DNA of 64,000 nucleotides from Alcaligenaceae bacterium (lineage in GTDB: Bacteria > Pseudomonadota > Gammaproteobacteria > Burkholderiales > Burkholderiaceae_B): positions 124,001-188,000 of the forward strand of contig JACCEP010000004.1 of NCBI GenBank assembly GCA_013416395.1, read 5' to 3'. The translations under genes were made by a program, and so were the position numbers. The first letter of the stretch is position 1, and the number at the start of each line of letters is the position of its first letter. The notes beneath the pieces were generated by a model. It worked only from the letters and a program-made list of their open reading frames with translations. It made no database searches and was not told where the DNA came from. Shown piece after piece: positions 1 through 64,000 of the stretch.

Positions 1-2
1 GT

Positions 3-761
3 GGAAACATCGGTTCGGCAGAAGTAGCCAAATCCAAGCCCAATGGAAACACTATTTTGCTCGCAGCCAGTGGCAATATGTCTGTTAATCAGACCTTGTT
101 CAAAAACCTGCAGTACGATCCGATCAAAGATTTTGCTCCTATTATTCAAATATCAAAGTTTCCGTTGGTACTGGAAGTTAGCGAAAAAAACCCGATTACG
201 TCGGTGCAGGAATACATTGATTTTTCAAAGGCAAACCCTGAGTCTGTCACCTTTGGGTCTGCCGGCAATGGATCGCCGCAGCATCTGGGGGGAGAGTTAT
301 TCAAAAAGGTAACGGGTGCGTCACTGCAGCATGTTCCTTACAAAGGTGCCGGCCCGGCTTTGACGGATTTAATGGGTGGTCATATCACCAGTATGTTTGA
401 TATTCTGGGCAGCTCCATGCAGCACATACAAGGTGGTGTATTCAGACCATTGGCAGTAACCACCGCCAAGCGCTCAGCACAGCTACCAAATGTTCCTACC
501 ATGCAAGAGTCTGGTGTAGATGGCTTTGATTATTATGCTTGGCACGGCATTGTGGCTGCAGCAGGTACGCCAGAACCCATTATCGTAAAGTACAACACGG
601 CCCTGAACGAAATATTTCAGGATCCCGAGTTTGCCAAGAAATGGGAAGGCATAGGCAGCGAAGTGGTTGGTGGCACACCGGAGCAATTTATGCAGCTGGT
701 CTTGTCCGAAGCCGACCGACTGGGAGTCCTGGTAAAAGAGCTAAATATTCAGCTCGATTGA
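3..761 (+). CDS. Bug/TctC-family tripartite tricarboxylate receptor (5'-truncated)
   Basis: This is the C-terminal part, about 252 residues, of a periplasmic solute receptor of the Bug/TctC family, which binds carboxylates for tripartite tricarboxylate transporters. The frame is open to the left edge, so the start and signal peptide lie outside the window. Family features visible are the segment around SAGNGSPQHLGGELF, the BVPYKGAGPALTDLMGGHI-like loop (VPYKGAGPAL, about positions 340-380) and a C-terminal EADRLGVLVKELNI tail. No TctA/TctB membrane gene is visible beside it, as is usual for the many orphan Bug genes of Alcaligenaceae. The ligand cannot be told from sequence. Confidence 0.93.
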   Translation, partial: GNIGSAEVAKSKPNGNTILLAASGNMSVNQTLFKNLQYDPIKDFAPIIQISKFPLVLEVSEKNPITSVQEYIDFSKANPESVTFGSAGNGSPQHLGGELFKKVTGASLQHVPYKGAGPALTDLMGGHITSMFDILGSSMQHIQGGVFRPLAVTTAKRSAQLPNVPTMQESGVDGFDYYAWHGIVAAAGTPEPIIVKYNTALNEIFQDPEFAKKWEGIGSEVVGGTPEQFMQLVLSEADRLGVLVKELNIQLD

Positions 762-872
762 TCGGCGTAAAACTAAGCAGTGCGCCCGTCTGAGCGCAGG
801 GCCTCATTGTTCAACGCGAGGCCTTGCCAGACAATTTTTATTTTGAATTTGATCAGGGGTAGTTAAACAAAC

Positions 873-2432
873 GTGGCCGTCTCGTCTACCCCATGTATCT
901 CTGAACACACCGATGTTGCGATGTATTACCGTCCCAAGCTAGGCCTGGAAATGGAAATGGTGGTGGTTGATGCCGTCACAGGTGCCAGTTTGCCTGTGGA
1001 GTCGTATTTTGACTCGTTAATGGCTATCAAAAGGGCGCGCGGTCAGGTGTGTGAGCCAATTTTTATCGACCAACGCTGTGTGGGCACCCACACCCCACTC
1101 GCAGAGTGTGGCCTGGACAATGGCTTTAACTTGCTTGAAACGGCTATGGCACCTGTGGCAGGCGGAAAGGGCGGGCTGGACCGCCTGGCCGCCGTGGCAT
1201 ACCAAGAACTGGCCGATACGCAACAGGCGCTGAAAGTGGATGGGGCCTGCGTGCTGAACGCGTCGCAACACCCTGCTTGCCCACGGGATCAACGCTGGTA
1301 TCAAAGCGTGTGCGTTCCCCGCACTATTTATAACGAATTGCGGGGTTATAGAGGCTGGCATCATTGGGAGGGTATAGATGCCAAGGCCCAGAACGGTGCG
1401 AACACTTCGGTGGCCGTGGAGCACGCAGTGCTGGCACTGAACGTTGCGGTTGCACTGGCGCCGGCAAGTATTGCATTGTTTGCCAATAGCCCCCTGGAGT
1501 CGGGTGTGCCTGCTGGTTACAAAGAAAACCGCATGACACTCTGGGCCCGGGTTTTCGGGCCTGCGCGATTTCCGGGTGATCTGTTTTTGAGTATGTATCC
1601 GAAAAGAGCGTTTCATGACATGGCAGATTTTTTCAGCTGGATGTTTGGTCGCGGTACCGTCACACGTGGTTTGCCCATGAACGCCTCGTACGATTACAAG
1701 GCTGCGCCAGTTGTTATTTTGGATGAGGCCCCCAGCTTGATGGCGTTTCTGCAGTCGTCGCAATGGCCGGGGCGACGCACCGATACGGGGCAGACAGTGT
1801 TACTGCAGCCCCATGCCCATCATGTCGAGTATTCACAAATTGGTCAGTTTCTGGACGCCCGCTTGCGCTATAGGCTAGACCGGCTTCCGGCACTGGAAGA
1901 AATTATGCAGGCCTGGCGGCAAGACGGCGGGCTGGAGTCTCTGTTTGCCGCTCATGGTGCGCAGACCTATATTGAGGCGCGGGCACCTGGGGCAGTGTTT
2001 GCCGATGCGGCGTTGATTGAAGAGGCAGGTACCGATGTCGCCTACAGTGTGCTGCTGTCGCCCTCTGCACTTCAGGCCGGCTTGCTGGCCAATCTGGACG
2101 AGGCCTGGCGCCTGGTGACAGATCGCGGCTGGCAAACACTTGGAAGTCTGCGCCTTCCTGCCATGCGTGCCGGTATGGATGATCCCAGTGTGCGGACTTT
2201 GTGCACAGACGTACTTGCTGTGGCCAAAGCCGGGCTGGATAAAACCGAAGAACACTGGCTTGCGTATCCGGACTTCGTTCTGGCCAGCGGGCGCAGTGCC
2301 GCAGACAGGCAGCTGGACACATGGATGGCTGCCCGTGGCACCGAGGCGCAGAAACTGGCCGCGCTGCAGGCCAGGCATGTGGCATTGCATCCTGCACAGT
2401 TTGGGGCTATGCCCAACCAAAAGCACGTTTAA
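873..2432 (+). CDS. Glutamate-cysteine ligase family (GCS2-type) protein
   Basis: A 519-residue protein of the GCS2/carboxylate-amine ligase type, enzymes that join glutamate or a related acid to an amine with ATP. The N-terminal LGLEMEMVVVDA segment (about residues 25-36) matches the acidic glutamate/metal-binding opening of the family. A second acidic region (ECGLDNGFNLLETAM) and an ENRMTLWARVFGPARFPGD stretch fit the catalytic core. The start taken is GTG at 873 with a GGGG stretch upstream; ATG at 921, just before the conserved block, is an alternative. It stands alone between a Bug receptor and the partner-switching block. Whether it makes gamma-glutamylcysteine or another product is unknown. 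Confidence 0.8.
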   Translation: MAVSSTPCISEHTDVAMYYRPKLGLEMEMVVVDAVTGASLPVESYFDSLMAIKRARGQVCEPIFIDQRCVGTHTPLAECGLDNGFNLLETAMAPVAGGKGGLDRLAAVAYQELADTQQALKVDGACVLNASQHPACPRDQRWYQSVCVPRTIYNELRGYRGWHHWEGIDAKAQNGANTSVAVEHAVLALNVAVALAPASIALFANSPLESGVPAGYKENRMTLWARVFGPARFPGDLFLSMYPKRAFHDMADFFSWMFGRGTVTRGLPMNASYDYKAAPVVILDEAPSLMAFLQSSQWPGRRTDTGQTVLLQPHAHHVEYSQIGQFLDARLRYRLDRLPALEEIMQAWRQDGGLESLFAAHGAQTYIEARAPGAVFADAALIEEAGTDVAYSVLLSPSALQAGLLANLDEAWRLVTDRGWQTLGSLRLPAMRAGMDDPSVRTLCTDVLAVAKAGLDKTEEHWLAYPDFVLASGRSAADRQLDTWMAARGTEAQKLAALQARHVALHPAQFGAMPNQKHV

Positions 2433-2590
2433 TAGGGGTAGCCTACCAGCCGGCGGTGCAGTTGGAGTGTGTTTAGACTTTTACGCCGCCCGACGGGGTA
2501 GCCTCGCTTGCCCGTTGCGCAGTCTGGCATCAGGCCCTCCAAACTGCCCCGGCTGAGGGTGGCTCATCCGCGCCTGTGCCGTGCTAGCCG

Positions 2591-3769
2591 TTAAGGGGCG
2601 ATTTCATAAACTTCGTCAGCGGCGAGCAGAATGTCGACGGGCGGATCAAAACCGATGATGCGCGCGGTGCCCAGATTAAGCGCAATCTTGGGTGGATCTA
2701 CCCATAGCTGGCTGAGCTGTCTGGGTTTGGCACCATTAAATATGCGTGCGATGGTCTCGGCGTGAAACAGGCCCACATAGGTCGTATCGGCCTGCGCCAG
2801 GCTCAGCAGTATGCCTTGCTCAACTTCTTTGGATCCTGCCATTGAAAAACTGGGTATCTTGGCTTTTTCGAAAATATGGGCAACTGATCTGACCGAGGTC
2901 AGGGTGACGCCACGATGCGTGGTCACATAGACGGCTTCCACGTTCTGGTCGGCAAGCTGCTGGTAGCATTTTAATGCGTTGTCTATGGCTGCTTCGGTGG
3001 AGATGCTGCTCGATTGTGCATGGCAACGACGAATAGTGAAATCAAGCTCGCGACCTACCTGTTCCACGGCGCTGACCGCCGCATACGTGCGGCCGGCTTC
3101 GCTGTCTTCATAAACGATGCCCAGTTCTTTGAATGGAACAATCTCGTGAAAAAGCCTTACCTGGCGCTGATAGCGTTCAGGCTCTATGCGTGTATGCAGA
3201 TTGTCACGCCCACTGTCAGCAGCGCTGTCGGCGATCTTGGCCGCCAGCGGGTCGCTGGTCGAGCCGACGATGGTGGGTACGGGGGGCCCGATCTCACGCA
3301 TATCCTGACCCGCCCAGGTGCCCATGGCAATGATCAGGTCAATGTCGTGTTTGTTTTCTATACGTTGGGCTATTGCTTGCCGCATGGGCGCGCGTTGCTC
3401 CGCATCGAAGTTGCCGGGTTGCCACCAGGCGTCTTTGACCAGCTCCAGATACTTGCTTTGCGTATGCTGGCTTAGCCAGATCCATAGCTCGTGACCGCTT
3501 AGCCCTCGGGGCATGTCAGCGTCTAGTGTTAGCCAGCCCAGGCGTTGTAGGCCTTGAATGACTGCCGCCAGTGTTGCTGGGTATTCAGAGTAATCACCGC
3601 TTTCCACGTAGCCGATGCGCCAGCGTGAGCCGTCGGGTTTGTTAACGGGGGTGGTCTTGAAAACTTGCGCGGGTGTGCCTGGTTCGCTCGTGGATACGGG
3701 CTGTGCTGCCAGAGTAGCCGTGCACAGCCCCATGAGGATGAAGATGATGGCAATAAGGCGTGAAATCAT
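2591..3769 (-). CDS. Periplasmic ABC_sub_bind (TrpX-like) substrate-binding protein
   Basis: A 392-residue exported protein of the ABC_sub_bind type (PF04392-like). It has a signal peptide (MISRLIAIIFILMGLCTATLAAQ), then two alpha/beta lobes. Characteristic strings are WRIGYVESGDYSEYP, DLIIAMGTWAGQD, VPTIVGSTSDPLAAKIADS, KELGIVYEDSEAGRTYA and PSFSMAGSKEVEQGILLSLAQ. Such proteins normally deliver ligands to ABC importers, but no permease or ATPase gene is adjacent. Its start codon overlaps the stop of the upstream phosphatase gene by 4 nt (ATGA), which indicates translational coupling. The likely job, by inference, is a periplasmic ligand sensor for the Cache-SpoIIE phosphatase. Confidence 0.88.
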   Translation of the reverse strand: MISRLIAIIFILMGLCTATLAAQPVSTSEPGTPAQVFKTTPVNKPDGSRWRIGYVESGDYSEYPATLAAVIQGLQRLGWLTLDADMPRGLSGHELWIWLSQHTQSKYLELVKDAWWQPGNFDAEQRAPMRQAIAQRIENKHDIDLIIAMGTWAGQDMREIGPPVPTIVGSTSDPLAAKIADSAADSGRDNLHTRIEPERYQRQVRLFHEIVPFKELGIVYEDSEAGRTYAAVSAVEQVGRELDFTIRRCHAQSSSISTEAAIDNALKCYQQLADQNVEAVYVTTHRGVTLTSVRSVAHIFEKAKIPSFSMAGSKEVEQGILLSLAQADTTYVGLFHAETIARIFNGAKPRQLSQLWVDPPKIALNLGTARIIGFDPPVDILLAADEVYEIAP

Positions 3770-5781
3770 GGTGCGGCCCTTTTTGCTGCAATGACGGTGA
3801 TATCGTCCGATTGGTCTGTATCGTCGGCGAACCGGCGCACGTCGTCAATCAGGCCCTGCGTGGTCACTTGTACAGCGACCGGCTTCTTGTGCGCCAGAAA
3901 GCTGAACAGTTTGGGTTCGCCATAGAGCTGGCCCGCAGGGTTTAGCGCTTCCGTGACGCCGTCGGTGTAGCCCAATACGGTTTCACCGACCTCAAGAACG
4001 GTAGAGAAATGACGGTAAGGTATACCTTCTTGCACACCACAGGCGGGGCCGCTGCGGCCTTCTAGCATGCGCAACTCGCCGTCGGCCTGCAAAATACACA
4101 TTGGCGGGTGCCCGCCATTGGCCCACGTTAACTCGCCCGTGTCCAGGTCGATAACGGCCAGCACCAGCGTCACAAACATCATGTTGGGGTTGTTTTCCGA
4201 CAGACGGTTATTGACGCGCTCCATAAGCAAGGCAGGGTCAGTTTCGTCTTCGGCACAGGCTCTGATCAGGGTGCGCGTTACCGCCATGAACAGGGCCGCC
4301 GGAACACCCTTGTCAGATACGTCGCCAATGACGAAGCACAGCTTTCCGTTGTTGAGCAGAAAATAATCGTAGAGATCACCACCCACTTCTTTTGCGGGGA
4401 GCATGGTGGCGTATAAGTCTATTTTTTTCAGAATGTCGGGGGGCAGTGGCACGGGCAGCAGCCCCATCTGGATGTCGCGCGCGATATTCAGTTCGCTTTC
4501 CAGGCGTTCCCGGCTAGAGGTTTCGCGCAGCAGGTGGGCGATGTTTTCACGCAGCTTCTTGTCCATAAAGATAAACGTCGAAGCCAGCCTGCCTACCTCG
4601 TCTGGCTGTTTGTTTGGCAACTGGGCGATATGGCCGGGGATGTTAGCCGCCGCACTTAAGTCTTGGTCTGGCAGCTTGCGTGCAAAGAGGGTTAACTGCT
4701 GCAGTGGGCGCGTAATACGTGCCGATAGAAGCCACGCGACAATCAAAGAGATCAGCAGTATCCCAAGAAAGTACACGCTCAGCCTTTTGAGCAATTGGGT
4801 AGCAGGCCGAGTCAGGTCATCGTTGGGAACGGCCGCGACGATGGTCCAGCCCAGCGGCTTAAAGTGGGCGGCGCTGATTTGCCAGACGTTTTGGCTGGCC
4901 TGACTGTCGAAGGAAAACTTGGCAATTTCGCCGCGAGTGGAAATAGTGCGCAACAGGTCGAGCAGGGTCTGCCCACTGTTCGCGTCACGTTCGCTCAGCA
5001 GGCCAGCTTGCCGCTCGGGCAGGGGGGAAACGAGCTGGCCGTTATTTTGGACAATAAAGGCAAAACCTGAGTCGGCCAGACGTAGCGAAACCAAAGCCTC
5101 TCTGACGGCGGTCTCCATTTCCGTGCGCCTGCGTTCGAACTGGCTGGAAATATCGAGCGCGTTGTCGGTAATGGCGAAAATCCAGTCCCATGGCTCGAAA
5201 TACGAAAAATAGGCGTAGCGTAGTTCGTCTTTGTTGTCGGCTACCGGCCAGCGATAGATGGCAAAACTCTGACCTGTGGTACGGGCCTCTTGGTAAGCCG
5301 AGGCAGCGAGCGGGTGCCCCTTGAAGTCTTGCAGGCCCGACAAATTCATGCCCAATAGATCGGGGCTGCCACTGGCGATGACATTGAGCTTGTGATCGAA
5401 GATAAAGCTGAATCGCTGATCACTTAGCGGTAGCGTGTTGATCCAGTGCTTGGCAAGCTCGCGGGCCTGGTCTGCGCTGAGCTGCCCGTTCGCGACCTGT
5501 TCTGCATACATGTTCAACACGGATCGTATGGTCGCGCCCAGTTGCACGAGATGAGTACGACCGTTGCGCACCGTGCTGATCTTGTCGGAGAGCAAGGCAC
5601 CCCAACGCGCCTCGCTATCGCGTATAAGCAGGTTGAGCACGTTCGTGACGGCCTGCTGCTCGTTGGCGATGACGCTGCGGGTAACGTTGCGCTGTGTGAC
5701 CAGCATGACGGTGACAGCGCCCAGGAGCAGCGTCATGCCAACCAGCAGGAAGATTTTGCTGCGCAGCGATGTCAATCGCAT
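3766..5781 (-). CDS. Cache-HAMP-SpoIIE (PP2C) serine phosphatase, RsbU-like
   Basis: A 671-residue inner-membrane phosphatase expected to dephosphorylate a STAS anti-anti-sigma protein. The order is: TM near residues 8-28, a large periplasmic double-Cache region to about 335, a second TM (VYFLGILLISLIVAWLL), a HAMP segment (RITRPLQQLTLFARKL), a short coiled linker, then a SpoIIE/PP2C domain from about 440. Metal-binding acids are visible in GGDLYDYF, IGDVSDKGVPAALFM, GYTDGVTEAL and QSDDITVIAAKR. The sole partner gene downstream overlaps by 4 nt. The STAS and kinase partners lie at 12146 and 9570. The gene is divergent from the MFS gene at 5965, sharing a 183-bp intergenic region. Confidence 0.93.
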   Translation of the reverse strand: MRLTSLRSKIFLLVGMTLLLGAVTVMLVTQRNVTRSVIANEQQAVTNVLNLLIRDSEARWGALLSDKISTVRNGRTHLVQLGATIRSVLNMYAEQVANGQLSADQARELAKHWINTLPLSDQRFSFIFDHKLNVIASGSPDLLGMNLSGLQDFKGHPLAASAYQEARTTGQSFAIYRWPVADNKDELRYAYFSYFEPWDWIFAITDNALDISSQFERRRTEMETAVREALVSLRLADSGFAFIVQNNGQLVSPLPERQAGLLSERDANSGQTLLDLLRTISTRGEIAKFSFDSQASQNVWQISAAHFKPLGWTIVAAVPNDDLTRPATQLLKRLSVYFLGILLISLIVAWLLSARITRPLQQLTLFARKLPDQDLSAAANIPGHIAQLPNKQPDEVGRLASTFIFMDKKLRENIAHLLRETSSRERLESELNIARDIQMGLLPVPLPPDILKKIDLYATMLPAKEVGGDLYDYFLLNNGKLCFVIGDVSDKGVPAALFMAVTRTLIRACAEDETDPALLMERVNNRLSENNPNMMFVTLVLAVIDLDTGELTWANGGHPPMCILQADGELRMLEGRSGPACGVQEGIPYRHFSTVLEVGETVLGYTDGVTEALNPAGQLYGEPKLFSFLAHKKPVAVQVTTQGLIDDVRRFADDTDQSDDITVIAAKRAAP

Positions 5782-5964
5782 AATTAGCGGCTCACGCTGG
5801 GAAGTTGGGGCGGCAAGGCCGACCGTAAAGTATGCATTTGAATTTGATTGTAAATTACTATTGCATGGCTGGCCCCGTTCGTTTTAAGGGCAGTAGCGTG
5901 CACCTGCGTGGCTAAGCACGGCCTAAAGAACAACAACATATGAAGAGGCGTTACGCAAAACACG

Positions 5965-8406
5965 ATGACAGCGGATCACGAACCAGCCCTTAAACAACCA
6001 CGCCGCAGGCCGTTGCGTGACGTGCTGTTAGCTTGCATGGTAGTGCTTTTGCTGGCGCAGGGGCTAATTGGTGCGCTCAGCCTTTCGGCCTTAAATCGCC
6101 TGACCACTGACAATACCGCCGAACGCATTGAACTGCTGGCCCGGCGAACATCTTCTCAAATCCAGACCGGCATGGCGCTGGGCAAGCCCCTGGCCCAGTT
6201 CTTCGGGCTATCTTCATTGCTGGATCAGCTTAAAGAGCAGGTTCCTGATTTCGCTGCGGCCAGTGTTTTTCTGATTAATGGGCAGGAGTTGGCGTCGGTG
6301 GGCGAGGTGCACAATTTCCATCGCCTGCTGCAGGCGCTGTCGTCAGGGCGCACCGGGAGCAACGGCGTGTCGCGCCTGTCTTCGGGGGCGGTCAGCGTGT
6401 CTGACGCGCAGGGCATACGTGTTGCGGTCCCGTTAATTCAGCCCGATGGTGTGCTTGTCGGAGCCGTGGTATTGCGGGTTGAACCCACGGATATGCAGCA
6501 AGGCAGCCTGCTGCGTAACAACATCCTGGTGCTGGGGCTGTCAACGCTGGTGGCAGCCTTGTTGCTGGCATTGACCTTTCGTTATGCCATGCCACTGCAT
6601 CAGTTGGCGGCAGCAAGCAAAGCGCGCCTGCTGATCCCGCTGGTCATTCTGATGCTGGCGCAGGGCGCTTATGCCGCCTACACCATCCATACATTTCGTG
6701 ATGTCTGGGTAGGGGTTACGCAAGACAACACCCTAATTTTAGGGAGCGCCTTGCAGCACGATCTGAACCGTGTGTTGGGGTATGGTGTTGCGCCGACTTC
6801 GCTGCGCGGTGTAGAACAGCCTATGTCGCGTTTGGCGGCCTCCTTTCCGTTTATTTCGGAGCTGCGTCTGCTCGATGGGCAGGGCAAGCTGTTGAATCGT
6901 GCCAATGCGCAGGGGGCCATGGTGCTGCACGACGCGCAAGCGCTGCGAGACCCTTTGGTTTTTCCGCTCAGGGCAGACTCTCAAGGCCCTGTCCTGGCCA
7001 CGCTTCAGATCGGTCTCAATGAAGCGCAGATATCAGCGGGAGTGCGCGCGCGCGTTCTGGATGCGGCAACCGTGGTTGCCGTTGCCTTGGTGGCGGCCAT
7101 AGAGCTTTTGCTTCTGCTTGCTCTGCTCATGGACCGGGCGTTTTCAACGCGCATATCCGGTAAGAGTGGCGAACCCATAGGGCTGGATGACCAAACCAAT
7201 GTTGGTGCCCTTGTACGGCCCGTGATGTTCGGATTCTTGTTCGCCATGGCGCTGCCGCTTAGCTTCTTGCCCCTTTATGCAAAGTCTTTACTGACGAGCG
7301 TCGAGCCTGACCAGAGCGCAGCGCTGTTGATGGCGCTGCCCATAGCCGTCGAAATGGGTTGCGGCTTGCTTACCGCCTTGCTGGCAGGACGCTTGACGGA
7401 TAGACGAGGTTGGCAGTGGCCGGTGCTTGCAGGCCTTCTGGTGGCCGTGCTGGGAAATCTGTTTTGCGCACTGGCGGGTTCATTGGCCTGGTTCACCCTT
7501 GCCAGAGGGCTGGTAGGGCTGGGATATGGGCTGACCTGGATGGGTTTGCAAGGCTTTATCGTATTGCGGAGCCCGGCGGCCTATCGCGGTAGAAACATGG
7601 CCACGGTCATCGCCGGTCTGTTTGCCGGACATTTGTCGGGTGCTGCGGTGGGGGCCATGCTGGTGCAACAGGTGGGAGCGGCAGCGGTGTTTGCCATCGG
7701 TGCGTTGCTGTTGGTGCTGCCGACGCTGGGTGTCTTCACGTTGATGTGGCCATACCGGCATATGGCGGCGCAAAAAGTGGTTGGCTTCGTGGTGTCGCCC
7801 GTGGCGCGCTCCTGGCGGGCAGTGGGCGCTTTGCTGGGTACACGCGACTTCGGCATGCTGCTTGCCGGGTGTGTGATTCCGTTTTCCATTGCCCAGGTGG
7901 GTCTGCTGACCTATGCGCTGCCCCTGTATATGGAGGAGCAGGGTGCTACGTCGGCGAGTGTCGGTCGTATTTTGATGCTTTATGGGTTTTGCGTGATTTA
8001 CATTGGGCCCTGGATGGGCCGCATGGCAGACCGCAGTGCCTATAAAAAACAGTGGATTGTGCTGGGGGGTATTGTGGGGAGCGTGGGGCTGCTCAGCATG
8101 TATTTTGCCAGCGGTGTACTTGCTGCTGCGGTGGCGGTGGTACTGCTGGCGCTGGCGAGCTGTCTGGCTGGTGGTGCGCAGACCGTGTATATGCTGTCGC
8201 TCGATAGCGTGCACCACTACGGTGCCGGTGGTGCGACCAGCGTCATGCGTGCGGCTGACAAGTTCGGCCAGATGCTGGGACCATTGGCGGTAGGCGGGTT
8301 GTTCGCGTCTGTGGGCATATCGGGAGGCCTGGCCGTGACGGGTGCCTTTTATCTATTGGCGACCCTGGCTTTCTTGCTGGTGGCACCCAGGCTGGTCAAG
8401 GCATAG
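5965..8406 (+). CDS. MFS transporter with two N-terminal sensor-like periplasmic domains
   Basis: An 813-residue membrane protein about twice the normal MFS length. Residues 20-45 form a TM, followed by a periplasmic region (about 46-180), a TM pair near 188-242, a second periplasmic region (about 245-360) and another TM near 362-388. A complete 12-TM major facilitator domain then follows from about 410, with typical strings LLAGRLTDRRGWQWPV, LARGLVGLGYGLTWMGLQG and MGRMADRSAYKKQW. Both extra regions read like Cache-type sensory folds (for example FISELRLLDGQGKLLNRA). The ATG at 5965 has a poor ribosome site (AAGAGG about 17 nt upstream). The stop overlaps the convergent alr by 11 nt. Role in ligand-responsive transport is inferred. 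Confidence 0.85.
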   Translation: MTADHEPALKQPRRRPLRDVLLACMVVLLLAQGLIGALSLSALNRLTTDNTAERIELLARRTSSQIQTGMALGKPLAQFFGLSSLLDQLKEQVPDFAAASVFLINGQELASVGEVHNFHRLLQALSSGRTGSNGVSRLSSGAVSVSDAQGIRVAVPLIQPDGVLVGAVVLRVEPTDMQQGSLLRNNILVLGLSTLVAALLLALTFRYAMPLHQLAAASKARLLIPLVILMLAQGAYAAYTIHTFRDVWVGVTQDNTLILGSALQHDLNRVLGYGVAPTSLRGVEQPMSRLAASFPFISELRLLDGQGKLLNRANAQGAMVLHDAQALRDPLVFPLRADSQGPVLATLQIGLNEAQISAGVRARVLDAATVVAVALVAAIELLLLLALLMDRAFSTRISGKSGEPIGLDDQTNVGALVRPVMFGFLFAMALPLSFLPLYAKSLLTSVEPDQSAALLMALPIAVEMGCGLLTALLAGRLTDRRGWQWPVLAGLLVAVLGNLFCALAGSLAWFTLARGLVGLGYGLTWMGLQGFIVLRSPAAYRGRNMATVIAGLFAGHLSGAAVGAMLVQQVGAAAVFAIGALLLVLPTLGVFTLMWPYRHMAAQKVVGFVVSPVARSWRAVGALLGTRDFGMLLAGCVIPFSIAQVGLLTYALPLYMEEQGATSASVGRILMLYGFCVIYIGPWMGRMADRSAYKKQWIVLGGIVGSVGLLSMYFASGVLAAAVAVVLLALASCLAGGAQTVYMLSLDSVHHYGAGGATSVMRAADKFGQMLGPLAVGGLFASVGISGGLAVTGAFYLLATLAFLLVAPRLVKA

Positions 8407-9550
8407 CCAGGCGCGGCACGCGCGCTGTAAGTGCTGTACACAGCTGGGCAGGAATGGTGTCAGCCTGACGCGCTACGGTTTCTATCGGGAGCTCATGTGT
8501 GCCCCACAGGGTTACCATGGCATTGCAGCTGACGTCGGGAAGATCGCTTAAGTCTATAGTGAGTGTGTCCATGGATACCCTGCCGATAATCGTGGCTTTG
8601 CGCCCATATACCATGACTTCGCAGCCTTCAGCTAGCCCGCGCGGGTAGCCGTGGGCGTAGCCGCAGCGAACCAGCCCCACGCGTGTTTGCCGGGTAGCCT
8701 GAAAACGGCTGTTATAGCCCAGAAACTCCCCCGCCCCCAGAACCTGAATTCCATAAACAGGTGCTTGCAGAACCATGGCGGGCCGCAAGCCCAGATCATG
8801 GCCGCTCATGCCATGCAAAGGGCTGATACCGTACACGGCGATGCCGCTGCGTACCCAGTCTGTTGCGGCTGCGGCAGCGTGGTCTGAGAGTAGCGCTGCC
8901 GAATTCTCGGAGCATACCGAGCCTGGCATGCCGCCGATCAGCGCCTGAAAGGCCTGTCGCTCTTTGCGCAATTGCTCGGCAATTTCGGCGCTGGCATAGT
9001 GTTGCAGATGCCCCAGCCCCGCCAGACGGCCCTCGCGTAGGGCGGTCTGCAAAAATGCGTAGGCCTTGCGGTAGTCAGTCTGGTTGAAGCCTGCATGGTT
9101 CAGGCTTGCTCGAAACCGCAACCATACGTGGGGGGCAAAGCGAGGATTGAGGGCTGCGAGGTGCGCAAGCTGTTCAGCGTGATCGATGATGAGATGCAGC
9201 GGATACAGAACAGGGTCTTTAAGCTCTGCCCGACTGATCTGGGGGCTCATGGCCAAAATGGGGCCCGTCCAGCCCAGGGCCCGGCAGTGTCGCACGTCGT
9301 CGAGCGTGAGTACGGCCAGACCATCGGCGCTGCACAGACCGGGATAGGCAAGCTCCAGGGTATGGCCGTAGGCGTCCGCTTTGGCAACCGCCCATATGCG
9401 CGGAGTGTGGTTCGACTGGCCGTAGGTCAGCAGTTGGCGCAACCGTGCGATATTGTGCTTGATCGCAACATGATCAATGAGTGCGACAGGCGAAGCATGA
9501 CACGAATAGTTGTCCGCAGTGTTGGTGCAAGTGTGCGTATCGGTGGCCAT
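8396..9550 (-). CDS. alr: Alanine racemase
   Basis: A 384-residue PLP enzyme that interconverts L- and D-alanine for peptidoglycan. The PLP lysine is in AVAKADAYGH (about Lys57). The substrate-binding and second catalytic regions appear as RSGIAVYGISPLHG, GYNSRFQATRQTRVGLVRCGYAHGYPRG and GRVSMDTLTIDLSDL. The ATG at 9550 is preferred: it has an AGGAAG ribosome site and avoids a long overlap with the kinase gene. ATG at 9580 and a start at 9640 are also in frame. It is the last gene of an apparent three-gene unit with the NCS2-kinase fusion and the RsbW-like kinase. Such a setting is unusual for alr and may make it stress-regulated. This may be one of two racemases in the genome. Confidence 0.93.
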   Translation of the reverse strand: MATDTHTCTNTADNYSCHASPVALIDHVAIKHNIARLRQLLTYGQSNHTPRIWAVAKADAYGHTLELAYPGLCSADGLAVLTLDDVRHCRALGWTGPILAMSPQISRAELKDPVLYPLHLIIDHAEQLAHLAALNPRFAPHVWLRFRASLNHAGFNQTDYRKAYAFLQTALREGRLAGLGHLQHYASAEIAEQLRKERQAFQALIGGMPGSVCSENSAALLSDHAAAAATDWVRSGIAVYGISPLHGMSGHDLGLRPAMVLQAPVYGIQVLGAGEFLGYNSRFQATRQTRVGLVRCGYAHGYPRGLAEGCEVMVYGRKATIIGRVSMDTLTIDLSDLPDVSCNAMVTLWGTHELPIETVARQADTIPAQLCTALTARVPRLAMP

Positions 9551-9569
9551 GGCGTGTGTTTTCTTCCTG

Positions 9570-10007
9570 TTACTGGCCATTGGCGTCGAGGGCGGCAACC
9601 AGGCGCAGATGGTTGTGCTTCTCGGTTCGACGATACTCAATGTCTTGCAGATAATGTCGCATCAGGCGTAGACCATGGCCCCCAACGGCGGTCTCATCCA
9701 GTGAAGTCGCCAAAGGGGGCACTTTTTCCAGCGTCGGGTCAAATGGCAGGCCGTTATCGGTAACTTCGATCAGCAGGTTGTCTTCGGTTTGCAGCACTGC
9801 AAGTTCTATGCGGTTGTCAGTGTTGTTTTCTCTGCCCTTAAAGCCGTACTGCACCACATTGGTCAGTGCCTCGTCCAGACACAGCCCCAGCGTAAACCCT
9901 GTTCTAGGCGGCCATTTCTGTTGTATAGCAAGCGCTTCAAGCCACGCTAGCGCCTGCGTGACGGTGTTTGGTCCAGATACAAGTGACAACGAAGCAATTG
10001 TCTGCAT
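9570..10007 (-). CDS. RsbW-like ATP-binding anti-sigma/STAS kinase
   Basis: A 145-residue stand-alone HATPase_c_2 protein. The three ATP-binding boxes are clear: N box LDEALTNVVQYGF (about 45-57), G1 box EVTDNGLPFDP (about 81-91) and G2 box GGHGLRLMR (about 109-117). Proteins of this kind phosphorylate a serine in a STAS antagonist and otherwise hold a sigma factor or other target. The STAS partner is probably the divergent protein at 12146 and the opposing phosphatase the one at 3766. It lies 17 nt after the NCS2 gene and just before alr. No sigma factor gene is visible in the window, so its final target is unknown. Confidence 0.92.
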   Translation of the reverse strand: MQTIASLSLVSGPNTVTQALAWLEALAIQQKWPPRTGFTLGLCLDEALTNVVQYGFKGRENNTDNRIELAVLQTEDNLLIEVTDNGLPFDPTLEKVPPLATSLDETAVGGHGLRLMRHYLQDIEYRRTEKHNHLRLVAALDANGQ

Positions 10008-10024
10008 GGGCGTTCTTGGAGAGG

Positions 10025-11797
10025 TTAGTGGTCAAAATGTAATCGAAGGTAGGAGGTTTTACCGATTGTTCCGCTGCTTACGCGATCTGCCATGCGTTTG
10101 AGCAGCACTTCAGGCAGGCCGGCAAGCGCATGGTTCAATGCTTCTTCGAAGGCAGCGCCGTCTATATCCAGCAGGTTGGTGGTATCGGCGGTGGCTTTTG
10201 CCACCAGACTCAACGGGTCTCCGGTGTGGATAAGCTCCAGGTCAAGATTGAACTCATCAAAGCCGCCCTGTATGGCCAGCAGTCGGCGGCTCGTGTCGGC
10301 CTGCAGGGCTTCGGTGGCCTCAAGCGCTGCTGTGGCCGCGCGACGTACGACTTCGCGCCGGGCATTCCAGATGGCGCCTTGTTGCTCTACGAAGCCGATG
10401 GCTTGTCGGGCCACATCGGCGGGGGCGATGTCTTGGCTTATTTCGAGTCGCGCGCGCTTCGAGGTGCCCATCTGGAACAGCAGGTTAAGGATGATGGCGG
10501 TGAGCCCTGCGACGATAATGCCGTTCTTCATCAAGAACTGTATGCTCTGGGGCGCCTGTTCAGCCAGTTCGGGTACGAACATGGTGCCCACGCCCGTAAT
10601 GAAAGACAGGCCTACCAGGAAGATACCGCGCGAATCCATGGCGCGTGAAGCAATCAATTCAATGCCTGAAACGATCAAGTAGGCTGCCGCGTATAGCTCG
10701 ACCGCACCGATGACCGGGGTGGGGATCAGGGTGAGACCTAGCGATACTTTCGGCAGAAAGGCAGCAAGTGCCAGCAGACCGGCGGTGGCCAGCCCTATCC
10801 AGCGTGACGTGGAGCGGCTGATGTGTGCCAGGGCGATGTTGGCCGACGACACGGCATTGGGGTACGCGCCCAGCCACGAAGCCAGTAAGTTGCCCAGACC
10901 GTTGGCCCGTATGCCGCTGCCAGCCTTGTTCATGTCAGCGCGGCGCCAGTCGGCATCGTTCATTTTCTGCAGCAGGACAACGCTGCCGAAGGTATCAAGC
11001 TGCGTCATAAGCGCGAGTAGTGCCACGGCCAACAGCACGCCAGGATCAAGGTTGAAAGCGGGCATGGGAGGGTGTGGCAGACCGAAGAGGGGTGTGTGTC
11101 TCAGCTGCTCCAGGCCGTCAATTTTGTCAAACGTGGCTGTCAGAATGATACCGACGAGCAACCCTGTGAGCAGCGCCAGCAGCTTGGTGCGCTGACTGCC
11201 CCAGATTGACATGCCAACGATGACACCCAGTGTGATCAGGCCGATTAAGGTGTCGACCACGTTGATGACGTTGTCGTTGCCCATGTCGGTGGTGTGCCGC
11301 AACGCAGGCGCAACAAGCGACAGCCCTGCCACACAAATGACAATGCCCGCAACGGCGGGAGGAAATACAGAACGCAATCGGGGAATAATATAACCGGCAC
11401 AGATCGCTACGGCGCCATTCACCACGCCCAGCAAGAACATGCCACCCAGCCCGAACTCCGCCACCACCATCCCCACGATGATAACCAGCAGCGGGTCAGG
11501 CATATGCACGAGCAACGCGCCCGCGCCCAAACGCCCACCCCAGGACTGCAGAAAGGTGGAGATTGCCATACCGATAATGGTTGCCGTGACCATGTTGCGC
11601 GTCGTTTCTGCGTCCAGGTTCCCAATTTTTGCTGCTGCGAGGACGTAGGCGATTAATGCCAGTGCCGTGGCCATATGCTGGAAGGCCAGGCCTCCGAGCG
11701 CAGCGCCGGGCACTCTTTCGTCGGCGGCATAGAGCAAATCGGGCGGACGCCTGAGAACGGGCGAGCGGGGAAATGAAATTCTGGAAAGAAAAGACAT
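10025..11797 (-). CDS. NCS2/SLC23-type nucleobase permease with C-terminal degenerate HATPase-like domain
   Basis: A 590-residue protein. Residues 1 to about 455 form an NCS2 (xanthine/uracil permease) core with many TM helices. The family strings are QLDTFGSVVLLQKMND and NGLGNLLASWLGAYPNAVSSAN, the latter bearing the substrate-site asparagines. About 130 more residues follow (from IAPADVARQAIGFVEQ). Their pattern, a helix AATAALEATEALQ, a strand FNLDLELIHTGDPLSLV and the ending TSYLRLHFDH, resembles an anti-sigma HATPase fold with eroded N and G boxes. It heads the unit kinase-alr, 17 nt upstream of the kinase gene. The transported or sensed ligand may be a purine or pyrimidine. The tail assignment is by eye. 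Confidence 0.85.
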   Translation of the reverse strand: MSFLSRISFPRSPVLRRPPDLLYAADERVPGAALGGLAFQHMATALALIAYVLAAAKIGNLDAETTRNMVTATIIGMAISTFLQSWGGRLGAGALLVHMPDPLLVIIVGMVVAEFGLGGMFLLGVVNGAVAICAGYIIPRLRSVFPPAVAGIVICVAGLSLVAPALRHTTDMGNDNVINVVDTLIGLITLGVIVGMSIWGSQRTKLLALLTGLLVGIILTATFDKIDGLEQLRHTPLFGLPHPPMPAFNLDPGVLLAVALLALMTQLDTFGSVVLLQKMNDADWRRADMNKAGSGIRANGLGNLLASWLGAYPNAVSSANIALAHISRSTSRWIGLATAGLLALAAFLPKVSLGLTLIPTPVIGAVELYAAAYLIVSGIELIASRAMDSRGIFLVGLSFITGVGTMFVPELAEQAPQSIQFLMKNGIIVAGLTAIILNLLFQMGTSKRARLEISQDIAPADVARQAIGFVEQQGAIWNARREVVRRAATAALEATEALQADTSRRLLAIQGGFDEFNLDLELIHTGDPLSLVAKATADTTNLLDIDGAAFEEALNHALAGLPEVLLKRMADRVSSGTIGKTSYLRLHFDH

Positions 11798-12145
11798 AGT
11801 TATGCTCTGGAAAGAAACCCGAAAGTGATGCCGAAATAATTGTTGTCGCTGAAGTGCTTTGCTTGTGTTCTGAAAGAATGCGCTAAACAGAGAGACGAGT
11901 GGGCTTGATTACACTCTGAAATATGATTTGATACAACATGTGTGTCTTCTAAATTGCTTGACGCTGTATTGTGTAGGCAGCAAGCGATCGTGTATCTGCA
12001 ATGTACGCAGTCGTAAAGCGTTTGCGCCGAAGCGATTTCTTTCGAGTGCAGCTTGCGCGGGAAGTCGGTGTGGCAAGATGGAATAGGCCTTCCATGTTTC
12101 CATGCAACCGCTACAATCAATTACTTTTAATGCAACGGTTACTTC
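11798..12145. promoter_or_regulatory. Divergent intergenic region between NCS2-kinase operon and STAS gene
   Basis: This 348-bp stretch separates the two arms of the partner-switching block and should hold both promoters. The sequence TACAAT at 12112-12117 is a plausible -10 element for the STAS gene about 29 nt before its ATG, but a good -35 is not visible 17 bp upstream. I see no convincing gene: a 106-codon minus-strand frame here lacks family features and a ribosome site. Confidence 0.35.
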
Positions 12146-12484
12146 ATGAGTCTCTCAAGCGAAAAAATCGGCGAGGTTCTGGTGATATCTGCCTCAGGCC
12201 AGATCAACAGCGCCAATGCGGCGCAAGTCGAGTCAGGGTTACTGGCCTATGTTGAGCAAGGGGAACGCTTGTGCGCGCTAGATTTAAGCGGCCTTGACTA
12301 TATCTCCAGCGCTGGCCTGCGTGTTGTTTTAATACTCGCCAGAGGCTTGAAACAAAAATCTGGGCAACTGGTTTTATGTGGCCTGCAGCCTCAAGTGCAT
12401 GAGGTGTTTGATATTAGCGGGTTTCTATCGATTTTAACGGTGGTTGCCAGCCGTAGTGAGGCGGTAAGCCGGATGGGGGGGTAA
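12146..12484 (+). CDS. STAS-domain anti-anti-sigma factor
   Basis: A 112-residue single STAS domain protein of the SpoIIAA/RsbV type. The conserved loop DYISSAGLRVVL places the phosphorylatable serine at about Ser55, aligned with the serine of the DSSG/DSTG loops. The strands GEVLVISASGQINSANAAQVE and ALDLSGLDYI match the fold. It is expected to be phosphorylated by the kinase at 9570 and reset by the SpoIIE phosphatase at 3766. It is divergent from the NCS2-kinase operon and converges on purT with only 16 nt between stops. The ribosome site is weak. Confidence 0.92.
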   Translation: MSLSSEKIGEVLVISASGQINSANAAQVESGLLAYVEQGERLCALDLSGLDYISSAGLRVVLILARGLKQKSGQLVLCGLQPQVHEVFDISGFLSILTVVASRSEAVSRMGG

Positions 12485-12500
12485 CCCCGCCCGGCCTTGC

Positions 12501-13703
12501 TTACGCTTTTTTGCCCTTTACGCAAGCGGCTGCCTGTCGAGCCCGCTGACGCGCACCGTCGATGTTGTCGTCATACCCAAGCGCTACGCCCATGCGCCGA
12601 CGCTCATAGCTTTCGGGTTTGCCAAATAGCCTGAGATCAGTCTGCGGCACGCGCATGGCGGCGTCTACGCCATCAAAAATGATGTTCTCTCCGTCGACAC
12701 CACCATAAATGACAGCACTGGCGCCGGGTGTGCGCAGGCGGGTGTCAACAGGCAGGCCTAAAATGGCACGGGCATGCAGTTCAAACTCGCTTTGCCATTG
12801 CGAAATCATGGTGACCAGGCCGGTGTCATGTGGGCGCGGGCTCACTTCGCTAAACCACACCTCTTCGCCTTTAATGAACAACTCTACGCCAAACACGCCT
12901 TGCCCACCCAGATTGTCGGTAACGGCCTGGGCAATGTGCTTTGATTGCTGTAGCGCACGCGGGTGCATGGGCTGGGGCTGCCAGCTTTCGATGTAGTCGC
13001 CGGCTTCCTGCAGATGACCTATAGGCTCGCAGAAATGCGTTTCAATTTGGCCGTCTTCGCCACGGGCGCGTACGGTAAGCAAGGTGATCTCGTAATCGAA
13101 ATCGACAAAGCCTTCGACAATAATGCGCCCATGGCTGACGCGCCCGCCCGACATGGCGTATTGCCAGGCGGCTGCTACATCGGCGGGGCCATCAATTTTG
13201 CTCTGGCCTTTGCCTGAACTGCTCATGACCGGCTTTACCACGCAGGGGTAGCCTATGCCGCCATCGATGGCGGCCTGCAGCGCTTCAAGCGAATCGCAGA
13301 ATGCATAAGGGCTGGTTGGCAGGCCCAGGGTTTCAGCGGCCAGGCTACGTATGCCTTCGCGGTTCATGGTCAGTCGGGTAGCACGTGCCGTCGGAATCAC
13401 CCGTGCCAGGCCAGCAGACTCGAGCTCTTCGAGCGCCTCTGTCGCGATGGCTTCGATTTCGGGTACGACGAGATCAGGCTTTTCGGCCTTGATCAGCGCC
13501 TTTAACTGGTCAGGGTCGCTCATGGTAATGGTGTGCGCATGATGCGCAACCTGCTGACCGGGAGCATTGGCGTATCGGTCTACGGCGATGGTTTCGACGC
13601 CCAGACGCTGCAGCGCAATAATGACTTCTTTGCCAAGCTCGCCAGAGCCCAGCAACATGACGCGGGTAGCCGTCGGAGATAAAGGTGTGCCTAATTTGCT
13701 CAT
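12501..13703 (-). CDS. purT: Formate-dependent phosphoribosylglycinamide formyltransferase 2
   Basis: A 400-residue ATP-grasp enzyme that makes formyl-GAR from GAR, formate and ATP in purine synthesis, independent of folate. The N-terminal [26 protein letters not shown] matches the PurT Rossmann-like start. The ATP-grasp core is visible as [65 protein letters not shown] and [18 protein letters not shown] near the C-terminus. Length is normal. It is a single gene convergent with the STAS gene and divergent from osmC-like. Confidence 0.97.
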
Positions 13704-13841
13704 GTCGGGGCGCTTGTGCTCATAACAAAGATAGTGAATTGTATAGGTTGTAGTTACGGCTTGTAGCCCCGAGGACGAGGCTTATCCGTTATCGTTGGTT
13801 TCTGAGCTTTTTTCAACACCAATTGAACAAGAGGAGTCGAC

Positions 13842-14267
13842 ATGAGCAAGAAAGCATCTGCAGAATGGAAGGGCGGCATCAAGGACGGCGGCGGCACCAT
13901 CTCTACCGAGACAGGTGTACTGAAGCAGGCACCCTACGGTTTCAAATCACGGTTTGAGGACGGTAAAGGTACCAACCCTGAAGAGTTGATTGCAGCAGCC
14001 CACGCGGGTTGTTTCTCCATGGCATTGTCGCTAATGCTGGGTGAGGCGGGTTTCACTCCTGACCGCATTGCCACGCAGGCGGCCGTAACCATTGAGAAGA
14101 AAGATGGCGGTTTTGAAATCACGACCAGCCACCTTACGGTTCAAGCGAGTGTGCCAGGTCTGGATGACGCCCAATTCCAGAAAATTGCGGGTCAGGCCAA
14201 AACAGGTTGCCCTGTTTCAAAAGTGCTCAATGCCAAGATCACCATGGAGGCAACGCTGGCAGGATAA
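13842..14267 (+). CDS. OsmC-family peroxiredoxin-like protein
   Basis: A 141-residue OsmC-subfamily protein, which reduces organic hydroperoxides. Both redox cysteines are present: AAHAGCFSMALSLML (about Cys59) and KTGCPVSKVL (about Cys125). The opening AEWKGGIKDGGGTISTETG and GTNPEELIAAA are typical of OsmC rather than Ohr. A good ribosome site (AAGAGGAG) precedes the ATG. It is monocistronic, with two hairpins after its stop. Confidence 0.95.
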   Translation: MSKKASAEWKGGIKDGGGTISTETGVLKQAPYGFKSRFEDGKGTNPEELIAAAHAGCFSMALSLMLGEAGFTPDRIATQAAVTIEKKDGGFEITTSHLTVQASVPGLDDAQFQKIAGQAKTGCPVSKVLNAKITMEATLAG

Positions 14268-14272
14268 AGTTT

Positions 14273-14378
14273 GCACAGGCGAAGCACGCCATGCCTGTGC
14301 ATCACGAGCCGGGCGTGGCCGACACGTGTGAGCAAGGCATGGGTTGACGTAAACCGGCCGGCGGGCAGGGTTGCCCGC
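14273..14378. terminator. Two hairpins between convergent osmC-like and thioesterase genes
   Basis: The first has 8-bp arms GCACAGGC (14273-14280) and GCCTGTGC (14293-14300). The second has 7-bp arms GCGGGCA (14361-14367) and TGCCCGC (14372-14378) around a GGGT loop. Neither has a long T run on either strand, so intrinsic termination is possible but not certain. Confidence 0.45.
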
Positions 14379-14387
14379 AAAGGCCAG

Positions 14388-14900
14388 TTAGGCGGGTTGT
14401 TTAGGCCTTAGCAGTGACAGGCGCGATATATGGTGCTCTGGCATAGGTATGGCAGCATGTGCATTGGCAACGGCCTGGAGTCGCTCGGTAATGTCAGCCG
14501 GAAACGTCGTAGCACGCCGGGTGCCAAGGTCGACATGAACAGAAAGCTGTTCCATGGTCGCGGCCAAATAGCCGTCATCAGTCTGGTATAGCTCCATCAG
14601 GCATAGCAAGCGCTTGTGGTCGGCGGCCAGCACGCGCAGCCGCAGCTCAAGGGGTGCATTCACCAGCAGCTCGCGGCGGTAATTTACGGCAATGTCCACG
14701 GTGTAGATGCCGCAGTTCGTCGCGGCCGTGTAACTCTTGCCCACACCCAACTCGCCCAGCAGCGTGTAACCCGTATGGTCGAATACACCCACGTATTCGG
14801 AGGCATTCATGTGGCCGTATAAATCAATCCAGTCTGGCAGAACGGTGAGTGTTGTGCTGAGCTGGGCGGGGGTGGTGCTTGGGTTTGTTGTCTCTGGCAT
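14388..14900 (-). CDS. 4HBT hot-dog-fold acyl-CoA thioesterase family protein
   Basis: A 170-residue hot-dog-fold protein. The segment PDWIDLYGHMNASEYVGVFD is the typical thioesterase opening with an acidic residue beside GHMN, followed by IAVNYRRELLVNAPLELRLRVLA and MEQLSVHVDLGTRRATTFP. The arrangement is close to the thioesterase found with carnitine dehydrogenases, but no carnitine gene is adjacent. Substrate is unknown; it acts in the cytoplasm. Confidence 0.85.
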   Translation of the reverse strand: MPETTNPSTTPAQLSTTLTVLPDWIDLYGHMNASEYVGVFDHTGYTLLGELGVGKSYTAATNCGIYTVDIAVNYRRELLVNAPLELRLRVLAADHKRLLCLMELYQTDDGYLAATMEQLSVHVDLGTRRATTFPADITERLQAVANAHAAIPMPEHHISRLSLLRPKQPA

Positions 14901-14975
14901 GGTTGTTTTCTTTCGTATGAAGTGTCAGGAAGGGTTCAGAGCCCAACGCTACCACAGCGGGGTGTTGTGCGTTGT

Positions 14976-15584
14976 TCACTCATCCAGCGATCGCCATAAA
15001 TACCATGAGGCCACAGACCGGTAAGGTCGCCATCTGTCGCTTACGCCTTCAAGCGTGGCGGTGTCGCCAAAAAGTCGACGCACAGCCCGTTGTAGGCCTA
15101 CGTCGTCCAGCGCCAGTACATCGGGCCGCTTCAGACCAAAAATAAGAAACATCTCTGCAGTCCAGCGCCCAACCCCGGGAAGATCCGTCAATGCAGTAAT
15201 GACGTCTTCATTATTTTGCTGGCGCAAATGGCGAAAGTTAAGACGCCCGTCTTGCAGCCGTTGCGCCAGCTCGGTCATGTAGCGAATTTTGGCTGACGAA
15301 AGACCAGCAGTTCGCAGCGACTCGGGTGACAGGCTGAGGATGCCGGCGGCCGTAAATCTTGGGGACAGCGCAATGACGCGTTTTTTTATTGTGCTGGCCG
15401 CTCGGGCAGATAACTGCTGGCTAATAATGGAAGAAGCCAGTGTCTGGAAAGCGGTGTTTCGTCGCCGCAGAATGCCGCAGGGGCCATGTCGCTCGATCAG
15501 ATGCGCCATGACGCTGCATGAGGTGCCCAAGTGTAGCTCTGCTTCTTCAGATAGCAGCTTCAGTGTGATGGGTTGGACGGGCAT
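14976..15584 (-). CDS. DNA-3-methyladenine glycosylase II family (HhH-GPD)
   Basis: A 202-residue helix-hairpin-helix base-excision glycosylase of the AlkA/Mag type, which removes alkylated bases. The core features are FQTLASSIISQQLSARAAST, the hairpin LTDLPGVGRWTAEMFLIFGL and the catalytic aspartate in RPDVLALDDVGLQRAVRRLFG. It lacks the extra N-terminal domain of E. coli AlkA, so it is the short, yeast Mag-like form. It is on the same strand as the YchJ gene, 28 nt downstream of it. Confidence 0.93.
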   Translation of the reverse strand: MPVQPITLKLLSEEAELHLGTSCSVMAHLIERHGPCGILRRRNTAFQTLASSIISQQLSARAASTIKKRVIALSPRFTAAGILSLSPESLRTAGLSSAKIRYMTELAQRLQDGRLNFRHLRQQNNEDVITALTDLPGVGRWTAEMFLIFGLKRPDVLALDDVGLQRAVRRLFGDTATLEGVSDRWRPYRSVASWYLWRSLDE

Positions 15585-15612
15585 GGCTCAGCTCCTTATC
15601 AAGCGCCTTACT

Positions 15613-16011
15613 TTACCTCTGCTTTTTTTCAATGAATTCGCCATCGACATACAGCCATTTTTCGTCTTGCCTGATAAAGCGGCTGATCTCGTGCATGCGT
15701 ATTGCCCGACCTGCCAACCGATGGCGTGCCACAAATTCAACCGTAGCATGGTCATTATCTTGCTGCCTGAAATTTTTTATCTCAAGACCCAGCCACTTTA
15801 CATCGGGTGGGTTTGGTTCGAGCATGGCTGGCCGCGTTTGCGGGTGCCAGGTGTCCAGCAGGTAGTCGTGCAGGTCAAGTACAAAAGCACTGTAACGTGA
15901 GCGCATCAAGACTTGCGCGTCTGGAGCTTGCAGGCGTTGAGCGCCATGATGCCATCGTCCGCAACACTGCTCATAGCGTGATTGGCTGCCACATGGGCAC
16001 GTTGTTTTCAT
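15613..16011 (-). CDS. YchJ-family SEC-C motif protein
   Basis: A 132-residue protein of the YchJ (UPF0225) family. It begins with the zinc-binding SEC-C-like motif CPCGSQSRYEQCCGRWHHG, followed by APDAQVLMRSRYSAFVLDLHDYLLDTWHPQTRP, which is the family hallmark, and an NTF2-like core. The ATG at 16011 immediately before the cysteine motif has an AAGAG ribosome site; an in-frame ATG at 16035 does not. Function is unknown. Confidence 0.93.
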   Translation of the reverse strand: MKTTCPCGSQSRYEQCCGRWHHGAQRLQAPDAQVLMRSRYSAFVLDLHDYLLDTWHPQTRPAMLEPNPPDVKWLGLEIKNFRQQDNDHATVEFVARHRLAGRAIRMHEISRFIRQDEKWLYVDGEFIEKKQR

Positions 16012-16171
16012 AAATGAATGCTCTTGACGTTTCATCAGGGTTTTTAGAGTTTTTCATCATATCAGCGCAGGTAACTGTTACGCACAAAGGGCCTATGCAT
16101 ATAGCGGTAGCGCTCTGGGATAAAATATTGCGCGCCACCTTTCTGCGGCCGAACTCTACGGTTTTACCCAC

Positions 16172-17479
16172 ATGCAAAAACTTTCGCTTCCAGACGTTAT
16201 CGCGCTGGGCTTCATGACATTCGCCCTGTTTCTGGGGGCTGGCAACATTATTTTTCCGCCCATGGTCGGTCAGGCTGCGGGCGAGCATTTCTGGCTGGCG
16301 GCCATTGGTTTTTTGCTGACTGGTGTCGGCTTGCCATTATTGACTATTGTCGCACTGGCTCGCGTGGGTGGCGGCATGGACATACTTACTGCGCCCATAG
16401 GCCGAGTTGCAGGCACGCTGCTTGGCGTGCTGGTGTACCTGACCATAGGCCCACTTGTGGCCACGCCACGTACTGCAACGGTTTCTTTCGAGGTTGGCTT
16501 TGCGCCCTTCGTCGCAGATCACCCCAGCAGCCTGTTTATTTACACCGTTGTCTATTTTTCGCTTGCTCTGCTGGTGTCGCTGTTTCCGGGCAAGCTTATT
16601 GATAACGTAGGTAAATACATTACGCCAGCGCTTATTGTGTCGCTGGCTGTTCTGGCGGCCGCGGCGCTACTCTGGCCAATTGGTGGGGCCATGCACAGCG
16701 CAGGTCTGTACCAGAGCGCACCGCTATCACAAGGCTTTGTGCAGGGTTACCAAACCATGGACGCATTGGGTGCGTTGGTGTTTGGCATTGTCATTGTTAA
16801 CGCCATTCGCGACCGCCGGGTCAGCGATGCGGGTTTGCAGACACGCTATGCAATTATTGCGGCGCTCATTGCCGCCACGGGTCTTGCTTTGGTTTATCTT
16901 TCTTTCATTTACTTGGGTGCCACCAGTGGCAGCATCGCACCGCATGCACAAACTGGCGTGCCCATACTTACAGGTTTTGTGCTTCAGACGTTCGGTACTG
17001 CGGGCGAATTGCTGCTGGCGGTCGTCATCACCCTTGCTTGCTTCACGACAGCTGTGGGTCTAATTTCGGCGTGTGGCGAGTATTTCAGCAGGCTGTTGCC
17101 CGTTTCTTACCGTACCGTGGTTATTGCGCTCAGCCTTGTCAGCCTGGTGGTTGCCAATCAGGGGCTGGCCCAGTTGATCGCGGTTTCGGGGCCCTTGCTT
17201 GTAGGCATCTACCCCGTCGCCATCTCGCTGGTTGCATTAAGCCTGCTCTCGGCGTTATGGAGATCACCTACGCGCGTGTTTGTACCGGTTATGCTGGTGG
17301 CAGTGGTCATGGGGCTGGCTGACGCAGTGCGCGTCGCGGGTGTCCAGGCGTTGGCACCAGTGTGGCTTGACGCCTTGCCGGGTGCAAGTCTGGGTATGGG
17401 GTGGACAGCACCCGTGGTGGTCGCGTTGCTGATTGCTGGCGCTGCAGACAGGGTGTGCGCCAGACCACGCTCAGCCTGA
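16172..17479 (+). CDS. brnQ: Branched-chain amino acid:cation symporter
   Basis: A 435-residue, 12-TM carrier of the BrnQ/LivII family that imports leucine, isoleucine and valine with sodium or protons. Signature strings are ALGFMTFALFLGAGNIIFPPMVGQAAGE at the N-terminus, GPLVATPRTATVSFEVGFAPF in the centre and ACFTTAVGLISACGEYFS further on. Length is normal. It is monocistronic and divergent from the ychJ-like gene. Confidence 0.96.
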   Translation: MQKLSLPDVIALGFMTFALFLGAGNIIFPPMVGQAAGEHFWLAAIGFLLTGVGLPLLTIVALARVGGGMDILTAPIGRVAGTLLGVLVYLTIGPLVATPRTATVSFEVGFAPFVADHPSSLFIYTVVYFSLALLVSLFPGKLIDNVGKYITPALIVSLAVLAAAALLWPIGGAMHSAGLYQSAPLSQGFVQGYQTMDALGALVFGIVIVNAIRDRRVSDAGLQTRYAIIAALIAATGLALVYLSFIYLGATSGSIAPHAQTGVPILTGFVLQTFGTAGELLLAVVITLACFTTAVGLISACGEYFSRLLPVSYRTVVIALSLVSLVVANQGLAQLIAVSGPLLVGIYPVAISLVALSLLSALWRSPTRVFVPVMLVAVVMGLADAVRVAGVQALAPVWLDALPGASLGMGWTAPVVVALLIAGAADRVCARPRSA

Positions 17480-17501
17480 TGATGTGGTTGCGGGTTGAAG
17501 T

Positions 17502-17529
17502 GGGCATCAGCGCCTGTGCTCTGATGCCC
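17502..17529. terminator. Hairpin between convergent brnQ and gamma-glutamyltransferase genes
   Basis: A perfect 9-bp inverted repeat, GGGCATCAG (17502-17510) and CTGATGCCC (17521-17529), with a 10-nt loop, lies 22 bp after the brnQ stop. There is no clear T run, so it may be a weak or bidirectional terminator. Confidence 0.5.
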
Positions 17530-17610
17530 TGCAGCCTCGGGGGCGGGGCACCTAGTTAATACCCGAGCCTGTACCCTGAAGCGTCGCCTTGACGCCAGAC
17601 GGAGGGCCCT

Positions 17611-19206
17611 TCAGTAACCCACGGCCTGGCCATCGCGGCGAGGGTCTGACGCGGCAATATAGCCACCATGCTCTTGCCGCATAATTACTTGGGCCGCACC
17701 GAACTCAAGGCTGTCATAGGGTTGCATCTCTATGGGCTGGCCGCAGGCCTTTAAGTGCTCGATAACGGCGGGTGGGGTGTGCGCCTCAAGCATGACGATT
17801 GGCCCCGTCTCAAGGCGAAACCGTGGTGCATCAATGGCGGCCTGGGGGTTATGCCCCAAATCAACCAGGTGCTGCATCATTTGCACATGGCCTTGTGCTT
17901 GCATGTTTCCACCCATAACGCCAAAACTGGCCAGAGCTTGGTTTTTGTGGGTAATAAAGCCAGGAATAATCGTATGAACAGGCCGCTTGCCTGGTGCGAC
18001 TTGGTTGCGATGCCCTGGCCTTAACGAAAAGCTGCGGCCACGGTTATGCAGCGCGATACCTGTGTCGGGCACGACCACGCCTGACCCAAACCCCTGATAG
18101 TTAGACTGAATAAACGAAACCATCATGCCACGGCTATCTGCCGCCGTCAGGTAAACGGTGCCGCCATGACCGGGTATGCCGGCTGTGGGCGTACATACTT
18201 TGGAAGTGCTAATCAGTTGTGCACGTCGCCTCAGGTAATCGCGATCCAGCAGCTGGGTTGCCAGCTCGCCCATGCTGATGGGGTCACTCACGTGCTCATG
18301 CAAATCGGCAAAGGCCAGTTTCATGGCCTCAATAGGCAGGTGGAAGCGATCTGCAGGGTGGTCAGGGCGGGGAGGGTCAAAATTGTCGAGCATACCCAGT
18401 GCCATGAGGGCTGCAATGCCCTGACCATTGGGCGGGATCTCGTGCAAGGCGTAGTCGCCGCGATAGGTCATGGATATGGGCTCCACCCAGTCGCAGGTAT
18501 TGGCAGCGAGGTCTGCCTTGGTAATGGTGCCTCCGGTGCGCGCCGCAAAGGCGGCAATCTTGTCGGCCAGCTCACCTTCGTAAAAATCACGCCCCATGCT
18601 TTCTGCAATGCGCTGCAGTGTTCTTGCCTGTGCTTTGAAACGCCAGATTTCACCTGCGCGGGGAGCCACGCCTGCCGTCAAGAATGCGTCGGCAAAGCCA
18701 GGCTGATCTTTGAATTTTTCACCTTGGGTAGCCCACTGACGCGCAATCGTCGGCGAGACCGCAAAGCCATGTTCTGCGTATTCAATGGCAGATTCGAACA
18801 GGCGCGCAAATGGCAGCGTGCCAAAACGCTTGGAAAGCTCGACCCATCCTGCAATCTGTCCGGGCACGGTCACCGTGTCCCAACCCATTTCGGGCATGAC
18901 GTCTTTACCGGCAAAGTGTTCGGGCGTCCAGGCCTGGGGTGATCGCCCCGAGGCGTTCAGGCCGTGCAGTTTCCCTTGATCCCAGATTAATGCAAACGCA
19001 TCACCGCCAATACCATTCATGACCGGCTCGACCACAGTGAGCGTGATGGCCGTAGCGAGCGCGGCATCCACTGCATTGCCACCCGCCTGCAAGATGCGCA
19101 AGCCGGCCTGTGCGGCAAGCGGCTGGGTAGTGCAGACGGCATTGGCGGCAAGTACCGGCATGCGTCGGCTCATGTGGGGAAATTCCCAGAATTGATTGGC
19201 AGACAT
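17611..19206 (-). CDS. Gamma-glutamyltransferase family protein
   Basis: A 531-residue Ntn-hydrolase of the gamma-glutamyltransferase family, which self-cleaves into two subunits. The front has AGLRILQAGGNAVDAALATAITLTVVEPVMNGIGGDAFALIW. The cleavage site and nucleophile threonine are likely in GHGGTVYLTAADSRG, followed by SFIQSNYQGFGSGVVVP. The late segment FGVMGGNMQAQGHVQMMQHLVDLG is conserved in the family. No clear signal peptide is seen, so the protein may be cytoplasmic, and the true substrate may differ from glutathione (for example a cephalosporin acylase-like role). Confidence 0.92.
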   Translation of the reverse strand: MSANQFWEFPHMSRRMPVLAANAVCTTQPLAAQAGLRILQAGGNAVDAALATAITLTVVEPVMNGIGGDAFALIWDQGKLHGLNASGRSPQAWTPEHFAGKDVMPEMGWDTVTVPGQIAGWVELSKRFGTLPFARLFESAIEYAEHGFAVSPTIARQWATQGEKFKDQPGFADAFLTAGVAPRAGEIWRFKAQARTLQRIAESMGRDFYEGELADKIAAFAARTGGTITKADLAANTCDWVEPISMTYRGDYALHEIPPNGQGIAALMALGMLDNFDPPRPDHPADRFHLPIEAMKLAFADLHEHVSDPISMGELATQLLDRDYLRRRAQLISTSKVCTPTAGIPGHGGTVYLTAADSRGMMVSFIQSNYQGFGSGVVVPDTGIALHNRGRSFSLRPGHRNQVAPGKRPVHTIIPGFITHKNQALASFGVMGGNMQAQGHVQMMQHLVDLGHNPQAAIDAPRFRLETGPIVMLEAHTPPAVIEHLKACGQPIEMQPYDSLEFGAAQVIMRQEHGGYIAASDPRRDGQAVGY

Positions 19207-19369
19207 GATGGCTTCTCAGAAAAAGTGGAATAGTGATGAATGCGTACAGGTTTCCAGCTTGAGCTGGCTTAGTGAATAGAATACCAGCCATTTTCGCCGT
19301 GCCCGATAACCCGGGGGCATCAAGGCGTGGCGAGGCTTGGGGCTGCGCGGCTGCATGCAGGTCGTTGAT

Positions 19370-20869
19370 TTACGTACGTGCGCTGGTCCCTGACATTTTG
19401 CGGCTTGCAAGAAACCCGCGTTCGCGACCCCAGATCACCGCATCGCTGCGTCGGCTGACCCCGATTTTGTTATAAATATTAGCCACGTGATTGCGTACCG
19501 TGTTGCGCGACAGGGACAGCGCGCTGCTTATTTCGGCGTCGTTATGCCCCTGGCAAATAAGGCTCAGCACTTCGCGTTCGCGAGGCGTTAACTCAAGCGT
19601 TATCTGCGTATGGGTGTCGTGGGCGGGTTGGCGCACGCGTGCCAGTTGGTCCATGACTTTGCGACTGAACCATGATGTATCTTGCATTACCGCGTCCAGC
19701 GCTGTCAGTAGTTCGCCTTCTGTATGCTTGCGTTCGGTGATGTCCTGTATTACCGCCAGCATGCATGCCTTACCGCCTATGGTTACTGTGTCGGCGGACA
19801 AAATACATTCTAGCGTTTCGTTTTCTTTAGTACGCATCTGGATGTCGACACCTGATACTCCTGAGTGCTCATGCATGCTCGCCTGAAGCGACGTTATCTG
19901 TTGTGGGTGGGGCCAGATGCAGAGCTGGGTTATCTCGCACGCTTCGGTGTCACCACGCTGCAGGCCCGTCATATCAAGAAAGCTGTCATTCACTTCGAGC
20001 ATGTGCAAGCTTTTCAAATCACAAAGCAGCATAGGCACAGGAGCCAGCCTGAAGGCAATCGAGAAGCGCTCTTCTGACTGACGCAAGGCCTGTTCGGCCT
20101 GCTTGCGAAGTTGCAGATCGATAAAGGTGAACAGCATATAGGGTTCGCTGGCATCTTCCAGTGGTTGGCCTGCCACGATGACATCCTTGCGGGATCCATC
20201 TGGCAGCGGGACGGTGCTTTCCATTTGTAAAATGGTCTGGCCTTCGTGAAGGTTGGTAATAGCCTGTGACTTGCCGTCTGCGTCCGCAAGTATGTCGAGT
20301 TCGTAAACCGTGCTGCCCACTACATCTTGATGGCGATAGCCCGTCATAGCCAAAAACCCGGCATTAACGCGTGTGTAGCGCAAGTCTGAAAGCCGGCATA
20401 TAAGCGCAGGTGCAGGGTTGGCATTGAACGCGCGTTCGAAACGCTGCTCGGCGGCATGCTGTTCTGTCAGATCTTCAATGATTAATACATGAGCCAGCGG
20501 ATCGCCTTGGTCATCGTTAAGCGTAATGCCGCGCAGGCAGTGCATGCGCGGTTCGCCCTCGCCCTTGCGCGGCGTGACCTCGACAACGACCCCGTCAAAC
20601 TGTTCTCCACGAGCGAGCCTGAACATGGGGTACTGCGCCCGGGTGAGCTCGTGGTGGTTGCGATACTTCAGCAACCAGCGTCGAAAGTAGGCCGTTACAG
20701 TGGGCCCAAGCTCTTCGGTGGAGACTACCCCATGTATTTTTAGGGCTGACTCATTGGCCCATGAAATGCGTTGGTCGGCCTCAATGAAGATGACGCCGTC
20801 TATCAGGCCGCCAATAATGCTGCGCAGTTGTTGGTGTGTAATGCTTGTCGGACCACTACGTTTGACCAT
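19370..20869 (-). CDS. PAS-domain LuxR-type transcriptional regulator
   Basis: A 499-residue soluble regulator with three PAS domains and a C-terminal LuxR-type helix-turn-helix. The PAS units begin near residue 10 (IIGGLIDGVIFIEADQRISWAN), 155 (NANPAPALICRLSDLRYTRVN) and 275 (FRLAPVPMLLCDLKSLHMLEVN). The DNA-binding part is LTPREREVLSLICQGHNDAEISSALSLSRNTVRNHVANIYNKIGVSRRSD. There is no receiver domain and no TM segment. ATG at 20869 is chosen for its AGAGGAG site 6 nt upstream, 21 codons inside the longest frame. Signal and targets are unknown. Confidence 0.92.
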   Translation of the reverse strand: MVKRSGPTSITHQQLRSIIGGLIDGVIFIEADQRISWANESALKIHGVVSTEELGPTVTAYFRRWLLKYRNHHELTRAQYPMFRLARGEQFDGVVVEVTPRKGEGEPRMHCLRGITLNDDQGDPLAHVLIIEDLTEQHAAEQRFERAFNANPAPALICRLSDLRYTRVNAGFLAMTGYRHQDVVGSTVYELDILADADGKSQAITNLHEGQTILQMESTVPLPDGSRKDVIVAGQPLEDASEPYMLFTFIDLQLRKQAEQALRQSEERFSIAFRLAPVPMLLCDLKSLHMLEVNDSFLDMTGLQRGDTEACEITQLCIWPHPQQITSLQASMHEHSGVSGVDIQMRTKENETLECILSADTVTIGGKACMLAVIQDITERKHTEGELLTALDAVMQDTSWFSRKVMDQLARVRQPAHDTHTQITLELTPREREVLSLICQGHNDAEISSALSLSRNTVRNHVANIYNKIGVSRRSDAVIWGRERGFLASRKMSGTSART

Positions 20870-20983
20870 GCTGTCTCCTCTAAAAATACCAGTGCGACTA
20901 GTGCCCCAATATCTATTGCAGATGCCCGGCACTCTCTAGAATTTGGGCACGATATTTCGATAAACCCTTACAGGGGCGCACTG

Positions 20984-21310
20984 GTGGACTACAGCGATTT
21001 AATAAAACAATTGGGGTCGGGGCTGGGTCGACAGATTCTGGCGTTTGACTATAGCGAAGAGCTGGGCGGCTGTCTCATTTATTTAGTGACACCTAATGGC
21101 TGCACACTACTGATTCCTGACGAAATCATTGAACACAAATACGACGACGTGCTCAGCATGCTTCGGGCCAGGTTAAAAAATGATAATGCAGGCGTGTCGC
21201 ACGAAATACTGACCGACGTGAATGACGAGCTTGAGTTTAAGCCTGCCCCCGCGAAAGCCACGTTGGGCGATGCCGCGGGCGACGAGGTGAAGCCTGCCCA
21301 GTGCGGATAG
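20984..21310 (+). CDS. Small hypothetical protein
   Basis: A frame of about 108 codons encoding MDYSDLIKQLGSGLGRQILA-like sequence with strands resembling a small alpha/beta protein (LGGCLIYLVTPNGCTLLIPDE). I do not recognise the family. The start is uncertain: GTG at 20984 has AGGGG about 7 nt upstream, but the frame is open further upstream into the luxR-type gene. It is divergent from the PAS-LuxR gene. Base composition resembles its neighbours. It could be a spurious frame. Confidence 0.5.
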   Translation: MDYSDLIKQLGSGLGRQILAFDYSEELGGCLIYLVTPNGCTLLIPDEIIEHKYDDVLSMLRARLKNDNAGVSHEILTDVNDELEFKPAPAKATLGDAAGDEVKPAQCG

Positions 21311-21426
21311 TGCCGTCAATTAACATCGCAAACGCCATGCCGTCCATTGCGCCGAAAGCCGATAAAGCCAATGGAGTCGCTGAGGTCAATCAAGCCAATT
21401 AAGCTGGCAATATGATGGCCGTGGGC

Positions 21427-21645
21427 TCACTCCACATCATCGAGTCGAAGCCCTATTTTTATCGCCACTTGCCAGTAGGCCACCTTGCCGTCCTTCACAT
21501 GGCCCCGGGTCTGCAATACTTCAAACCATTCCAGGTTACGCAGCGTGCTTGACGCCCGGGCGATAGCCTGGGAAATGGCATCATCCGAAGAAATCGTGGA
21601 AGACCCTACGATTTCGATCTGTTTGTAGACATGGTCATTCTGCAT
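21427..21645 (-). CDS. Dodecin family flavin-binding protein
   Basis: A 72-residue dodecin, a protein that forms hollow dodecamers storing flavin or coenzyme A. The matching sequence is YKQIEIVGSSTISSDDAISQAIARAS, then LRNLEWFEVLQTRGHV with the flavin-stacking tryptophan, and the closing VAYWQVAIKIGLRLDDVE. The ATG at 21645 has a strong AAGGAG site; a longer frame to 21720 overlaps the upstream cyclase gene. It probably forms a unit with the cyclase gene, 61 nt upstream. Confidence 0.96.
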   Translation of the reverse strand: MQNDHVYKQIEIVGSSTISSDDAISQAIARASSTLRNLEWFEVLQTRGHVKDGKVAYWQVAIKIGLRLDDVE

Positions 21646-21706
21646 GGTCCGCTCCTTGGTTGGTGAAATACAAGGGAAGCAAGAAGCGGGCCTGAGCCCT
21701 ACAGGC

Positions 21707-22753
21707 TTATACCGTGGCAATGGGCGTTACGGGTGAACCGACAGCGCCCGGAAGACGCAACGGCGGGGCGGTGAGGAAAAAGCGTGTTCGTTGATGTTGT
21801 TTTAACCACGTGGCCAGTTCGGTGAGATACCACAGTTCGGCCAGTGGTAACCCCAGCTTGAACAGGCAGTGATGATGCAGCGGCAGAACAGCACAGCAGT
21901 CGTTTGGAAACGCTGACGGATGCGTCTCCACGGCGTAATTGTCTGCCGCAATCGCGGCAATATTGCTGTCAGTAATCCATTGGCGTAGCCGCGTGTCATT
22001 GCCATCTAGCGTGGCACACATGTTATGCACCTTTTGCGGGTCGGGGTTTTTCTCCATTTCAAATAAACATTGGGCAAACTCGGTGTGAATGACCAGAATG
22101 TCTCCAGACTCAATTTTTATGTTGTCTTTCTCCATGACCCGCATCAACGTGTCATAGTCGACCGATTTTGCCTCGCGCCCAAAGTGTGCCGCCAGATCAA
22201 CCATCACACCGCGGCCCTGTATGCCATGCCGGGCCATGTTCGTGATGTCCAGGGCCTTTGCATTACTATGTTTGAGCCCGGTCAGTGACTCTTTGAAATC
22301 GTTGTGCTCGTCGTAATCCATCAGGCCTTCAATGTCGATGTTGGGACGAAAGCCGTTGTAGTAGACGCGTTCGGCGTGGCCGTCGCCATCAGCATCAAAC
22401 AGGGCACCCACGTGCGCCAGTGAATCCCATTGCGTCGAGTACTGCAGGCTTAACGTGACTTTGTCGTCGCTGAGTACGTCTCTGGCGCCAGGGTTCAGGC
22501 GTGCCAAAGGAAAGTTGGTGTACTGCATGCCGTCCCGCTGTGTGGGGCTAAGTTCGGGTGGGTGCCGGCGTACATTGAGTGCATTGCCACCGGGAAAATC
22601 AAGTGGTAAAGAAAGGCAAAAGGTGCGGCCTTCTTTAATCTCCAGCGCGGCTTGCTTTACCGTTGTGGGGGTTATCAGGTTCAGGCGCCCCAATTGGTCG
22701 TCTGGCCCGAAATCGCCCCAGTTGGATCCTTCAGGCCTGTTTTTCCAGCGCAT
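21707..22753 (-). CDS. Cyclase family (kynurenine formamidase-like) metal-dependent hydrolase
   Basis: A 348-residue protein of the cyclase/amidohydrolase family that includes KynB-type formamidases (PF04199). The metal region is WDSLAHVGALFDADGDGH, corresponding to the HxGTHxDxxxH motif with a His but not all standard positions, then DILVIHTEFAQ and AIAADNYAVETHPSAFP. It is longer than KynB (about 210 residues), like cyclases linked to aromatic or isatin catabolism. No tryptophan genes are adjacent. Substrate is unknown. It is transcribed toward dodecin. Confidence 0.88.
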   Translation of the reverse strand: MRWKNRPEGSNWGDFGPDDQLGRLNLITPTTVKQAALEIKEGRTFCLSLPLDFPGGNALNVRRHPPELSPTQRDGMQYTNFPLARLNPGARDVLSDDKVTLSLQYSTQWDSLAHVGALFDADGDGHAERVYYNGFRPNIDIEGLMDYDEHNDFKESLTGLKHSNAKALDITNMARHGIQGRGVMVDLAAHFGREAKSVDYDTLMRVMEKDNIKIESGDILVIHTEFAQCLFEMEKNPDPQKVHNMCATLDGNDTRLRQWITDSNIAAIAADNYAVETHPSAFPNDCCAVLPLHHHCLFKLGLPLAELWYLTELATWLKQHQRTRFFLTAPPLRLPGAVGSPVTPIATV

Positions 22754-22820
22754 AGATGCTCCTTTGGTTTATAGGTATTGGTGTTGTTTGTATTGATAAA
22801 TTACTCTATTTTGAGTAGGT

Positions 22821-23726
22821 TTACGCCTCTTCCAGCTGTTCAAATTGGTATGCCAGAAAATCCACCAGCGCCCTCACGGCAGGCAGCATGCCTCGCCTTG
22901 AGGCAAACACCACATGAATAATTTCTGATCTTGGCGCCCACAGGGGCACAACCTGTACCAGCTCACCCTCAGCAAGAGCCTTCTCCATCATCATGCGCGG
23001 CAATTGGGCGACCCCTATGCCTGCCATGGCGGCAGACCTGAGCGCGAACATGCTTTGTGTGATTAATCGGGGTGTATGGCGTATGGCGGCGTGGGCGCCG
23101 TCAGGCCCCTTCAGGTCCCAGATGTACTCTTGTGCGGTCAAGCCCAGAGCCAGGCTGGGAAGCTGTGCCAGGCCGACTGGGGCATGTGGCGTGCCATATT
23201 GCTTCAGCAAAGCAGGGCTGGCCACCAGACACTGAACCCGATCAGCCAGTACCCGCATGACAAGCTCACTGTCTTCAATCGGTGCAGGTCGCACGCGAAT
23301 GGCCAGATCTACGCCTTCGCCCAGTACATCGACGCGCCGGTTGGTTTCTTCGAGATGAACGTGTACGCGTGGGAAGCTGGCCATAAAGGTCGAAATCATG
23401 TCGGCCACGCGGGCTTCCAGCAATGCGACAGGGCAGGTAAGGCGAACAATGCCGCACGGCTCTGCGTGGGTAAGCGCGATGGCTTCTTCGGCAGCATCGG
23501 CTTCAACCAGCATGGCTTTGCAGTGATCGTAGTAGGTGTTGCCTATATCTGTGACAGAGAAGCGGCGTGTTGAGCGCTGTATCAATCTCACCCCCAGGCG
23601 CTCTTCCAGCAGTGCAATACGCCGACTAAGCTTGGATTTGGGTACGCTCAGTGCTCGTCCCGCCGGTGCAAAGCCGCCGTGGTCCACAACCTGCACGTAG
23701 TAATAAAGATCGTTCAAGTCTCGCAT
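22821..23726 (-). CDS. LysR-family transcriptional regulator
   Basis: A 301-residue LysR regulator with the N-terminal winged helix-turn-helix in MRDLNDLYYYVQVVDHGGFAPAGRALSVPKSKLSRRIALLEERLGVRLIQRSTRRFSVTD and a two-lobe effector domain. The ATG at 23726 is chosen by alignment to the family start; upstream in-frame ATGs at 23744 and 23798 lack ribosome sites. It is divergent from the pirin gene at 23854, which is its likely target, as in many LysR-pirin pairs. Confidence 0.94.
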   Translation of the reverse strand: MRDLNDLYYYVQVVDHGGFAPAGRALSVPKSKLSRRIALLEERLGVRLIQRSTRRFSVTDIGNTYYDHCKAMLVEADAAEEAIALTHAEPCGIVRLTCPVALLEARVADMISTFMASFPRVHVHLEETNRRVDVLGEGVDLAIRVRPAPIEDSELVMRVLADRVQCLVASPALLKQYGTPHAPVGLAQLPSLALGLTAQEYIWDLKGPDGAHAAIRHTPRLITQSMFALRSAAMAGIGVAQLPRMMMEKALAEGELVQVVPLWAPRSEIIHVVFASRRGMLPAVRALVDFLAYQFEQLEEA

Positions 23727-23853
23727 AATGCGCTCATTGTTCATTAAATAGGACGCTGCAGGTAAATAATACGGTCTACTGCGGGCATTGTTACGCAAGT
23801 ATGATGGTTTTCATGCAGACAGGGTATGGCCCTGTGCTAACGGAGAAATCATC
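23727..23853. promoter_or_regulatory. Divergent promoter region between LysR and pirin genes
   Basis: This 127-bp AT-richer stretch should contain both promoters and the LysR operator. A GGAGA ribosome site for pirin sits at about 23840-23845. I could not fix a specific T-N11-A operator by eye. Confidence 0.4.
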
Positions 23854-24720
23854 ATGAAGAAAATCAGCGGCGTATACAGTGCACCCCGCCCCCATTGGGT
23901 GGGTGATGGGTTTCCCGTACGCTCCATGTTTAGTTATGACAGCCATGGTGCACCCATGAGCCCGTTTTTGTTGCTGGATCATGCCGGCCCCGCTAATTTC
24001 GAGCCGGCAAGCCGTCCACGCGGTGTGGGGCAACATCCGCATCGAGGTTTCGAGACGGTGACCATTGTGTACGAAGGCGAGGTTGCCCATCGAGATTCGA
24101 CCGGTGCCGGAGGCCTTATCGGGCCGGGTGACGTCCAGTGGATGACGGCAGCAAGCGGCATCTTGCATGAAGAATTTCACTCGCAGGCATTTACCGAGAA
24201 GGGCGGTGCGCTGGAGATGGTGCAGCTATGGGTTAACTTGCCGGCAAAAGACAAGATGGCAAATCCTGGTTATCAGACTTTGCTAGACGCTGATATTCCA
24301 TCGGTCAATTTGCCCGAAGATGCTGGCCGGGTGCGTGTCATCGCAGGCGAGTATCAGGGGCATAAGGGGCCGGCGCGTACGTTTACCCCCATGGACGTGC
24401 TGGATGTGCGACTGCATCAGGACAGTGCAACAGGCTTTGATACGCGGGATGGTTACACCGTGGCGCTTGTGGTGTTGCATGGCACTGTCTTGGTAAATGG
24501 CGACACCGTAGTGCGAGGCGGCCAGTTTGTGCTGTTTCATCGTGACGGGCAGGGTATAGAGGTTGAAGCCAATAGCGATGCCACCATGCTTTTGCTGTCA
24601 GGTGAACCTATCGAAGAGCCTATCGCGGGGTATGGGCCGTTCGTGATGAACAGCCAGGTGGAAATCGAGCAGGCCATTAATGATTTTCGCAGCGGGCATT
24701 TTGGAGAAATTTCCGCCTGA
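23854..24720 (+). CDS. Pirin family protein
   Basis: A 288-residue bicupin of the pirin family; some members are quercetin 2,3-dioxygenases. The metal site of the N-terminal cupin is visible as QHPHRGFETVTIVYEGEV and GILHEEFHS. The C-terminal cupin (FTPMDVLDVRLHQDSATGF) follows, with the family ending GYGPFVMNSQVEIEQAINDFRSGHFG. ATG at 23854 follows a GGAGA site. The in-frame start at 23788 is rejected for lack of one. Confidence 0.95.
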   Translation: MKKISGVYSAPRPHWVGDGFPVRSMFSYDSHGAPMSPFLLLDHAGPANFEPASRPRGVGQHPHRGFETVTIVYEGEVAHRDSTGAGGLIGPGDVQWMTAASGILHEEFHSQAFTEKGGALEMVQLWVNLPAKDKMANPGYQTLLDADIPSVNLPEDAGRVRVIAGEYQGHKGPARTFTPMDVLDVRLHQDSATGFDTRDGYTVALVVLHGTVLVNGDTVVRGGQFVLFHRDGQGIEVEANSDATMLLLSGEPIEEPIAGYGPFVMNSQVEIEQAINDFRSGHFGEISA

Positions 24721-24725
24721 ACCGG

Positions 24726-24749
24726 GCCGGTGCACTGCCGTGCGCCGGC
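24726..24749. terminator. Hairpin between convergent pirin and lipid-operon genes
   Basis: An inverted repeat of about 9 bp, GCCGGTGCA and TGCGCCGGC with one G-T pair, has a 6-nt loop and lies just after the pirin stop. It lacks a T run. Confidence 0.4.
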
Positions 24750-25630
24750 TACGCAATCGGTTGCGCCGCATCGTTTTTCATCTGCGTCAGCAACGCATGC
24801 AGCATCTCCGACGACAAGCCGTGCAGCACCAGTCTGTGCCCGGCACGCAAGGTTGAAAGCGGTATAAGGGGATGGCTATTGTTGACCAGAATAAGATGTT
24901 GCGGCGCCTGAAGAATCTGGGCGGTGTAAATGCCTATGGTTTCGTCAAGCTGCAATGAGTTTGCTGCACGCCAGAAATCGTTGTCGGTCAGTAGCAGTTG
25001 ATAAACCGGGGTAAACAGCTCGATGGCGCTTTGCAGGTCGAGCACATTGCTGCGTTTGTTGGGAAAAGACTGCAAACTCACATCGGGCTCGTGAATCATC
25101 GAAAAATCAACCTGTGCGGGCGGGCCCATTAGCTTGTCCGCATCGCGCAATGCCTGATTCAGGCGAATAACAAAGTTGAACAGATTAAGGTCGTGTTTGA
25201 CGAAGACATGGTCGCGTAAATCGTCCAGTGTGCGAGGCGTTAACGGGTTTGTGGCAATGGGCACAGGCGAATTGGCGGCTATAAACGCCAGTATTTGTGA
25301 ACCCAGATGAAAGTGGCGCATGATGAGCCAGTTGGCCTCGGGGCGCACAAAGCGCTTTAACCCCCAAACCAGTGTGCGGTGCAGCAGGCCTGAGTGCGAC
25401 CAGCGTTTGGGCAGCACGGTCTTGATAACTTGTATAAGAATAATCAGCACCCTGCAAATAGGTCGCAGAAATGGCAGCAAATATTGGCGCGATCTCGAGC
25501 TTGAATCATTCAGCCAGGCCGTCTTAACCTCATCGGGCAACGGTGTACTGCGATCCAAATATAAAGCCAGCCAAGGGCTGGGGTCTTCGGGGTTGTGCGT
25601 GCCAAACGAATGGTCAGGGGTTGGTTGCAT
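24749..25630 (-). CDS. Conserved-looking protein of unknown function, last gene of lipid operon
   Basis: A 293-residue protein I do not recognise. One hydrophobic stretch (about residues 51-76, RPICRVLIILIQVIKTVLPK) could be a membrane anchor or amphipathic helix; the rest looks soluble and mostly helical, with conserved-looking blocks HFHLGSQILAFIAANSPVP, FVKHDLNLFNFVIRLNQALRD and FTPVYQLLLTDNDFWRAANSLQLDE. Its start overlaps the end of the KAS III-oxidase fusion by 17 nt, so the two are translated together. This suggests it serves the same pathway, perhaps as a carrier-handling or membrane adaptor protein; that is inference only. Confidence 0.75.
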   Translation of the reverse strand: MQPTPDHSFGTHNPEDPSPWLALYLDRSTPLPDEVKTAWLNDSSSRSRQYLLPFLRPICRVLIILIQVIKTVLPKRWSHSGLLHRTLVWGLKRFVRPEANWLIMRHFHLGSQILAFIAANSPVPIATNPLTPRTLDDLRDHVFVKHDLNLFNFVIRLNQALRDADKLMGPPAQVDFSMIHEPDVSLQSFPNKRSNVLDLQSAIELFTPVYQLLLTDNDFWRAANSLQLDETIGIYTAQILQAPQHLILVNNSHPLIPLSTLRAGHRLVLHGLSSEMLHALLTQMKNDAAQPIA

Positions 25631-27545
25631 TGTTGTCGTTCTCTTTGACGTGCTGAAACTGCATCAGATAAAGGGCGGCGGTGCGTCGTGCGGTGTTGAC
25701 GATGGCGCGTTCGGCATCGCCAGAGTCATCGCATTCAAGCGCAATGCTTACAGCAGTCAGCCAGCGCGTCAGGTGATGCTCATCGTTGTGTCCGTGGTAT
25801 TCAAGAAAGCGGAAGGCGTCGGGTGGCAGTGACAGGCTGGTTTTTAACAGAGGCAACAGCGCCGGCACGATACGTTGGCCAGTACCCTCAATAATGTAAA
25901 TAGCCCCCAGCAGCCCTATGGGGTCGGGGTTTGCAGCCATGGCGTGCAGGTAGGCATTAAGCGCCTCACCGCCGGGGTTGCGGCGCAGATCATCCACACT
26001 GTCGGCGGTTCCTCCGGCCTTTTTGTAATCATCGAACAGTATCTTGAAATCATCCTGCTCTTCACCCGCGTGCAGCGTAATCAGTGCTGCCAGTGGTCCA
26101 TAGGTGTCTGACAGCGATGCAGTGGCTTCGCGCATCCATCGTGTTCCTTCCCGAACCTGGGGAATCCAGCTCTCCATCCAGCTTATGTAGTCATTGGTCT
26201 GAAACCGCCGCTCGCGCAGCGTGTGCACAAGCGGCGTGCGCCACACTCTTGACCGGTAGTCATGCCAGATTGCGGCTAGCTCGGTCAGCAGTGGGCTAAG
26301 GCCTTCGGGGGCGTGTGCGGGATCATGCGGTGGGGCGATGCCCTGGGCATCCAGCGTTTGTTCAGACACCGTCTGGCGAAGGCCCCGCACGGTCGTAGCA
26401 GGTGTGTCAGTCGTGTCGGCTTCCACTTCCAGCAACATATAGGCCGTGGTAAACCGCCCTGATTCAGGCACATAGCAAAGTATCTGTTCGCCGGGCGTGA
26501 GTGTGCGGGTTTCCAGAAACTCAGCCAGCATAACCATAATCGAGGCCGCACCCGTATTGCCGCGCCATGCCAGGTTACTGAACCAATACTCTTTGGGAAT
26601 AGCAAGCCCGGCCTTGCCCATGAGGTCTTCAACAACGGGTATGAACTTCTCGGACGAGTAGTGACACAGAAAATGGCGAATGCGGGTGGGGTCTACCCAT
26701 TTGTCTCGTACCAGCTGCACATACTCATGGATGCCGATGTCAAACAGATGCGGCAGCAGGCGGATGTCTTGACGTAGCGCGAGTGCCCCGTCGGCTTCGG
26801 CGTCTTTCCATGAGGGGTAGTCAAGATGACTGCGCGCGCGATCCTCGGTAAGGCCCAACTGCATGCAGACCGGGTAGTCGCCTGAAAATGACTTTTGGTG
26901 CACCCATTTAAGGCGCAGCCTAAGGCCGTTGGCGGTGCGGCCAGGCGTGTCGGCGTTGCCCAGCAATACAGCGCCAGCGCCATCGGACAGCATCCAGCGC
27001 AAAAAATGCGAGTCAAAATCGGCATCATAGTCGCGCGCGGTAAAGCGTGACTGCCGAAACATACGCGACGGCATCTCGCTGGCCACGGCCAGGCCAGCCT
27101 GGTGGCCGCCAAGCTCAATGCCTTGTGCAACCGCTTGAATAGCGCCGACGCCAGCCGCGCATATGCCGTGCACCGATACCGTTTCCAGCGGCGGCGCTGC
27201 CAGCTCGCCCTGAATCATATTGGCAAAGCCGGGCATGAGCGCATCGCCGCCCGAAGATCCGCTGGCCAGCATGCCTATATGGTCAAGACTTAGCTCGGCC
27301 TTTTTCAGGCAGGCCCTGATGGCTTCTGCAGCCATCCCTGCGTTTGAAGTTGTCGGGTTACCTTCTGTGTCGATGGCGTAGTAGCGCTGCTGTATGCCGT
27401 TCTCTGACAATATGCGCTGCTTGATACGGCGTGACATGCGGTTGAGCGGCGCAATGAACGCGTCCATGTGCTCATTGTCGACGGGGTCACCCGGCATGAA
27501 ATAAGCGGCGTTTTTCAGATAGACACGGTCAAAGGCGATAGGCAT
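25614..27545 (-). CDS. KAS III-like ketosynthase fused to haem-oxygenase-like di-iron domain
   Basis: A 643-residue two-domain enzyme. Residues 1 to about 375 form a beta-ketoacyl-ACP synthase III-like thiolase fold with an apparent Cys-His-Asn triad: Cys129 (SVHGICAAGVGA), His295 (HFLCHYSSEKF) and Asn330 (AWRGNTGAAS). From about 430 a helical domain follows that fits the iron-containing redox enzyme (HDO) family, with possible metal ligands in LHAGEEQDD, YIIEGTGQR and LEYHGHNDEHHL. This pairing suggests acyl-chain condensation followed by oxidation. The gene sits 12 nt after the fatty acid desaturase gene and overlaps the unknown gene downstream. Product is unknown. Confidence 0.88.
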   Translation of the reverse strand: MPIAFDRVYLKNAAYFMPGDPVDNEHMDAFIAPLNRMSRRIKQRILSENGIQQRYYAIDTEGNPTTSNAGMAAEAIRACLKKAELSLDHIGMLASGSSGGDALMPGFANMIQGELAAPPLETVSVHGICAAGVGAIQAVAQGIELGGHQAGLAVASEMPSRMFRQSRFTARDYDADFDSHFLRWMLSDGAGAVLLGNADTPGRTANGLRLRLKWVHQKSFSGDYPVCMQLGLTEDRARSHLDYPSWKDAEADGALALRQDIRLLPHLFDIGIHEYVQLVRDKWVDPTRIRHFLCHYSSEKFIPVVEDLMGKAGLAIPKEYWFSNLAWRGNTGAASIMVMLAEFLETRTLTPGEQILCYVPESGRFTTAYMLLEVEADTTDTPATTVRGLRQTVSEQTLDAQGIAPPHDPAHAPEGLSPLLTELAAIWHDYRSRVWRTPLVHTLRERRFQTNDYISWMESWIPQVREGTRWMREATASLSDTYGPLAALITLHAGEEQDDFKILFDDYKKAGGTADSVDDLRRNPGGEALNAYLHAMAANPDPIGLLGAIYIIEGTGQRIVPALLPLLKTSLSLPPDAFRFLEYHGHNDEHHLTRWLTAVSIALECDDSGDAERAIVNTARRTAALYLMQFQHVKENDNNATNP

Positions 27546-27557
27546 AGGCGAGGCTTT

Positions 27558-28523
27558 TCAGGAAGATCGAAATGAGGTGGAGGCCTCTTCGTTGCGCTGA
27601 GGCGCAGGCGAAGGGATGAGGGGCACACTGCGGTATTGTCTGCTGAGTGACCCCATGATGAACACGCGGGCCATATAGGGCAAAAGCCCCGGCTCGTTCA
27701 ACTGGGGCGCTACACGCTGGCGATAGTATTGCCAGTGCAGGCCGGTCAGTGCAGACCAGTGTGCCCGCGAATGCTGATGATGGGCCGTGTGCAGGCCAAT
27801 ATTGAACAGCAGGGGGTTTACCAGCCCTTCAAAATTGCGGGCGTAATTGAGCATGGGCTGACCGCGCCGGCTTTGGGGCGAGCCGTCAGCGTGGGCGTGT
27901 TGCAGATAATTGGTAACCAGCAGCCAGTGCAGGCCATGCAGTTGCGGGATAATCACGTACAACAGGCCTTTTTGCACATCAATGGCCAGCACGGTGGCCC
28001 ATAACCCCAGCCAGGCGCCATACTGCAGCATGCAGTAGCGCCACACGCCAGGGTAATGACGTCGCATGCGCGCTAGCCACGAGAATACCGTCGGATAAAG
28101 CACACGCGCTGCCTGAAAAGGATGTATCAGGTAGCCATAAAGGTGGTTGGTGTCGCCGCCGGCAAATCGATAAGTGCGGGCTACGTCATGCTCACCGTGC
28201 TTGTATCGGTGGTGGTTGGTGCAATGCGTAGGCCAGAACACAAAACTCGGGTGGCCCTGGCACAGGGTGATGTAAAAGTCGGTGATGCGGTTTGCTGTGC
28301 GCCCCTGCCACATACGTAAATGGGTGTGGTTGTGGTGAATGACCCCCACGCCCAGCGTAAGAAACAAGAGCAAGGCATACAAAGGCCACGAAAACCCATG
28401 TAGCCATTGCCAGATGATCAGTGCGGGGAAGGCGGCCAGATAGGCCAGGCTTTGCCAGTCTTGTACGTGCCGCAGACGCACAAATCGCCTGTTACTGCCT
28501 GCCAGAGTGGAAGCCATGGCCAT
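27558..28523 (-). CDS. Membrane fatty acid desaturase family protein
   Basis: A 321-residue integral membrane di-iron desaturase. The three histidine boxes are visible: HHNHTHLRMW (about 85), HCTNHHRYKHGEHD (about 121) and LHTAHHQHSRAHW (about 247). Hydrophobic pairs flank them. It acts on acyl chains at the membrane, using electrons from a ferredoxin-like donor not present here. It starts 2 nt before the stop of the sterol-desaturase-family gene and is followed after 12 nt by the KAS III fusion, so it is in one operon with them. Confidence 0.92.
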   Translation of the reverse strand: MAMASTLAGSNRRFVRLRHVQDWQSLAYLAAFPALIIWQWLHGFSWPLYALLLFLTLGVGVIHHNHTHLRMWQGRTANRITDFYITLCQGHPSFVFWPTHCTNHHRYKHGEHDVARTYRFAGGDTNHLYGYLIHPFQAARVLYPTVFSWLARMRRHYPGVWRYCMLQYGAWLGLWATVLAIDVQKGLLYVIIPQLHGLHWLLVTNYLQHAHADGSPQSRRGQPMLNYARNFEGLVNPLLFNIGLHTAHHQHSRAHWSALTGLHWQYYRQRVAPQLNEPGLLPYMARVFIMGSLSRQYRSVPLIPSPAPQRNEEASTSFRSS

Positions 28524-28525
28524 GA

Positions 28526-29320
28526 TCAGTGCGGCCCTGCTTGTGCGGGTGGTCGGTGTTCAAATGCATCAAGGCGAGGCTGCGCCGCATCAGCCTTGAG
28601 CCGAGTGCCAAACAGTCGATCCATAAACGTAAACTGAAAACCGAAGTTGCCGTTGTAACAGGCATGATGTAAATGATGACGTCGGCTTGCCGCAAACCAG
28701 TGTGAGTACGATACAGCGGGGAAAAAATCGTAGTTTGAATGACCGATGCAGTTAAAGAACAGGCTAAACAGTGGTACAGAAAGCAGCGACCAGAAACTGA
28801 AGTCATGCACCATCATGGGCAGCAAAATAACATTGCCAAGCATTAGCGCTTCGACCGGATGAAAGGCGTAGGTGGAAAAAGGCGTGACAACGATAGTGCG
28901 GTGATGGGGCAAGTGAAAACGCCGTAGCCATTTGGTGTGCAGCAGGCGGTGGTTGACCCAGAAGTGCACGTCATTCCATGCCATCAGGGCCAGTATTTCG
29001 AGCATAATCTGTGTGGCACTGGCATGGGGGGCAAGCGTTGCCCAGCCCAGTTGTATCAAGCCCCACGGAAAAATCATCCCCAGACCAAAGATGAGTATAG
29101 ACACGCCTGACAGGGTAAGTTCGCGCCGCAACTGGCCGGGCCCAAGTGGGCGAGGATCAAGTGGACGCCCCACGCCAAGTGCTGGCAGCACATAATGGGT
29201 AAGTAACCACGTGGTGCAGCCAAACAGAATATAAATGCTGCAAAAAAATGCAAGGCCCCATAACATGACCTCGCCAGCAGACAACGATGTAAATACTTCG
29301 CTCACGCCTATCACGACCAC
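28526..29320 (-). CDS. Sterol desaturase / fatty acid hydroxylase family protein
   Basis: A 264-residue membrane di-iron oxygenase, first gene of the operon. The His motifs are VNHRLLHTKW, RRFHLPHHRTIVV, YAFHPVEA and RRHHLHHACYNGNFGFQF, the usual order in the fatty acid hydroxylase superfamily (PF04116). It could hydroxylate or desaturate an acyl chain. The downstream desaturase starts 2 nt after its stop. A LysR gene on the same strand ends 129 nt before it. Confidence 0.92.
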   Translation of the reverse strand: MVVIGVSEVFTSLSAGEVMLWGLAFFCSIYILFGCTTWLLTHYVLPALGVGRPLDPRPLGPGQLRRELTLSGVSILIFGLGMIFPWGLIQLGWATLAPHASATQIMLEILALMAWNDVHFWVNHRLLHTKWLRRFHLPHHRTIVVTPFSTYAFHPVEALMLGNVILLPMMVHDFSFWSLLSVPLFSLFFNCIGHSNYDFFPAVSYSHWFAASRRHHLHHACYNGNFGFQFTFMDRLFGTRLKADAAQPRLDAFEHRPPAQAGPH

Positions 29321-29449
29321 TTAAGAATCATCACAGATGCTAGCACACGCTGTCTGATTCGTTCACGAGTGGAAGCGTGGACTGTGTGAGGGCTCGTTGC
29401 TTGATGCGCAAGGTGAATATGAAGGCCTTGTTGCATGCCATGAGCCCGC

Positions 29450-30352
29450 TCATTCGTTATTGAACAGACGCCACACCCGCTCCATGGCTCGCGGATCAGA
29501 AGGCTGCATGCCGCGATACAGCCCCAGCTCAAGTCTCACACTCTTAAGACCACCGCCCAGTGTCGCGAGTGTGCCGGCTTTCAGTTCACGCTGCACCAGG
29601 CTTGCAGGCAGCCATGCCATGCCAAGCCCTGCCAGCACCATTTCTTTTATGCCTGCAAGAAAGACGGACTCGTGTACAAGTTCTACATGACAGCGTTGGG
29701 CGAGCGCAGCAACGCATTCCTTGTACATGATGCGGCCCAGAAAACTGTCAGGTGGAAACCCCAGTAATCTCAGTAAGGCGCCCCTGCGTGGCACGTGCAA
29801 GGGCTTGCCATTGGCGGCGAGCGCGCTGACGGGGACGAAGGTTTCTGTTCCCATGGGCAGGCGAATGCTGTTGGGAAACGAAGAGAGCAGCAAGCTGTCT
29901 GGTTCTTCCATGCACAACAACAGGTCGGCATGGCCTTCCATGAAAAGCGTAACGCAGTCATCGCGGTTTTCTGAGCGTACATTGAAATCAATGCGCGGCT
30001 GTTGCTCATCGGCCGTCACCGCCTTGATGAGGGGCGGAAGATGCGTCATGGTTAGCGAGTGCTGGGTAACAAGTAACACGCGTGCGGTGTTCTGGCTCTG
30101 GGCGCGGATTCGACTGCGCAACTGATTCAGATCGTGGAGTAATCGCCGGAACTCACCCATATGTTGCTGCGCGGCAGGAGTAAGCTGCATTGGCGTTACC
30201 CGGCGATCTACCAATTGAACATCGAGCCAGGTTTCAAGCAGCTGTATGCGGCGTGAAAAGGCGGGCTGGGTAATGTTGCGCAGCGCCGCCGCCCTTGAAA
30301 AATTGCCTGCCTCCGCCAGCGTGAGCAGGTCTTCCAGCCAGGCGAGTTTCAT
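29450..30352 (-). CDS. LysR-family transcriptional regulator
   Basis: A 300-residue LysR regulator. The DNA-binding region is MKLAWLEDLLTLAEAGNFSRAAALRNITQPAFSRRIQLLETWLDVQLVDRR. The effector domain follows from about residue 90. It is divergent from the D-cysteine desulfhydrase and GltIJKL-type operon, which it most likely controls. An effect on the lipid operon downstream on the same strand is less likely. Confidence 0.95.
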   Translation of the reverse strand: MKLAWLEDLLTLAEAGNFSRAAALRNITQPAFSRRIQLLETWLDVQLVDRRVTPMQLTPAAQQHMGEFRRLLHDLNQLRSRIRAQSQNTARVLLVTQHSLTMTHLPPLIKAVTADEQQPRIDFNVRSENRDDCVTLFMEGHADLLLCMEEPDSLLLSSFPNSIRLPMGTETFVPVSALAANGKPLHVPRRGALLRLLGFPPDSFLGRIMYKECVAALAQRCHVELVHESVFLAGIKEMVLAGLGMAWLPASLVQRELKAGTLATLGGGLKSVRLELGLYRGMQPSDPRAMERVWRLFNNE

Positions 30353-30464
30353 TGTTGCCTCCAGCGTTATGCAAAAAAAGCATGAGTCTCCAAGAATATA
30401 GTATTAGGCAAAGCGTGTGTGTGTGAGTACGATGAAAAACACTTACCGATCAGGAGTTTGTGCC
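30353..30464. promoter_or_regulatory. Divergent promoter region between LysR and D-cysteine desulfhydrase genes
   Basis: A 112-bp gap with an AGGAG ribosome site (about 30452-30456) 8 nt before the desulfhydrase ATG. It is the expected LysR binding site. No clear consensus box could be assigned by eye. Confidence 0.4.
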
Positions 30465-31463
30465 ATGCAGTTTGCAGCCTTTCCCCGTGTACGTCTGGGC
30501 CATTTTCCTACGCCTTTAGAGCCAATGCCTCGCCTTAGTGCTCATCTTGGCGGCCCTAATCTTTTCATCAAACGTGATGATTGCACTGGCCTCGCCACGG
30601 GTGGCAACAAAACCCGCAAGCTGGAGTTTCTGGTAGCTGAAGCGCTTGCGCAGGGCGCCGATACGCTGATCACACAGGGGGCGGTGCAGTCTAACCATGC
30701 CCGACAAACGGTCGCGGCTGCCGCGTATGTAGGCATGCAGGCCAAAATTCTTCTTGAACAGCGTGTGCCACATGCCACTGATGAATATGAGTGGTCAGGC
30801 AATGTGCTGCTCGACCAACTGCTGGGCGGCGAGATTGTCGCCAAGCTGCCGGCCGGTACAGACATGGCTGCTGAAATGGAAAAGCTGGCGCAAGCCCTGC
30901 GTGATGACGGCAAAAAGCCTTACATCATTCCAGGAGGGGGCTCCAACCCCGTTGGCGCGCTCGGTTATGTAGCCTGTGCGCATGAATTGCTGCAACAAGC
31001 CTATGAGACTGGGTTACGCATGGATCATGTTGTTCATGCTACCGGCAGTACAGGCACGCAGGCTGGCCTGGTTGTAGGCTTTCGTGGCAGCAATAGCGGT
31101 GTGCCGGTTTATGGCGTTAGCGTACGCGCGCCCAAAGACAAACAGGAGGAGAATGTCTGGAAGCTGGTGCGGGCCACGGCAGACTACATGGGGTTACCAG
31201 CCAGTGCAGTAGAGCGGGCCGATGTGGTGGCCAACGCTGATTATGTGGGAGAGGGCTACGGCATACCCACTGAATCCATGATCGAGGCGCTGCGGCTTAC
31301 GGCCCAGCTAGAAGGGATATTGCTTGATCCGGTGTATTCCGGAAAAGGCATGGCGGGTCTGATAGGATTGATCCGTGCAGGGCACTTCAAAAAAGATGAA
31401 AACGTGGTCTTCATACATACCGGCGGTTCCGTTGGTCTGTATGGCTACCGAGAGATTTTCTAA
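30465..31463 (+). CDS. dcyD: D-cysteine desulfhydrase / 1-aminocyclopropane-1-carboxylate deaminase family
   Basis: A 332-residue fold-II PLP enzyme that converts D-cysteine to pyruvate, ammonia and sulfide. The PLP lysine is in [13 protein letters not shown]. Other family strings are [49 protein letters not shown] and [12 protein letters not shown]. The ATG at 30465 with AGGAG upstream is chosen over 30417. It heads an operon with an acidic amino acid ABC importer and a racemase. The gene symbol rests on family similarity; a D-serine or ACC role is possible. Confidence 0.9.
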
Positions 31464-31480
31464 AGACAGGAGACAAATTC

Positions 31481-32380
31481 ATGAAAAAATCCACCATTGC
31501 ACTATTTACGACTGTCGCAGTTGTTGCCTCGGCACCCACGTGGGCAGATGGCCGTCTGGAAAAAATAAAGTCGACCGGTGAAATCTCATTAGGGCACCGC
31601 GATTCTTCCATCCCTTTTTCTTACCTGGATGATAACCAGAAGCCCATCGGGTATTCCATGGACATCTGCCATGAAATCGTACAGGCCGTTGAGAAGAAAC
31701 TGGGCATGAAGGACATAAAGGTTAAGCTCGTACCTGTAACCTCGTCCACGCGTATTCCCTTGCTGGCCAATGGCACGGTTGACCTTAACTGTGGCTCTTC
31801 CACCAACACCAAAGAGCGACAGGCCCAGGTGGCATTTGCCCCAACCACGTTTGTGACGGCCACCCGCTTTGTTTCCAAGAAATCTTCTGACCTAAAGAAT
31901 CTTAATGATCTCAAGGGCAAGACGGTAGTCTCGACGGCTGGCACCAGCAATATTCGCTGGGCTACAGATGCCAACGACAAAGAGAAGCTGGGCATGAATA
32001 TTATCCCGGCCAAAGATCACGCCGAAGCCTTGCTAACGGTGAACAGTGGGCGGGCTGCCGCGTTCTTTATGGATGACATCCTGCTGGCCGGGCTGGTTGC
32101 TACCTCACATGACCCTGCGTCGTGGGTAATTAGCAAAGACGCTTATACCGTCGAGCCTTACGCCATCATGGAACCCAAGGGTGACCCAGAGTTCAAGAAG
32201 GTGGTCGACGACACCATCATTGGCATGATGAAAGATGGTCAGCTTGATGCCTTGTACAAAAAGTGGTTTGAGTCGCCTGTACCACCCAAGAACGTCAACC
32301 TTAACTGGCCCATGAGCGAACAGCTCAAGAAGGCGATCGCCAACCCCACTGACTCGCCTGATCCGGAAGTCTATCGCTAG
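31481..32380 (+). CDS. GltI-type aspartate/glutamate ABC transporter substrate-binding protein
   Basis: A 299-residue periplasmic solute-binding protein with a signal peptide (MKKSTIALFTTVAVVASAPTWA). It is close in pattern to E. coli GltI: GHRDSSIPFSYLDDNQKPIGYS, TSSTRIPLLANGTVDLNCGSSTN, MDDILLAGLVATSHDP and KWFESPVPPKNVNLNWPMS. Ligands are expected to be acidic amino acids, with context hinting at D-forms or cystine-like compounds. It lies 17 nt after the desulfhydrase gene. Confidence 0.94.
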   Translation: MKKSTIALFTTVAVVASAPTWADGRLEKIKSTGEISLGHRDSSIPFSYLDDNQKPIGYSMDICHEIVQAVEKKLGMKDIKVKLVPVTSSTRIPLLANGTVDLNCGSSTNTKERQAQVAFAPTTFVTATRFVSKKSSDLKNLNDLKGKTVVSTAGTSNIRWATDANDKEKLGMNIIPAKDHAEALLTVNSGRAAAFFMDDILLAGLVATSHDPASWVISKDAYTVEPYAIMEPKGDPEFKKVVDDTIIGMMKDGQLDALYKKWFESPVPPKNVNLNWPMSEQLKKAIANPTDSPDPEVYR

Positions 32381-32398
32381 CGTGTTGCAGGACCGCGC

Positions 32399-33157
32399 AT
32401 GAACTACAACTGGAACTGGCATGTTTTGCTGGAGGCAGCGCCCGGAGGCGGAACCTATCTTGAAAGCCTCCTGGGCGGGTTGGCCTGGACAATAGGTACG
32501 GCGATTCTGTCGTGGGCTCTGGCATTGAGTATGGGCACGCTGATAGGCGTGGCGCGCACCACGCGTATTGCGTGGCTGCGTGCTGTGGGCACAGCCTACG
32601 TTGAGATATTTCGCAATGTGCCACTGCTGGTACAGATGTTTTTGTGGTATTTCGTCATGCCGGAGCTGGTGCCCCTGGAGTTGGGCAATGCGATCAAGCA
32701 GATCCCGCCTCCCTGGGGCATTTTTATACCTGCCGTGTTGTGCCTGGGCTTTTACACCTCTTCCCGGGTGGCCGAGCAGGTCAGGGCGGGCATAGAGTCT
32801 TTGCCGCCTGGCCAGCGTATGGCGGGCACGGCATTGGGGCTCAAACCATGGGAAGTGTACTGGCACATCTTGCTGCCGACGGCATTCCGCGTCATTTTGC
32901 CGCCGCTGTCGTCCGAGATGCTCAATCTCATTAAGAACACATCTGTGGCCTTTACGATAGGCTTGTTTGAACTGGTAGGGGCGGCCCGTTCCGTGCAAGA
33001 GTTCAGCTTTCAGGTGTTTGAGACGTTCGCCGTGGCGACCTTGTTTTACCTGGTGCTCAATCTTGTTGTCGTGTATGGCATGTCATTGATAGAGCGACGC
33101 CTTGCCGTGCCAGGGTTCATGGGCCCAGCGGTCACAATTACTGCGGGGCCGCCATGA
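32399..33157 (+). CDS. GltJ-type amino acid ABC permease
   Basis: A 252-residue His/Glu/Gln/Arg-opine family permease with about five TM helices. The start resembles GltJ (MNYNWNWHVLLEAAPGG). The EAA-like loop is AGIESLPPGQRMAGTALGLKPWEVYWHILLPTAFR, and the sequence IFRNVPLLVQMFLWYFVMPEL is typical. The stop overlaps the next permease start by 4 nt (ATGA). AGGA lies before the ATG. Confidence 0.94.
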   Translation: MNYNWNWHVLLEAAPGGGTYLESLLGGLAWTIGTAILSWALALSMGTLIGVARTTRIAWLRAVGTAYVEIFRNVPLLVQMFLWYFVMPELVPLELGNAIKQIPPPWGIFIPAVLCLGFYTSSRVAEQVRAGIESLPPGQRMAGTALGLKPWEVYWHILLPTAFRVILPPLSSEMLNLIKNTSVAFTIGLFELVGAARSVQEFSFQVFETFAVATLFYLVLNLVVVYGMSLIERRLAVPGFMGPAVTITAGPP

Positions 33158-33843
33158 GTGAATTTGATTTTGACGTCATACAGCGATCATGGGTGTACCT
33201 GTTTCGCGATGGCATGACCTTTACGTTGAAACTGACCTTCTTGTCGACCATGGGTGGGCTGTTTCTGGGCACCTTATTGGCTTTGTGTCGCGTGGCAGCC
33301 GTCAAGCCGTTTTCCACCCTGGCGGCGGTCTATGTAAACCTGTTGCGCGCACTACCTCTGATCCTGGTGATTTTCTGGTTTTATTTTTTGATGCCGTATA
33401 TAGGTGCCTGGTTGACGGGTGCTGACCGACCTGTTTCTGTGGGTGGCTTTACCTCTGCACTGATCACTTTTACGTTATTTGAGGCTGCCTATTTTTGTGA
33501 AATTATGCGTGCAGGCATACAGTCTGTGCCGCGTGGCCAGGTGGCTGCCGGGTATGCGTTGGGCTTTACCTACTGGCAGGTCATGCTGCACGTCGTGCTT
33601 CCGCAGGCCTTTCGCAATATGACGCCTGTTTTGTTGACGCAGGTTATCGTATTGTTTCAGGACACCTCGCTGGTCTATGTGCTTTCGCTAACCGATTTTT
33701 TGGGTGCTGCCGTGAAGGTGGCGCAGAGAGACGGCAGGCTGATTGAAATGTATATGTTTGTCGCGGTCGTGTATTTTATTATGAGCTATGCGGCATCCTT
33801 GCTGGTGCGCTACCTGCGCCGACGCACCGCCATCGTGACATGA
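33154..33843 (+). CDS. GltK-type amino acid ABC permease
   Basis: A 229-residue permease, the second membrane subunit. The EAA-like loop is AGIQSVPRGQVAAGYALGFTYWQVMLHVVLPQAFRN; NLLRALPLILVIFWFYFLMP is conserved. It should pair with the GltJ-type subunit to form the channel of a heterodimeric importer. Confidence 0.94.
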   Translation: MSEFDFDVIQRSWVYLFRDGMTFTLKLTFLSTMGGLFLGTLLALCRVAAVKPFSTLAAVYVNLLRALPLILVIFWFYFLMPYIGAWLTGADRPVSVGGFTSALITFTLFEAAYFCEIMRAGIQSVPRGQVAAGYALGFTYWQVMLHVVLPQAFRNMTPVLLTQVIVLFQDTSLVYVLSLTDFLGAAVKVAQRDGRLIEMYMFVAVVYFIMSYAASLLVRYLRRRTAIVT

Positions 33844-33867
33844 ACGACCGCTTATGCAGGAGACTAA

Positions 33868-34602
33868 ATGATTGAAATCAAGGATGTCAGCAAGTGGTAT
33901 GGGCACACCCAGGTGCTTGATGGCTGCAGCACCCAGGTCGCCGATGGTGAAGTGGTGGTGGTGTGCGGCCCCTCAGGTTCGGGCAAGTCTACCTTGATCA
34001 AAACCGTTAATGGTTTGGAGCCGTTTCAAAAGGGCGAGATCCTGGTTGACGGCGTGTCGGTGGGCGCAAAAGGCACCAATCTGCCCAAGCTTCGCGCCAG
34101 CATAGGCATGGTGTTTCAAAGCTTTGAACTGTTTCCGCATCTTAGCGTCATGAAAAACCTGTCTATCGCACAGCAGAAGGTGCTGGGGCGCAGTGCTCAG
34201 GAAGCCGGCAGCCGCGCCGAAACACTGCTCGCGCGTGTAGGGCTTGCGGCCCACCGTGACAAATTCCCCGGCCAGCTTTCGGGTGGGCAGCAACAGCGGG
34301 TTGCCATTGCGCGGGCGCTGGCCATGGACCCCGTCGCCATGCTTTTTGATGAGCCCACATCGGCACTTGACCCAGAAATGGTTACCGAGGTGCTCGATGT
34401 AATGGTAGATCTGGCCAGTGAGGGCATGACCATGATGGTGGTGACGCACGAAATGGGCTTTGCCCGCAAAGTGGCTGATCGCGTTATTTTCATGGACGTT
34501 GGAAAAATCGTTGAAGACTGCAGTAAAGACGCGTTTTTCGGGCAACTTGAAGAAAGATCAGAGCGCGCGCAGCTGTTTCTTTCCAAGATACTTCCACACT
34601 AA
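33868..34602 (+). CDS. GltL-type amino acid ABC transporter ATPase
   Basis: A 244-residue ATPase with all motifs: Walker [16 protein letters not shown]-loop [13 protein letters not shown], signature [19 protein letters not shown], Walker [15 protein letters not shown], and the switch histidine in [12 protein letters not shown]. It energises the importer formed with the upstream genes. An imperfect repeat overlaps its 3' end. Confidence 0.95.
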
Positions 34603-34650
34603 GCCGGCTGTCTGCTTTTCACCAGGTTACTTCTCCACCGAGCCTGCAAG
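34573..34650 (+). repeat. Imperfect 39-bp direct repeat at the 3' end of the ATPase gene
   Basis: Two adjacent units of about 39 bp, beginning with CTG at 34573 and 34612, match at about 25 of 39 positions by eye. A partial third copy (CCCAAGATATTTC, about 34697-34709) lies further on. The first unit includes the ATPase stop. Significance is uncertain. Confidence 0.35.
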
Positions 34651-34847
34651 ATGTTTTTTCCTGAATGCAGCCACATTCAGCGTATGGCCCTTTTTCCCAA
34701 GATATTTCTGTAGGGAGTTTGAGCGGCTGTATGAACTTCGGAACATCACCCGTTCAAAGCTGTATGGGCAGTGTGTATTCAAGTGGCAGCCGCGCCGGAA
34801 GGGGCGACGTTTTGTCTAGCACGTGAGCTGATCTTTAGGGAGCGTAA

Positions 34848-35579
34848 ATGATGGCGGGGCAGCAGTTCGAAGGGCGGTTTCTTGGCGTTCTGGGCGGAAT
34901 GGGGCCTATGGCGAGTGCAACATTTATGGCGCGGCTTACTGCATTAAAGCGTGCGTCTACCGAACAAGAACACATACCTGCCATACTCTGGAGTGACCCG
35001 CGCGTACCAGGTCGGCCTGAGGGTTATGCAAAGCGTGGTCCTGACCCCTTACCCTGGATGATTAACGGCTTGCGTTGTCTTGAGCGGGCGGGGGCCAAAG
35101 CTATGGTGATCCCCTGTAATACCGCCCATCTTTGGTATGACGACATGGCGGCTGCCATAGGCGTGCCTATTTTGCATATTGTGGACGCAGTAGTTGCCGA
35201 TCTACGCCGGCAAGGCGTGAACAAGGGCCCGGTAGGGATCATGGCTACCGAAACCACCCTGAAGCTCAGGCTGTATCAGCGTCAGCTTGAAGCGCTAGGT
35301 TATGACTGTCTGGTGCTGGATGCCGATTTGCACGCTAAGTATTGTGCTGACCCTATTGCATTAGTAAAAGAAAATCGCTTTGATGAGGCTCTGGGCCCCG
35401 TGGTTGATGGTGTTAATGTGCTCAAAAGCCAGGGCGCAGAGGCTGTGGTGCTGGCCTGTACCGAGCTGCCGCTTGCCCTACCTTTAGCCCAGCGTGCTGA
35501 TTTGAGCGTTGTTGTAAGTGATTCGATTGATGCGCTGGCGCTGACGGCGATTGAGTGGTACGAGGGGCGTGGCGGGTGA
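34848..35579 (+). CDS. Aspartate/glutamate racemase family protein
   Basis: A 243-residue cofactor-independent amino acid racemase. The two catalytic cysteines are visible in AMVIPCNTAHLWYDDM and AEAVVLACTELPLALP, with the opening VLGGMGPMASATFM and a MATETTLKLRLYQRQL block typical of Asp/Glu racemases. It lies 245 nt after the ABC transporter genes, probably part of the same D-amino-acid locus. It might make or use D-aspartate or D-glutamate. Confidence 0.93.
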   Translation: MMAGQQFEGRFLGVLGGMGPMASATFMARLTALKRASTEQEHIPAILWSDPRVPGRPEGYAKRGPDPLPWMINGLRCLERAGAKAMVIPCNTAHLWYDDMAAAIGVPILHIVDAVVADLRRQGVNKGPVGIMATETTLKLRLYQRQLEALGYDCLVLDADLHAKYCADPIALVKENRFDEALGPVVDGVNVLKSQGAEAVVLACTELPLALPLAQRADLSVVVSDSIDALALTAIEWYEGRGG

Positions 35580-35749
35580 ATGGCAAGCGGCCCGCCGCAC
35601 TGGCACGACCGCCTCGTGCTAAACGAAATAATGCTGATCTGATCTGGCGATCATAGGTACGTTTTTCATAACTGGACCTCTTTTTACGTTACCTTAACTT
35701 CGTGTCCAGTTTTTCGTCGCTTGTTAAAACCGCCCCCCAAGATAATGCG

Positions 35750-35768
35750 CCCCCTCTTTTTGAGGGGG
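35750..35768. terminator. GC-rich hairpin after the racemase gene
   Basis: Perfect 7-bp arms CCCCCTC and GAGGGGG with a TTTTT loop lie about 170 nt after the racemase stop, between convergent genes. The T run is in the loop rather than after the stem, so this is only terminator-like. Confidence 0.4.
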
Positions 35769-35830
35769 GTAGTTCAATTTGGGTGAGTTCATCTCGGTGC
35801 TAGGTTAGCTGTGCTCTTGGTCCAAGATGA

Positions 35831-36853
35831 TTAATCGTCAGTAAGCTTCACAATCAGTTTGCCGAAATTCTTGCCTTCAAGCAGCCCCATAAACGCTTCA
35901 GGTGCGTTTTCCAGCCCTTGCACAATATCTTCTTTAAAGCGTACCCGTCCCTCACTAATCCAGGTTGAAACCTCTTCCAAAAACAAAGGCCGCTGCTCCA
36001 CAAACTCTCTCTGGATAAAACCACGCAGGGTCAGGCTTTTTGACAGCACTTGGCGCATGGTGGCGGGCAGACGGTCGGGGCCGGAAGTATCGGCGCTGTT
36101 GTATTGCGCGATCAGCCCGCAAACGGGCACGCGGGCAAACTCATTGAGCAGGGGCAGCACGGCCTGCCACACGGCGCCACCGACGTTTTCGTAATACACG
36201 TCAATGCCGTGAGGGCACGCATGTGCAAGCTGTTCAGCAAAGTCTGGGGCCTTGTGATCTATGGCTACGTCAAAACCCAGCTCATCCTTCAGGAAGGCAC
36301 ATTTTTCGGGGCCGCCGGCGATGCCGACCGCGCGCGCACCTTTAATTTTGGCGATCTGCCCAACCATGGAACCTACGGGCCCGGTGGCGGCGGCGACGAC
36401 AACGGTTTCCCCAGCCTGGGGCTTGCCGATATTGCGCAGGCCAGCATAAGCGGTAAACCCGGGCATGCCCATGACGCCAAGGGCTGTCGTTATTGGTTTG
36501 AAGCGCTGATCAAGCACGGTCAGGCCCTTTCCATCAGACACCATGTGGCTGCGCCAGCCCGATCGCGAAAGCACGATGTCGTTTTCTTTAAAGCTGTCGT
36601 TGCGCGAAGAAACCACGCGCGCAATGCTTTCACCTTCCATGACACCGTCGACAGGCGTTGGGGGCGAATACGATTTGCGATCATCCATGCGACCACGCAT
36701 GTAGGGGTCAAGCGATAGATACTGCACTTCAAGCAGAAGCTCGCCATCGTTGATCTCGGGCAGTGTCACTTCTTCAAGACGAAAGTCGGAAGGCCGCGGC
36801 CGGCCCTGGGGGCGGGCTGCGAGGACGATCTGGCGGGATAGTTGCTGAGCCAT
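35831..36853 (-). CDS. NADP-dependent MDR-family oxidoreductase (YncB/CurA-like)
   Basis: A 340-residue zinc-independent medium-chain reductase, reducing double bonds of enones. The nucleotide-binding motif is VVVAAATGPVGSMVGQIAKIKGARAVGIAGG. Typical strings are YLSLDPYMRGRM, GMPGFTAYAGL, VYYENVGGAVWQAVLPLLNEFARVPVCGLIAQYN and LRGFIQREF. ATG at 36853 has an AGAGAGG site; an upstream frame to 36910 lacks one. It is monocistronic. Confidence 0.94.
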   Translation of the reverse strand: MAQQLSRQIVLAARPQGRPRPSDFRLEEVTLPEINDGELLLEVQYLSLDPYMRGRMDDRKSYSPPTPVDGVMEGESIARVVSSRNDSFKENDIVLSRSGWRSHMVSDGKGLTVLDQRFKPITTALGVMGMPGFTAYAGLRNIGKPQAGETVVVAAATGPVGSMVGQIAKIKGARAVGIAGGPEKCAFLKDELGFDVAIDHKAPDFAEQLAHACPHGIDVYYENVGGAVWQAVLPLLNEFARVPVCGLIAQYNSADTSGPDRLPATMRQVLSKSLTLRGFIQREFVEQRPLFLEEVSTWISEGRVRFKEDIVQGLENAPEAFMGLLEGKNFGKLIVKLTDD

Positions 36854-36978
36854 GAAACCTCTCTGTAATGATGACATGAATGCGTGGCGGCCGGCAGGGC
36901 ACACCTTCAACTTGAGTGTACCCTTTGGCTGCCGACCGCCATCTCCGGCTCTCGCCCCTGGCCTTTCTTTTAAAGGGC

Positions 36979-39375
36979 CTATACCTTAGCTTGCGCCGCT
37001 TCCCGCTCGAAATGCCTGTGTTTGGCCAGTGCCTTCATAAATTGTTTCGCCGCTGCGGCCGTGTCACTGTCCATCACGAGCAAGCCTGCGTCGTGTTTGC
37101 TGTTCAGATCGATTCCCGCCTTCTCCAACAGCGTCGCGGCGCTACCCAGTGCAAGTATCGTTTTGCAATGACGGTATTGATCGTGCACGAAATCCCGCGC
37201 GAGGTCGTTCTTGGCAAGTGTTTTGATCGCTTCGTCGCCGTCTGGCAATACTAGGCCGTCAAACAATACGCCAGGCTGATTTTCCAACGAGGCATCAGCA
37301 TCAATGTGTTCGCCCTCTGCGGTGACAGTCGGTCCGATACGCGGGCCTACAAATCGCACGACAGCACCTTGCTTCTGCAATGACTTGGCGATTTCCCAGG
37401 CCACGGTGCCATTGCTGCCGGGCGCAATCATGATGGCTACTTTTCGCGTACGTATGCCGCCGTCGCCAGGCCGGGCAGTAAGCGACAGGCTGGGTGATTG
37501 CTCCACCTCTGGAGAGGGTGGTGTTTCGAGCGCCTTGGGCATGGCATCGGGCAAGGTCATTCCCAGCCCGTCGGCCACTTTGCTGGCCAACTCTTCTGAC
37601 GCATTGCGCAGCATGGAAACTACACGCTCACGTACGGCTGCAACAGTTACCTTGCTAAGTTCGAAGCGGAAGGCGTCGGCGATATGCTGTTGCTCGAACG
37701 GAGCCTGGCTTTCATAAAACAGTCGTGCCTGGTTGAAATGCTCGGCAAATCGTTCAGGCTTGCCGCGCACTTCATCCTGTTCTACCGGCTCGGGAAACGA
37801 TACAAACCCGGCCGTTCCGGCCTGAAACGGACAGCCGCCACCCAGAGAGTTGGGTTCGTAGGCGACGCGTCCGCGATGGATGGCTTGCCGGTGCATGCCG
37901 TCGCGCTGATTGTTGTGTACGGGGGCGAGCGGCGCATTAATGGGTAATTCGTGAAAATTTGGCCCACCCAACCGCGAGATCTGCGTGTCTATATATGAAT
38001 GGATACGCCCCGCCAACAGCGGATCATTGGAGAAATCAATACCTGGTACAACATGTGCGGCACAGAAGGCCACTTGTTCGGTTTCTGCGAAGAAATTGTC
38101 TGGGTTGCGGTTAAGCACAATGCGACCCACAGGTTGTACCGGCACAAGCTCTTCAGGCACAAGTTTGGTGGCGTCCAGCACGTCGAAGCTGTATTTTTCT
38201 GCGTCTTCCTCGGTAAAAATTTGTACGCTTAATTCCCATTCAGGGTATTCGCCCGCGTCAATGGCTTCCCACAGGTCGCGCCGGTTAAAATCCGGATCGG
38301 CACCGGAGATCTTGACCGCTTCGTCCCAGACCAGAGAGTGGGTGCCTAGTTTTGGGCTCCAGTGAAACTTCACAAATACCGATTCGCCCGCATCGTTCAC
38401 AAACCGGAACGTATGTACGCCAAACCCCTGCATCATGCGAAAACTGCGCGGGATCGCGCGATCAGACATTTGCCACATCAGCATATGAGTTGACTCAGGC
38501 ATCAGCGACACAAAATCCCAGAAGGTATCGTGCGCTGATGCCGCTTGCGGCATGGCGTGATGGGGTTCAGGTTTTACTGCATGGACGAGATCCGGAAACT
38601 TCATGGCATCTTGTATAAAAAAGACTGGCATGTTGTTGCCGACAAGATCCCAGTTGCCTTCGTCTGTATAAAATTTGATCGCAAAGCCGCGCACATCCCG
38701 GGCGGTATCTTTTGAGCCTCGTTCGCCGGCGACGGTTGAAATCCGTATAAACAAAGGTGTAATTTTTCCCTTCTCGGAAAAAATTGACGCACGGGTATAG
38801 CGCGTAAGAGGCTCGTAACACTCAAAATAGCCATGCGCCCCCGAGCCGCGAGCGTGAACCACCCGCTCTGGAATGCGCTCGTGATCAAAATGGGTCAGCT
38901 TTTCACGCAGAATAAAGTCTTTCAGAAGTGCGGGTCCACGTAAGCCAGCCTTGAGCGAGTTCTGGTTGTCGGAGACTGCCACGCCCTGGTTGGTGGTAAG
39001 TGTCTGCCCTGCAGAGTCCGCCCGTACGCGGTTGAGCGACCCGCCTGCCGCATTGACGCCTGATTCTGCCGCTTTGCCATATTTTGACGTCTCGTTTTCT
39101 TCGGAAAGCGTGCTTGCCAGTGCCTCACGGGTGGCTGGCGACGTGGCGCCCCGTACCGGCGACAACGCGTTGTCATGACCGTGTTCATTGGGTTTGGTTG
39201 GGTTGTATGGCATTTCTTTTGCCATGCGTGCGGTATCACTCGCCTTGCTGACTGCGGGGTCGGTGTTGGAGGGGTCGGGAGGCAGGGCGGGGCCACTGTC
39301 CGTGTTTTTGAAGGCGCTGTCTGCTGCCTGCGGGTTTGCGCCTTTGTCTTTGCCGGGGGTTGGCTTTTTTGACAT
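36979..39375 (-). CDS. katE: Large-subunit catalase HPII
   Basis: A 798-residue clade-2 catalase with the long N-terminus and C-terminal GATase1-like domain of HPII. The catalytic histidine is in [14 protein letters not shown]; the asparagine region is near [19 protein letters not shown]; the proximal haem tyrosine is in [34 protein letters not shown] is also conserved. The C-terminal domain (about 640-780) contains [23 protein letters not shown]. It decomposes hydrogen peroxide in the cytoplasm, mostly in stationary phase. The N-terminal 100 residues are low-complexity and polar. Confidence 0.97.
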
Positions 39376-39540
39376 GCTGATCTCCTGGTCTGACGGGTGT
39401 TTGCGGGCGCTGCACGCATTGCAAAAAGCAATGGGCCGCCCGCGAATTTTCAGATAGGAGCTTGTAGCAAGTGGTGGGCCTGAGTTAGTGGGCCTTGGAT
39501 GCCACTACCAGTCTGCAAAGCCCGTCGGCCAATTATTTGT

Positions 39541-41049
39541 TTACTCCTCCAGTTTTTCTTGTGGAGCGGTATTCGCCTCGTCCTTGGCCGCAAGGCCTTC
39601 CAGGACTTTGGCCGCCGCCACATGCATGGGTACAGAAAGCCCCACCCGACTGGTGGCTGCCGAGATTTGCGCGCCCTGTGTGCTGCCCAGTGCAGAGTAA
39701 TCGGTACCTTTCTCGAAAATTCGTCGTGTCAGCGAGGCGATCTCAGCATCGGAAAATGCAGTGTCTGTCAGCAGTAATGCTGCTGTCGCAATGGTTTGCA
39801 CATCGGTTGTCTGACTGACATACGTACCTTTTTGGATGGTGAAGGGAAAATAACCTTTTTTCTCTTCGGTCAGCGCACTAATGGCTTTGGCGTCCAGAGA
39901 CAGCATTCGCAAAGGCATGTCGGTGAGCGAATCGCGCACGCTGTCGGCCGGTGTGCCGATAACCTGCAGCACGGCGTCGGTTTTATTCTGTTGCAGGGCG
40001 AGCAGGGCACCATTGATGCTGAATTCCAACGGCTCAATGTCGGCAAGTGCGATGCCGTGGGCCTGCAACACACGAATTGCCGTAGTGCGTGAGGCCGCGC
40101 CGATTTGACCTATGGCAACGCGCTTTCTGCGCAGGTCTGCAATCGAATTCAGTTTGCTGTCGGCCCGCACCAATACGTGCAATGGCTCTGGGTAAAGGCT
40201 GGTCACGCCACGCAGCGCAATATGCGGGCCCTGGCCTGCGAAGGCGCCGGTGCCTTCATAGGCATCCAGAGCGGCATCGCCCTGAGCCAGCGCGAGTGAC
40301 ACTTTGCCTGAGCGCAGCAGGCGCAGATTTTCTTCGCCGCCTCGGGTAATAAGTGGCACGGCGCGCGAGCCCATGCCACTGAACAGGGCGCGGGCAACGC
40401 GCAGGTATTGACCATGCTCAGCCCCTGCCGCAATGGCATACCCATTTGACGCGCGTGCCAGGCGTGCCCTTATGCTTGCCTGTGCAGCGGCCAGCTCTTC
40501 TTCGATGGCGGCGTATTGCTCTGGGGAGGTGTCACGAGGAAATGCTTCTACCACTTTGCGCAAGGCTGTCAGCATGGCACCGGTGCGCTCGGGGGTTGCG
40601 GCGAGCACACCGGGGGCAACGGGTGGCTGATAGCCTGCGGGCATCACGGCCTGCCAGGTGCCGGCTTCCTGGCGATAAAGAACCGTACCGTGGGCACGGA
40701 TAATGTCGTTGGCTTTGTTGCCACCTGATCGAATGCCCTCAATGCCTTTAGGCCCGGCGCCCAGCGCCGAAACCAAGCCAGCCACGCCGGGTGCATTCCA
40801 GGCGGCAAAGTCAATGTCGCGGGTAAGCTGCAACTCGGCGTCAAAGTACACGATTCGCCGTTCTTCACCGGCAGGGGCTTTGGTATCGGTCTGTGAGCCG
40901 CGTCGCTCAATGTTGTGGAGCTTGACGGACCCATCTGGCAGCGCTTGTGCGAGACGGTGTTCGACGCTCTCGCGCACTACGTCGGTATCGGGCCCGCTGC
41001 CGCAGGCTGCCAGCAATGCGAATAGCAGGCAGGAAAAAAATACTTTCAT
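39541..41049 (-). CDS. TAXI-family solute-binding lipoprotein
   Basis: A 502-residue lipoprotein (signal MKVFFSCLLFALLAACGSG, cleavage before the cysteine). The C-terminal part from about residue 200 is a TAXI-type solute-binding fold: GYAIAAGAEHGQYLRVARAL, GGEENLRLLRSGKVSLALAQGDAAL, PEPLHVLVRADSKLNSIADLRRKRVAIGQIGAAS and KKGYFPFTIQKGTY. The N-terminal 190 residues form an extra region (VRESVEHRLAQALPDGSVKL, then a long helix). No TRAP DctQM gene is present. It lies 2 nt after the GltS gene, so the two are coupled. Confidence 0.9.
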   Translation of the reverse strand: MKVFFSCLLFALLAACGSGPDTDVVRESVEHRLAQALPDGSVKLHNIERRGSQTDTKAPAGEERRIVYFDAELQLTRDIDFAAWNAPGVAGLVSALGAGPKGIEGIRSGGNKANDIIRAHGTVLYRQEAGTWQAVMPAGYQPPVAPGVLAATPERTGAMLTALRKVVEAFPRDTSPEQYAAIEEELAAAQASIRARLARASNGYAIAAGAEHGQYLRVARALFSGMGSRAVPLITRGGEENLRLLRSGKVSLALAQGDAALDAYEGTGAFAGQGPHIALRGVTSLYPEPLHVLVRADSKLNSIADLRRKRVAIGQIGAASRTTAIRVLQAHGIALADIEPLEFSINGALLALQQNKTDAVLQVIGTPADSVRDSLTDMPLRMLSLDAKAISALTEEKKGYFPFTIQKGTYVSQTTDVQTIATAALLLTDTAFSDAEIASLTRRIFEKGTDYSALGSTQGAQISAATSRVGLSVPMHVAAAKVLEGLAAKDEANTAPQEKLEE

Positions 41050-41051
41050 CG

Positions 41052-42242
41052 TTAGCCTCCGATAAAAGGCAAAGCCAGCATGCCGGTAAGTATCAGCGCG
41101 TTCATAATGTCTACGAAAAATGCGCCGGCTAGCGGAACGATAAGATAACTGGTGGGTGCAGGGCCATGTTTCGCTGTAATAGCCTGCATATTGGCCATGG
41201 CTGTGGCGGTGGCGCCCATGTTAAACCCGACAAATGCAGACGACGTTACAGCCGCTTCATAGTCGCGGCCCATAAACCTGAAGCACACAAACACGACATA
41301 CAGAAAGACGGTCACAACCTGCGCCAGAATAATGAGCATGAAGGGCCCGGCAGACAGGGCAACATCCACAAGATTTAGCGTCATCATGGTCATGACCAGA
41401 AACAGCGACAGGCACACGTTGGCAATCAGGTCTGCGGCGCGGTCGTCGAACCGCAGGCCGGCAAACGGCAGCAGATTGCGGATCGCAATACCAATTAACA
41501 TGCACCACAAGAAGGCGGGAATTGTGATGGCGCCTTCGGAGAACCGGTGAGCCAGCCATTGGCCCGCGATGACGGCGGTAAATATGCCGGCCAGAGTGCC
41601 CAGCACTGCGGTCGTGCTGAGTGGCGCCGGGGTTTCGATAAATTTGTGAGTTTCAGAAGCGGACTCTGCCGTTGATTGCAGCTTGTGCCGCTTGATCAGA
41701 AACTGTGCAATGGGGCCGCCTATAAGACCGCCCACAATCAACCCCGTGGTGGCGATGGTCATGCTTAATTCCATGACCATTTGCAGATTGTTTACCTCAG
41801 CGAAGCGGTCAGCGTAGGCCGCGCCTGTGCCATGACCGCCGATTAGCGTAATAGACCCAGCCACCAGGCCAAAAATGGGGTGCAGGTCTAGCAGTTTGGC
41901 CATGCCAACGCCAACGGCGTTTTGCAGCACAATAAATGGAAACAGCAGCAACACCAGGGTTAACAGAGCCTTGCCACCACGCTTGAGCTGGCGCAGGTCG
42001 GCGCTCATGCCTACACCACTAAAAAACATCAGCAGAAAAACCGGTTTGATATTTTGGTCGAAGCTGAACTGAAAGTTGGCTGTGGCCAGCAGAACTGCGG
42101 CGATGATCGCAAAAATAAGACCGCCTGTGATGGGGTCTGGAATGCTGTAGCGTTCTAGAAACGAAACCTTGCGGTTAACAACGGTTCCGATAAGTAGCAT
42201 GCCGATGGCGGCAAGCAATGAGGTAAGCGGGTCAAAACTCAT
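41052..42242 (-). CDS. gltS: Sodium/glutamate symporter family protein
   Basis: A 396-residue GltS (ESS family) carrier that imports glutamate with sodium. Strings include SIPDPITGGLIFAIIAAV, FFSGVGMSADLRQLKRGGK, GLVAGSITLIGGHGTGAAYA (a family hallmark) and GFNMGATATAMANMQAITAKHGPAPTSYLIVPLAGAFFVDIMNALIL. It has about ten TM helices. It is first in a two-gene unit with the TAXI lipoprotein. Confidence 0.95.
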   Translation of the reverse strand: MSFDPLTSLLAAIGMLLIGTVVNRKVSFLERYSIPDPITGGLIFAIIAAVLLATANFQFSFDQNIKPVFLLMFFSGVGMSADLRQLKRGGKALLTLVLLLFPFIVLQNAVGVGMAKLLDLHPIFGLVAGSITLIGGHGTGAAYADRFAEVNNLQMVMELSMTIATTGLIVGGLIGGPIAQFLIKRHKLQSTAESASETHKFIETPAPLSTTAVLGTLAGIFTAVIAGQWLAHRFSEGAITIPAFLWCMLIGIAIRNLLPFAGLRFDDRAADLIANVCLSLFLVMTMMTLNLVDVALSAGPFMLIILAQVVTVFLYVVFVCFRFMGRDYEAAVTSSAFVGFNMGATATAMANMQAITAKHGPAPTSYLIVPLAGAFFVDIMNALILTGMLALPFIGG

Positions 42243-42354
42243 GCGTTATTTTTGCTTGCGTTGATAAATCGGGAATTTTATCGCGTGTTGGCCTCTACCC
42301 GCATTTCTTTGAGAGGCAGGGCGCTGGCTGCATAGGGCCAGCGCCCGTTACAGG

Positions 42355-42429
42355 TTAGTGCAAGAAGAGCGCGATCAGGATGATGATGGGAATGGGCACA
42401 CCCAGGAAAAACAGCAGAAGTGATCTCAT
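42355..42429 (-). CDS. 24-residue hydrophobic membrane micro-protein
   Basis: A very short frame encoding MRSLLLFFLGVPIPIIILIA plus LFLH, almost entirely one membrane helix. The ATG has an AGGA ribosome site 8 nt upstream. It is 126 nt downstream of the 314-residue membrane protein on the same strand. The pattern LGVPIPIIILIALF recurs in short annotated hydrophobic proteins of Proteobacteria, by memory only. Function is unknown. The high isoleucine content and good ribosome site are the support. Confidence 0.65.
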   Translation of the reverse strand: MRSLLLFFLGVPIPIIILIALFLH

Positions 42430-42555
42430 GGTAATAGTCCTTTTATATGCATTGTTTTGATGCGTAGATTGCAGTAAGTGGGCCCCAGTGCGGATTTGCG
42501 CGGGTTCGTCTAGAGCGGCTCAGACGTGTATGTGCCCGGAATTTTCTAGACTGAC

Positions 42556-43500
42556 TCAGGCGCGCATGCGTACTGGCTCATCGATAAAGGCCGCATCGCG
42601 ACGACGGCCGCCCCAAATGGCCGCCAGGCTGGCAAAGAATGCACCGCATAACAGCGACACAAATACCCAAAGAGAAGCAATGGCAGCGGCCTTGCGGGCT
42701 GTGTCTGCAGCTTCCTGAGTCTTTGTTTTCAGTGCTTCGGCTTCTTGTTGCGCTTGCTTGTAAAGCTTGTCAATACGCGCCTCGGCCTCCGCTTGCGTCA
42801 AACCTGTTTGTTGCGCAATGGCGCCACTCAGGTATTTCTTGTCGTCTGCACTCAACTCGCCAGTGCTAAGACTGCGCATCAAGATTGTTGAAGCCTCACG
42901 ATGGCGTTGATCAGCATTCTCTGTTGTGGACGACGGGTTCTCAGACCTGAACAGCGCGTCGGTGAAGTAGTCAAGAGGGTTGCTGGCTTTAGCGTCATTG
43001 GCGCTGGCAGCAGCACCTGTTGCCATGGCGGTGACGGAAGTCGACGCAACACTGCTTGCCGTCTTAACCCCAGAGCCCAAAAGGCCACCAACGGCCGAAC
43101 CCAGAAATGCAGCGGTTACCAGCGTAGCCACCGCCCAACTCAACATGCCGTGTGCGGTATCACGGAAATACACTTCGTCTGTATGGATGTAGGTCCACTT
43201 GGTCCGCAGTCGGCCTGCAATATACCCGCCCATCCCAGACGCAATAATCTGCGTTAGCGCAAGCCATACGGCGGTGGAAATGGTGATGGTTGTGGCGCTT
43301 AAACCTTCGCCGGCCCAGGGCGAGATGGATGAGAACCCCAGGCCCACGCCGAGCATGAGCAAAATAAGTGCCAGGGCTGCAGCAGTCGCTGCACCCGCAA
43401 AGACCGCGGCCCATGACACGCCGCTGATATTGCCCGCATGGATCCCCGGCGGTTGCGCGTAAGGCCTGGTGCCTACGGCGAGGGTGTCTGATTCTGTCAT
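42556..43500 (-). CDS. Uncharacterised integral membrane protein
   Basis: A 314-residue protein with two TM pairs near the N-terminus (GVSWAAVFAGAATAAALALILLMLGVGLGFSS and TAVWLALTQIIASGMGGYIAGRL), another (MLSWAVATLVTAAFLGSAVGG), a polar coiled-coil region (ARIDKLYKQAQQEAEALKTKTQEAADTARKAAA) and a final TM (IASLWVFVSLLCGAFFASLAAIWGG). I do not recognise a named function. The ATG at 43500 with a GGAG site is chosen; the frame extends to 43632. Two small hydrophobic protein genes lie nearby. Confidence 0.85.
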   Translation of the reverse strand: MTESDTLAVGTRPYAQPPGIHAGNISGVSWAAVFAGAATAAALALILLMLGVGLGFSSISPWAGEGLSATTITISTAVWLALTQIIASGMGGYIAGRLRTKWTYIHTDEVYFRDTAHGMLSWAVATLVTAAFLGSAVGGLLGSGVKTASSVASTSVTAMATGAAASANDAKASNPLDYFTDALFRSENPSSTTENADQRHREASTILMRSLSTGELSADDKKYLSGAIAQQTGLTQAEAEARIDKLYKQAQQEAEALKTKTQEAADTARKAAAIASLWVFVSLLCGAFFASLAAIWGGRRRDAAFIDEPVRMRA

Positions 43501-43797
43501 TGTTGCTCCAGTCTTAGTATTGATGTACGAGTTGATTTGACCGAGGTCGCGCAGCATCAAGCAATTACCGTACCCGGAAGGGTGTCCGGTGGAAGAACCC
43601 AAGGCAAACAGACGAGTGTGTGTGCCGAGCAATGGCCAGATTCAATTCGAATTCAAATGAGCGCTTGGTGGCACCGCTCTGGGGAGGCGGCATTTATATA
43701 TCAACGATGCTACACTCGGGCGGTCCATTGGGACGACGACGCGGGCAGTATCCGTGCCGCCCGCGCCTTTTAAATAAAAGAAAAATTGGGGGCAACC

Positions 43798-44016
43798 ATG
43801 GTCTACGTTATTCAGCTTCTCGCAGCTATTCTCATTGGCACAGCAATTGGCGCCGCGCTTAGTCCGCGCAACACTATTCTTCTCTTTGGTTCACTGATCG
43901 CCATTGCGTTAGGGGTAGTAACACTTATTACCGGGTCATGGGTGGCGCTGGCTATTGGCACAGTCGTGGCTCTTGCCTCGCAAGGTATGCAACGCGACAA
44001 CTACAAGACGGCGTAA
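43798..44016 (+). CDS. Small two-TM membrane protein
   Basis: A 72-residue protein with two to three hydrophobic helices (VIQLLAAILIGTAIGAALSPRN, ILLFGSLIAIALGVVTLITGSWVALAIGTVVALAS). ATG at 43798 has GGGGG 5-9 nt upstream. Function is unknown. It is divergent from the 314-residue membrane protein, across 297 nt with no other gene seen. Confidence 0.65.
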   Translation: MVYVIQLLAAILIGTAIGAALSPRNTILLFGSLIAIALGVVTLITGSWVALAIGTVVALASQGMQRDNYKTA

Positions 44017-44473
44017 AACGGGGTTTGCCAGGCGGGTGCCTGGCGACCACCTCATGCTGCGTGCTGTTTGGTAAGCGGTGCTGCAAAAAAGGGGGCCAGC
44101 CGCTCTTCTCTGGCTGCCAGCACAATGGGCTCATTGAGCCCTGCTTCGTTTATGTATTTGCCGGGCAGGCGGCGGCTCGGTGCGTGGACGTTGCATTCTT
44201 CTGTGGTGTGCTAAACCGACCGTCGCCCAAATCAGAACACACTGGCTAAACGTGGCTGCGCGTTGGCACTGCATTATTCGGTGACGGCCTCTCGCAAACG
44301 GGCCCGTGCATCTTTTTCGAATCTTTGTTGCTGACGGGCCGTTGCGGTACTGTGGCGTTTAAACCATTGTTGATTTGTTTCAGATCAAGAATAGGAAACC
44401 TTGACCGCCAGGGAGTTGAGCCCGATGGTAGGCTGTAGATATCAGAGCCATCTGCTCAATAAAGAGAATAACT
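44017..44473. other. Intergenic stretch without a recognised gene
   Basis: A 457-bp stretch. No frame has a credible ribosome site and family features. The region 44463-44470 (AGAGAATA) supplies the ribosome site of the following small gene. Nothing else seen. Confidence 0.5.
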
Positions 44474-44641
44474 ATGTTTTTGCATAACACGACGCTCTTG
44501 GTTGTTTTTGTGCTGGGCGTCATTTTTTCACTGATCGGTTTTGGGTTTCGCGACCGCAATCCTGGCGTGATCCTGATGGGTGTCGGCTTCCTCGCCACCT
44601 TATTTGTGGTGATCCAGAAGGCTATCGTAACGTTTGGCTGA
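44474..44641 (+). CDS. 55-residue two-TM membrane protein
   Basis: A short frame encoding MFLHNTTLLVVFVLGVIFSL followed by IGFGFRDRNPGVILMGVGFLATLFVVIQKA, two membrane helices with a charged turn. ATG at 44474 has AAAGAGAA about 7 nt upstream. It lies 61 nt before the DUF3348 gene and may be read into that operon. Function is unknown. Confidence 0.6.
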   Translation: MFLHNTTLLVVFVLGVIFSLIGFGFRDRNPGVILMGVGFLATLFVVIQKAIVTFG

Positions 44642-44702
44642 TCGGTTAAGGCGCAAAAACGCCCATCACCGTGTAAACTCACAGGTTTTTGACCCTCATG
44701 GT

Positions 44703-45458
44703 ATGGTGCAAGAACCGCCTCGGCGCACAGGTTTCAGCGGCCCCCCGCTCGTTCGCCTGCTTGCTCGCCTGACAGACACCACGTTTTACGAGCCCCGGCA
44801 AGACGTTCCCAATCGGCTCAGCCAATGGCTGGGCTGGGCTGACGCCATTGCGCTGTCTTCTGCGCTGAAGGGCAACCCTTCTTCTGTGCCATCCGGGTTG
44901 CAGCCACCGGCCGAAGCAGGAAAAATCGAATATGACCGGGTTCGTGCTGCACTCGAACTGGCCATTACGGGCAACGAAAGGCCAGCGACAGCGCAGCAGG
45001 AAGCCAGGTTGCGCGCCGCTGCCCGGCGTGGCCCCACTGCTTCGGCGGCGGTTGTCGACTATGCAAGCTACCGCCGTCGTTACGTGTTACTGCAGCAATC
45101 CATGGAAAGCAGCATTGCCACGTTACGTGGCAGATTGCGAACCTTGTTGGCCTCCATCTCGCCCCAGGCAGCTCGCCTTGCCGTTGTGGATGCCGCGATG
45201 GAGCAGGCGTTGAGCGAACGTGAACTCGTGCTGTTTGCAGACATCCCCAAGTCGCTTGAAGCACACTTCGAGCGGCTGCGTGAGGGTGCAGGGCAGACCA
45301 TACCGGCAACTGCTGGGTCTTCTTCCCCGTCCGCAGGGCCTACCGAATGGCTGGTTGTGTTTAAGCAAGATATGCAGCGTGTCCTGTTTGCTGAGCTAGA
45401 TACCCGTTTACAGCCTGTCGAGGCGCTTCTGGCAGCCTTGCACGAAGGTAAAACCTGA
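44703..45458 (+). CDS. DUF3348-family protein, first gene of motor-like operon
   Basis: A 251-residue soluble, mostly helical protein matching, by memory of the family, DUF3348 (opening MVQEPPRRTGFSGPPLVRLL). Long helices such as YRRRYVLLQQSMESSIATLRGRLRTLLAS dominate, with a poorly conserved linker (TAGSSSPSAG). ATG at 44703 is preceded by a weak ribosome site; a frame from 44634 overlaps the small membrane gene. The next gene follows 5 nt after the stop. Its operon partner is a MotA-like protein, so it may be a cytoplasmic regulator or rotor-side partner; inference only. Confidence 0.85.
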   Translation: MVQEPPRRTGFSGPPLVRLLARLTDTTFYEPRQDVPNRLSQWLGWADAIALSSALKGNPSSVPSGLQPPAEAGKIEYDRVRAALELAITGNERPATAQQEARLRAAARRGPTASAAVVDYASYRRRYVLLQQSMESSIATLRGRLRTLLASISPQAARLAVVDAAMEQALSERELVLFADIPKSLEAHFERLREGAGQTIPATAGSSSPSAGPTEWLVVFKQDMQRVLFAELDTRLQPVEALLAALHEGKT

Positions 45459-45463
45459 ATATT

Positions 45464-48340
45464 ATGAATCGACTCCTTCATTTTCTTATTTTTATTGCCG
45501 GGCTGGCCGCAGTGTTCTGGATCGGCACGCACTACGTCGCTTCAAACCCTCTGGCTCTGGCTGTTACCGCGCTGATTGGCGTGGTGTACCTGGTTGGTGC
45601 ATTTGAGCTTTACCGTTATCGTCAGGCAAGTGACGCACTCACAGCGGCACTCGAAGGCCTGACGGAAAGCGTAAGCGCCCTGGATGACTGGGTGGTTCGT
45701 TTGCCTTCCAGCCTGCGAAATGCCGTGCGGTTGCGTGTCGAAGGTGAGCGTGTGGGCCTGCCTGGGCCGGCGCTTACCCCCTATCTGGTTGGTCTGCTGG
45801 TTCTTCTGGGCATGTTGGGTACGTTTCTGGGTATGGTGGCTACGCTGCGCGGTACCGGGTTGGCGCTTGAAAGCGCCACAGACCTTCAGGCCATCCGCGC
45901 GTCGCTTTCTGCTCCGGTCAAAGGGCTGGGTTTTGCCTTTGGCACTTCGGTGGCAGGGGTGGCAACCTCTGCCATGCTGGGTTTGCTGTCTGCCTTGAGC
46001 CGGCGCGACCGAGTCAAAGCCGCCCAACTGCTTGATACCAACATTGCAACAACGTTGCGACCTTATTCCTTGGCGCACCAACGCGAAGAGCGCTTAAGGC
46101 TGTTGCAGCGCCAAGCCGATACCCTGCCCGCTGTGGTTGATCAGATGCAGGCCATGATGGTCGCCCTGGCTCAGCACAGTAAAACACTGGCCGAGCAGTT
46201 GTCCGCCAGTCAGGAGGCCTTTCATAGCAAGGCGGAAGCCACCTATACGCGCCTGGCAACCTCCGTGGAGCAATCGCTGCGCGATGGTATCGCCGAAGGT
46301 GCGCGGGCGGCTGGGTCGGCCATTCAGCCCGTGGCAGAGTCCACCATGAGCCTTCTCGTTCGAGAAAATGCGGCCTTGCACGAATCGGTCCGGCAGGCAG
46401 TGCAGCAGCAGCTTGATGGCATGGCGGTGCAAGCCGAGGGTACGGCTTCCAAAGTGGCAGGTATCTGGGCAACTTCACTTCAAGCGCATCAACAAACAAA
46501 TGCCAGCCTTGCCAGCGAACTGCGCGGCTCATTTGAAACGGCCGCAGGAGCATTTGGGCAGCGTTCCGACCATCTTTTTGAAAGCATTTCTGAGCGTCTG
46601 GCCGGCGTGGCTGAAACCCTGTCGCAGGCATGGCAGCAAGGGTTGTTGCACCATGAGCGCAGCAGCGAGAAACTGGCCAGTGATAATCAGCAGGCCCTAG
46701 CCTCGGCCACCGACGCGTTACGACAGCATGCCGAATCGCTGGCTTTAGCGATGACACAATCACACGGTGACCTGAAAGCGCAGTTGGCGTCTCAAGACGC
46801 GCAGCGGCTTGCCGCTTGGGTCGATACGCTGTCAGAGATGACATCGGCACTGCGTGGGGAGTGGGAGCAGGCCACATCATATACTGAAAGCAGACAGCAA
46901 CAAATTTGCGACGCATTGGCCCAAACCGCCAGCCAAATCTCCACTGAAACAAAATCAAATGCCACGGCAACCATGGCTGAGATCAGCCGCCTGGTTGAAG
47001 CGGCTGCCGAAGCCCCCAAAGCGGCGGCGGCACTTCAGGAAACCCTGGTCGCGCAAGATCAACAGCGTTTGCAGGCATGGACGGATTCACTTGCCAGCAC
47101 GGCTGCTACGCTGCGTGAGCAATGGGAGCAGGCGGGTACGCATACGGCCGCCCATCAACAGCAAATCTGTGAAACCTTGATCCAGACGGCCAGCGAGATC
47201 TCTGCGCAGACCAAATCTAATGCCACGGCAACCATGGCCGAGATCAACCGCCTGGTTGAAGCGGCTGCCGAAGCCCCCAAAGCGGCGGCAGCACTCCAAG
47301 AAACCCTGGTCGCGCAAGATCAACAGCGTTTGCAGGCATGGACGGATTCACTTGCCAGCACGGCTGCTACGCTGCGTGAGCAATGGGAGCAGGCGGGTAC
47401 ACATACGGCCGCCCATCAACAGCAAATCTGCGAAACCTTGATCCAGACGGCCAGCGAGATCTCTGCGCAGACCAAATCCAATGCCACGGCAACCATGGCC
47501 GAGATCAGCCGCTTGGTTGAAGCGGCTGCCGAAGCCCCCAAAGCGGCGGCAGCACTTCAGGAGACCCTGGCAGAGCAAGATCAACAACGTTTGCAGGCAT
47601 GGACAGAGTCGCTTGCCAGCACCGCCGCTACGCTGCGTGAGCAATGGGAGCAGGCGGGTACGCATACGGCCGCCCATCAACAGCAAATTTGCGACGCTCT
47701 GGCTCAGACTGCACTTGATATTTCCCGAGAAACCAAGGCCAATGCCGACGCGACGATTGCTGAAATTTCCAAGCTGCTGCAAGCCGCATCAGAAGCACCT
47801 CAAGCCGCCGCAGATGTAGTGACCGAGGTGCGGCAGAAGCTGTCTGACAGCCTTGCTCGCGATACCGCCATGCTGGAAGAGCGCGGCCGTTTGCTGGAGA
47901 CCGTGGGTACCTTGCTTGATGCCGTCAACCATGCCGCTTCTGAGCAACGCAGTGCGGTTGATGCGCTGGTCACGACCTCAGCCGACATGCTTGATCGCGC
48001 CAGCGCACAATTTACCGATCATGTTCAAACTGAAAGCGGCAAACTCACCGGCGTTGCTGCCCAAGTGTCAGGCAGTGCGGCCGATGTGGCCATGATGGCT
48101 GAAACCTTTAGTGCGGCTGTGCAGAAGTTTGGTGAGTCGAACGTGTCATTGCAGGCGCATCTGGAACGTATCGAAGCCGCTCTGGAAAAATCCACGACCC
48201 GCAGCGATGAGCAGTTAGCCTACTACGTGGCACAGGCTCGTGAGGTTATTGACCTGAGCATGCTGTCTCAAAAGCAGATTATCGAAGAACTCCAACAACT
48301 GGCTGGTGGCCGCGTGCCCGCCAGCGCTGATGCCACATGA
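45464..48340 (+). CDS. DUF802-type MotA/TolQ/ZorA-like membrane protein with repeat tail
   Basis: A 958-residue protein. TM helices are near residues 4-21, 29-48, 105-128 and 150-178. The last pair resembles the MotA/ExbB/ZorA proton-channel core: LLGMLGTFLGMVATLRG (about 114-130) and SAPVKGLGFAFGTSVAGVATSAMLG (about 149-173). A cytoplasmic helical tail of about 750 residues follows, with four 87-residue tandem units (444-791), likely coiled coil. The next gene is a MotB-like partner, overlapping by 4 nt. It is probably the stator channel subunit of a rotary or torque-transmitting machine. The DUF802 assignment is from memory. Confidence 0.85.
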   Translation: MNRLLHFLIFIAGLAAVFWIGTHYVASNPLALAVTALIGVVYLVGAFELYRYRQASDALTAALEGLTESVSALDDWVVRLPSSLRNAVRLRVEGERVGLPGPALTPYLVGLLVLLGMLGTFLGMVATLRGTGLALESATDLQAIRASLSAPVKGLGFAFGTSVAGVATSAMLGLLSALSRRDRVKAAQLLDTNIATTLRPYSLAHQREERLRLLQRQADTLPAVVDQMQAMMVALAQHSKTLAEQLSASQEAFHSKAEATYTRLATSVEQSLRDGIAEGARAAGSAIQPVAESTMSLLVRENAALHESVRQAVQQQLDGMAVQAEGTASKVAGIWATSLQAHQQTNASLASELRGSFETAAGAFGQRSDHLFESISERLAGVAETLSQAWQQGLLHHERSSEKLASDNQQALASATDALRQHAESLALAMTQSHGDLKAQLASQDAQRLAAWVDTLSEMTSALRGEWEQATSYTESRQQQICDALAQTASQISTETKSNATATMAEISRLVEAAAEAPKAAAALQETLVAQDQQRLQAWTDSLASTAATLREQWEQAGTHTAAHQQQICETLIQTASEISAQTKSNATATMAEINRLVEAAAEAPKAAAALQETLVAQDQQRLQAWTDSLASTAATLREQWEQAGTHTAAHQQQICETLIQTASEISAQTKSNATATMAEISRLVEAAAEAPKAAAALQETLAEQDQQRLQAWTESLASTAATLREQWEQAGTHTAAHQQQICDALAQTALDISRETKANADATIAEISKLLQAASEAPQAAADVVTEVRQKLSDSLARDTAMLEERGRLLETVGTLLDAVNHAASEQRSAVDALVTTSADMLDRASAQFTDHVQTESGKLTGVAAQVSGSAADVAMMAETFSAAVQKFGESNVSLQAHLERIEAALEKSTTRSDEQLAYYVAQAREVIDLSMLSQKQIIEELQQLAGGRVPASADAT
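46793..47836 (+). repeat. Four tandem 261-bp repeats inside the MotA-like gene
   Basis: Units run 46793-47053, 47054-47314, 47315-47575 and 47576-47836, each exactly 261 bp (87 codons), each with a core QDQQRLQAWTDSLASTAATL-like motif and KSNATATMAEI. Marker ATG (or ATT) codons in each unit lie at 46973, 47234, 47495 and 47756, exactly 261 apart. Units 2 and 3 differ at only about a dozen positions; unit 1 and the end of unit 4 have diverged. The repeat keeps the reading frame. Confidence 0.95.
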
Positions 48341-49083
48341 GCGAGCATCTTGATGAGGGCGTGGAGCCTGCCGCGCCTGTCTGGGCGGTGTTTGGCGACT
48401 TAATGTCTGTACTGCTGGGCGCATTTGTGCTTGTGCTGGTCGGCGTGATCGGTGTCCAGCTTGAGCTTTCTGCCCGGCTTGAAAACGAGATTACGCAACG
48501 ACAGGAAGAAACCCAGCGTCGCAAATCACTGGAAGAAGCGCTGGCCCGACAAATTGCCGAAGGCAGCGTTACGCTGACCGATGGCCGCATTGGCATCAGC
48601 GGCAGCGTGCTGTTTGCACTGAACTCTGCCGGACTGCAGGCAGAAGGTCGTGAAATACTCAACAGCCTGGTCGAGCCGCTTAAGACCTATCTCGAGACCC
48701 ATGACGAGGTACTGATGATTAGCGGGTTTACCGATGACAGACCGATCCATGAGGGCAATCTGCGTTTTTCCGATAACTGGGATCTGTCGGCACAGCGCGC
48801 ATTGACTGTCACGCGTGCACTGATTGAGGAAGGTGTTCCATCGGCCAGCGTGTTTGCTGCAGCCTTCGGCCCGGAGCAACCTGTCAGTTCAAACGATGAC
48901 GAAGAAGGGCGGGCAAAGAACCGGCGGGTGGAGATCTCGCCGGTGCCCAAGCTGACGGCGAAGGCGGTCGCTGATCAGGCAGAAGAAGGGAAGCCGGTTG
49001 ACGCAAATGCGCCAGCTGACACAGCGCTGCCGGTCGCCGCATCACCGTCGGCCCAAGCAGAGACGGCGCATGGCAATCCCTAA
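48337..49083 (+). CDS. MotB/ZorB-like OmpA-domain stator subunit
   Basis: A 248-residue protein with one N-terminal TM (about residues 15-40, VWAVFGDLMSVLLGAFVLVLVGVIGV). An aspartate at about position 21 sits where MotB has its proton-carrying Asp in the helix. A coiled linker and an OmpA/peptidoglycan-binding domain follow: MISGFTDDRPIHEGNLRFSDNWDLSAQRA and GRAKNRRVEIS. It should anchor to peptidoglycan and pair with the DUF802 protein. Start overlaps the previous stop by 4 nt. The C-terminal 50 residues are proline/alanine-rich. Confidence 0.9.
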   Translation: MSEHLDEGVEPAAPVWAVFGDLMSVLLGAFVLVLVGVIGVQLELSARLENEITQRQEETQRRKSLEEALARQIAEGSVTLTDGRIGISGSVLFALNSAGLQAEGREILNSLVEPLKTYLETHDEVLMISGFTDDRPIHEGNLRFSDNWDLSAQRALTVTRALIEEGVPSASVFAAAFGPEQPVSSNDDEEGRAKNRRVEISPVPKLTAKAVADQAEEGKPVDANAPADTALPVAASPSAQAETAHGNP

Positions 49084-49621
49084 AAATAAAGAGGCCACCG
49101 ATCACAAGGGCAAACAGGATGACAGCTCTATTCGCAGTGTGTTTTCTACGCCTACAGACGGCGCTTCGCCTGACGACCTGAAATACACTCGTACATCGCC
49201 AACTGTGCCGCCGCCCGCGCAACCAGGGCCTGTGGCCGAACTACTTGCCTACCTCAACAACCAGTCAGTGGCTGGCAAAGCCCAGGCCTGGCAGCAGGGT
49301 GACGCCTCGTCAACCCTCTCTTACCCCGAACTGCCGGCAATTGATTACTTCCAGAAAACCTGGGAGCGCCTTCGTACACGGCGTCAATTACAGACATCGC
49401 AGGAGCAGGTGCCCGACAATGCTGGCCCGTTGAATTCGAGCAATCTGGTGCATCGATCATTGTCTCTGATGCGTGAAGTTTCGCCAGGCTACCTGCAGCA
49501 CTTCCTTACCTATGTGGATACGCTGTCATGGCTGGAAGAAACCGACGCTTCTGACGAGCCCGCTGGAAAGGGCGGTAAAGCCAAGGCAGCAAAGGCCAAA
49601 AAAGCGTCAGCTAGTCGATGA
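49070..49621 (+). CDS. DUF2894-family protein, last gene of motor-like operon
   Basis: A 183-residue soluble protein. The conserved part, by memory of DUF2894, is about residues 60-165 (LLAYLNNQSVAGKAQAW, YFQKTWERLRTRRQLQ, LNSSNLVHRSLSLMREVSPGYLQHFLTYVDTLSWLE). The ends are low-complexity, with a lysine/alanine-rich tail. ATG at 49070 overlaps the OmpA gene by 14 nt, showing coupling. Function is unknown; it probably works with the motor proteins. Confidence 0.85.
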   Translation: MAIPKNKEATDHKGKQDDSSIRSVFSTPTDGASPDDLKYTRTSPTVPPPAQPGPVAELLAYLNNQSVAGKAQAWQQGDASSTLSYPELPAIDYFQKTWERLRTRRQLQTSQEQVPDNAGPLNSSNLVHRSLSLMREVSPGYLQHFLTYVDTLSWLEETDASDEPAGKGGKAKAAKAKKASASR

Positions 49622-49758
49622 GTTGGGCAATTTTTCAGGCTTTGTGGCGCCATCTGGGAGGCTAGCTATCTTTGCACTTTGTACTTGCCCATGCGCCTCA
49701 GCCCACCGGATGCTCCTTTCATATCATTGCGGAGCCGGGAATGGCCCCCACTTTTCCT

Positions 49759-50547
49759 TCATGGCACCTTATGACGCCACGCCTCAGTGCCGAATTTCTC
49801 TTCAATAAGTCGGTCGGCAGCAGCCAGTTCGGCTGGCAATAAACCACCGTCTTGCAAACCATGCAGCCGCCGGAACGTAGCAATAATTTGCTGAATAATG
49901 GCTGCCCGTGGCAAACCTGTTTGACTGCGTAGCGGGTCAACACGCTTGGCGGCCGACGTAGTGCCTTTGTCAGAGAGTTTTTCTCGGCCGATGCGCAAGA
50001 CCTGAAGCATCTTGTTTACATCAATGTCATAAGCCATGGTCACATGGTGCAGCACCGCCCCACCACGATGAGCCTGCGCTGCGCCGCCGATCTTTCCGCC
50101 CTCGGACGTAATGTCGTTCAATGGCTTGTACCAGGCCTTGATGCCAAGCTCGTTCAGTGCCTCAAGCACTGACGCGTCCATGTACGCATACGCATCGCGA
50201 AAGCTCATTCCGGCAATGAGTGACTTCGGCGCATAAATGGAATAGGTAATGGTGTTGCCAGGTTCGATAAACATGGCACCACCGCCGGTGATGCGGCGCA
50301 CAACCTCAATGTCATGTTGTTGTGCTGCTTCGATGTCGACTTCGTTTTTTACTGACTGAAAGATGCCGATGACAACAGCCGATGATGCCCATTCCCAAAT
50401 CCGAAGCGTTGGCGCGCGACGCCCGGCAGCAACCTCTTCCAGCAGCACCTGATCGAGGGCCATGTGTTGTTGCGGCGATTGGGGTGATGTGTGCACCAAT
50501 TGCCAATTATGGTCGTTCCAGCCCGTGCGTATGATTTCGTTGCTCAT
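49759..50547 (-). CDS. Lipoate-protein ligase family, catalytic domain only
   Basis: A 262-residue BPL/LplA-type ligase core. Motifs are VVRRITGGGAMFIEPGNTITYSIYAP, the DVNKMLQVLRIGREKLSDKGTTSAAKRVDPLR stretch, and a lipoate-pocket region near LRIWEWASSAVVIGIFQS. It attaches lipoate (or octanoate) to lysines of dehydrogenase E2 or GcvH. The C-terminal accessory domain usual in bacterial LplA is encoded separately by the upstream gene, overlapping by 4 nt. Confidence 0.9.
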   Translation of the reverse strand: MSNEIIRTGWNDHNWQLVHTSPQSPQQHMALDQVLLEEVAAGRRAPTLRIWEWASSAVVIGIFQSVKNEVDIEAAQQHDIEVVRRITGGGAMFIEPGNTITYSIYAPKSLIAGMSFRDAYAYMDASVLEALNELGIKAWYKPLNDITSEGGKIGGAAQAHRGGAVLHHVTMAYDIDVNKMLQVLRIGREKLSDKGTTSAAKRVDPLRSQTGLPRAAIIQQIIATFRRLHGLQDGGLLPAELAAADRLIEEKFGTEAWRHKVP

Positions 50548-50855
50548 GCCAGCGCCCTCTGTACAACGACCGCAACGCCTGCGGCAGTGATGCCGAACAT
50601 CATTACGTCTGATCCAATGACGGCATTGATTGCCTGTTCCAGTTGCGTTTGAGTAACGTCGTGAGGCAATCCATTGAGTGCTGCATTCATGGCCTCCAGG
50701 GTTTCAGGTGGCTCCAGAAAAAAGTCACCTGACAACTGCACATTGCTCAGGCAACCCTCTACAACCTGCAGGTCTACGACGACCAGCTTGCCTTCAGGGA
50801 TCTTGTATTCACCATGGCGCGCCGATGCGTCAGTGGGCTTGTCGGATGTATTCAT
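50544..50855 (-). CDS. Stand-alone lipoate ligase accessory (LplB-like) domain
   Basis: A 103-residue protein resembling the C-terminal domain of LplA, as in two-part archaeal LplA-LplB enzymes: HGEYKIPEGKLVVVDLQVVEGCLSNVQLSGDFFLEPPETLEAMNAAL. The start is ATG at 50855, and its stop overlaps the ligase start by 4 nt. It is needed for adenylation in the two-part enzymes. Family assignment is by pattern. Confidence 0.85.
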   Translation of the reverse strand: MNTSDKPTDASARHGEYKIPEGKLVVVDLQVVEGCLSNVQLSGDFFLEPPETLEAMNAALNGLPHDVTQTQLEQAINAVIGSDVMMFGITAAGVAVVVQRALA

Positions 50856-51157
50856 GGGCGATTCGTAATTGTGTTTGGGAGGGGCCTATAGTCTACTACC
50901 AGGCAGTTCATGCTCGCCGTATTCGCCACGGTCGTTGCGGGGGCTTTAGCAGGAAGCCAGATGGCTTGCCTGATTAAAGAAAAACGATATAGTGGGCGAT
51001 GTTTTTTTCGTAGACTAGCTGGTCGTTCAAGAGTTGAGCTCAATGACTGACAACCTGCGCGCCCAGTTGGTGGCGGGCACTGTGCGGAGTCCGCCTGGGC
51101 CTACCAACTTGGTGCTGCGGTTGTGTGTCATTGCCGCTGACGCAAAAAGGAGAAGTC
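50856..51157. promoter_or_regulatory. Divergent intergenic region
   Basis: A 302-bp gap between the lipoate ligase unit and the AllA-like gene. It should hold promoters for both. A strong ribosome site AAAGGAGA lies immediately before 51158. No other gene or repeat seen. Confidence 0.4.
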
Positions 51158-51697
51158 ATGGCAGTGATGCCGCAGTTGAATATTAGAAAGCTCGAGCCAA
51201 ATGCATTCGCCGACTATGGCTTTATGCTCGGAGGGCCTGTCCCCGAAATGGGTGGTCTGACGCCTGCGTTCAGTAACGAAGCCACCGACTTCTGGCAAGA
51301 ACATGTTTTCAGCACCGGGCAGGGAGGCGAGACCGAAATTTTGTGGGTTAACTACAGAAGTCAGGAGAAGCGCATTTCAAGCCTCGAGGTGCATGTGCTG
51401 ACCGAGCAGGCGATTATTCCGTTAACTGCCAGCATCATCCATATTGTTGCGCTCAGCGCCAGCGACGGCAGCCCCGACCTTTCAAGTGTGGCTGCCTTTG
51501 AAGTGCCAGTGGGTCAGGGTGTTTGCATGCGCCCTGGCTGTTGGCATGCGACTAGGGTGCAGGGCGGGCAGGCCACCTGCGTCATGTTGACACGACGCTC
51601 GACAACGGCTGACTTGATCAGTCATTTGACGTCTGACAGCGATGCATCAGAAAGCCGAATCGTTGGCGTGCCTGAGCATGTTCTTGTGTTTGAATAA
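51158..51697 (+). CDS. Ureidoglycolate lyase (AllA)-like protein
   Basis: A 179-residue cupin-like protein. The patterns SLEVHVLTEQAIIPLTAS and FEVPVGQGVCMRPGCWHATRV match the ureidoglycolate lyase family, which splits ureidoglycolate in purine degradation. It stands alone, with no allantoin genes beside it, so its true substrate may be different. The ATG at 51158 with AAAGGAGAA is chosen over 51125. Alternative: generic cupin. Confidence 0.85.
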   Translation: MAVMPQLNIRKLEPNAFADYGFMLGGPVPEMGGLTPAFSNEATDFWQEHVFSTGQGGETEILWVNYRSQEKRISSLEVHVLTEQAIIPLTASIIHIVALSASDGSPDLSSVAAFEVPVGQGVCMRPGCWHATRVQGGQATCVMLTRRSTTADLISHLTSDSDASESRIVGVPEHVLVFE

Positions 51698-51749
51698 GCT
51701 GGGTGCAACGCGTAAGATTAAGCCGATCACCCTTCGTAGGGCTACGGTG

Positions 51750-51801
51750 AATCATACGGCCCGCTGCGTGTGACCATTCACACAAAGCGGGCCGTATGAT
51801 T
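51750..51801. terminator. Strong bidirectional hairpin between convergent genes
   Basis: A perfect 16-bp inverted repeat, left arm 51750-51765 (AATCATACGGCCCGCT), right arm 51786-51801, encloses a second 6-bp stem GTGTGA/TCACAC with a CCAT loop. It lies between the AllA-like and Bug genes and can serve both strands. The stem flanks are A/T-rich. Confidence 0.75.
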
Positions 51802-51827
51802 TGGCGCTGGTTCAAGCTTGAGTTGGC

Positions 51828-52793
51828 TTACTCTAGGTTTACACCTGATGTTTCAACCACATCGCGCCATTTCTTGGTTTCAGACTCTATATATTCCTGT
51901 AGCTCTGCAGGGCTTGTACCCTTGATAGTTACGGCATTGGATTCGAGCTTTTCAATGGTTGCAGGCGTAGCCAGCACCTTGAGTAGCGCTTTGCTAAGCG
52001 TCTGTAGTCTATCCTCAGGAATACCGGCAGGCCCGATGACGCTGACCCAGGCGTCCACGTTCATACCTTTGACACCAAGCTCATCGGCCGTGGGCACGTC
52101 AGGCAGCTCTTTGATGCGTTCGGTACTCGTGATTGCCAGTGCCCTTACCTTGCCCGACTGAACCAGGCCAAGGGCTGCAGGCAGGTTGTCAAACCCTACA
52201 TCCACATGGCTTCCCATTAGGGCGGTCAGTGCTGGCCCACTGCCCTGGAACGGTACATGCTGAATGTCAGTCTGAGTAAGCATTCTGAAGTATTCGCCGG
52301 TCATATGCGGTGAGGTGCCGGCACCAGGGCTGGAATACGACATAGGCTTGCTCTTGGCATCTGCAATCAGCTCATTTAGATTTTTATATTTCGAATTAGC
52401 ATTGACCAGTATCAAATTAGTGTAAAAGCCCACTTCGCCGATCATAGTGAAGTCTTTGATCGGCTCGAACTTTATGCTTTTACGCAGCAGGGGGTTGATG
52501 ACGTTGGTGGCGACGGTGCCCAGGAAAATCGTGTAGCCATCGGGTTTGGCGTTGGCGACCCACTGGGCCGCAATGGCGCCGCCAGCTCCGGGCTTGTTGT
52601 CGACAAGCACAGTCTGATTCAACTCTTTGGACAAGCCTTCAGACAGAATCCGTGTCACGATGTCTGTCGAACCCCCGGGTGGGAATCCTACGACAAAGCG
52701 TATGGGCTGATCCGGATAAGCGGCGGTGGCGGGGCCGCCAAGTGTGACTGCCAGTGTGCAGGCAATACCTGCGACCAGTTTGTTCAACTTCAT
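51828..52793 (-). CDS. Bug/TctC-family receptor, third gene of thiolase operon
   Basis: A 321-residue exported receptor with a signal peptide (KLVAGIACTLAVTLGGPATAA). Family features are YPDQPIRFVVGFPPGGSTDIV, VDNKPGAGGAIAAQWVANAKPDGYT, HVPFQGSGPALTALMGSHVDVGFD and LPDVPTADELG. ATG at 52793 has GGAGGAG 8 nt upstream and lies 2 nt after the CoA ligase stop. It is in one operon with a CoA ligase and a thiolase, so it probably binds an organic acid degraded by them. Confidence 0.94.
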   Translation of the reverse strand: MKLNKLVAGIACTLAVTLGGPATAAYPDQPIRFVVGFPPGGSTDIVTRILSEGLSKELNQTVLVDNKPGAGGAIAAQWVANAKPDGYTIFLGTVATNVINPLLRKSIKFEPIKDFTMIGEVGFYTNLILVNANSKYKNLNELIADAKSKPMSYSSPGAGTSPHMTGEYFRMLTQTDIQHVPFQGSGPALTALMGSHVDVGFDNLPAALGLVQSGKVRALAITSTERIKELPDVPTADELGVKGMNVDAWVSVIGPAGIPEDRLQTLSKALLKVLATPATIEKLESNAVTIKGTSPAELQEYIESETKKWRDVVETSGVNLE

Positions 52794-52795
52794 AG

Positions 52796-54319
52796 TTAAC
52801 ACTCCTCCAGCCGGTCTTGATCGCGCAAGGACGCAACGATACGTCTTTTGTCGACTTTTCCCAGCTCATTTTTGGTAAAAGAATCTACGATATGGACTTT
52901 CTTTGGCGCTCTGACAGATCCCAGCTCCTGCTTGCCGAAATCGATCAAGTCTTTCTGGCTCAAGGCGCCAGTTCGGTTCAGGACAACGGCCATTTCGACA
53001 CGCTCTCCCCACACTTCATCGGGTACGCCGAAAACGACACACTCGGATATAGCTTGATGTTTTAAATAGGCATCCTCGACATCGGATGGGTAAACATTGA
53101 AACCGCCGCTAATGATGATGTCTTTTGAACGGCCTTTAATGAATAGAAAACCTCGCTCGTCGATGTGGCCAATGTCGCCCGTGTGAAACCATCCGTTTTT
53201 GATGACGTCTGCAGTCTGTTCAGGCATGTCGAGGTAGCCAGACATGAGAAGATCACCCGTGGCTATGATCTCACCGGTAGTATGTGGCTTCTCAATGGGT
53301 TGCCCGTTTTCACCAGCAACGGCGACGCGTGTCAGGGGGCCTATGTAGCCGGCGCTACCGCGATTTTCAGGTAATGATCCTAATATGCCCGGCATGCCAG
53401 TAATGATCACCGGTGCCTCAGTCAGGCCATACGTAACTCCCAGTACTGGCCCAAAGCAGTCTATGGCCTGTTCGATGAGGCGGGCGGAGCAGGGTGCGCC
53501 GCCGTAAAGCAAATTGCGCAAGGCGGGAAGAAACGTATGTAATGACGTTTGCGCTTCGACCAGTCTCTGCAGTAATGTGGGAGGCACCCATGTAGAGGTG
53601 ATCTGATGCGTATCCATTATTTGATGCAGGAGTGAAGCCTTGGCCTTGTTGGCAATGACCAGACAACCTCCAACGCCTAATATCGGCAAAACAAACGTAC
53701 CTGCACCATGGGTCATGGGTGGTGCGAGTAGAAAGCGTTCATCACTGTCGAATTCATACACCATCATCAGTGACGCGACCATGGTGTTGATACAACGGAA
53801 CGACTGCTGAACCGCTTTTGGCGCCCCTGATGATCCTCCAGTGAACTTGATGGCAGCAATTTCCTCAAGTCCGCAATGCACACGCTCGGGGAGTGCACCT
53901 GCAGGTTGTTTTAGTACATGGGAGACAGAGAACTCTCCCGTGGTGTCATTGCAGATTCGCAGACCTTCATAAGATTGGATGAGAGGTTCGTATACGCTGT
54001 CGTAAAGAATCAGGTCGGGGTTGGCGTATGCCAACTGACGCGCGATGTCTTTTTCCACCACGGTTGGCGTCAATGGCACAAGTACACCGCCGCAGGCATA
54101 AGTTGCCAGAATACCTAGCAACATTTCAATCGAATTGCCTGCCAGCGTGGCTACCACAGGCCGCTTCTTGCCCGACAGTTTCTGGAGGGCCGTGGACAGT
54201 GATAGTGCCTGATCGCGCAAATCAGAGTGACTCAGCGCCCTGCCCGTGTCCGCGTCAATGACTGCGGTGTGCTCAGGATGCTGCCTGGCACCCCTAAGGA
54301 AGAAATCGATAGGCTGCAT
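52796..54319 (-). CDS. AMP-forming acyl-CoA synthetase
   Basis: A 507-residue adenylate-forming ligase. The AMP-binding signature is AAIKFTGGSSGAPKAVQQSF; later motifs are VLGVTYGLTEAPVI, GWFHTGDIGHIDERGFLFIKGRSKDIIISGGFNVYPSDVEDA and the C-terminal lysine region NELGKVDKR. It activates a carboxylic acid as its CoA ester. ATG at 54319 is 1 nt after the thiolase stop; upstream in-frame starts to 54442 overlap that gene. Substrate is unknown. Confidence 0.93.
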   Translation of the reverse strand: MQPIDFFLRGARQHPEHTAVIDADTGRALSHSDLRDQALSLSTALQKLSGKKRPVVATLAGNSIEMLLGILATYACGGVLVPLTPTVVEKDIARQLAYANPDLILYDSVYEPLIQSYEGLRICNDTTGEFSVSHVLKQPAGALPERVHCGLEEIAAIKFTGGSSGAPKAVQQSFRCINTMVASLMMVYEFDSDERFLLAPPMTHGAGTFVLPILGVGGCLVIANKAKASLLHQIMDTHQITSTWVPPTLLQRLVEAQTSLHTFLPALRNLLYGGAPCSARLIEQAIDCFGPVLGVTYGLTEAPVIITGMPGILGSLPENRGSAGYIGPLTRVAVAGENGQPIEKPHTTGEIIATGDLLMSGYLDMPEQTADVIKNGWFHTGDIGHIDERGFLFIKGRSKDIIISGGFNVYPSDVEDAYLKHQAISECVVFGVPDEVWGERVEMAVVLNRTGALSQKDLIDFGKQELGSVRAPKKVHIVDSFTKNELGKVDKRRIVASLRDQDRLEEC

Positions 54320-54320
54320 G

Positions 54321-55571
54321 TCAGTTTCGCTGATTGCTAAGTACAGTGACAATGGCCGCAGCATCTTCATACTTGAGGAACCCGCCGCCGTTCTCTGCCA
54401 CGGCAGTGCGCGCTCCCTGCACTTGCCTGTCGCCGGCCTCATGACGCAGTTGCGTTACCAACTCGTGTATCTGAATAAGGCCCGTTGCCGCGATGGGGTG
54501 GCCCTTTGAAACCAGTCCGCCTGAAACGTTGACGGGCGTGCGGCCGCCCAGGCTTGTGCCTCCGCTTTCGGTGTATGCGCCGCTCTCTCCACGTTCGCAA
54601 AGCCCCAGATTTTCTACCTGCAGCAATTCGGCGAAGCTGGACGCGTCATGCACCTCGACTACATCGATATCCTGTGGAGTAATGTCTGCCATCGAATAGG
54701 CGCGCTTGGCTGCTAGGTGCACGCAATGTTGGTCCATATCTGCGAAGTCGCGATTGACTGTGCTTGCTGCGCCGAGGCCTGTAATGCGGATGGCGCGCTC
54801 AAGGTCTTTAGCGTTCAGGCTGCGTGTGCTTGATAAAACGATGGCCGATGCGCCATCCGAAATGGGTGCGCACATGGCACGCGTCAGCGGCCACGCGATT
54901 TCGGGGCTGCTTAACACCTCATCAATTGACATGTCTTTCTGGTACTGAGCCAAGGGGTTCATGGTCGAGTGAGCATGGTTTTTGGCTGCAACAGCAGCTA
55001 TTTGCCGCTGCGTGGTGCCATAAGTTCGCATGTGCTGACGCGCCATCGCAGCATAGATATCCATGAAGAAGCTCTGCGTATTCCATGCCCCAGGGGTATT
55101 GAGCCTGGCGCGAATTTCCGGGTCGCTTTCGAGCTCGCAGAAGAAGTCCCAGGTCTCCTGAAGCTGATGAATATCAGTGCCGCCAAAGAACGCGGTCATC
55201 ATTTCGGTTTTTTTTTCGGGGTAGAACATCTTTTCTGTGCCCGCCACCAGCACGGTGTCGAACATGCCTGACTCAATTGCCATGCAAGCGTTGAACAAAC
55301 CCGAGCTGCTGCTTGCACACGCATTCTCGATATTGAAAATCGGAATGCCACTAAAGCCCATGGCATTCAATGCGCATTGGCCGCGAATGGAATTTTGCTT
55401 TTCCATCTGGCCTTGCCGGACGTTCGAAAACCAGGCTGCTTGTATGTCGTCCAGGGATTTTCCACTGTCGGCCAGGGCAAGGTTTACTGCCTGTTCTGTG
55501 AGTCGCTTGACCGACAGGTCTGGGTGCCTGCCAAGGGGGGTGTGGCCGATGCCGGTGATAAAGACGTTCAT
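54321..55571 (-). CDS. Thiolase family protein (SCP-x-like)
   Basis: A 416-residue thiolase-like protein, first gene of the operon. The nucleophile cysteine is likely in FNIENACASSSSGLFNACMAIESGM. The histidine motif is GGLVSKGHPIAATGLIQIHELV. At the C-terminus, where degradative thiolases have a CxGxG cysteine, it has AVAENGGGF, so the second cysteine is replaced. This is usual for SCP-x-like thiolases and makes the role less certain: condensation, cleavage or a regulated variant. Confidence 0.9.
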   Translation of the reverse strand: MNVFITGIGHTPLGRHPDLSVKRLTEQAVNLALADSGKSLDDIQAAWFSNVRQGQMEKQNSIRGQCALNAMGFSGIPIFNIENACASSSSGLFNACMAIESGMFDTVLVAGTEKMFYPEKKTEMMTAFFGGTDIHQLQETWDFFCELESDPEIRARLNTPGAWNTQSFFMDIYAAMARQHMRTYGTTQRQIAAVAAKNHAHSTMNPLAQYQKDMSIDEVLSSPEIAWPLTRAMCAPISDGASAIVLSSTRSLNAKDLERAIRITGLGAASTVNRDFADMDQHCVHLAAKRAYSMADITPQDIDVVEVHDASSFAELLQVENLGLCERGESGAYTESGGTSLGGRTPVNVSGGLVSKGHPIAATGLIQIHELVTQLRHEAGDRQVQGARTAVAENGGGFLKYEDAAAIVTVLSNQRN

Positions 55572-55709
55572 GGTGTTGTCCTGAGCCGTTATGTGTATAG
55601 GCTTATTCTGGGCGTCGGGCGCATTAGGGACAACCCCGGCTTACCCCGTGAAATCAGTGTAAAGTTCCAATATATGAAACCTTTATAGTGTGGCCTGCGA
55701 GCGTAAATC

Positions 55710-56456
55710 ATGAACCAATACACCAGCATTCAGAAGGCGCTCAACGTACTCAAGACGGTTGAGCAGCACCACAAAGAGGGCCTGCGCCTGGTTGATGTGT
55801 GCGGACGGCTCGACCTTCGTAAACCTACAGCATTGCGTTTGCTTAGCCAGCTCGAGGACGCTGGGTTGCTGAGCCGCAACCCACGCAGCAAAAAATTCTA
55901 TCTGGGCGATTATTGCAGACAGCTTGGAGAGTCACTGTCGGTGCAGTCTTCAGTTTCGACACGTTATCGGCCCTTACTTCGTCGTATATCGGCTCGCACT
56001 GGAGACGCGTCGTTTCTCGTCATTTTGCAGGACCTCGACACGTTGTGTATCGCGCGAGAAGTGGGCTCATATCCGATACAGGCACTGGCCATTCCTGAGG
56101 GAAACCGCCAGCCTATAGGCGTAGGTGCAGGCGGACTTGCCATGCTGTCTACCTTTGACGAAGAAACAACCGAATACTATTTGCACTCGAACCGCGCCCG
56201 CTTTCTCAACTACCGGACGCTACGCCTTGACGAGCTCAGGTCACGCATCGCAAAGGCTCGTAAGCAAGGTTATGCCGTTATAGGAAGCCATGCAGTCAGT
56301 CAGGTGACGGGTGTTGGCGTCACGCTAATCGCTAAAGAGGGCGGGGTAGTAGGCGGTATCAGTGTCGCTGCTCTTGATAACCGCATGACGCAGAAGCGGC
56401 AGGTCGATGTCGCTAAGATTATTCGCGAAGAGATGGTGATGTTTCTGGACAAATAG
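55710..56456 (+). CDS. IclR-family transcriptional regulator
   Basis: A 248-residue IclR regulator, divergent from the thiolase operon. The N-terminal helix-turn-helix is IQKALNVLKTVEQHHKEGLRLVDVCGRLDLRKPTALRLLSQLEDAGLLSR. The effector domain follows (IPEGNRQPIGVGAGGLAMLST and VTGVGVTLIAKEGGVVGGISVAA). It probably responds to the acid taken up or degraded by the adjacent operon. Confidence 0.95.
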   Translation: MNQYTSIQKALNVLKTVEQHHKEGLRLVDVCGRLDLRKPTALRLLSQLEDAGLLSRNPRSKKFYLGDYCRQLGESLSVQSSVSTRYRPLLRRISARTGDASFLVILQDLDTLCIAREVGSYPIQALAIPEGNRQPIGVGAGGLAMLSTFDEETTEYYLHSNRARFLNYRTLRLDELRSRIAKARKQGYAVIGSHAVSQVTGVGVTLIAKEGGVVGGISVAALDNRMTQKRQVDVAKIIREEMVMFLDK

Positions 56457-56578
56457 TGGGCGATTGCCCGACTTGCCCAAGAAGGTGGCACGGTCCAGTT
56501 GTGAGGACGGTTGATACACAACTCGTACGTAGGCTGACATACCCTGCTGAAGGGGAAGTAAGGTGGCGGTCGCCCCCT

Positions 56579-57052
56579 CTAATAATGATCCAGCGGCATT
56601 GCCGTCGTATATTTGATTTCTTCCATGCAAAAGCTGGAGCTGACATCGTAAAGATCAACAGTGCGGATCAGTTTTTTGTAGACGCGGTCAAAGCCTGCAA
56701 TATCCGGCACAACCACTTTCAGTAAATAATCTGTTTCGCCGGCAAGCCTGTAAAACTCCACCACTTCCGGAAAGGCCGAAACGCCTTGGGCAAATTCATC
56801 TAGCCATTGGGGCTCGTGACGATTGGTGCGTATAGAAACAAAAACCGTTATTCCGGCATCGATTTTGTGCCGGTCCAGCAAACACACTTGCCGTTTGATG
56901 ACGCCTGACTGCTGCAAACGCTGAATGCGCTTCCAGCACGCCGTGGTCGATAAATGCACTTGATTGGCGATTTCGGCAATAGGCTGGGTGGCGTCATGCT
57001 GCAAAATAGCCAGAATGGCGCGATCTTTGTTGTCGAGAGATTTTTCTGTCAT
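56579..57052 (-). CDS. Lrp/AsnC-family transcriptional regulator
   Basis: A 157-residue Lrp/AsnC regulator. Its N-terminal helix-turn-helix is SLDNKDRAILAILQHDATQPIAEIANQVHLSTTACWKRIQRLQQSGVIKRQ. The AsnC ligand domain follows with LAGETDYLLKVVVPDIAGFDRVY. ATG at 57052 is preferred to the start at 57085 by family length. Target unknown. Confidence 0.94.
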   Translation of the reverse strand: MTEKSLDNKDRAILAILQHDATQPIAEIANQVHLSTTACWKRIQRLQQSGVIKRQVCLLDRHKIDAGITVFVSIRTNRHEPQWLDEFAQGVSAFPEVVEFYRLAGETDYLLKVVVPDIAGFDRVYKKLIRTVDLYDVSSSFCMEEIKYTTAMPLDHY

Positions 57053-57440
57053 TTTCTGGCTCGGATATGTTATCAGCCAAACCATCCTCGCTTAGGATTG
57101 CTCTGGCGAATTTATTTCGTTAATTGTGCCTGAATCAGAAATTATCTCAAGTTTAGTACGTACTACGGTAAATATTAATTGCCAATTAGCCATGTCCCCC
57201 GCGTTCTGGCTGGCTAAGAAATGTACCCAAATATATGTGATCATGCGATGTCGTCGTCGTGGGCAGCACTACCAAACGCAGAACCTGGTTGGTGTTACTG
57301 ACAACCTGCCCTTGGGCTTGGTTCTTCCACAACGCGCTTGCTGCTTTGTTTTAAGGTTGTGTAGAAAATCTATTACCAAGACCATTTTTAACGGGCATCT
57401 TGATTGATTTCTCGCCTGGAGTAACAGGGCGACACCGCCC
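57053..57440. other. Intergenic stretch without a recognised gene
   Basis: About 390 bp between the Lrp gene start and the Bug terminator. It should hold the Lrp gene's promoter. No credible coding frame seen. Confidence 0.5.
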
Positions 57441-57484
57441 AAAAAAAAACCCACGCGATTGGCCGTTAAGCCATTCAGCGTGGG
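57441..57484 (-). terminator. Intrinsic terminator of the Bug receptor gene
   Basis: On the minus strand, a stem CCCACGC/GCGTGGG with an additional inner GGC/GCC pairing (57450-57484) is followed by nine Ts (57441-57449). It lies 17 nt after the Bug stop. This is a classical rho-independent terminator. Confidence 0.88.
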
Positions 57485-57501
57485 CAGGTTTGCTCCAGCG
57501 T

Positions 57502-58470
57502 TTACTGGTTCAGACCCATACTCTGAACAAGATCTTTCTCTGAGGCAAATGTGGTCTTGGCAAACTCGGCATAGTCAGTGTGATTCATGTATTGCATTCT
57601 CACACCGTACTGACCAAGTGCATTGATGAAGGCAGGGTCTTTCATGGCGCTTTTTACAGCGTCATCCAGTTTTTGCACAATTTCTTGGGGCAAGCCGGCA
57701 GGGCCACCCAGGCCAAGCGGTGAAGGCACAACAACAGGCCAGCCGGCCTCAGTCACCGTTGGCACATCGGCAAACGCCTCAGGGCGTACGTCTGCAGCGG
57801 TGGCCAAGACGCGCACCTTACCCGCCTGCATCATGGGGATAACGACGTTGGTCAGTACCGACACCTTAAGATGCCCGCCAAGCAAAGCGGTGATGGCTTC
57901 GGCGTCGCTCTTGAATGGGATGTGTGTCGCTTCAAAGCCGGCGGCGTTGCTAAGCTGCACCATGGCTACCTGATTGCCCGAGTACTGGCCCGGCGTGGAA
58001 AAATCAAGATCGCCAGGGTTGGCCTTGGCATACTTGACCACGTCTTCCAGGGTTTTGAACGAAGAGTCCGCTGCAACCGTAAAGGCAAAGTCATACGTGG
58101 AAAATGCCGCAATGTATGTCAAGTCTTTGATTGGGTCGTAACGGGTCTTCTGAAGGTAAGGCTGACGGAATATGCCAACAGGCGTAAGTGCAAGCCGGTA
58201 GCCATCGGGTTTGGTGGTGACCATTTCATTGGCACCCATGGAACCGGCTGCGCCCGGCTTGTTCTCAACCACAATGGTCTGCCCGAGCGCCTTTCCCATT
58301 CCATCAGCCAGTGCACGACCGATGATGTCAGTTGTGCCGCCTGCCGCGTAAGGCACGATAAGTGTAATCGGCTTATTTGGGTAATCGCTTTGCGCATTCG
58401 CGACGCCTGTCGCGCCAACGCCGAGTGCAAACACGGCGGACATCACTACTGACTGTGCAAGCTTTTTCAT
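57502..58470 (-). CDS. Bug/TctC-family tricarboxylate receptor
   Basis: A 322-residue exported receptor with signal peptide (MKKLAQSVVMSAVFALGVGA...NAQ). Family features: YPNKPITLIVPYAAGGTTDIIGRALAD, VENKPGAAGSMGANEMVTTKPDGYRL, HIPFKSDAEAITALLGGHLKV and FADVPTVTEAGWP. It is monocistronic, ends at an intrinsic terminator and has no membrane partner beside it. Ligand is unknown. Confidence 0.95.
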   Translation of the reverse strand: MKKLAQSVVMSAVFALGVGATGVANAQSDYPNKPITLIVPYAAGGTTDIIGRALADGMGKALGQTIVVENKPGAAGSMGANEMVTTKPDGYRLALTPVGIFRQPYLQKTRYDPIKDLTYIAAFSTYDFAFTVAADSSFKTLEDVVKYAKANPGDLDFSTPGQYSGNQVAMVQLSNAAGFEATHIPFKSDAEAITALLGGHLKVSVLTNVVIPMMQAGKVRVLATAADVRPEAFADVPTVTEAGWPVVVPSPLGLGGPAGLPQEIVQKLDDAVKSAMKDPAFINALGQYGVRMQYMNHTDYAEFAKTTFASEKDLVQSMGLNQ

Positions 58471-59195
58471 CTGTGGTCCCTTGTAACGGTGTCATTGCCG
58501 GGCCACGCATCGCAAGATCCAGCACCGGTCAACATAAGCAATATCAAACGAGTTTCATCGAGATTTCGCCATGCGAATCGTTTGTCTGATGAACAGAACT
58601 ACGCCATGGCTTTTTACGCCGCATTATAGGAACAGTTGCAGAATAGCAAGGTTTTGCAGAGGTTTGTGGTTCGCTGTGCGAAACGAACGCGCACTGCGGC
58701 CAACTGCTGGGTGGTCAGGAGGTACGGCTTATCGAGTTTTTAATAGTGCAGCTAGATTCGTACGATATCTTTATCCTGCGGGGGCCGGCATCTTACGGCC
58801 TTTTCTTCACGATAGTCCTGGTAATAGATGGATGATGGTGTTGTAAGCAGCGCTCGTTTTCAGTGAAACGATATAACGACCAAGTGTGCAAATTTAAAAA
58901 TAATAAATATCTTATGATTTATTTTTTGTACTTATTCTGACGATATTTTCACCTAACGTCGGCGTAAATGGCCATGCTTATAAGTAAACGGGGGGCTGTT
59001 AGGTATTAGAGGTTTATGTCCCGGTTCATTGTGAAATGTGGGTTTTGAGTATGCGTCGGTGGCTTAGCAGCATGTACTTCCCTTGGCTAGCCACCTACCA
59101 TTTAAATGTAAATTTCTCACCGCGACATTAGGGTGAGCGATTCAGCGGGCGATCAGAAAAAATAAAAATACGCTAGCCATAAAGGGAGGAGGTAG
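58471..59195. promoter_or_regulatory. Long AT-rich intergenic region upstream of the Liv operon
   Basis: A 725-bp gap between divergent Bug and Liv-type transporter genes. The part 58890-58945 is very AT-rich (runs such as AAATTTAAAAATAATAAATA) and probably carries promoter elements. A 91-codon plus-strand frame at 58571 has no family match that I can see. No RNA gene recognised. Confidence 0.45.
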
Positions 59196-60239
59196 ATGAG
59201 CAATCAGGTCATGACCGACATTACGTCGAGCTCATGCGGGAAGTTGGGCAGGCAGCGGCGGCGCATCGTATGGGCGGTAGTGTTTGCGAGCCTGCTAGCT
59301 TATCCCCTGTTGGTTCCTGATTTCTGGGTGGTCAGCGTTGGTGCCCAGTCCCTTATCCTGGGGATGATCGCTCTGAGTCTGACTTTTCTGGCTGCTTACG
59401 GTGGCATGGTTTCACTGGCGCAGTTGGCGGTTGCCGGTGTTGCCGGTTACACCCTGGCCATCCTCAGTAGTCACTCTGCCAATGTGGGTGTCGAGGTTGT
59501 TCCCTGGCCGGTAGCGCTATTGCTTGGAATGCTTGCAGGAATTGTTGCAGGTCTGGTCATAGGGGCCATTGCAGTGCGCAGTCGCGGAATTTATCTGCTG
59601 ATGAGTACATTGGCCATCTCCATGATTTTTTATTATTTGGCACAGCAGAACACCACGGTTTTGTATGGTTTTGACGGCATACGCGGTATAGCGATTCCAA
59701 CCATTATGGGTGCATCGCTCAGAGAGCCCAGTGTCTTCTACTATCTTTGTCTGGCTGTTGCTGGCCTTGCTTACCTGATGGTTGTGCATCTGGTCCGTAC
59801 GCCTTTCGGGCTGGCGCTGCAAGGGGCCCGTGACGATGAACAGCGCATGCGTTCGCTTGGTTTCCGGGTAACCCTTCATCAGGTAGCCGCTTTCGGCGTT
59901 GCGGGTTTGCTGGCGTCTCTGGGCGGCATACTCAATCTTTGGTATCAGGGCGGGATCTCGCCAGGTTCCATCGGCATGACCTCGACGATTGGCATTCTGA
60001 TTATGGCTGTCATTGGCGGCCTTAGCCATCCGCGTGGTGCGTTCATCGGCGCGCTGGCGTACGTGCTGATTCAAACCTTCGCTGTTGACATCGTGGGAGC
60101 CAATCGCTTCAACACGCTGATCGGCAGTGTGTTTCTCATTATTGTCATGCTTTCGCCCGATGGTCTGGCGGGCGTGTGGCGCAGGCTTTTTACACGGCGG
60201 GTTTCGGAAAAGGCCTTGCCGTCGGTTACATCGTCGTAG
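59196..60239 (+). CDS. Branched-chain amino acid-type ABC permease (LivM family)
   Basis: A 347-residue inner-membrane permease, first gene of a five-gene operon. The family strings are SLTFLAAYGGMVSLAQLAVAGVAGYTLAIL, GAIAVRSRGIYLLMSTLAISMIFYYLA and the EAA-like GARDDEQRMRSLGFRVTLHQVAAFGVAGLLASLGGILNL. A GGGAGGAGG ribosome site precedes the ATG. Substrate may be a branched-chain amino acid, an amide or an aromatic acid. Confidence 0.94.
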   Translation: MSNQVMTDITSSSCGKLGRQRRRIVWAVVFASLLAYPLLVPDFWVVSVGAQSLILGMIALSLTFLAAYGGMVSLAQLAVAGVAGYTLAILSSHSANVGVEVVPWPVALLLGMLAGIVAGLVIGAIAVRSRGIYLLMSTLAISMIFYYLAQQNTTVLYGFDGIRGIAIPTIMGASLREPSVFYYLCLAVAGLAYLMVVHLVRTPFGLALQGARDDEQRMRSLGFRVTLHQVAAFGVAGLLASLGGILNLWYQGGISPGSIGMTSTIGILIMAVIGGLSHPRGAFIGALAYVLIQTFAVDIVGANRFNTLIGSVFLIIVMLSPDGLAGVWRRLFTRRVSEKALPSVTSS

Positions 60240-60258
60240 AACTATAAGGAGGGGAGTC

Positions 60259-61506
60259 ATGTCTACAAAGATTTTGGTGAAATTGGCGGTCTCGCTGGCG
60301 TTGTCCAGCACCCTGGTCGCGCAGGCAAGTGCACAGGAAACCATTCGCATCGGAGGGCTGGCAACGCTGGATGGACCGTTTGCGGTGCTTGGGCAGGAGG
60401 CATTTCGTGCAATGGAACTGGCGTTTGAAGAGGCCGGTAATGAAGTCGCGGGCAAGAAAATCGTGTGGGTGCGTGAATCTTCCGATGGCCGTCCGGATGT
60501 CGCCCTGACCAAGGCGCGCAAGCTCATTGAGCAAGATAAGGTGGATATTCTGATTGGCCCTGTGTCGGGTGGTGAAGGGCTGGCCGTGAAGGAGTACGCC
60601 AAGTCGGTGCCAGGTCACACCTTTGTCAACGGCTTTTCGGCAGCTCAGGAAACCACACTGGTTTCGCCTGCTGACAACTTCTTCCGCTTCAGCACCGATG
60701 GTGCTCAGTGGCAGGCCGGTCTGGGTAATTATGTGTACGACGACAAAGGCTATCGCAAGGTGGCTGTCGTGTCTGGTGATTATTCGTTTGGCTACACCCA
60801 GGTGCTGGGCTTTATGAACGAGTTTTGCGCCAAGGGCGGCAAGGTGCCGGAGAAAGTCTGGGTACCCAACGGCACCAAGGACTTTAGTTCGGCTATTGCC
60901 CGTATCCCTGAAGATGTCGATGCTGTTTATGTGATGCTGGGCGGTGCTGATGCGGTTAACTTCCTCAGCCAGTATTACCAGACGGGCACAGACACGCCTC
61001 TTATCGCCGGTTCTAATACGGTAGAGCAAACCGTGCTGAGCACTAAGGGGCCATTCACGCGATATCTGGAAGGGATTCCCTCTGCACATATGGTGGCCGA
61101 TGGTCTGGATGACCCCGCCTACAAGGCATACGTAGAAACGTATAAAAAACGCTTCCCTGATGGCTTGTCGGCACCTTCCGCTCCTTATTACGGGTACTAC
61201 GTGGCCACCAAGGCCGTGCTTGCGGCGCTAAATGAAGTTGATGGTGATCTGTCTGACGACCAGAAGAAGTTTCAGCAGGCCTTGGCTAAGGTAAAGATGG
61301 ACACTGCATTCGGTCCTGTTGAACTTGATGAAAACCGACAGGCAATTGCCAACATCTATGTTACCGAGGTGGCACGTAACGAAGACGGTAAGCTTTACAA
61401 CAAAATGGTGCGCAAGATCGAAGCTGTGGATCAGGTGTTGGGTCAGAACCGTGCCGAGTTCGTGGCACGCGGTGTGCCTAGCAGAGATTATCCTGCTTGC
61501 CCATGA
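60259..61506 (+). CDS. LivK-type ABC substrate-binding protein
   Basis: A 415-residue periplasmic binding protein with a signal peptide (KLAVSLALSSTLVAQASAQ). Fold strings are IRIGGLATLDGPFAVLGQEAFRAMELAFEEAGNEVAGKKI, KARKLIEQDKVDILIGPVSGGEGLAV and YRKVAVVSGDYSFGYTQVLGF. The ATG at 60259 has GGAGGGGAG upstream; a longer frame from 60127 overlaps the permease. The stop overlaps the next start by 4 nt (ATGA). Confidence 0.95.
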   Translation: MSTKILVKLAVSLALSSTLVAQASAQETIRIGGLATLDGPFAVLGQEAFRAMELAFEEAGNEVAGKKIVWVRESSDGRPDVALTKARKLIEQDKVDILIGPVSGGEGLAVKEYAKSVPGHTFVNGFSAAQETTLVSPADNFFRFSTDGAQWQAGLGNYVYDDKGYRKVAVVSGDYSFGYTQVLGFMNEFCAKGGKVPEKVWVPNGTKDFSSAIARIPEDVDAVYVMLGGADAVNFLSQYYQTGTDTPLIAGSNTVEQTVLSTKGPFTRYLEGIPSAHMVADGLDDPAYKAYVETYKKRFPDGLSAPSAPYYGYYVATKAVLAALNEVDGDLSDDQKKFQQALAKVKMDTAFGPVELDENRQAIANIYVTEVARNEDGKLYNKMVRKIEAVDQVLGQNRAEFVARGVPSRDYPACP

Positions 61507-62363
61507 AGCCGTTTCTGTTGACGATGCTAAATGGCATCACGCTGGCGGCGTTGTATTTTATCGTCGCCAGCGGCTTTACGATTATTTTTGGCATGATGCG
61601 CGTGGTCAATATGGCGCATGGGTCGATCTATCTGTTAGGCGCCTATATTGGCTATAGCGTGGCTGCCGCCAGCGAAAGCTGGCTACTGGGCATAGCCGGC
61701 GCTGCGTTGGGTAGCGCGGTGGCCGGGGTAATTATGCATCGCGTTTTCCTCGATCGTTATCAAGGTCAGGATCTGCGGCAAGCATTAATTACCATTGGGC
61801 TGTCTATTGTTATTGCTGATCTACTACTGGCTGGCTATGGTGGTCTTACTTATCAGCTCGATATACCCGATGTTTTATTCGGAGGCGTACGCCTGCCGCT
61901 GGTCGGTGGCTATTCGCTCTTCAGGCTAGTTTTGATTGGCTTTGCAATCATGGTCTACATCGTTTTGTGGCTGCTTATCCAACGCACCCGTTTCGGCATG
62001 ATTATCCGGGCAGCTGTGGATGATCGGCACATGTTGGCCGCCACCGGGGTTAACGTGCCGCTGGTGTCCACGGCGGTCTTTGCCCTGGCCGCAGGGCTGG
62101 TTGGCATGGCGGGCGTAATCGGCGGATCGGCGCTTTCTATTGCGCCGGGCGACGACGTGCATTATTTACTGTCATCGCTGGTCGTCGTTATTGTCGGTGG
62201 CATGGGCAACCTCAAGGGCGCGGCTGTGGGGGCGTTACTGATAGGGTTGGCGGAACAGATTGGTTTGGCGTACTTGCCAACATACTCCGCCGTTATTTCG
62301 TTTGTCATTATGGTTGCCGTGCTGGCGTATCGACCATATGGTTTGTTCGGGCGGCCCGCATGA
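61503..62363 (+). CDS. Branched-chain amino acid-type ABC permease (LivH family)
   Basis: A 286-residue permease. Strings are LNGITLAALYFIVASGFTIIFGMMRVVNMAHGSIYLLGAYIGY, IIRAAVDDRHMLAATGVNVPLVSTAVFALAAGLVGMAGVIGG and VVVIVGGMGNLKGAAVGALLIGL. ATG at 61503 overlaps the binding-protein stop, and the stop overlaps LivG's start by 4 nt. Confidence 0.95.
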   Translation: MKPFLLTMLNGITLAALYFIVASGFTIIFGMMRVVNMAHGSIYLLGAYIGYSVAAASESWLLGIAGAALGSAVAGVIMHRVFLDRYQGQDLRQALITIGLSIVIADLLLAGYGGLTYQLDIPDVLFGGVRLPLVGGYSLFRLVLIGFAIMVYIVLWLLIQRTRFGMIIRAAVDDRHMLAATGVNVPLVSTAVFALAAGLVGMAGVIGGSALSIAPGDDVHYLLSSLVVVIVGGMGNLKGAAVGALLIGLAEQIGLAYLPTYSAVISFVIMVAVLAYRPYGLFGRPA

Positions 62364-63118
62364 CGGTAGTACTTCATGTTGAAAATATATGCGCCACGTT
62401 CGGCTCGTTGCGGGCCGTGCGCGATGTTACGCTGCAGGCCAGTACGGGTGAACGCCTGATTGTTCTGGGTACAAATGGTGCAGGCAAAAGTACTCTTTTC
62501 AACCTAATTGCTGGCGACATTCTGCCGACCAGTGGTCATATACACTGGCGCGGCCAACCTATCCAGGCACTCTCTGCGCATGAGCGTACCCGCATGGGTA
62601 TCTCGCGTAGCTATCAGACATCACGCGTGATGCATGGCCTAAGTGTGGCCGACAACATGTATCTCGCCGTGCAGGGTGTGCAGGTAGGCCGTTTTGGCTT
62701 GCGTGTGCCGGGGTTTCATCACCCCTGGCGGCAAAAAGGGCGCGATACGTTGGCGCTGGTCAACCTTGCAGGCATGGATGATGAGCTTGCAAGCAATCTC
62801 TCTCACGGAGAGCGGCGTCAGCTTGAGATCGCAATGGCACTGGCCAGCGATCCTCATATGCTGCTGCTTGATGAGCCCGCCGCTGGTCTTTCGCCCGGCG
62901 AGCGACCTGGTTTGGTGGCCTTGCTGCGTTCATTGCCTCGAGATGTCACCATCATCATGATTGAACATGATATGGACGTTGCGCTACAGGTAGCAGACAG
63001 AGTGATGGTCATGAATGAAGGCGAGGTCGTGTTCCAGGGCACACCTGCCGAAACGGCGGCCAGTTCGCTGGTCAGGTCGTTATATCTGGGTTATACCGGA
63101 GACGCCAATGCTGCTTGA
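62360..63118 (+). CDS. LivG-type ABC transporter ATPase
   Basis: A 252-residue ATPase: Walker A LGTNGAGKSTLFNLIAG, signature region NLSHGERRQLEIAMALASDP, Walker B MLLLDEPAAGLSPGER and the switch histidine in IIMIEHDMDVAL. The signature reads LSHGE rather than LSGGE, as in many LivG proteins. It pairs with the LivF-type ATPase downstream, overlapping it by 11 nt. Confidence 0.95.
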   Translation: MTVVLHVENICATFGSLRAVRDVTLQASTGERLIVLGTNGAGKSTLFNLIAGDILPTSGHIHWRGQPIQALSAHERTRMGISRSYQTSRVMHGLSVADNMYLAVQGVQVGRFGLRVPGFHHPWRQKGRDTLALVNLAGMDDELASNLSHGERRQLEIAMALASDPHMLLLDEPAAGLSPGERPGLVALLRSLPRDVTIIMIEHDMDVALQVADRVMVMNEGEVVFQGTPAETAASSLVRSLYLGYTGDANAA

Positions 63119-63809
63119 AATCCAGGGCCTTGAAGTGCATTACGGATCAGTGCGAGCATTGCACGGTGCCGATCTGGTGCTAGGCGACAGGCCGCTCGCT
63201 GTTGTAGGGCGTAATGGTATGGGCAAAACCACGTTATGCCACGGCATTATGGGGTTGGCTAAGGTTACTGCCGGCACGATTACCCTGGATGGCATTCCAC
63301 TCCAGGGGCTGCCACCCCACCGCATCGCCGCCCACGGTATCGCCTTGGTGCCACAGGGTCGTCGACTGTTTCAGTCATTGAGTGTTGATGAGCACCTCAA
63401 GCTGGCACAACGTGGCCAGGGTGCATGGACGCGCGAGCGCATTTATGACACTTTTCCCCGTCTGGCTGAGCGGCGGCGCAATATGGGAAACGAACTGTCG
63501 GGCGGAGAGCAGCAAATGGTTGCTATTGCTCGCGCCTTGCTGGCTAATCCTCGCTTAATCATCATGGACGAGCCCACAGAGGGGCTGGCGCCCCTGATGG
63601 TTGAACAGGTCATTAAGGTATTGCAGAGTCTGGTACACGAAGGTAATGCAGTGCTGCTGGTCGAGCAGAATCTGGGCGTGGCGCTTTCCGTTGCAGATGA
63701 GATCGCAGTGATGGTTAATGGCGTTTTTGAGCGTCGCCTCAATGCCAATATATTGCGGGAAGATCCTGATTTACAGCAGCGTTTGCTGGGTGTCGCCACG
63801 CAGGCCTGA
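63108..63809 (+). CDS. LivF-type ABC transporter ATPase
   Basis: A 233-residue ATPase: Walker A VGRNGMGKTTLCHGIMG, signature LSGGEQQMVAIARALLANP, Walker B LIIMDEPTEGLAPLM, switch region VLLVEQNLGVAL. ATG at 63108 matches LivF length; an earlier frame from 63015 overlaps LivG fully. Last gene of the operon. Confidence 0.95.
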   Translation: MLLEIQGLEVHYGSVRALHGADLVLGDRPLAVVGRNGMGKTTLCHGIMGLAKVTAGTITLDGIPLQGLPPHRIAAHGIALVPQGRRLFQSLSVDEHLKLAQRGQGAWTRERIYDTFPRLAERRRNMGNELSGGEQQMVAIARALLANPRLIIMDEPTEGLAPLMVEQVIKVLQSLVHEGNAVLLVEQNLGVALSVADEIAVMVNGVFERRLNANILREDPDLQQRLLGVATQA

Positions 63810-63899
63810 TATTGGAGCAATAAGTCGCAGGTTGTGCGACCATGCGTCAAATTAGCGCCAAGGTGATTCAGGCGCGCTGAGGACAGCATCCACACATAT

Positions 63900-64000
63900 T
63901 CAATCACGCGCCACAGCCGTCAGCCCCGCAACCAGATGGTCAATAAAGAAGGTGTACAGCACTGCAATCGGCACACTTGCGATCAGCGCGCCTGCCAGCA
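63900..64000 (-). CDS. Carbohydrate ABC transporter permease, C-terminal end
   Basis: The last 32 codons of a minus-strand gene cut by the right edge, ending LAGALIASVPIAVLYTFFID then HLVAGLTAVARD and TGA. The pattern matches the C-terminus of MalG/UgpE-type sugar permeases (IPV...F.RYFV.GLTAGAVKG). Most of the gene lies beyond the window, so the sugar is unknown. It is convergent with the Liv operon, 90 nt apart. Confidence 0.75.
   Translation of the reverse strand, partial: LAGALIASVPIAVLYTFFIDHLVAGLTAVARD

What the first reader, a model, noticed from the sequence alone, without database searches (positions are those of the whole stretch)
44703..49621. ZorAB/MotAB-like stator operon flanked by DUF3348 and DUF2894 proteins
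Seen: four overlapping or nearly touching genes. Gene 2 has a MotA/ExbB-like TM pair (LLGMLGTFLGMVATLRG and GLGFAFGTSVAGVATS) and a giant helical tail. Gene 3 has a TM with an Asp where MotB carries protons, then an OmpA peptidoglycan-binding domain. Known: this pair of features defines ion-driven 5:2 motors (flagellar, Tol/Exb, gliding, Zorya defence). Inference: this is a rotary, envelope-anchored machine using two uncharacterised partners in place of known rotor or nuclease subunits. No flagellar, Tol or ZorC/D/E gene is near.
Basis: partly seen in the sequence, partly recalled or inferred. Interest (0 to 1): 0.85.

Follow-up and report, generated by a model that had tools for sequence, protein, structure and literature searches.

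The report
Zorya type III phage-defence cassette
These four genes are an intact copy of a known bacterial anti-phage system, Zorya type III, which builds a motor-like membrane machine; how that machine stops phages without any recognisable nuclease is still an open question.

Summary
In detail: four overlapping or nearly touching genes (44703-49621, + strand) encode DUF3348, a MotA/ExbB-like protein with a very long tail, a transmembrane-Asp/OmpA protein, and DUF2894. But the "two uncharacterised partners" are the defining parts of Zorya type III, named and tested against phages in 2021 (PMC8565338). All four proteins match PADLOC type III models.

Added here: (1) the motor aspartate is D in 77 of 77 rows and 78 of 78 matches in a second, partly overlapping set. 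(2) DUF3348, DUF2894 and the ZorA tail tip are strong in the same 23 of 399 genomes of the order. (3) ZorA has a conserved motor, a length-variable shaft and a conserved, type III-specific tip. (4) The four genes diverge together (r 0.85-0.92), less in step with rpoB (0.65-0.72). (5) No defence island was seen. (6) No enzyme family or solved fold was recognised for either partner.

Verdict: new member of a known kind; the interest lies in the unsolved effector step.

The parts
44703..45458 (+). DUF3348 protein, 251 aa, predicted all-helical (called ZorG3 in PADLOC-DB, ZorF in the text of Payne 2021)
   Evidence: PF11828 2.4e-74; PDLC00658 8.1e-84; AlphaFold2 pLDDT 84, pTM 0.79
45464..48340 (+). 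ZorA3: MotA/ExbB-like motor subunit with a long tail, 958 aa
   Evidence: PDLC00650 E=0, 1441 bits; two DUF802 stretches, the best at residues 325-371
45803..45970 (+). ZorA residues 114-169: MotA/ExbB-type TM pair
   Evidence: residues 101-175 are the most conserved stretch (commonest residue 0.83-0.91 of rows); profile of residues 1-210 matches one solved chain, 8vvn_C, E 1.1e-5
46952..47694 (+). 87-residue (261-bp) tandem repeats, 2.8 copies, in the length-variable shaft of the ZorA tail
   Evidence: Tandem Repeats Finder, 94% matches; ZorA of G759 is exactly 87 residues shorter with one QQQIC motif fewer
47774..48337 (+). ZorA residues 771-958: conserved, type III-specific tail tip
   Evidence: commonest residue 0.65-0.87 and gap fraction 0.00 over residues 776-950; strong match only to ZorA3 models, ZorA1 E 0.009; strong in 23 of 399 genomes
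48337..49083 (+). ZorB3: single TM plus OmpA peptidoglycan-binding domain, 248 aa
   Evidence: PDLC00651 2e-111; NF006547 364 bits over cut-off 194; matches 45 solved chains, mostly MotB, PomB and OmpA-like, best 6ysl_A 2.4e-14
48397..48399 (+). codon of ZorB Asp21, predicted ion-carrying residue
   Evidence: D in 77 of 77 rows and 78 of 78 matches in the named loci
48610..48924 (+). OmpA-family peptidoglycan-binding domain of ZorB
   Evidence: PF00691 1.2e-18, residues 92-196; D133 and R154 77 of 77
49070..49621 (+). DUF2894 protein, 183 aa (called ZorF3 in PADLOC-DB, ZorG in the text of Payne 2021)
   Evidence: PF11445 2.1e-38; PDLC00652 1e-49; conserved NAGPLN...M...SP.Y core

Best explanation
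This is an intact Zorya type III anti-phage cassette (identity about 0.95), on a contig of 373 kb in a genome whose relatives are Burkholderiales. Mechanism, mostly inferred from types I and II: five ZorA and two ZorB form an ion-driven motor in the inner membrane. ZorB Asp21 carries ions and the ZorB OmpA domain grips peptidoglycan. Phage injection disturbs the envelope and turns the motor on, and the signal travels down the bundled ZorA tail. In type III the tail is a motor, a length-tolerant shaft and a fixed, highly conserved tip; I infer that the tip is where the output is delivered. ZorF and ZorG, two small proteins always present with the motor, act as adaptors or activators, since neither looks like an enzyme. 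Shown here: gene set, order, co-occurrence, conservation of the Asp and of the OmpA site, shaft/tip architecture. Shown by others: phage protection by a type III relative in E. coli; 5:2 structures of types I and II. Not shown in anything I found: stoichiometry, sensing and effector step of type III (mechanism confidence about 0.4).
For: All four proteins match type III models. Payne 2021 tested a Stenotrophomonas nitritireducens type III cassette in E. [quoted passage not shown] Types I and II form ZorA5B2 and need peptidoglycan binding, ion flow and the tail (PMC11890865, abstract and passages). Asp21: 77 of 77 and 78 of 78 (the two sets overlap). OmpA-site D133 and R154: 77 of 77 and in all 77 of 78 matches that reach them. 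Obligate module: DUF3348, DUF2894 and the ZorA tip are strong in the same 23 of 399 genomes. Of the best 80 loci found by the ZorA N-terminus alone, 80 hold DUF3348 and 76 DUF2894; the other four run into a contig end (ranges). Four genes co-diverge, r 0.85-0.92, n = 72. Patchy: 7 of 274 (class, DUF3348), 23 of 399 (order), 65 of 200 (family, DUF2894).
Against: Native-host data are weak: in Burkholderia cenocepacia K56-2 the first one or two Zorya III genes changed expression on infection, but knock-down of predicted defence genes had no effect against that one phage (PMC12584637). The cassette lacks typical defence surroundings: of 127 flanking proteins from 33 loci only single ones matched mad2, mad3, mad8 and homing-endonuclease models at E 1e-10, besides a DUF3348 protein of a cassette itself. 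Tree-distance partial correlations do not single out the tip as partner of DUF3348 (tip 0.06; motor 0.37, proximal tail 0.40, ZorB 0.25) and only mildly for DUF2894 (tip 0.21; proximal tail 0.35, ZorB 0.28). Full-length ZorA matched no solved chain at E 0.01. No complex was modelled.
Confidence: 0.85

Rival explanations
1. A resident envelope machine with a housekeeping role, which protects from phage only incidentally or when over-expressed. It is kept by vertical descent within genera.
For: 5 of 5 genomes of the own genus carry it. Of six genera with three or more genomes that are monophyletic for rpoB, four are so for the cassette; the own genus, the seventh, is monophyletic in neither tree. 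No defence island. No relative in viral contigs and only 27 of 72,556 plasmid records, all 366 kb or larger (ZorB at E 1e-20). Reported as highly conserved (at least 90% of genomes of the species) in Ralstonia solanacearum (PMC13064858). No effect of knock-down of predicted defence genes in B. cenocepacia.
Against: No strong match in 376 of 399 genomes of the order and no match in 135 of 200 of the family. 16 of 51 well-supported cassette splits conflict with well-supported rpoB splits, and G165, from outside the order, sits among order members. Flanking genes differ between genera and within the own genus. Direct phage protection by a relative in E. coli.
Confidence: 0.12
2. An ordinary stator for a flagellum, Tol-Pal or TonB system that merely lies beside unrelated DUF genes.
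For: ZorB matches MotB, MotD and PomB-type proteins in sequence.
Against: Among the 25 NCBIfam models listed (of 41), all but its own family are below their cut-offs, e.g. MotD 95.8 of 283 bits. ZorB has OmpA, not ExbD/TolR, as its only Pfam match. ZorA matches ZorA3 at 1441 bits. Both DUFs and the ZorA tip keep company in the same 23 of 399 genomes.
Confidence: 0.02
3. A decayed copy without function.
For: None seen.
Against: Intact frames; dN/dS 0.06-0.16 against G759; the window departs at only 2 of 198 positions that are at least 95% conserved in the other rows.
Confidence: 0.01

Closest known systems
Zorya type III (ZorA3-ZorB3 with DUF3348 and DUF2894 proteins; Payne et al. 2021, PMC8565338)
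   Same: All four genes, flanking arrangement and domain content; [quoted passage not shown]
   Different: Nothing that sets it outside the type. This copy has 87-residue repeats in the ZorA shaft; ZorA length varies within the type.
Zorya types I and II (ZorABCD; ZorABE)
   Same: Motor genes, TM Asp, OmpA domain, long tail. ZorA and ZorB match type I/II models weakly; a ZorA profile matches 8vvn_C and ZorB matches 8qyd_F, the last of 45 chains. That both entries are Zorya structures is recalled.
   Different: No ZorC, ZorD or ZorE match; the tail tip matches only ZorA3 strongly; the partners show no nuclease or helicase match.
MotAB/PomAB, ExbBD/TolQR stators
   Same: Motor architecture and, for MotB/PomB, the OmpA domain, which gives ZorB its best solved-structure matches.
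   Different: Below the curated cut-offs listed; different operon and partners.

Membership tests
Zorya type III | ZorA of the MotA/ExbB kind with long tail | tested here: met
   PDLC00650, 1441 bits, E = 0
Zorya type III | ZorB with TM Asp and OmpA domain | tested here: met
   PDLC00651 2e-111; OmpA 1.2e-18; Asp21 77 of 77 and 78 of 78
Zorya type III | DUF3348 and DUF2894 genes flanking zorAB | tested here: met
   same order read in 73 of 83 loci
Zorya type III | protection against phage | not testable with these tools
   shown for a Stenotrophomonas relative (PMC8565338, passages), not for this copy
Zorya (any type) | ZorA:ZorB 5:2 complex | not testable with these tools
   only monomers can be predicted; reported for types I and II (PMC11890865)
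Zorya type I or II | ZorC/ZorD or ZorE beside zorAB | tested here: not met
   none among the four proteins (E 0.1) or 51 other window proteins (E 1e-10)
flagellar MotAB | score over a curated MotB-type model | tested here: not met
   best such model, MotD, 95.8 bits, cut-off 283
Tol/Exb | ExbD/TolR-type second subunit | tested here: not met
   only Pfam match of the second subunit at E 0.1 is OmpA

The most novel reading that the evidence does not exclude
Zorya type III is a Zorya that carries no nuclease of its own. The motor's output is handed, through the conserved ZorA tail tip and the two obligate helical adaptors, either to a resident host protein or directly to a mechanical or membrane-depolarising action. 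It would thus separate the sensing motor from the DNA-cutting step that types I and II rely on.
Probability: 0.35. Interest if true: 0.65.

Novelty: new member of a known kind. Interest (0 to 1): 0.33.

Why it matters
Type III was reported 6,401 times, against 7,742 for types I and II (PMC8565338), yet I found no mechanistic study of it in the open-licence library (searches; the 2025 Nature paper on Zorya structure, cited in PMC12505986, was not held). In PMC11890865 types I and II end in DNA damage by recruited nucleases; type III has none that I can recognise. The fixed tip on a length-variable shaft and the complete co-occurrence of three type III-specific parts give concrete deletion targets to settle what a Zorya motor's tail does.

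Tried and rejected
Fold comparison: the DUF3348 model gave no Foldseek match at E 0.001 and a best VIA Z of 7.3 (rmsd 7.0 A, 165 aligned), below the 13 or so that the tool gives as noise for helical bundles; only residues 64-251 were really tested. The DUF2894 model is poor (pLDDT 68, pTM 0.35) and gave one match at E 9.5. So a new fold is not claimed. Sequence profiles of both gave no solved chain at E 1.

Enzyme families: Pfam scans of 80 DUF3348 and 77 DUF2894 members at E 0.05 gave, besides the DUFs, only weak matches in one or two members each. An unrecognised enzyme is not excluded.

Tail-tip docking by tree-distance partial correlation did not point to the tip; I treat the test as uninformative, but it is no support.

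Empty-site test with the neighbouring lipoate ligase: found in only 2 of 10 genomes, so no empty site could be shown.

A fifth gene: among 81 loci, no side-and-strand-matched immediate neighbour recurs in more than 2 genera; within three genes the most widespread cluster (c0, single linkage, probably a large paralogous family, not identified) is found near 20 loci of 9 genera on varying sides and strands. A 55-residue membrane ORF just upstream is found only in the window and G759. Both rejected as cassette parts.

Viral origin: 0 of 65 pattern matches in viral contigs encode a relative. Phage records gave only partial OmpA matches (0 of 16 cover 80% of ZorB).

Errors of mine: one search picked antisense frames in GC-rich loci and was redone. 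The rpoB comparison used wrong reading frames for some genomes (rpoB correlations of 0.16-0.30 there are void) and was redone. Some minus-strand references lack the first codon.

Full report
Observation. The four genes are there as described. The first gene's likely start is ATG 44703 (an in-frame TTG lies at 44634); the last gene's likely start is ATG 49070 (an in-frame TTG at 48998). ZorA and ZorB overlap by 4 bp, an overlap found in 59 of 73 complete loci, which suggests translational coupling. Pfam finds DUF3348, DUF802, OmpA and DUF2894.

Identity. PADLOC's models name all four as Zorya type III: ZorA3 E = 0, ZorB3 2e-111, DUF3348 8.1e-84, DUF2894 1e-49. Type I and II models match the motor proteins far more weakly. 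Payne et al. 2021 (PMC8565338, passages read) defined type III by these genes, reported 6,401 cases, cloned one from Stenotrophomonas nitritireducens into E. coli BL21-AI and saw protection.

Motor test. In 77 aligned ZorB rows Asp21 is D in all 77. In the named loci it is D in all 78 ZorB matches (78 of 80 loci had one). The two sets overlap: at least nine contigs have the same length in both. W16, F19, L22, M23 and G28 are also 77 of 77, as are D133, N147, S151 and R154 of the OmpA domain; that this D and R grip peptidoglycan in OmpA-like domains is recalled. ZorA residues 110-174 hold 26 positions invariant in 34 rows, and the profile of residues 1-210 matches a single solved chain, 8vvn_C, a MotA/TolQ/ExbB domain protein (E 1.1e-5). 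Full-length ZorA matches none at E 0.01. ZorB matches 45 solved chains, best MotB and PomB; 8qyd_F is the last (E 4.8e-6). That 8vvn and 8qyd are Zorya structures is recalled. The 5:2 stoichiometry was not testable.

A module that does not come apart. In the draw of 399 genomes of the order, DUF3348 gave 25 matching genomes, two of them weak and without a cassette (L148, L149). DUF2894 gave 24, one weak. The ZorA tip gave 30, seven weak at E above 1e-5. The strong sets are the same 23 genomes, the window's included. They hold DUF3348 in 80 of 80 and DUF2894 in 76 of 80, and the other four (L191, L199, L225, L228) run into a contig end. No other gene keeps a fixed place beside the cassette: no immediate neighbour, matched for side and strand, recurs in more than 2 genera among 81 loci, though neighbours are shared within several genera.

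Architecture of ZorA. Along 80 aligned rows the motor (residues 101-175) and the last 180 residues (776-950) are strongly conserved (commonest residue 0.83-0.91 and 0.65-0.87). Residues 476-700 are missing in about 70% of rows. Apart from two copies cut by contig ends, ZorA length runs from 555 to 1258 residues. In this window the shaft holds 87-residue tandem repeats, and G759 is 87 residues shorter with one repeat motif fewer. The tip matches only ZorA3 models well. Inference: motor and tip do conserved work, and the shaft is a spacer whose length drifts by repeat gain and loss.

Partners. DUF3348 is predicted as an all-helical protein (pLDDT 84, pTM 0.79); DUF2894 as a few helices with low confidence. 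No solved structure or enzyme family was found for either, and the phage-protein library has no match for them at E 0.01. They differ more between genomes than the motor does (median 0.51 and 0.58, against 0.29 for ZorB, n = 72) but stay under purifying selection (dN/dS 0.11-0.32 over four pairs of loci). An adaptor or activator role is inferred, in line with the suggestion in PMC8565338 that they regulate ZorAB.

Descent. rpoB was found in 79 of 80 genomes asked. Among the 72 with all four genes and rpoB, cassette proteins correlate with one another at r 0.85-0.92 and with rpoB at 0.65-0.72. On 26 genomes a control, rpoC against rpoB, gives 0.97, where the cassette proteins give 0.77-0.86 (searches are void for rpoB). 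24 of 51 well-supported cassette splits are in the rpoB tree and 16 conflict with well-supported rpoB splits. Of six multi-genome genera that are monophyletic for rpoB, four are so for the cassette; the own genus is monophyletic in neither tree. So it is mostly inherited within genera and sometimes transferred as a block. No relative was found in viral contigs; 27 of 72,556 plasmid records carry it, all 366 kb or larger.

Surroundings. Of 51 other window proteins, three match the mad3 model and one a CARF model at the threshold. Of 127 flanking proteins in 33 other loci, single proteins match mad2, mad3, mad8 and a homing endonuclease model; the two ZorG3 rows are most likely the DUF3348 protein of L131, which my ORF labels had missed. 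I used E 1e-10 and made no comparison with type I or II loci. This is not a defence island.

Function in native hosts. In B. cenocepacia K56-2 the first one or two genes of Zorya III changed expression on infection with one temperate phage, yet none of the predicted defence genes mattered in the CRISPRi screen (PMC12584637, passages). PMC13064858 (passages) gives type III Zorya in R. solanacearum as an example of a highly conserved system. A defence role of this copy is therefore likely but not proven.

Verdict. An intact member of a known, experimentally supported but mechanistically unexplained defence type.

Noticed in passing
44703-45458 and 49070-49621: Naming conflict: the text of Payne 2021 calls DUF3348 ZorF and DUF2894 ZorG, PADLOC-DB labels them the other way round.
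   Followed up: yes
48337-49083: NCBIfam still names this ZorB3 family 'hypothetical protein' (NF006547, PRK09040; 364 bits, cut-off 194), so genomes may carry unlabelled Zorya III.
   Followed up: no
46952-47694: 261-bp repeats in zorA; G759 has 87 residues fewer, so tail length seems to change by whole repeats between related species.
   Followed up: partly
44474-44641: 55-residue hydrophobic ORF upstream of DUF3348, present only in the window and G759 among the loci searched.
   Followed up: yes
49759-50855: Lipoate ligase catalytic protein with a separate small ORF resembling the ligase C-terminal domain; the former found in 2 of 10 genomes searched, own included.
   Followed up: partly
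L148, L149: Weak DUF3348 matches (E 5e-6 and 4e-5) in long frames of G413 and G282 without any Zorya gene: possible distant relatives in another setting, or chance.
   Followed up: no
control genome Corynebacterium glutamicum: The DUF2894 model rings over its cut-off in a Gram-positive control genome; not examined.
   Followed up: no
G000:C8:37471-38100 and G000:C42:237908-238504: Two further proteins of the own genome match the ZorB1 model (48.6 and 24.1 bits); the model also rings in E. coli and B. subtilis, so these may be ordinary MotB-type proteins.
   Followed up: no
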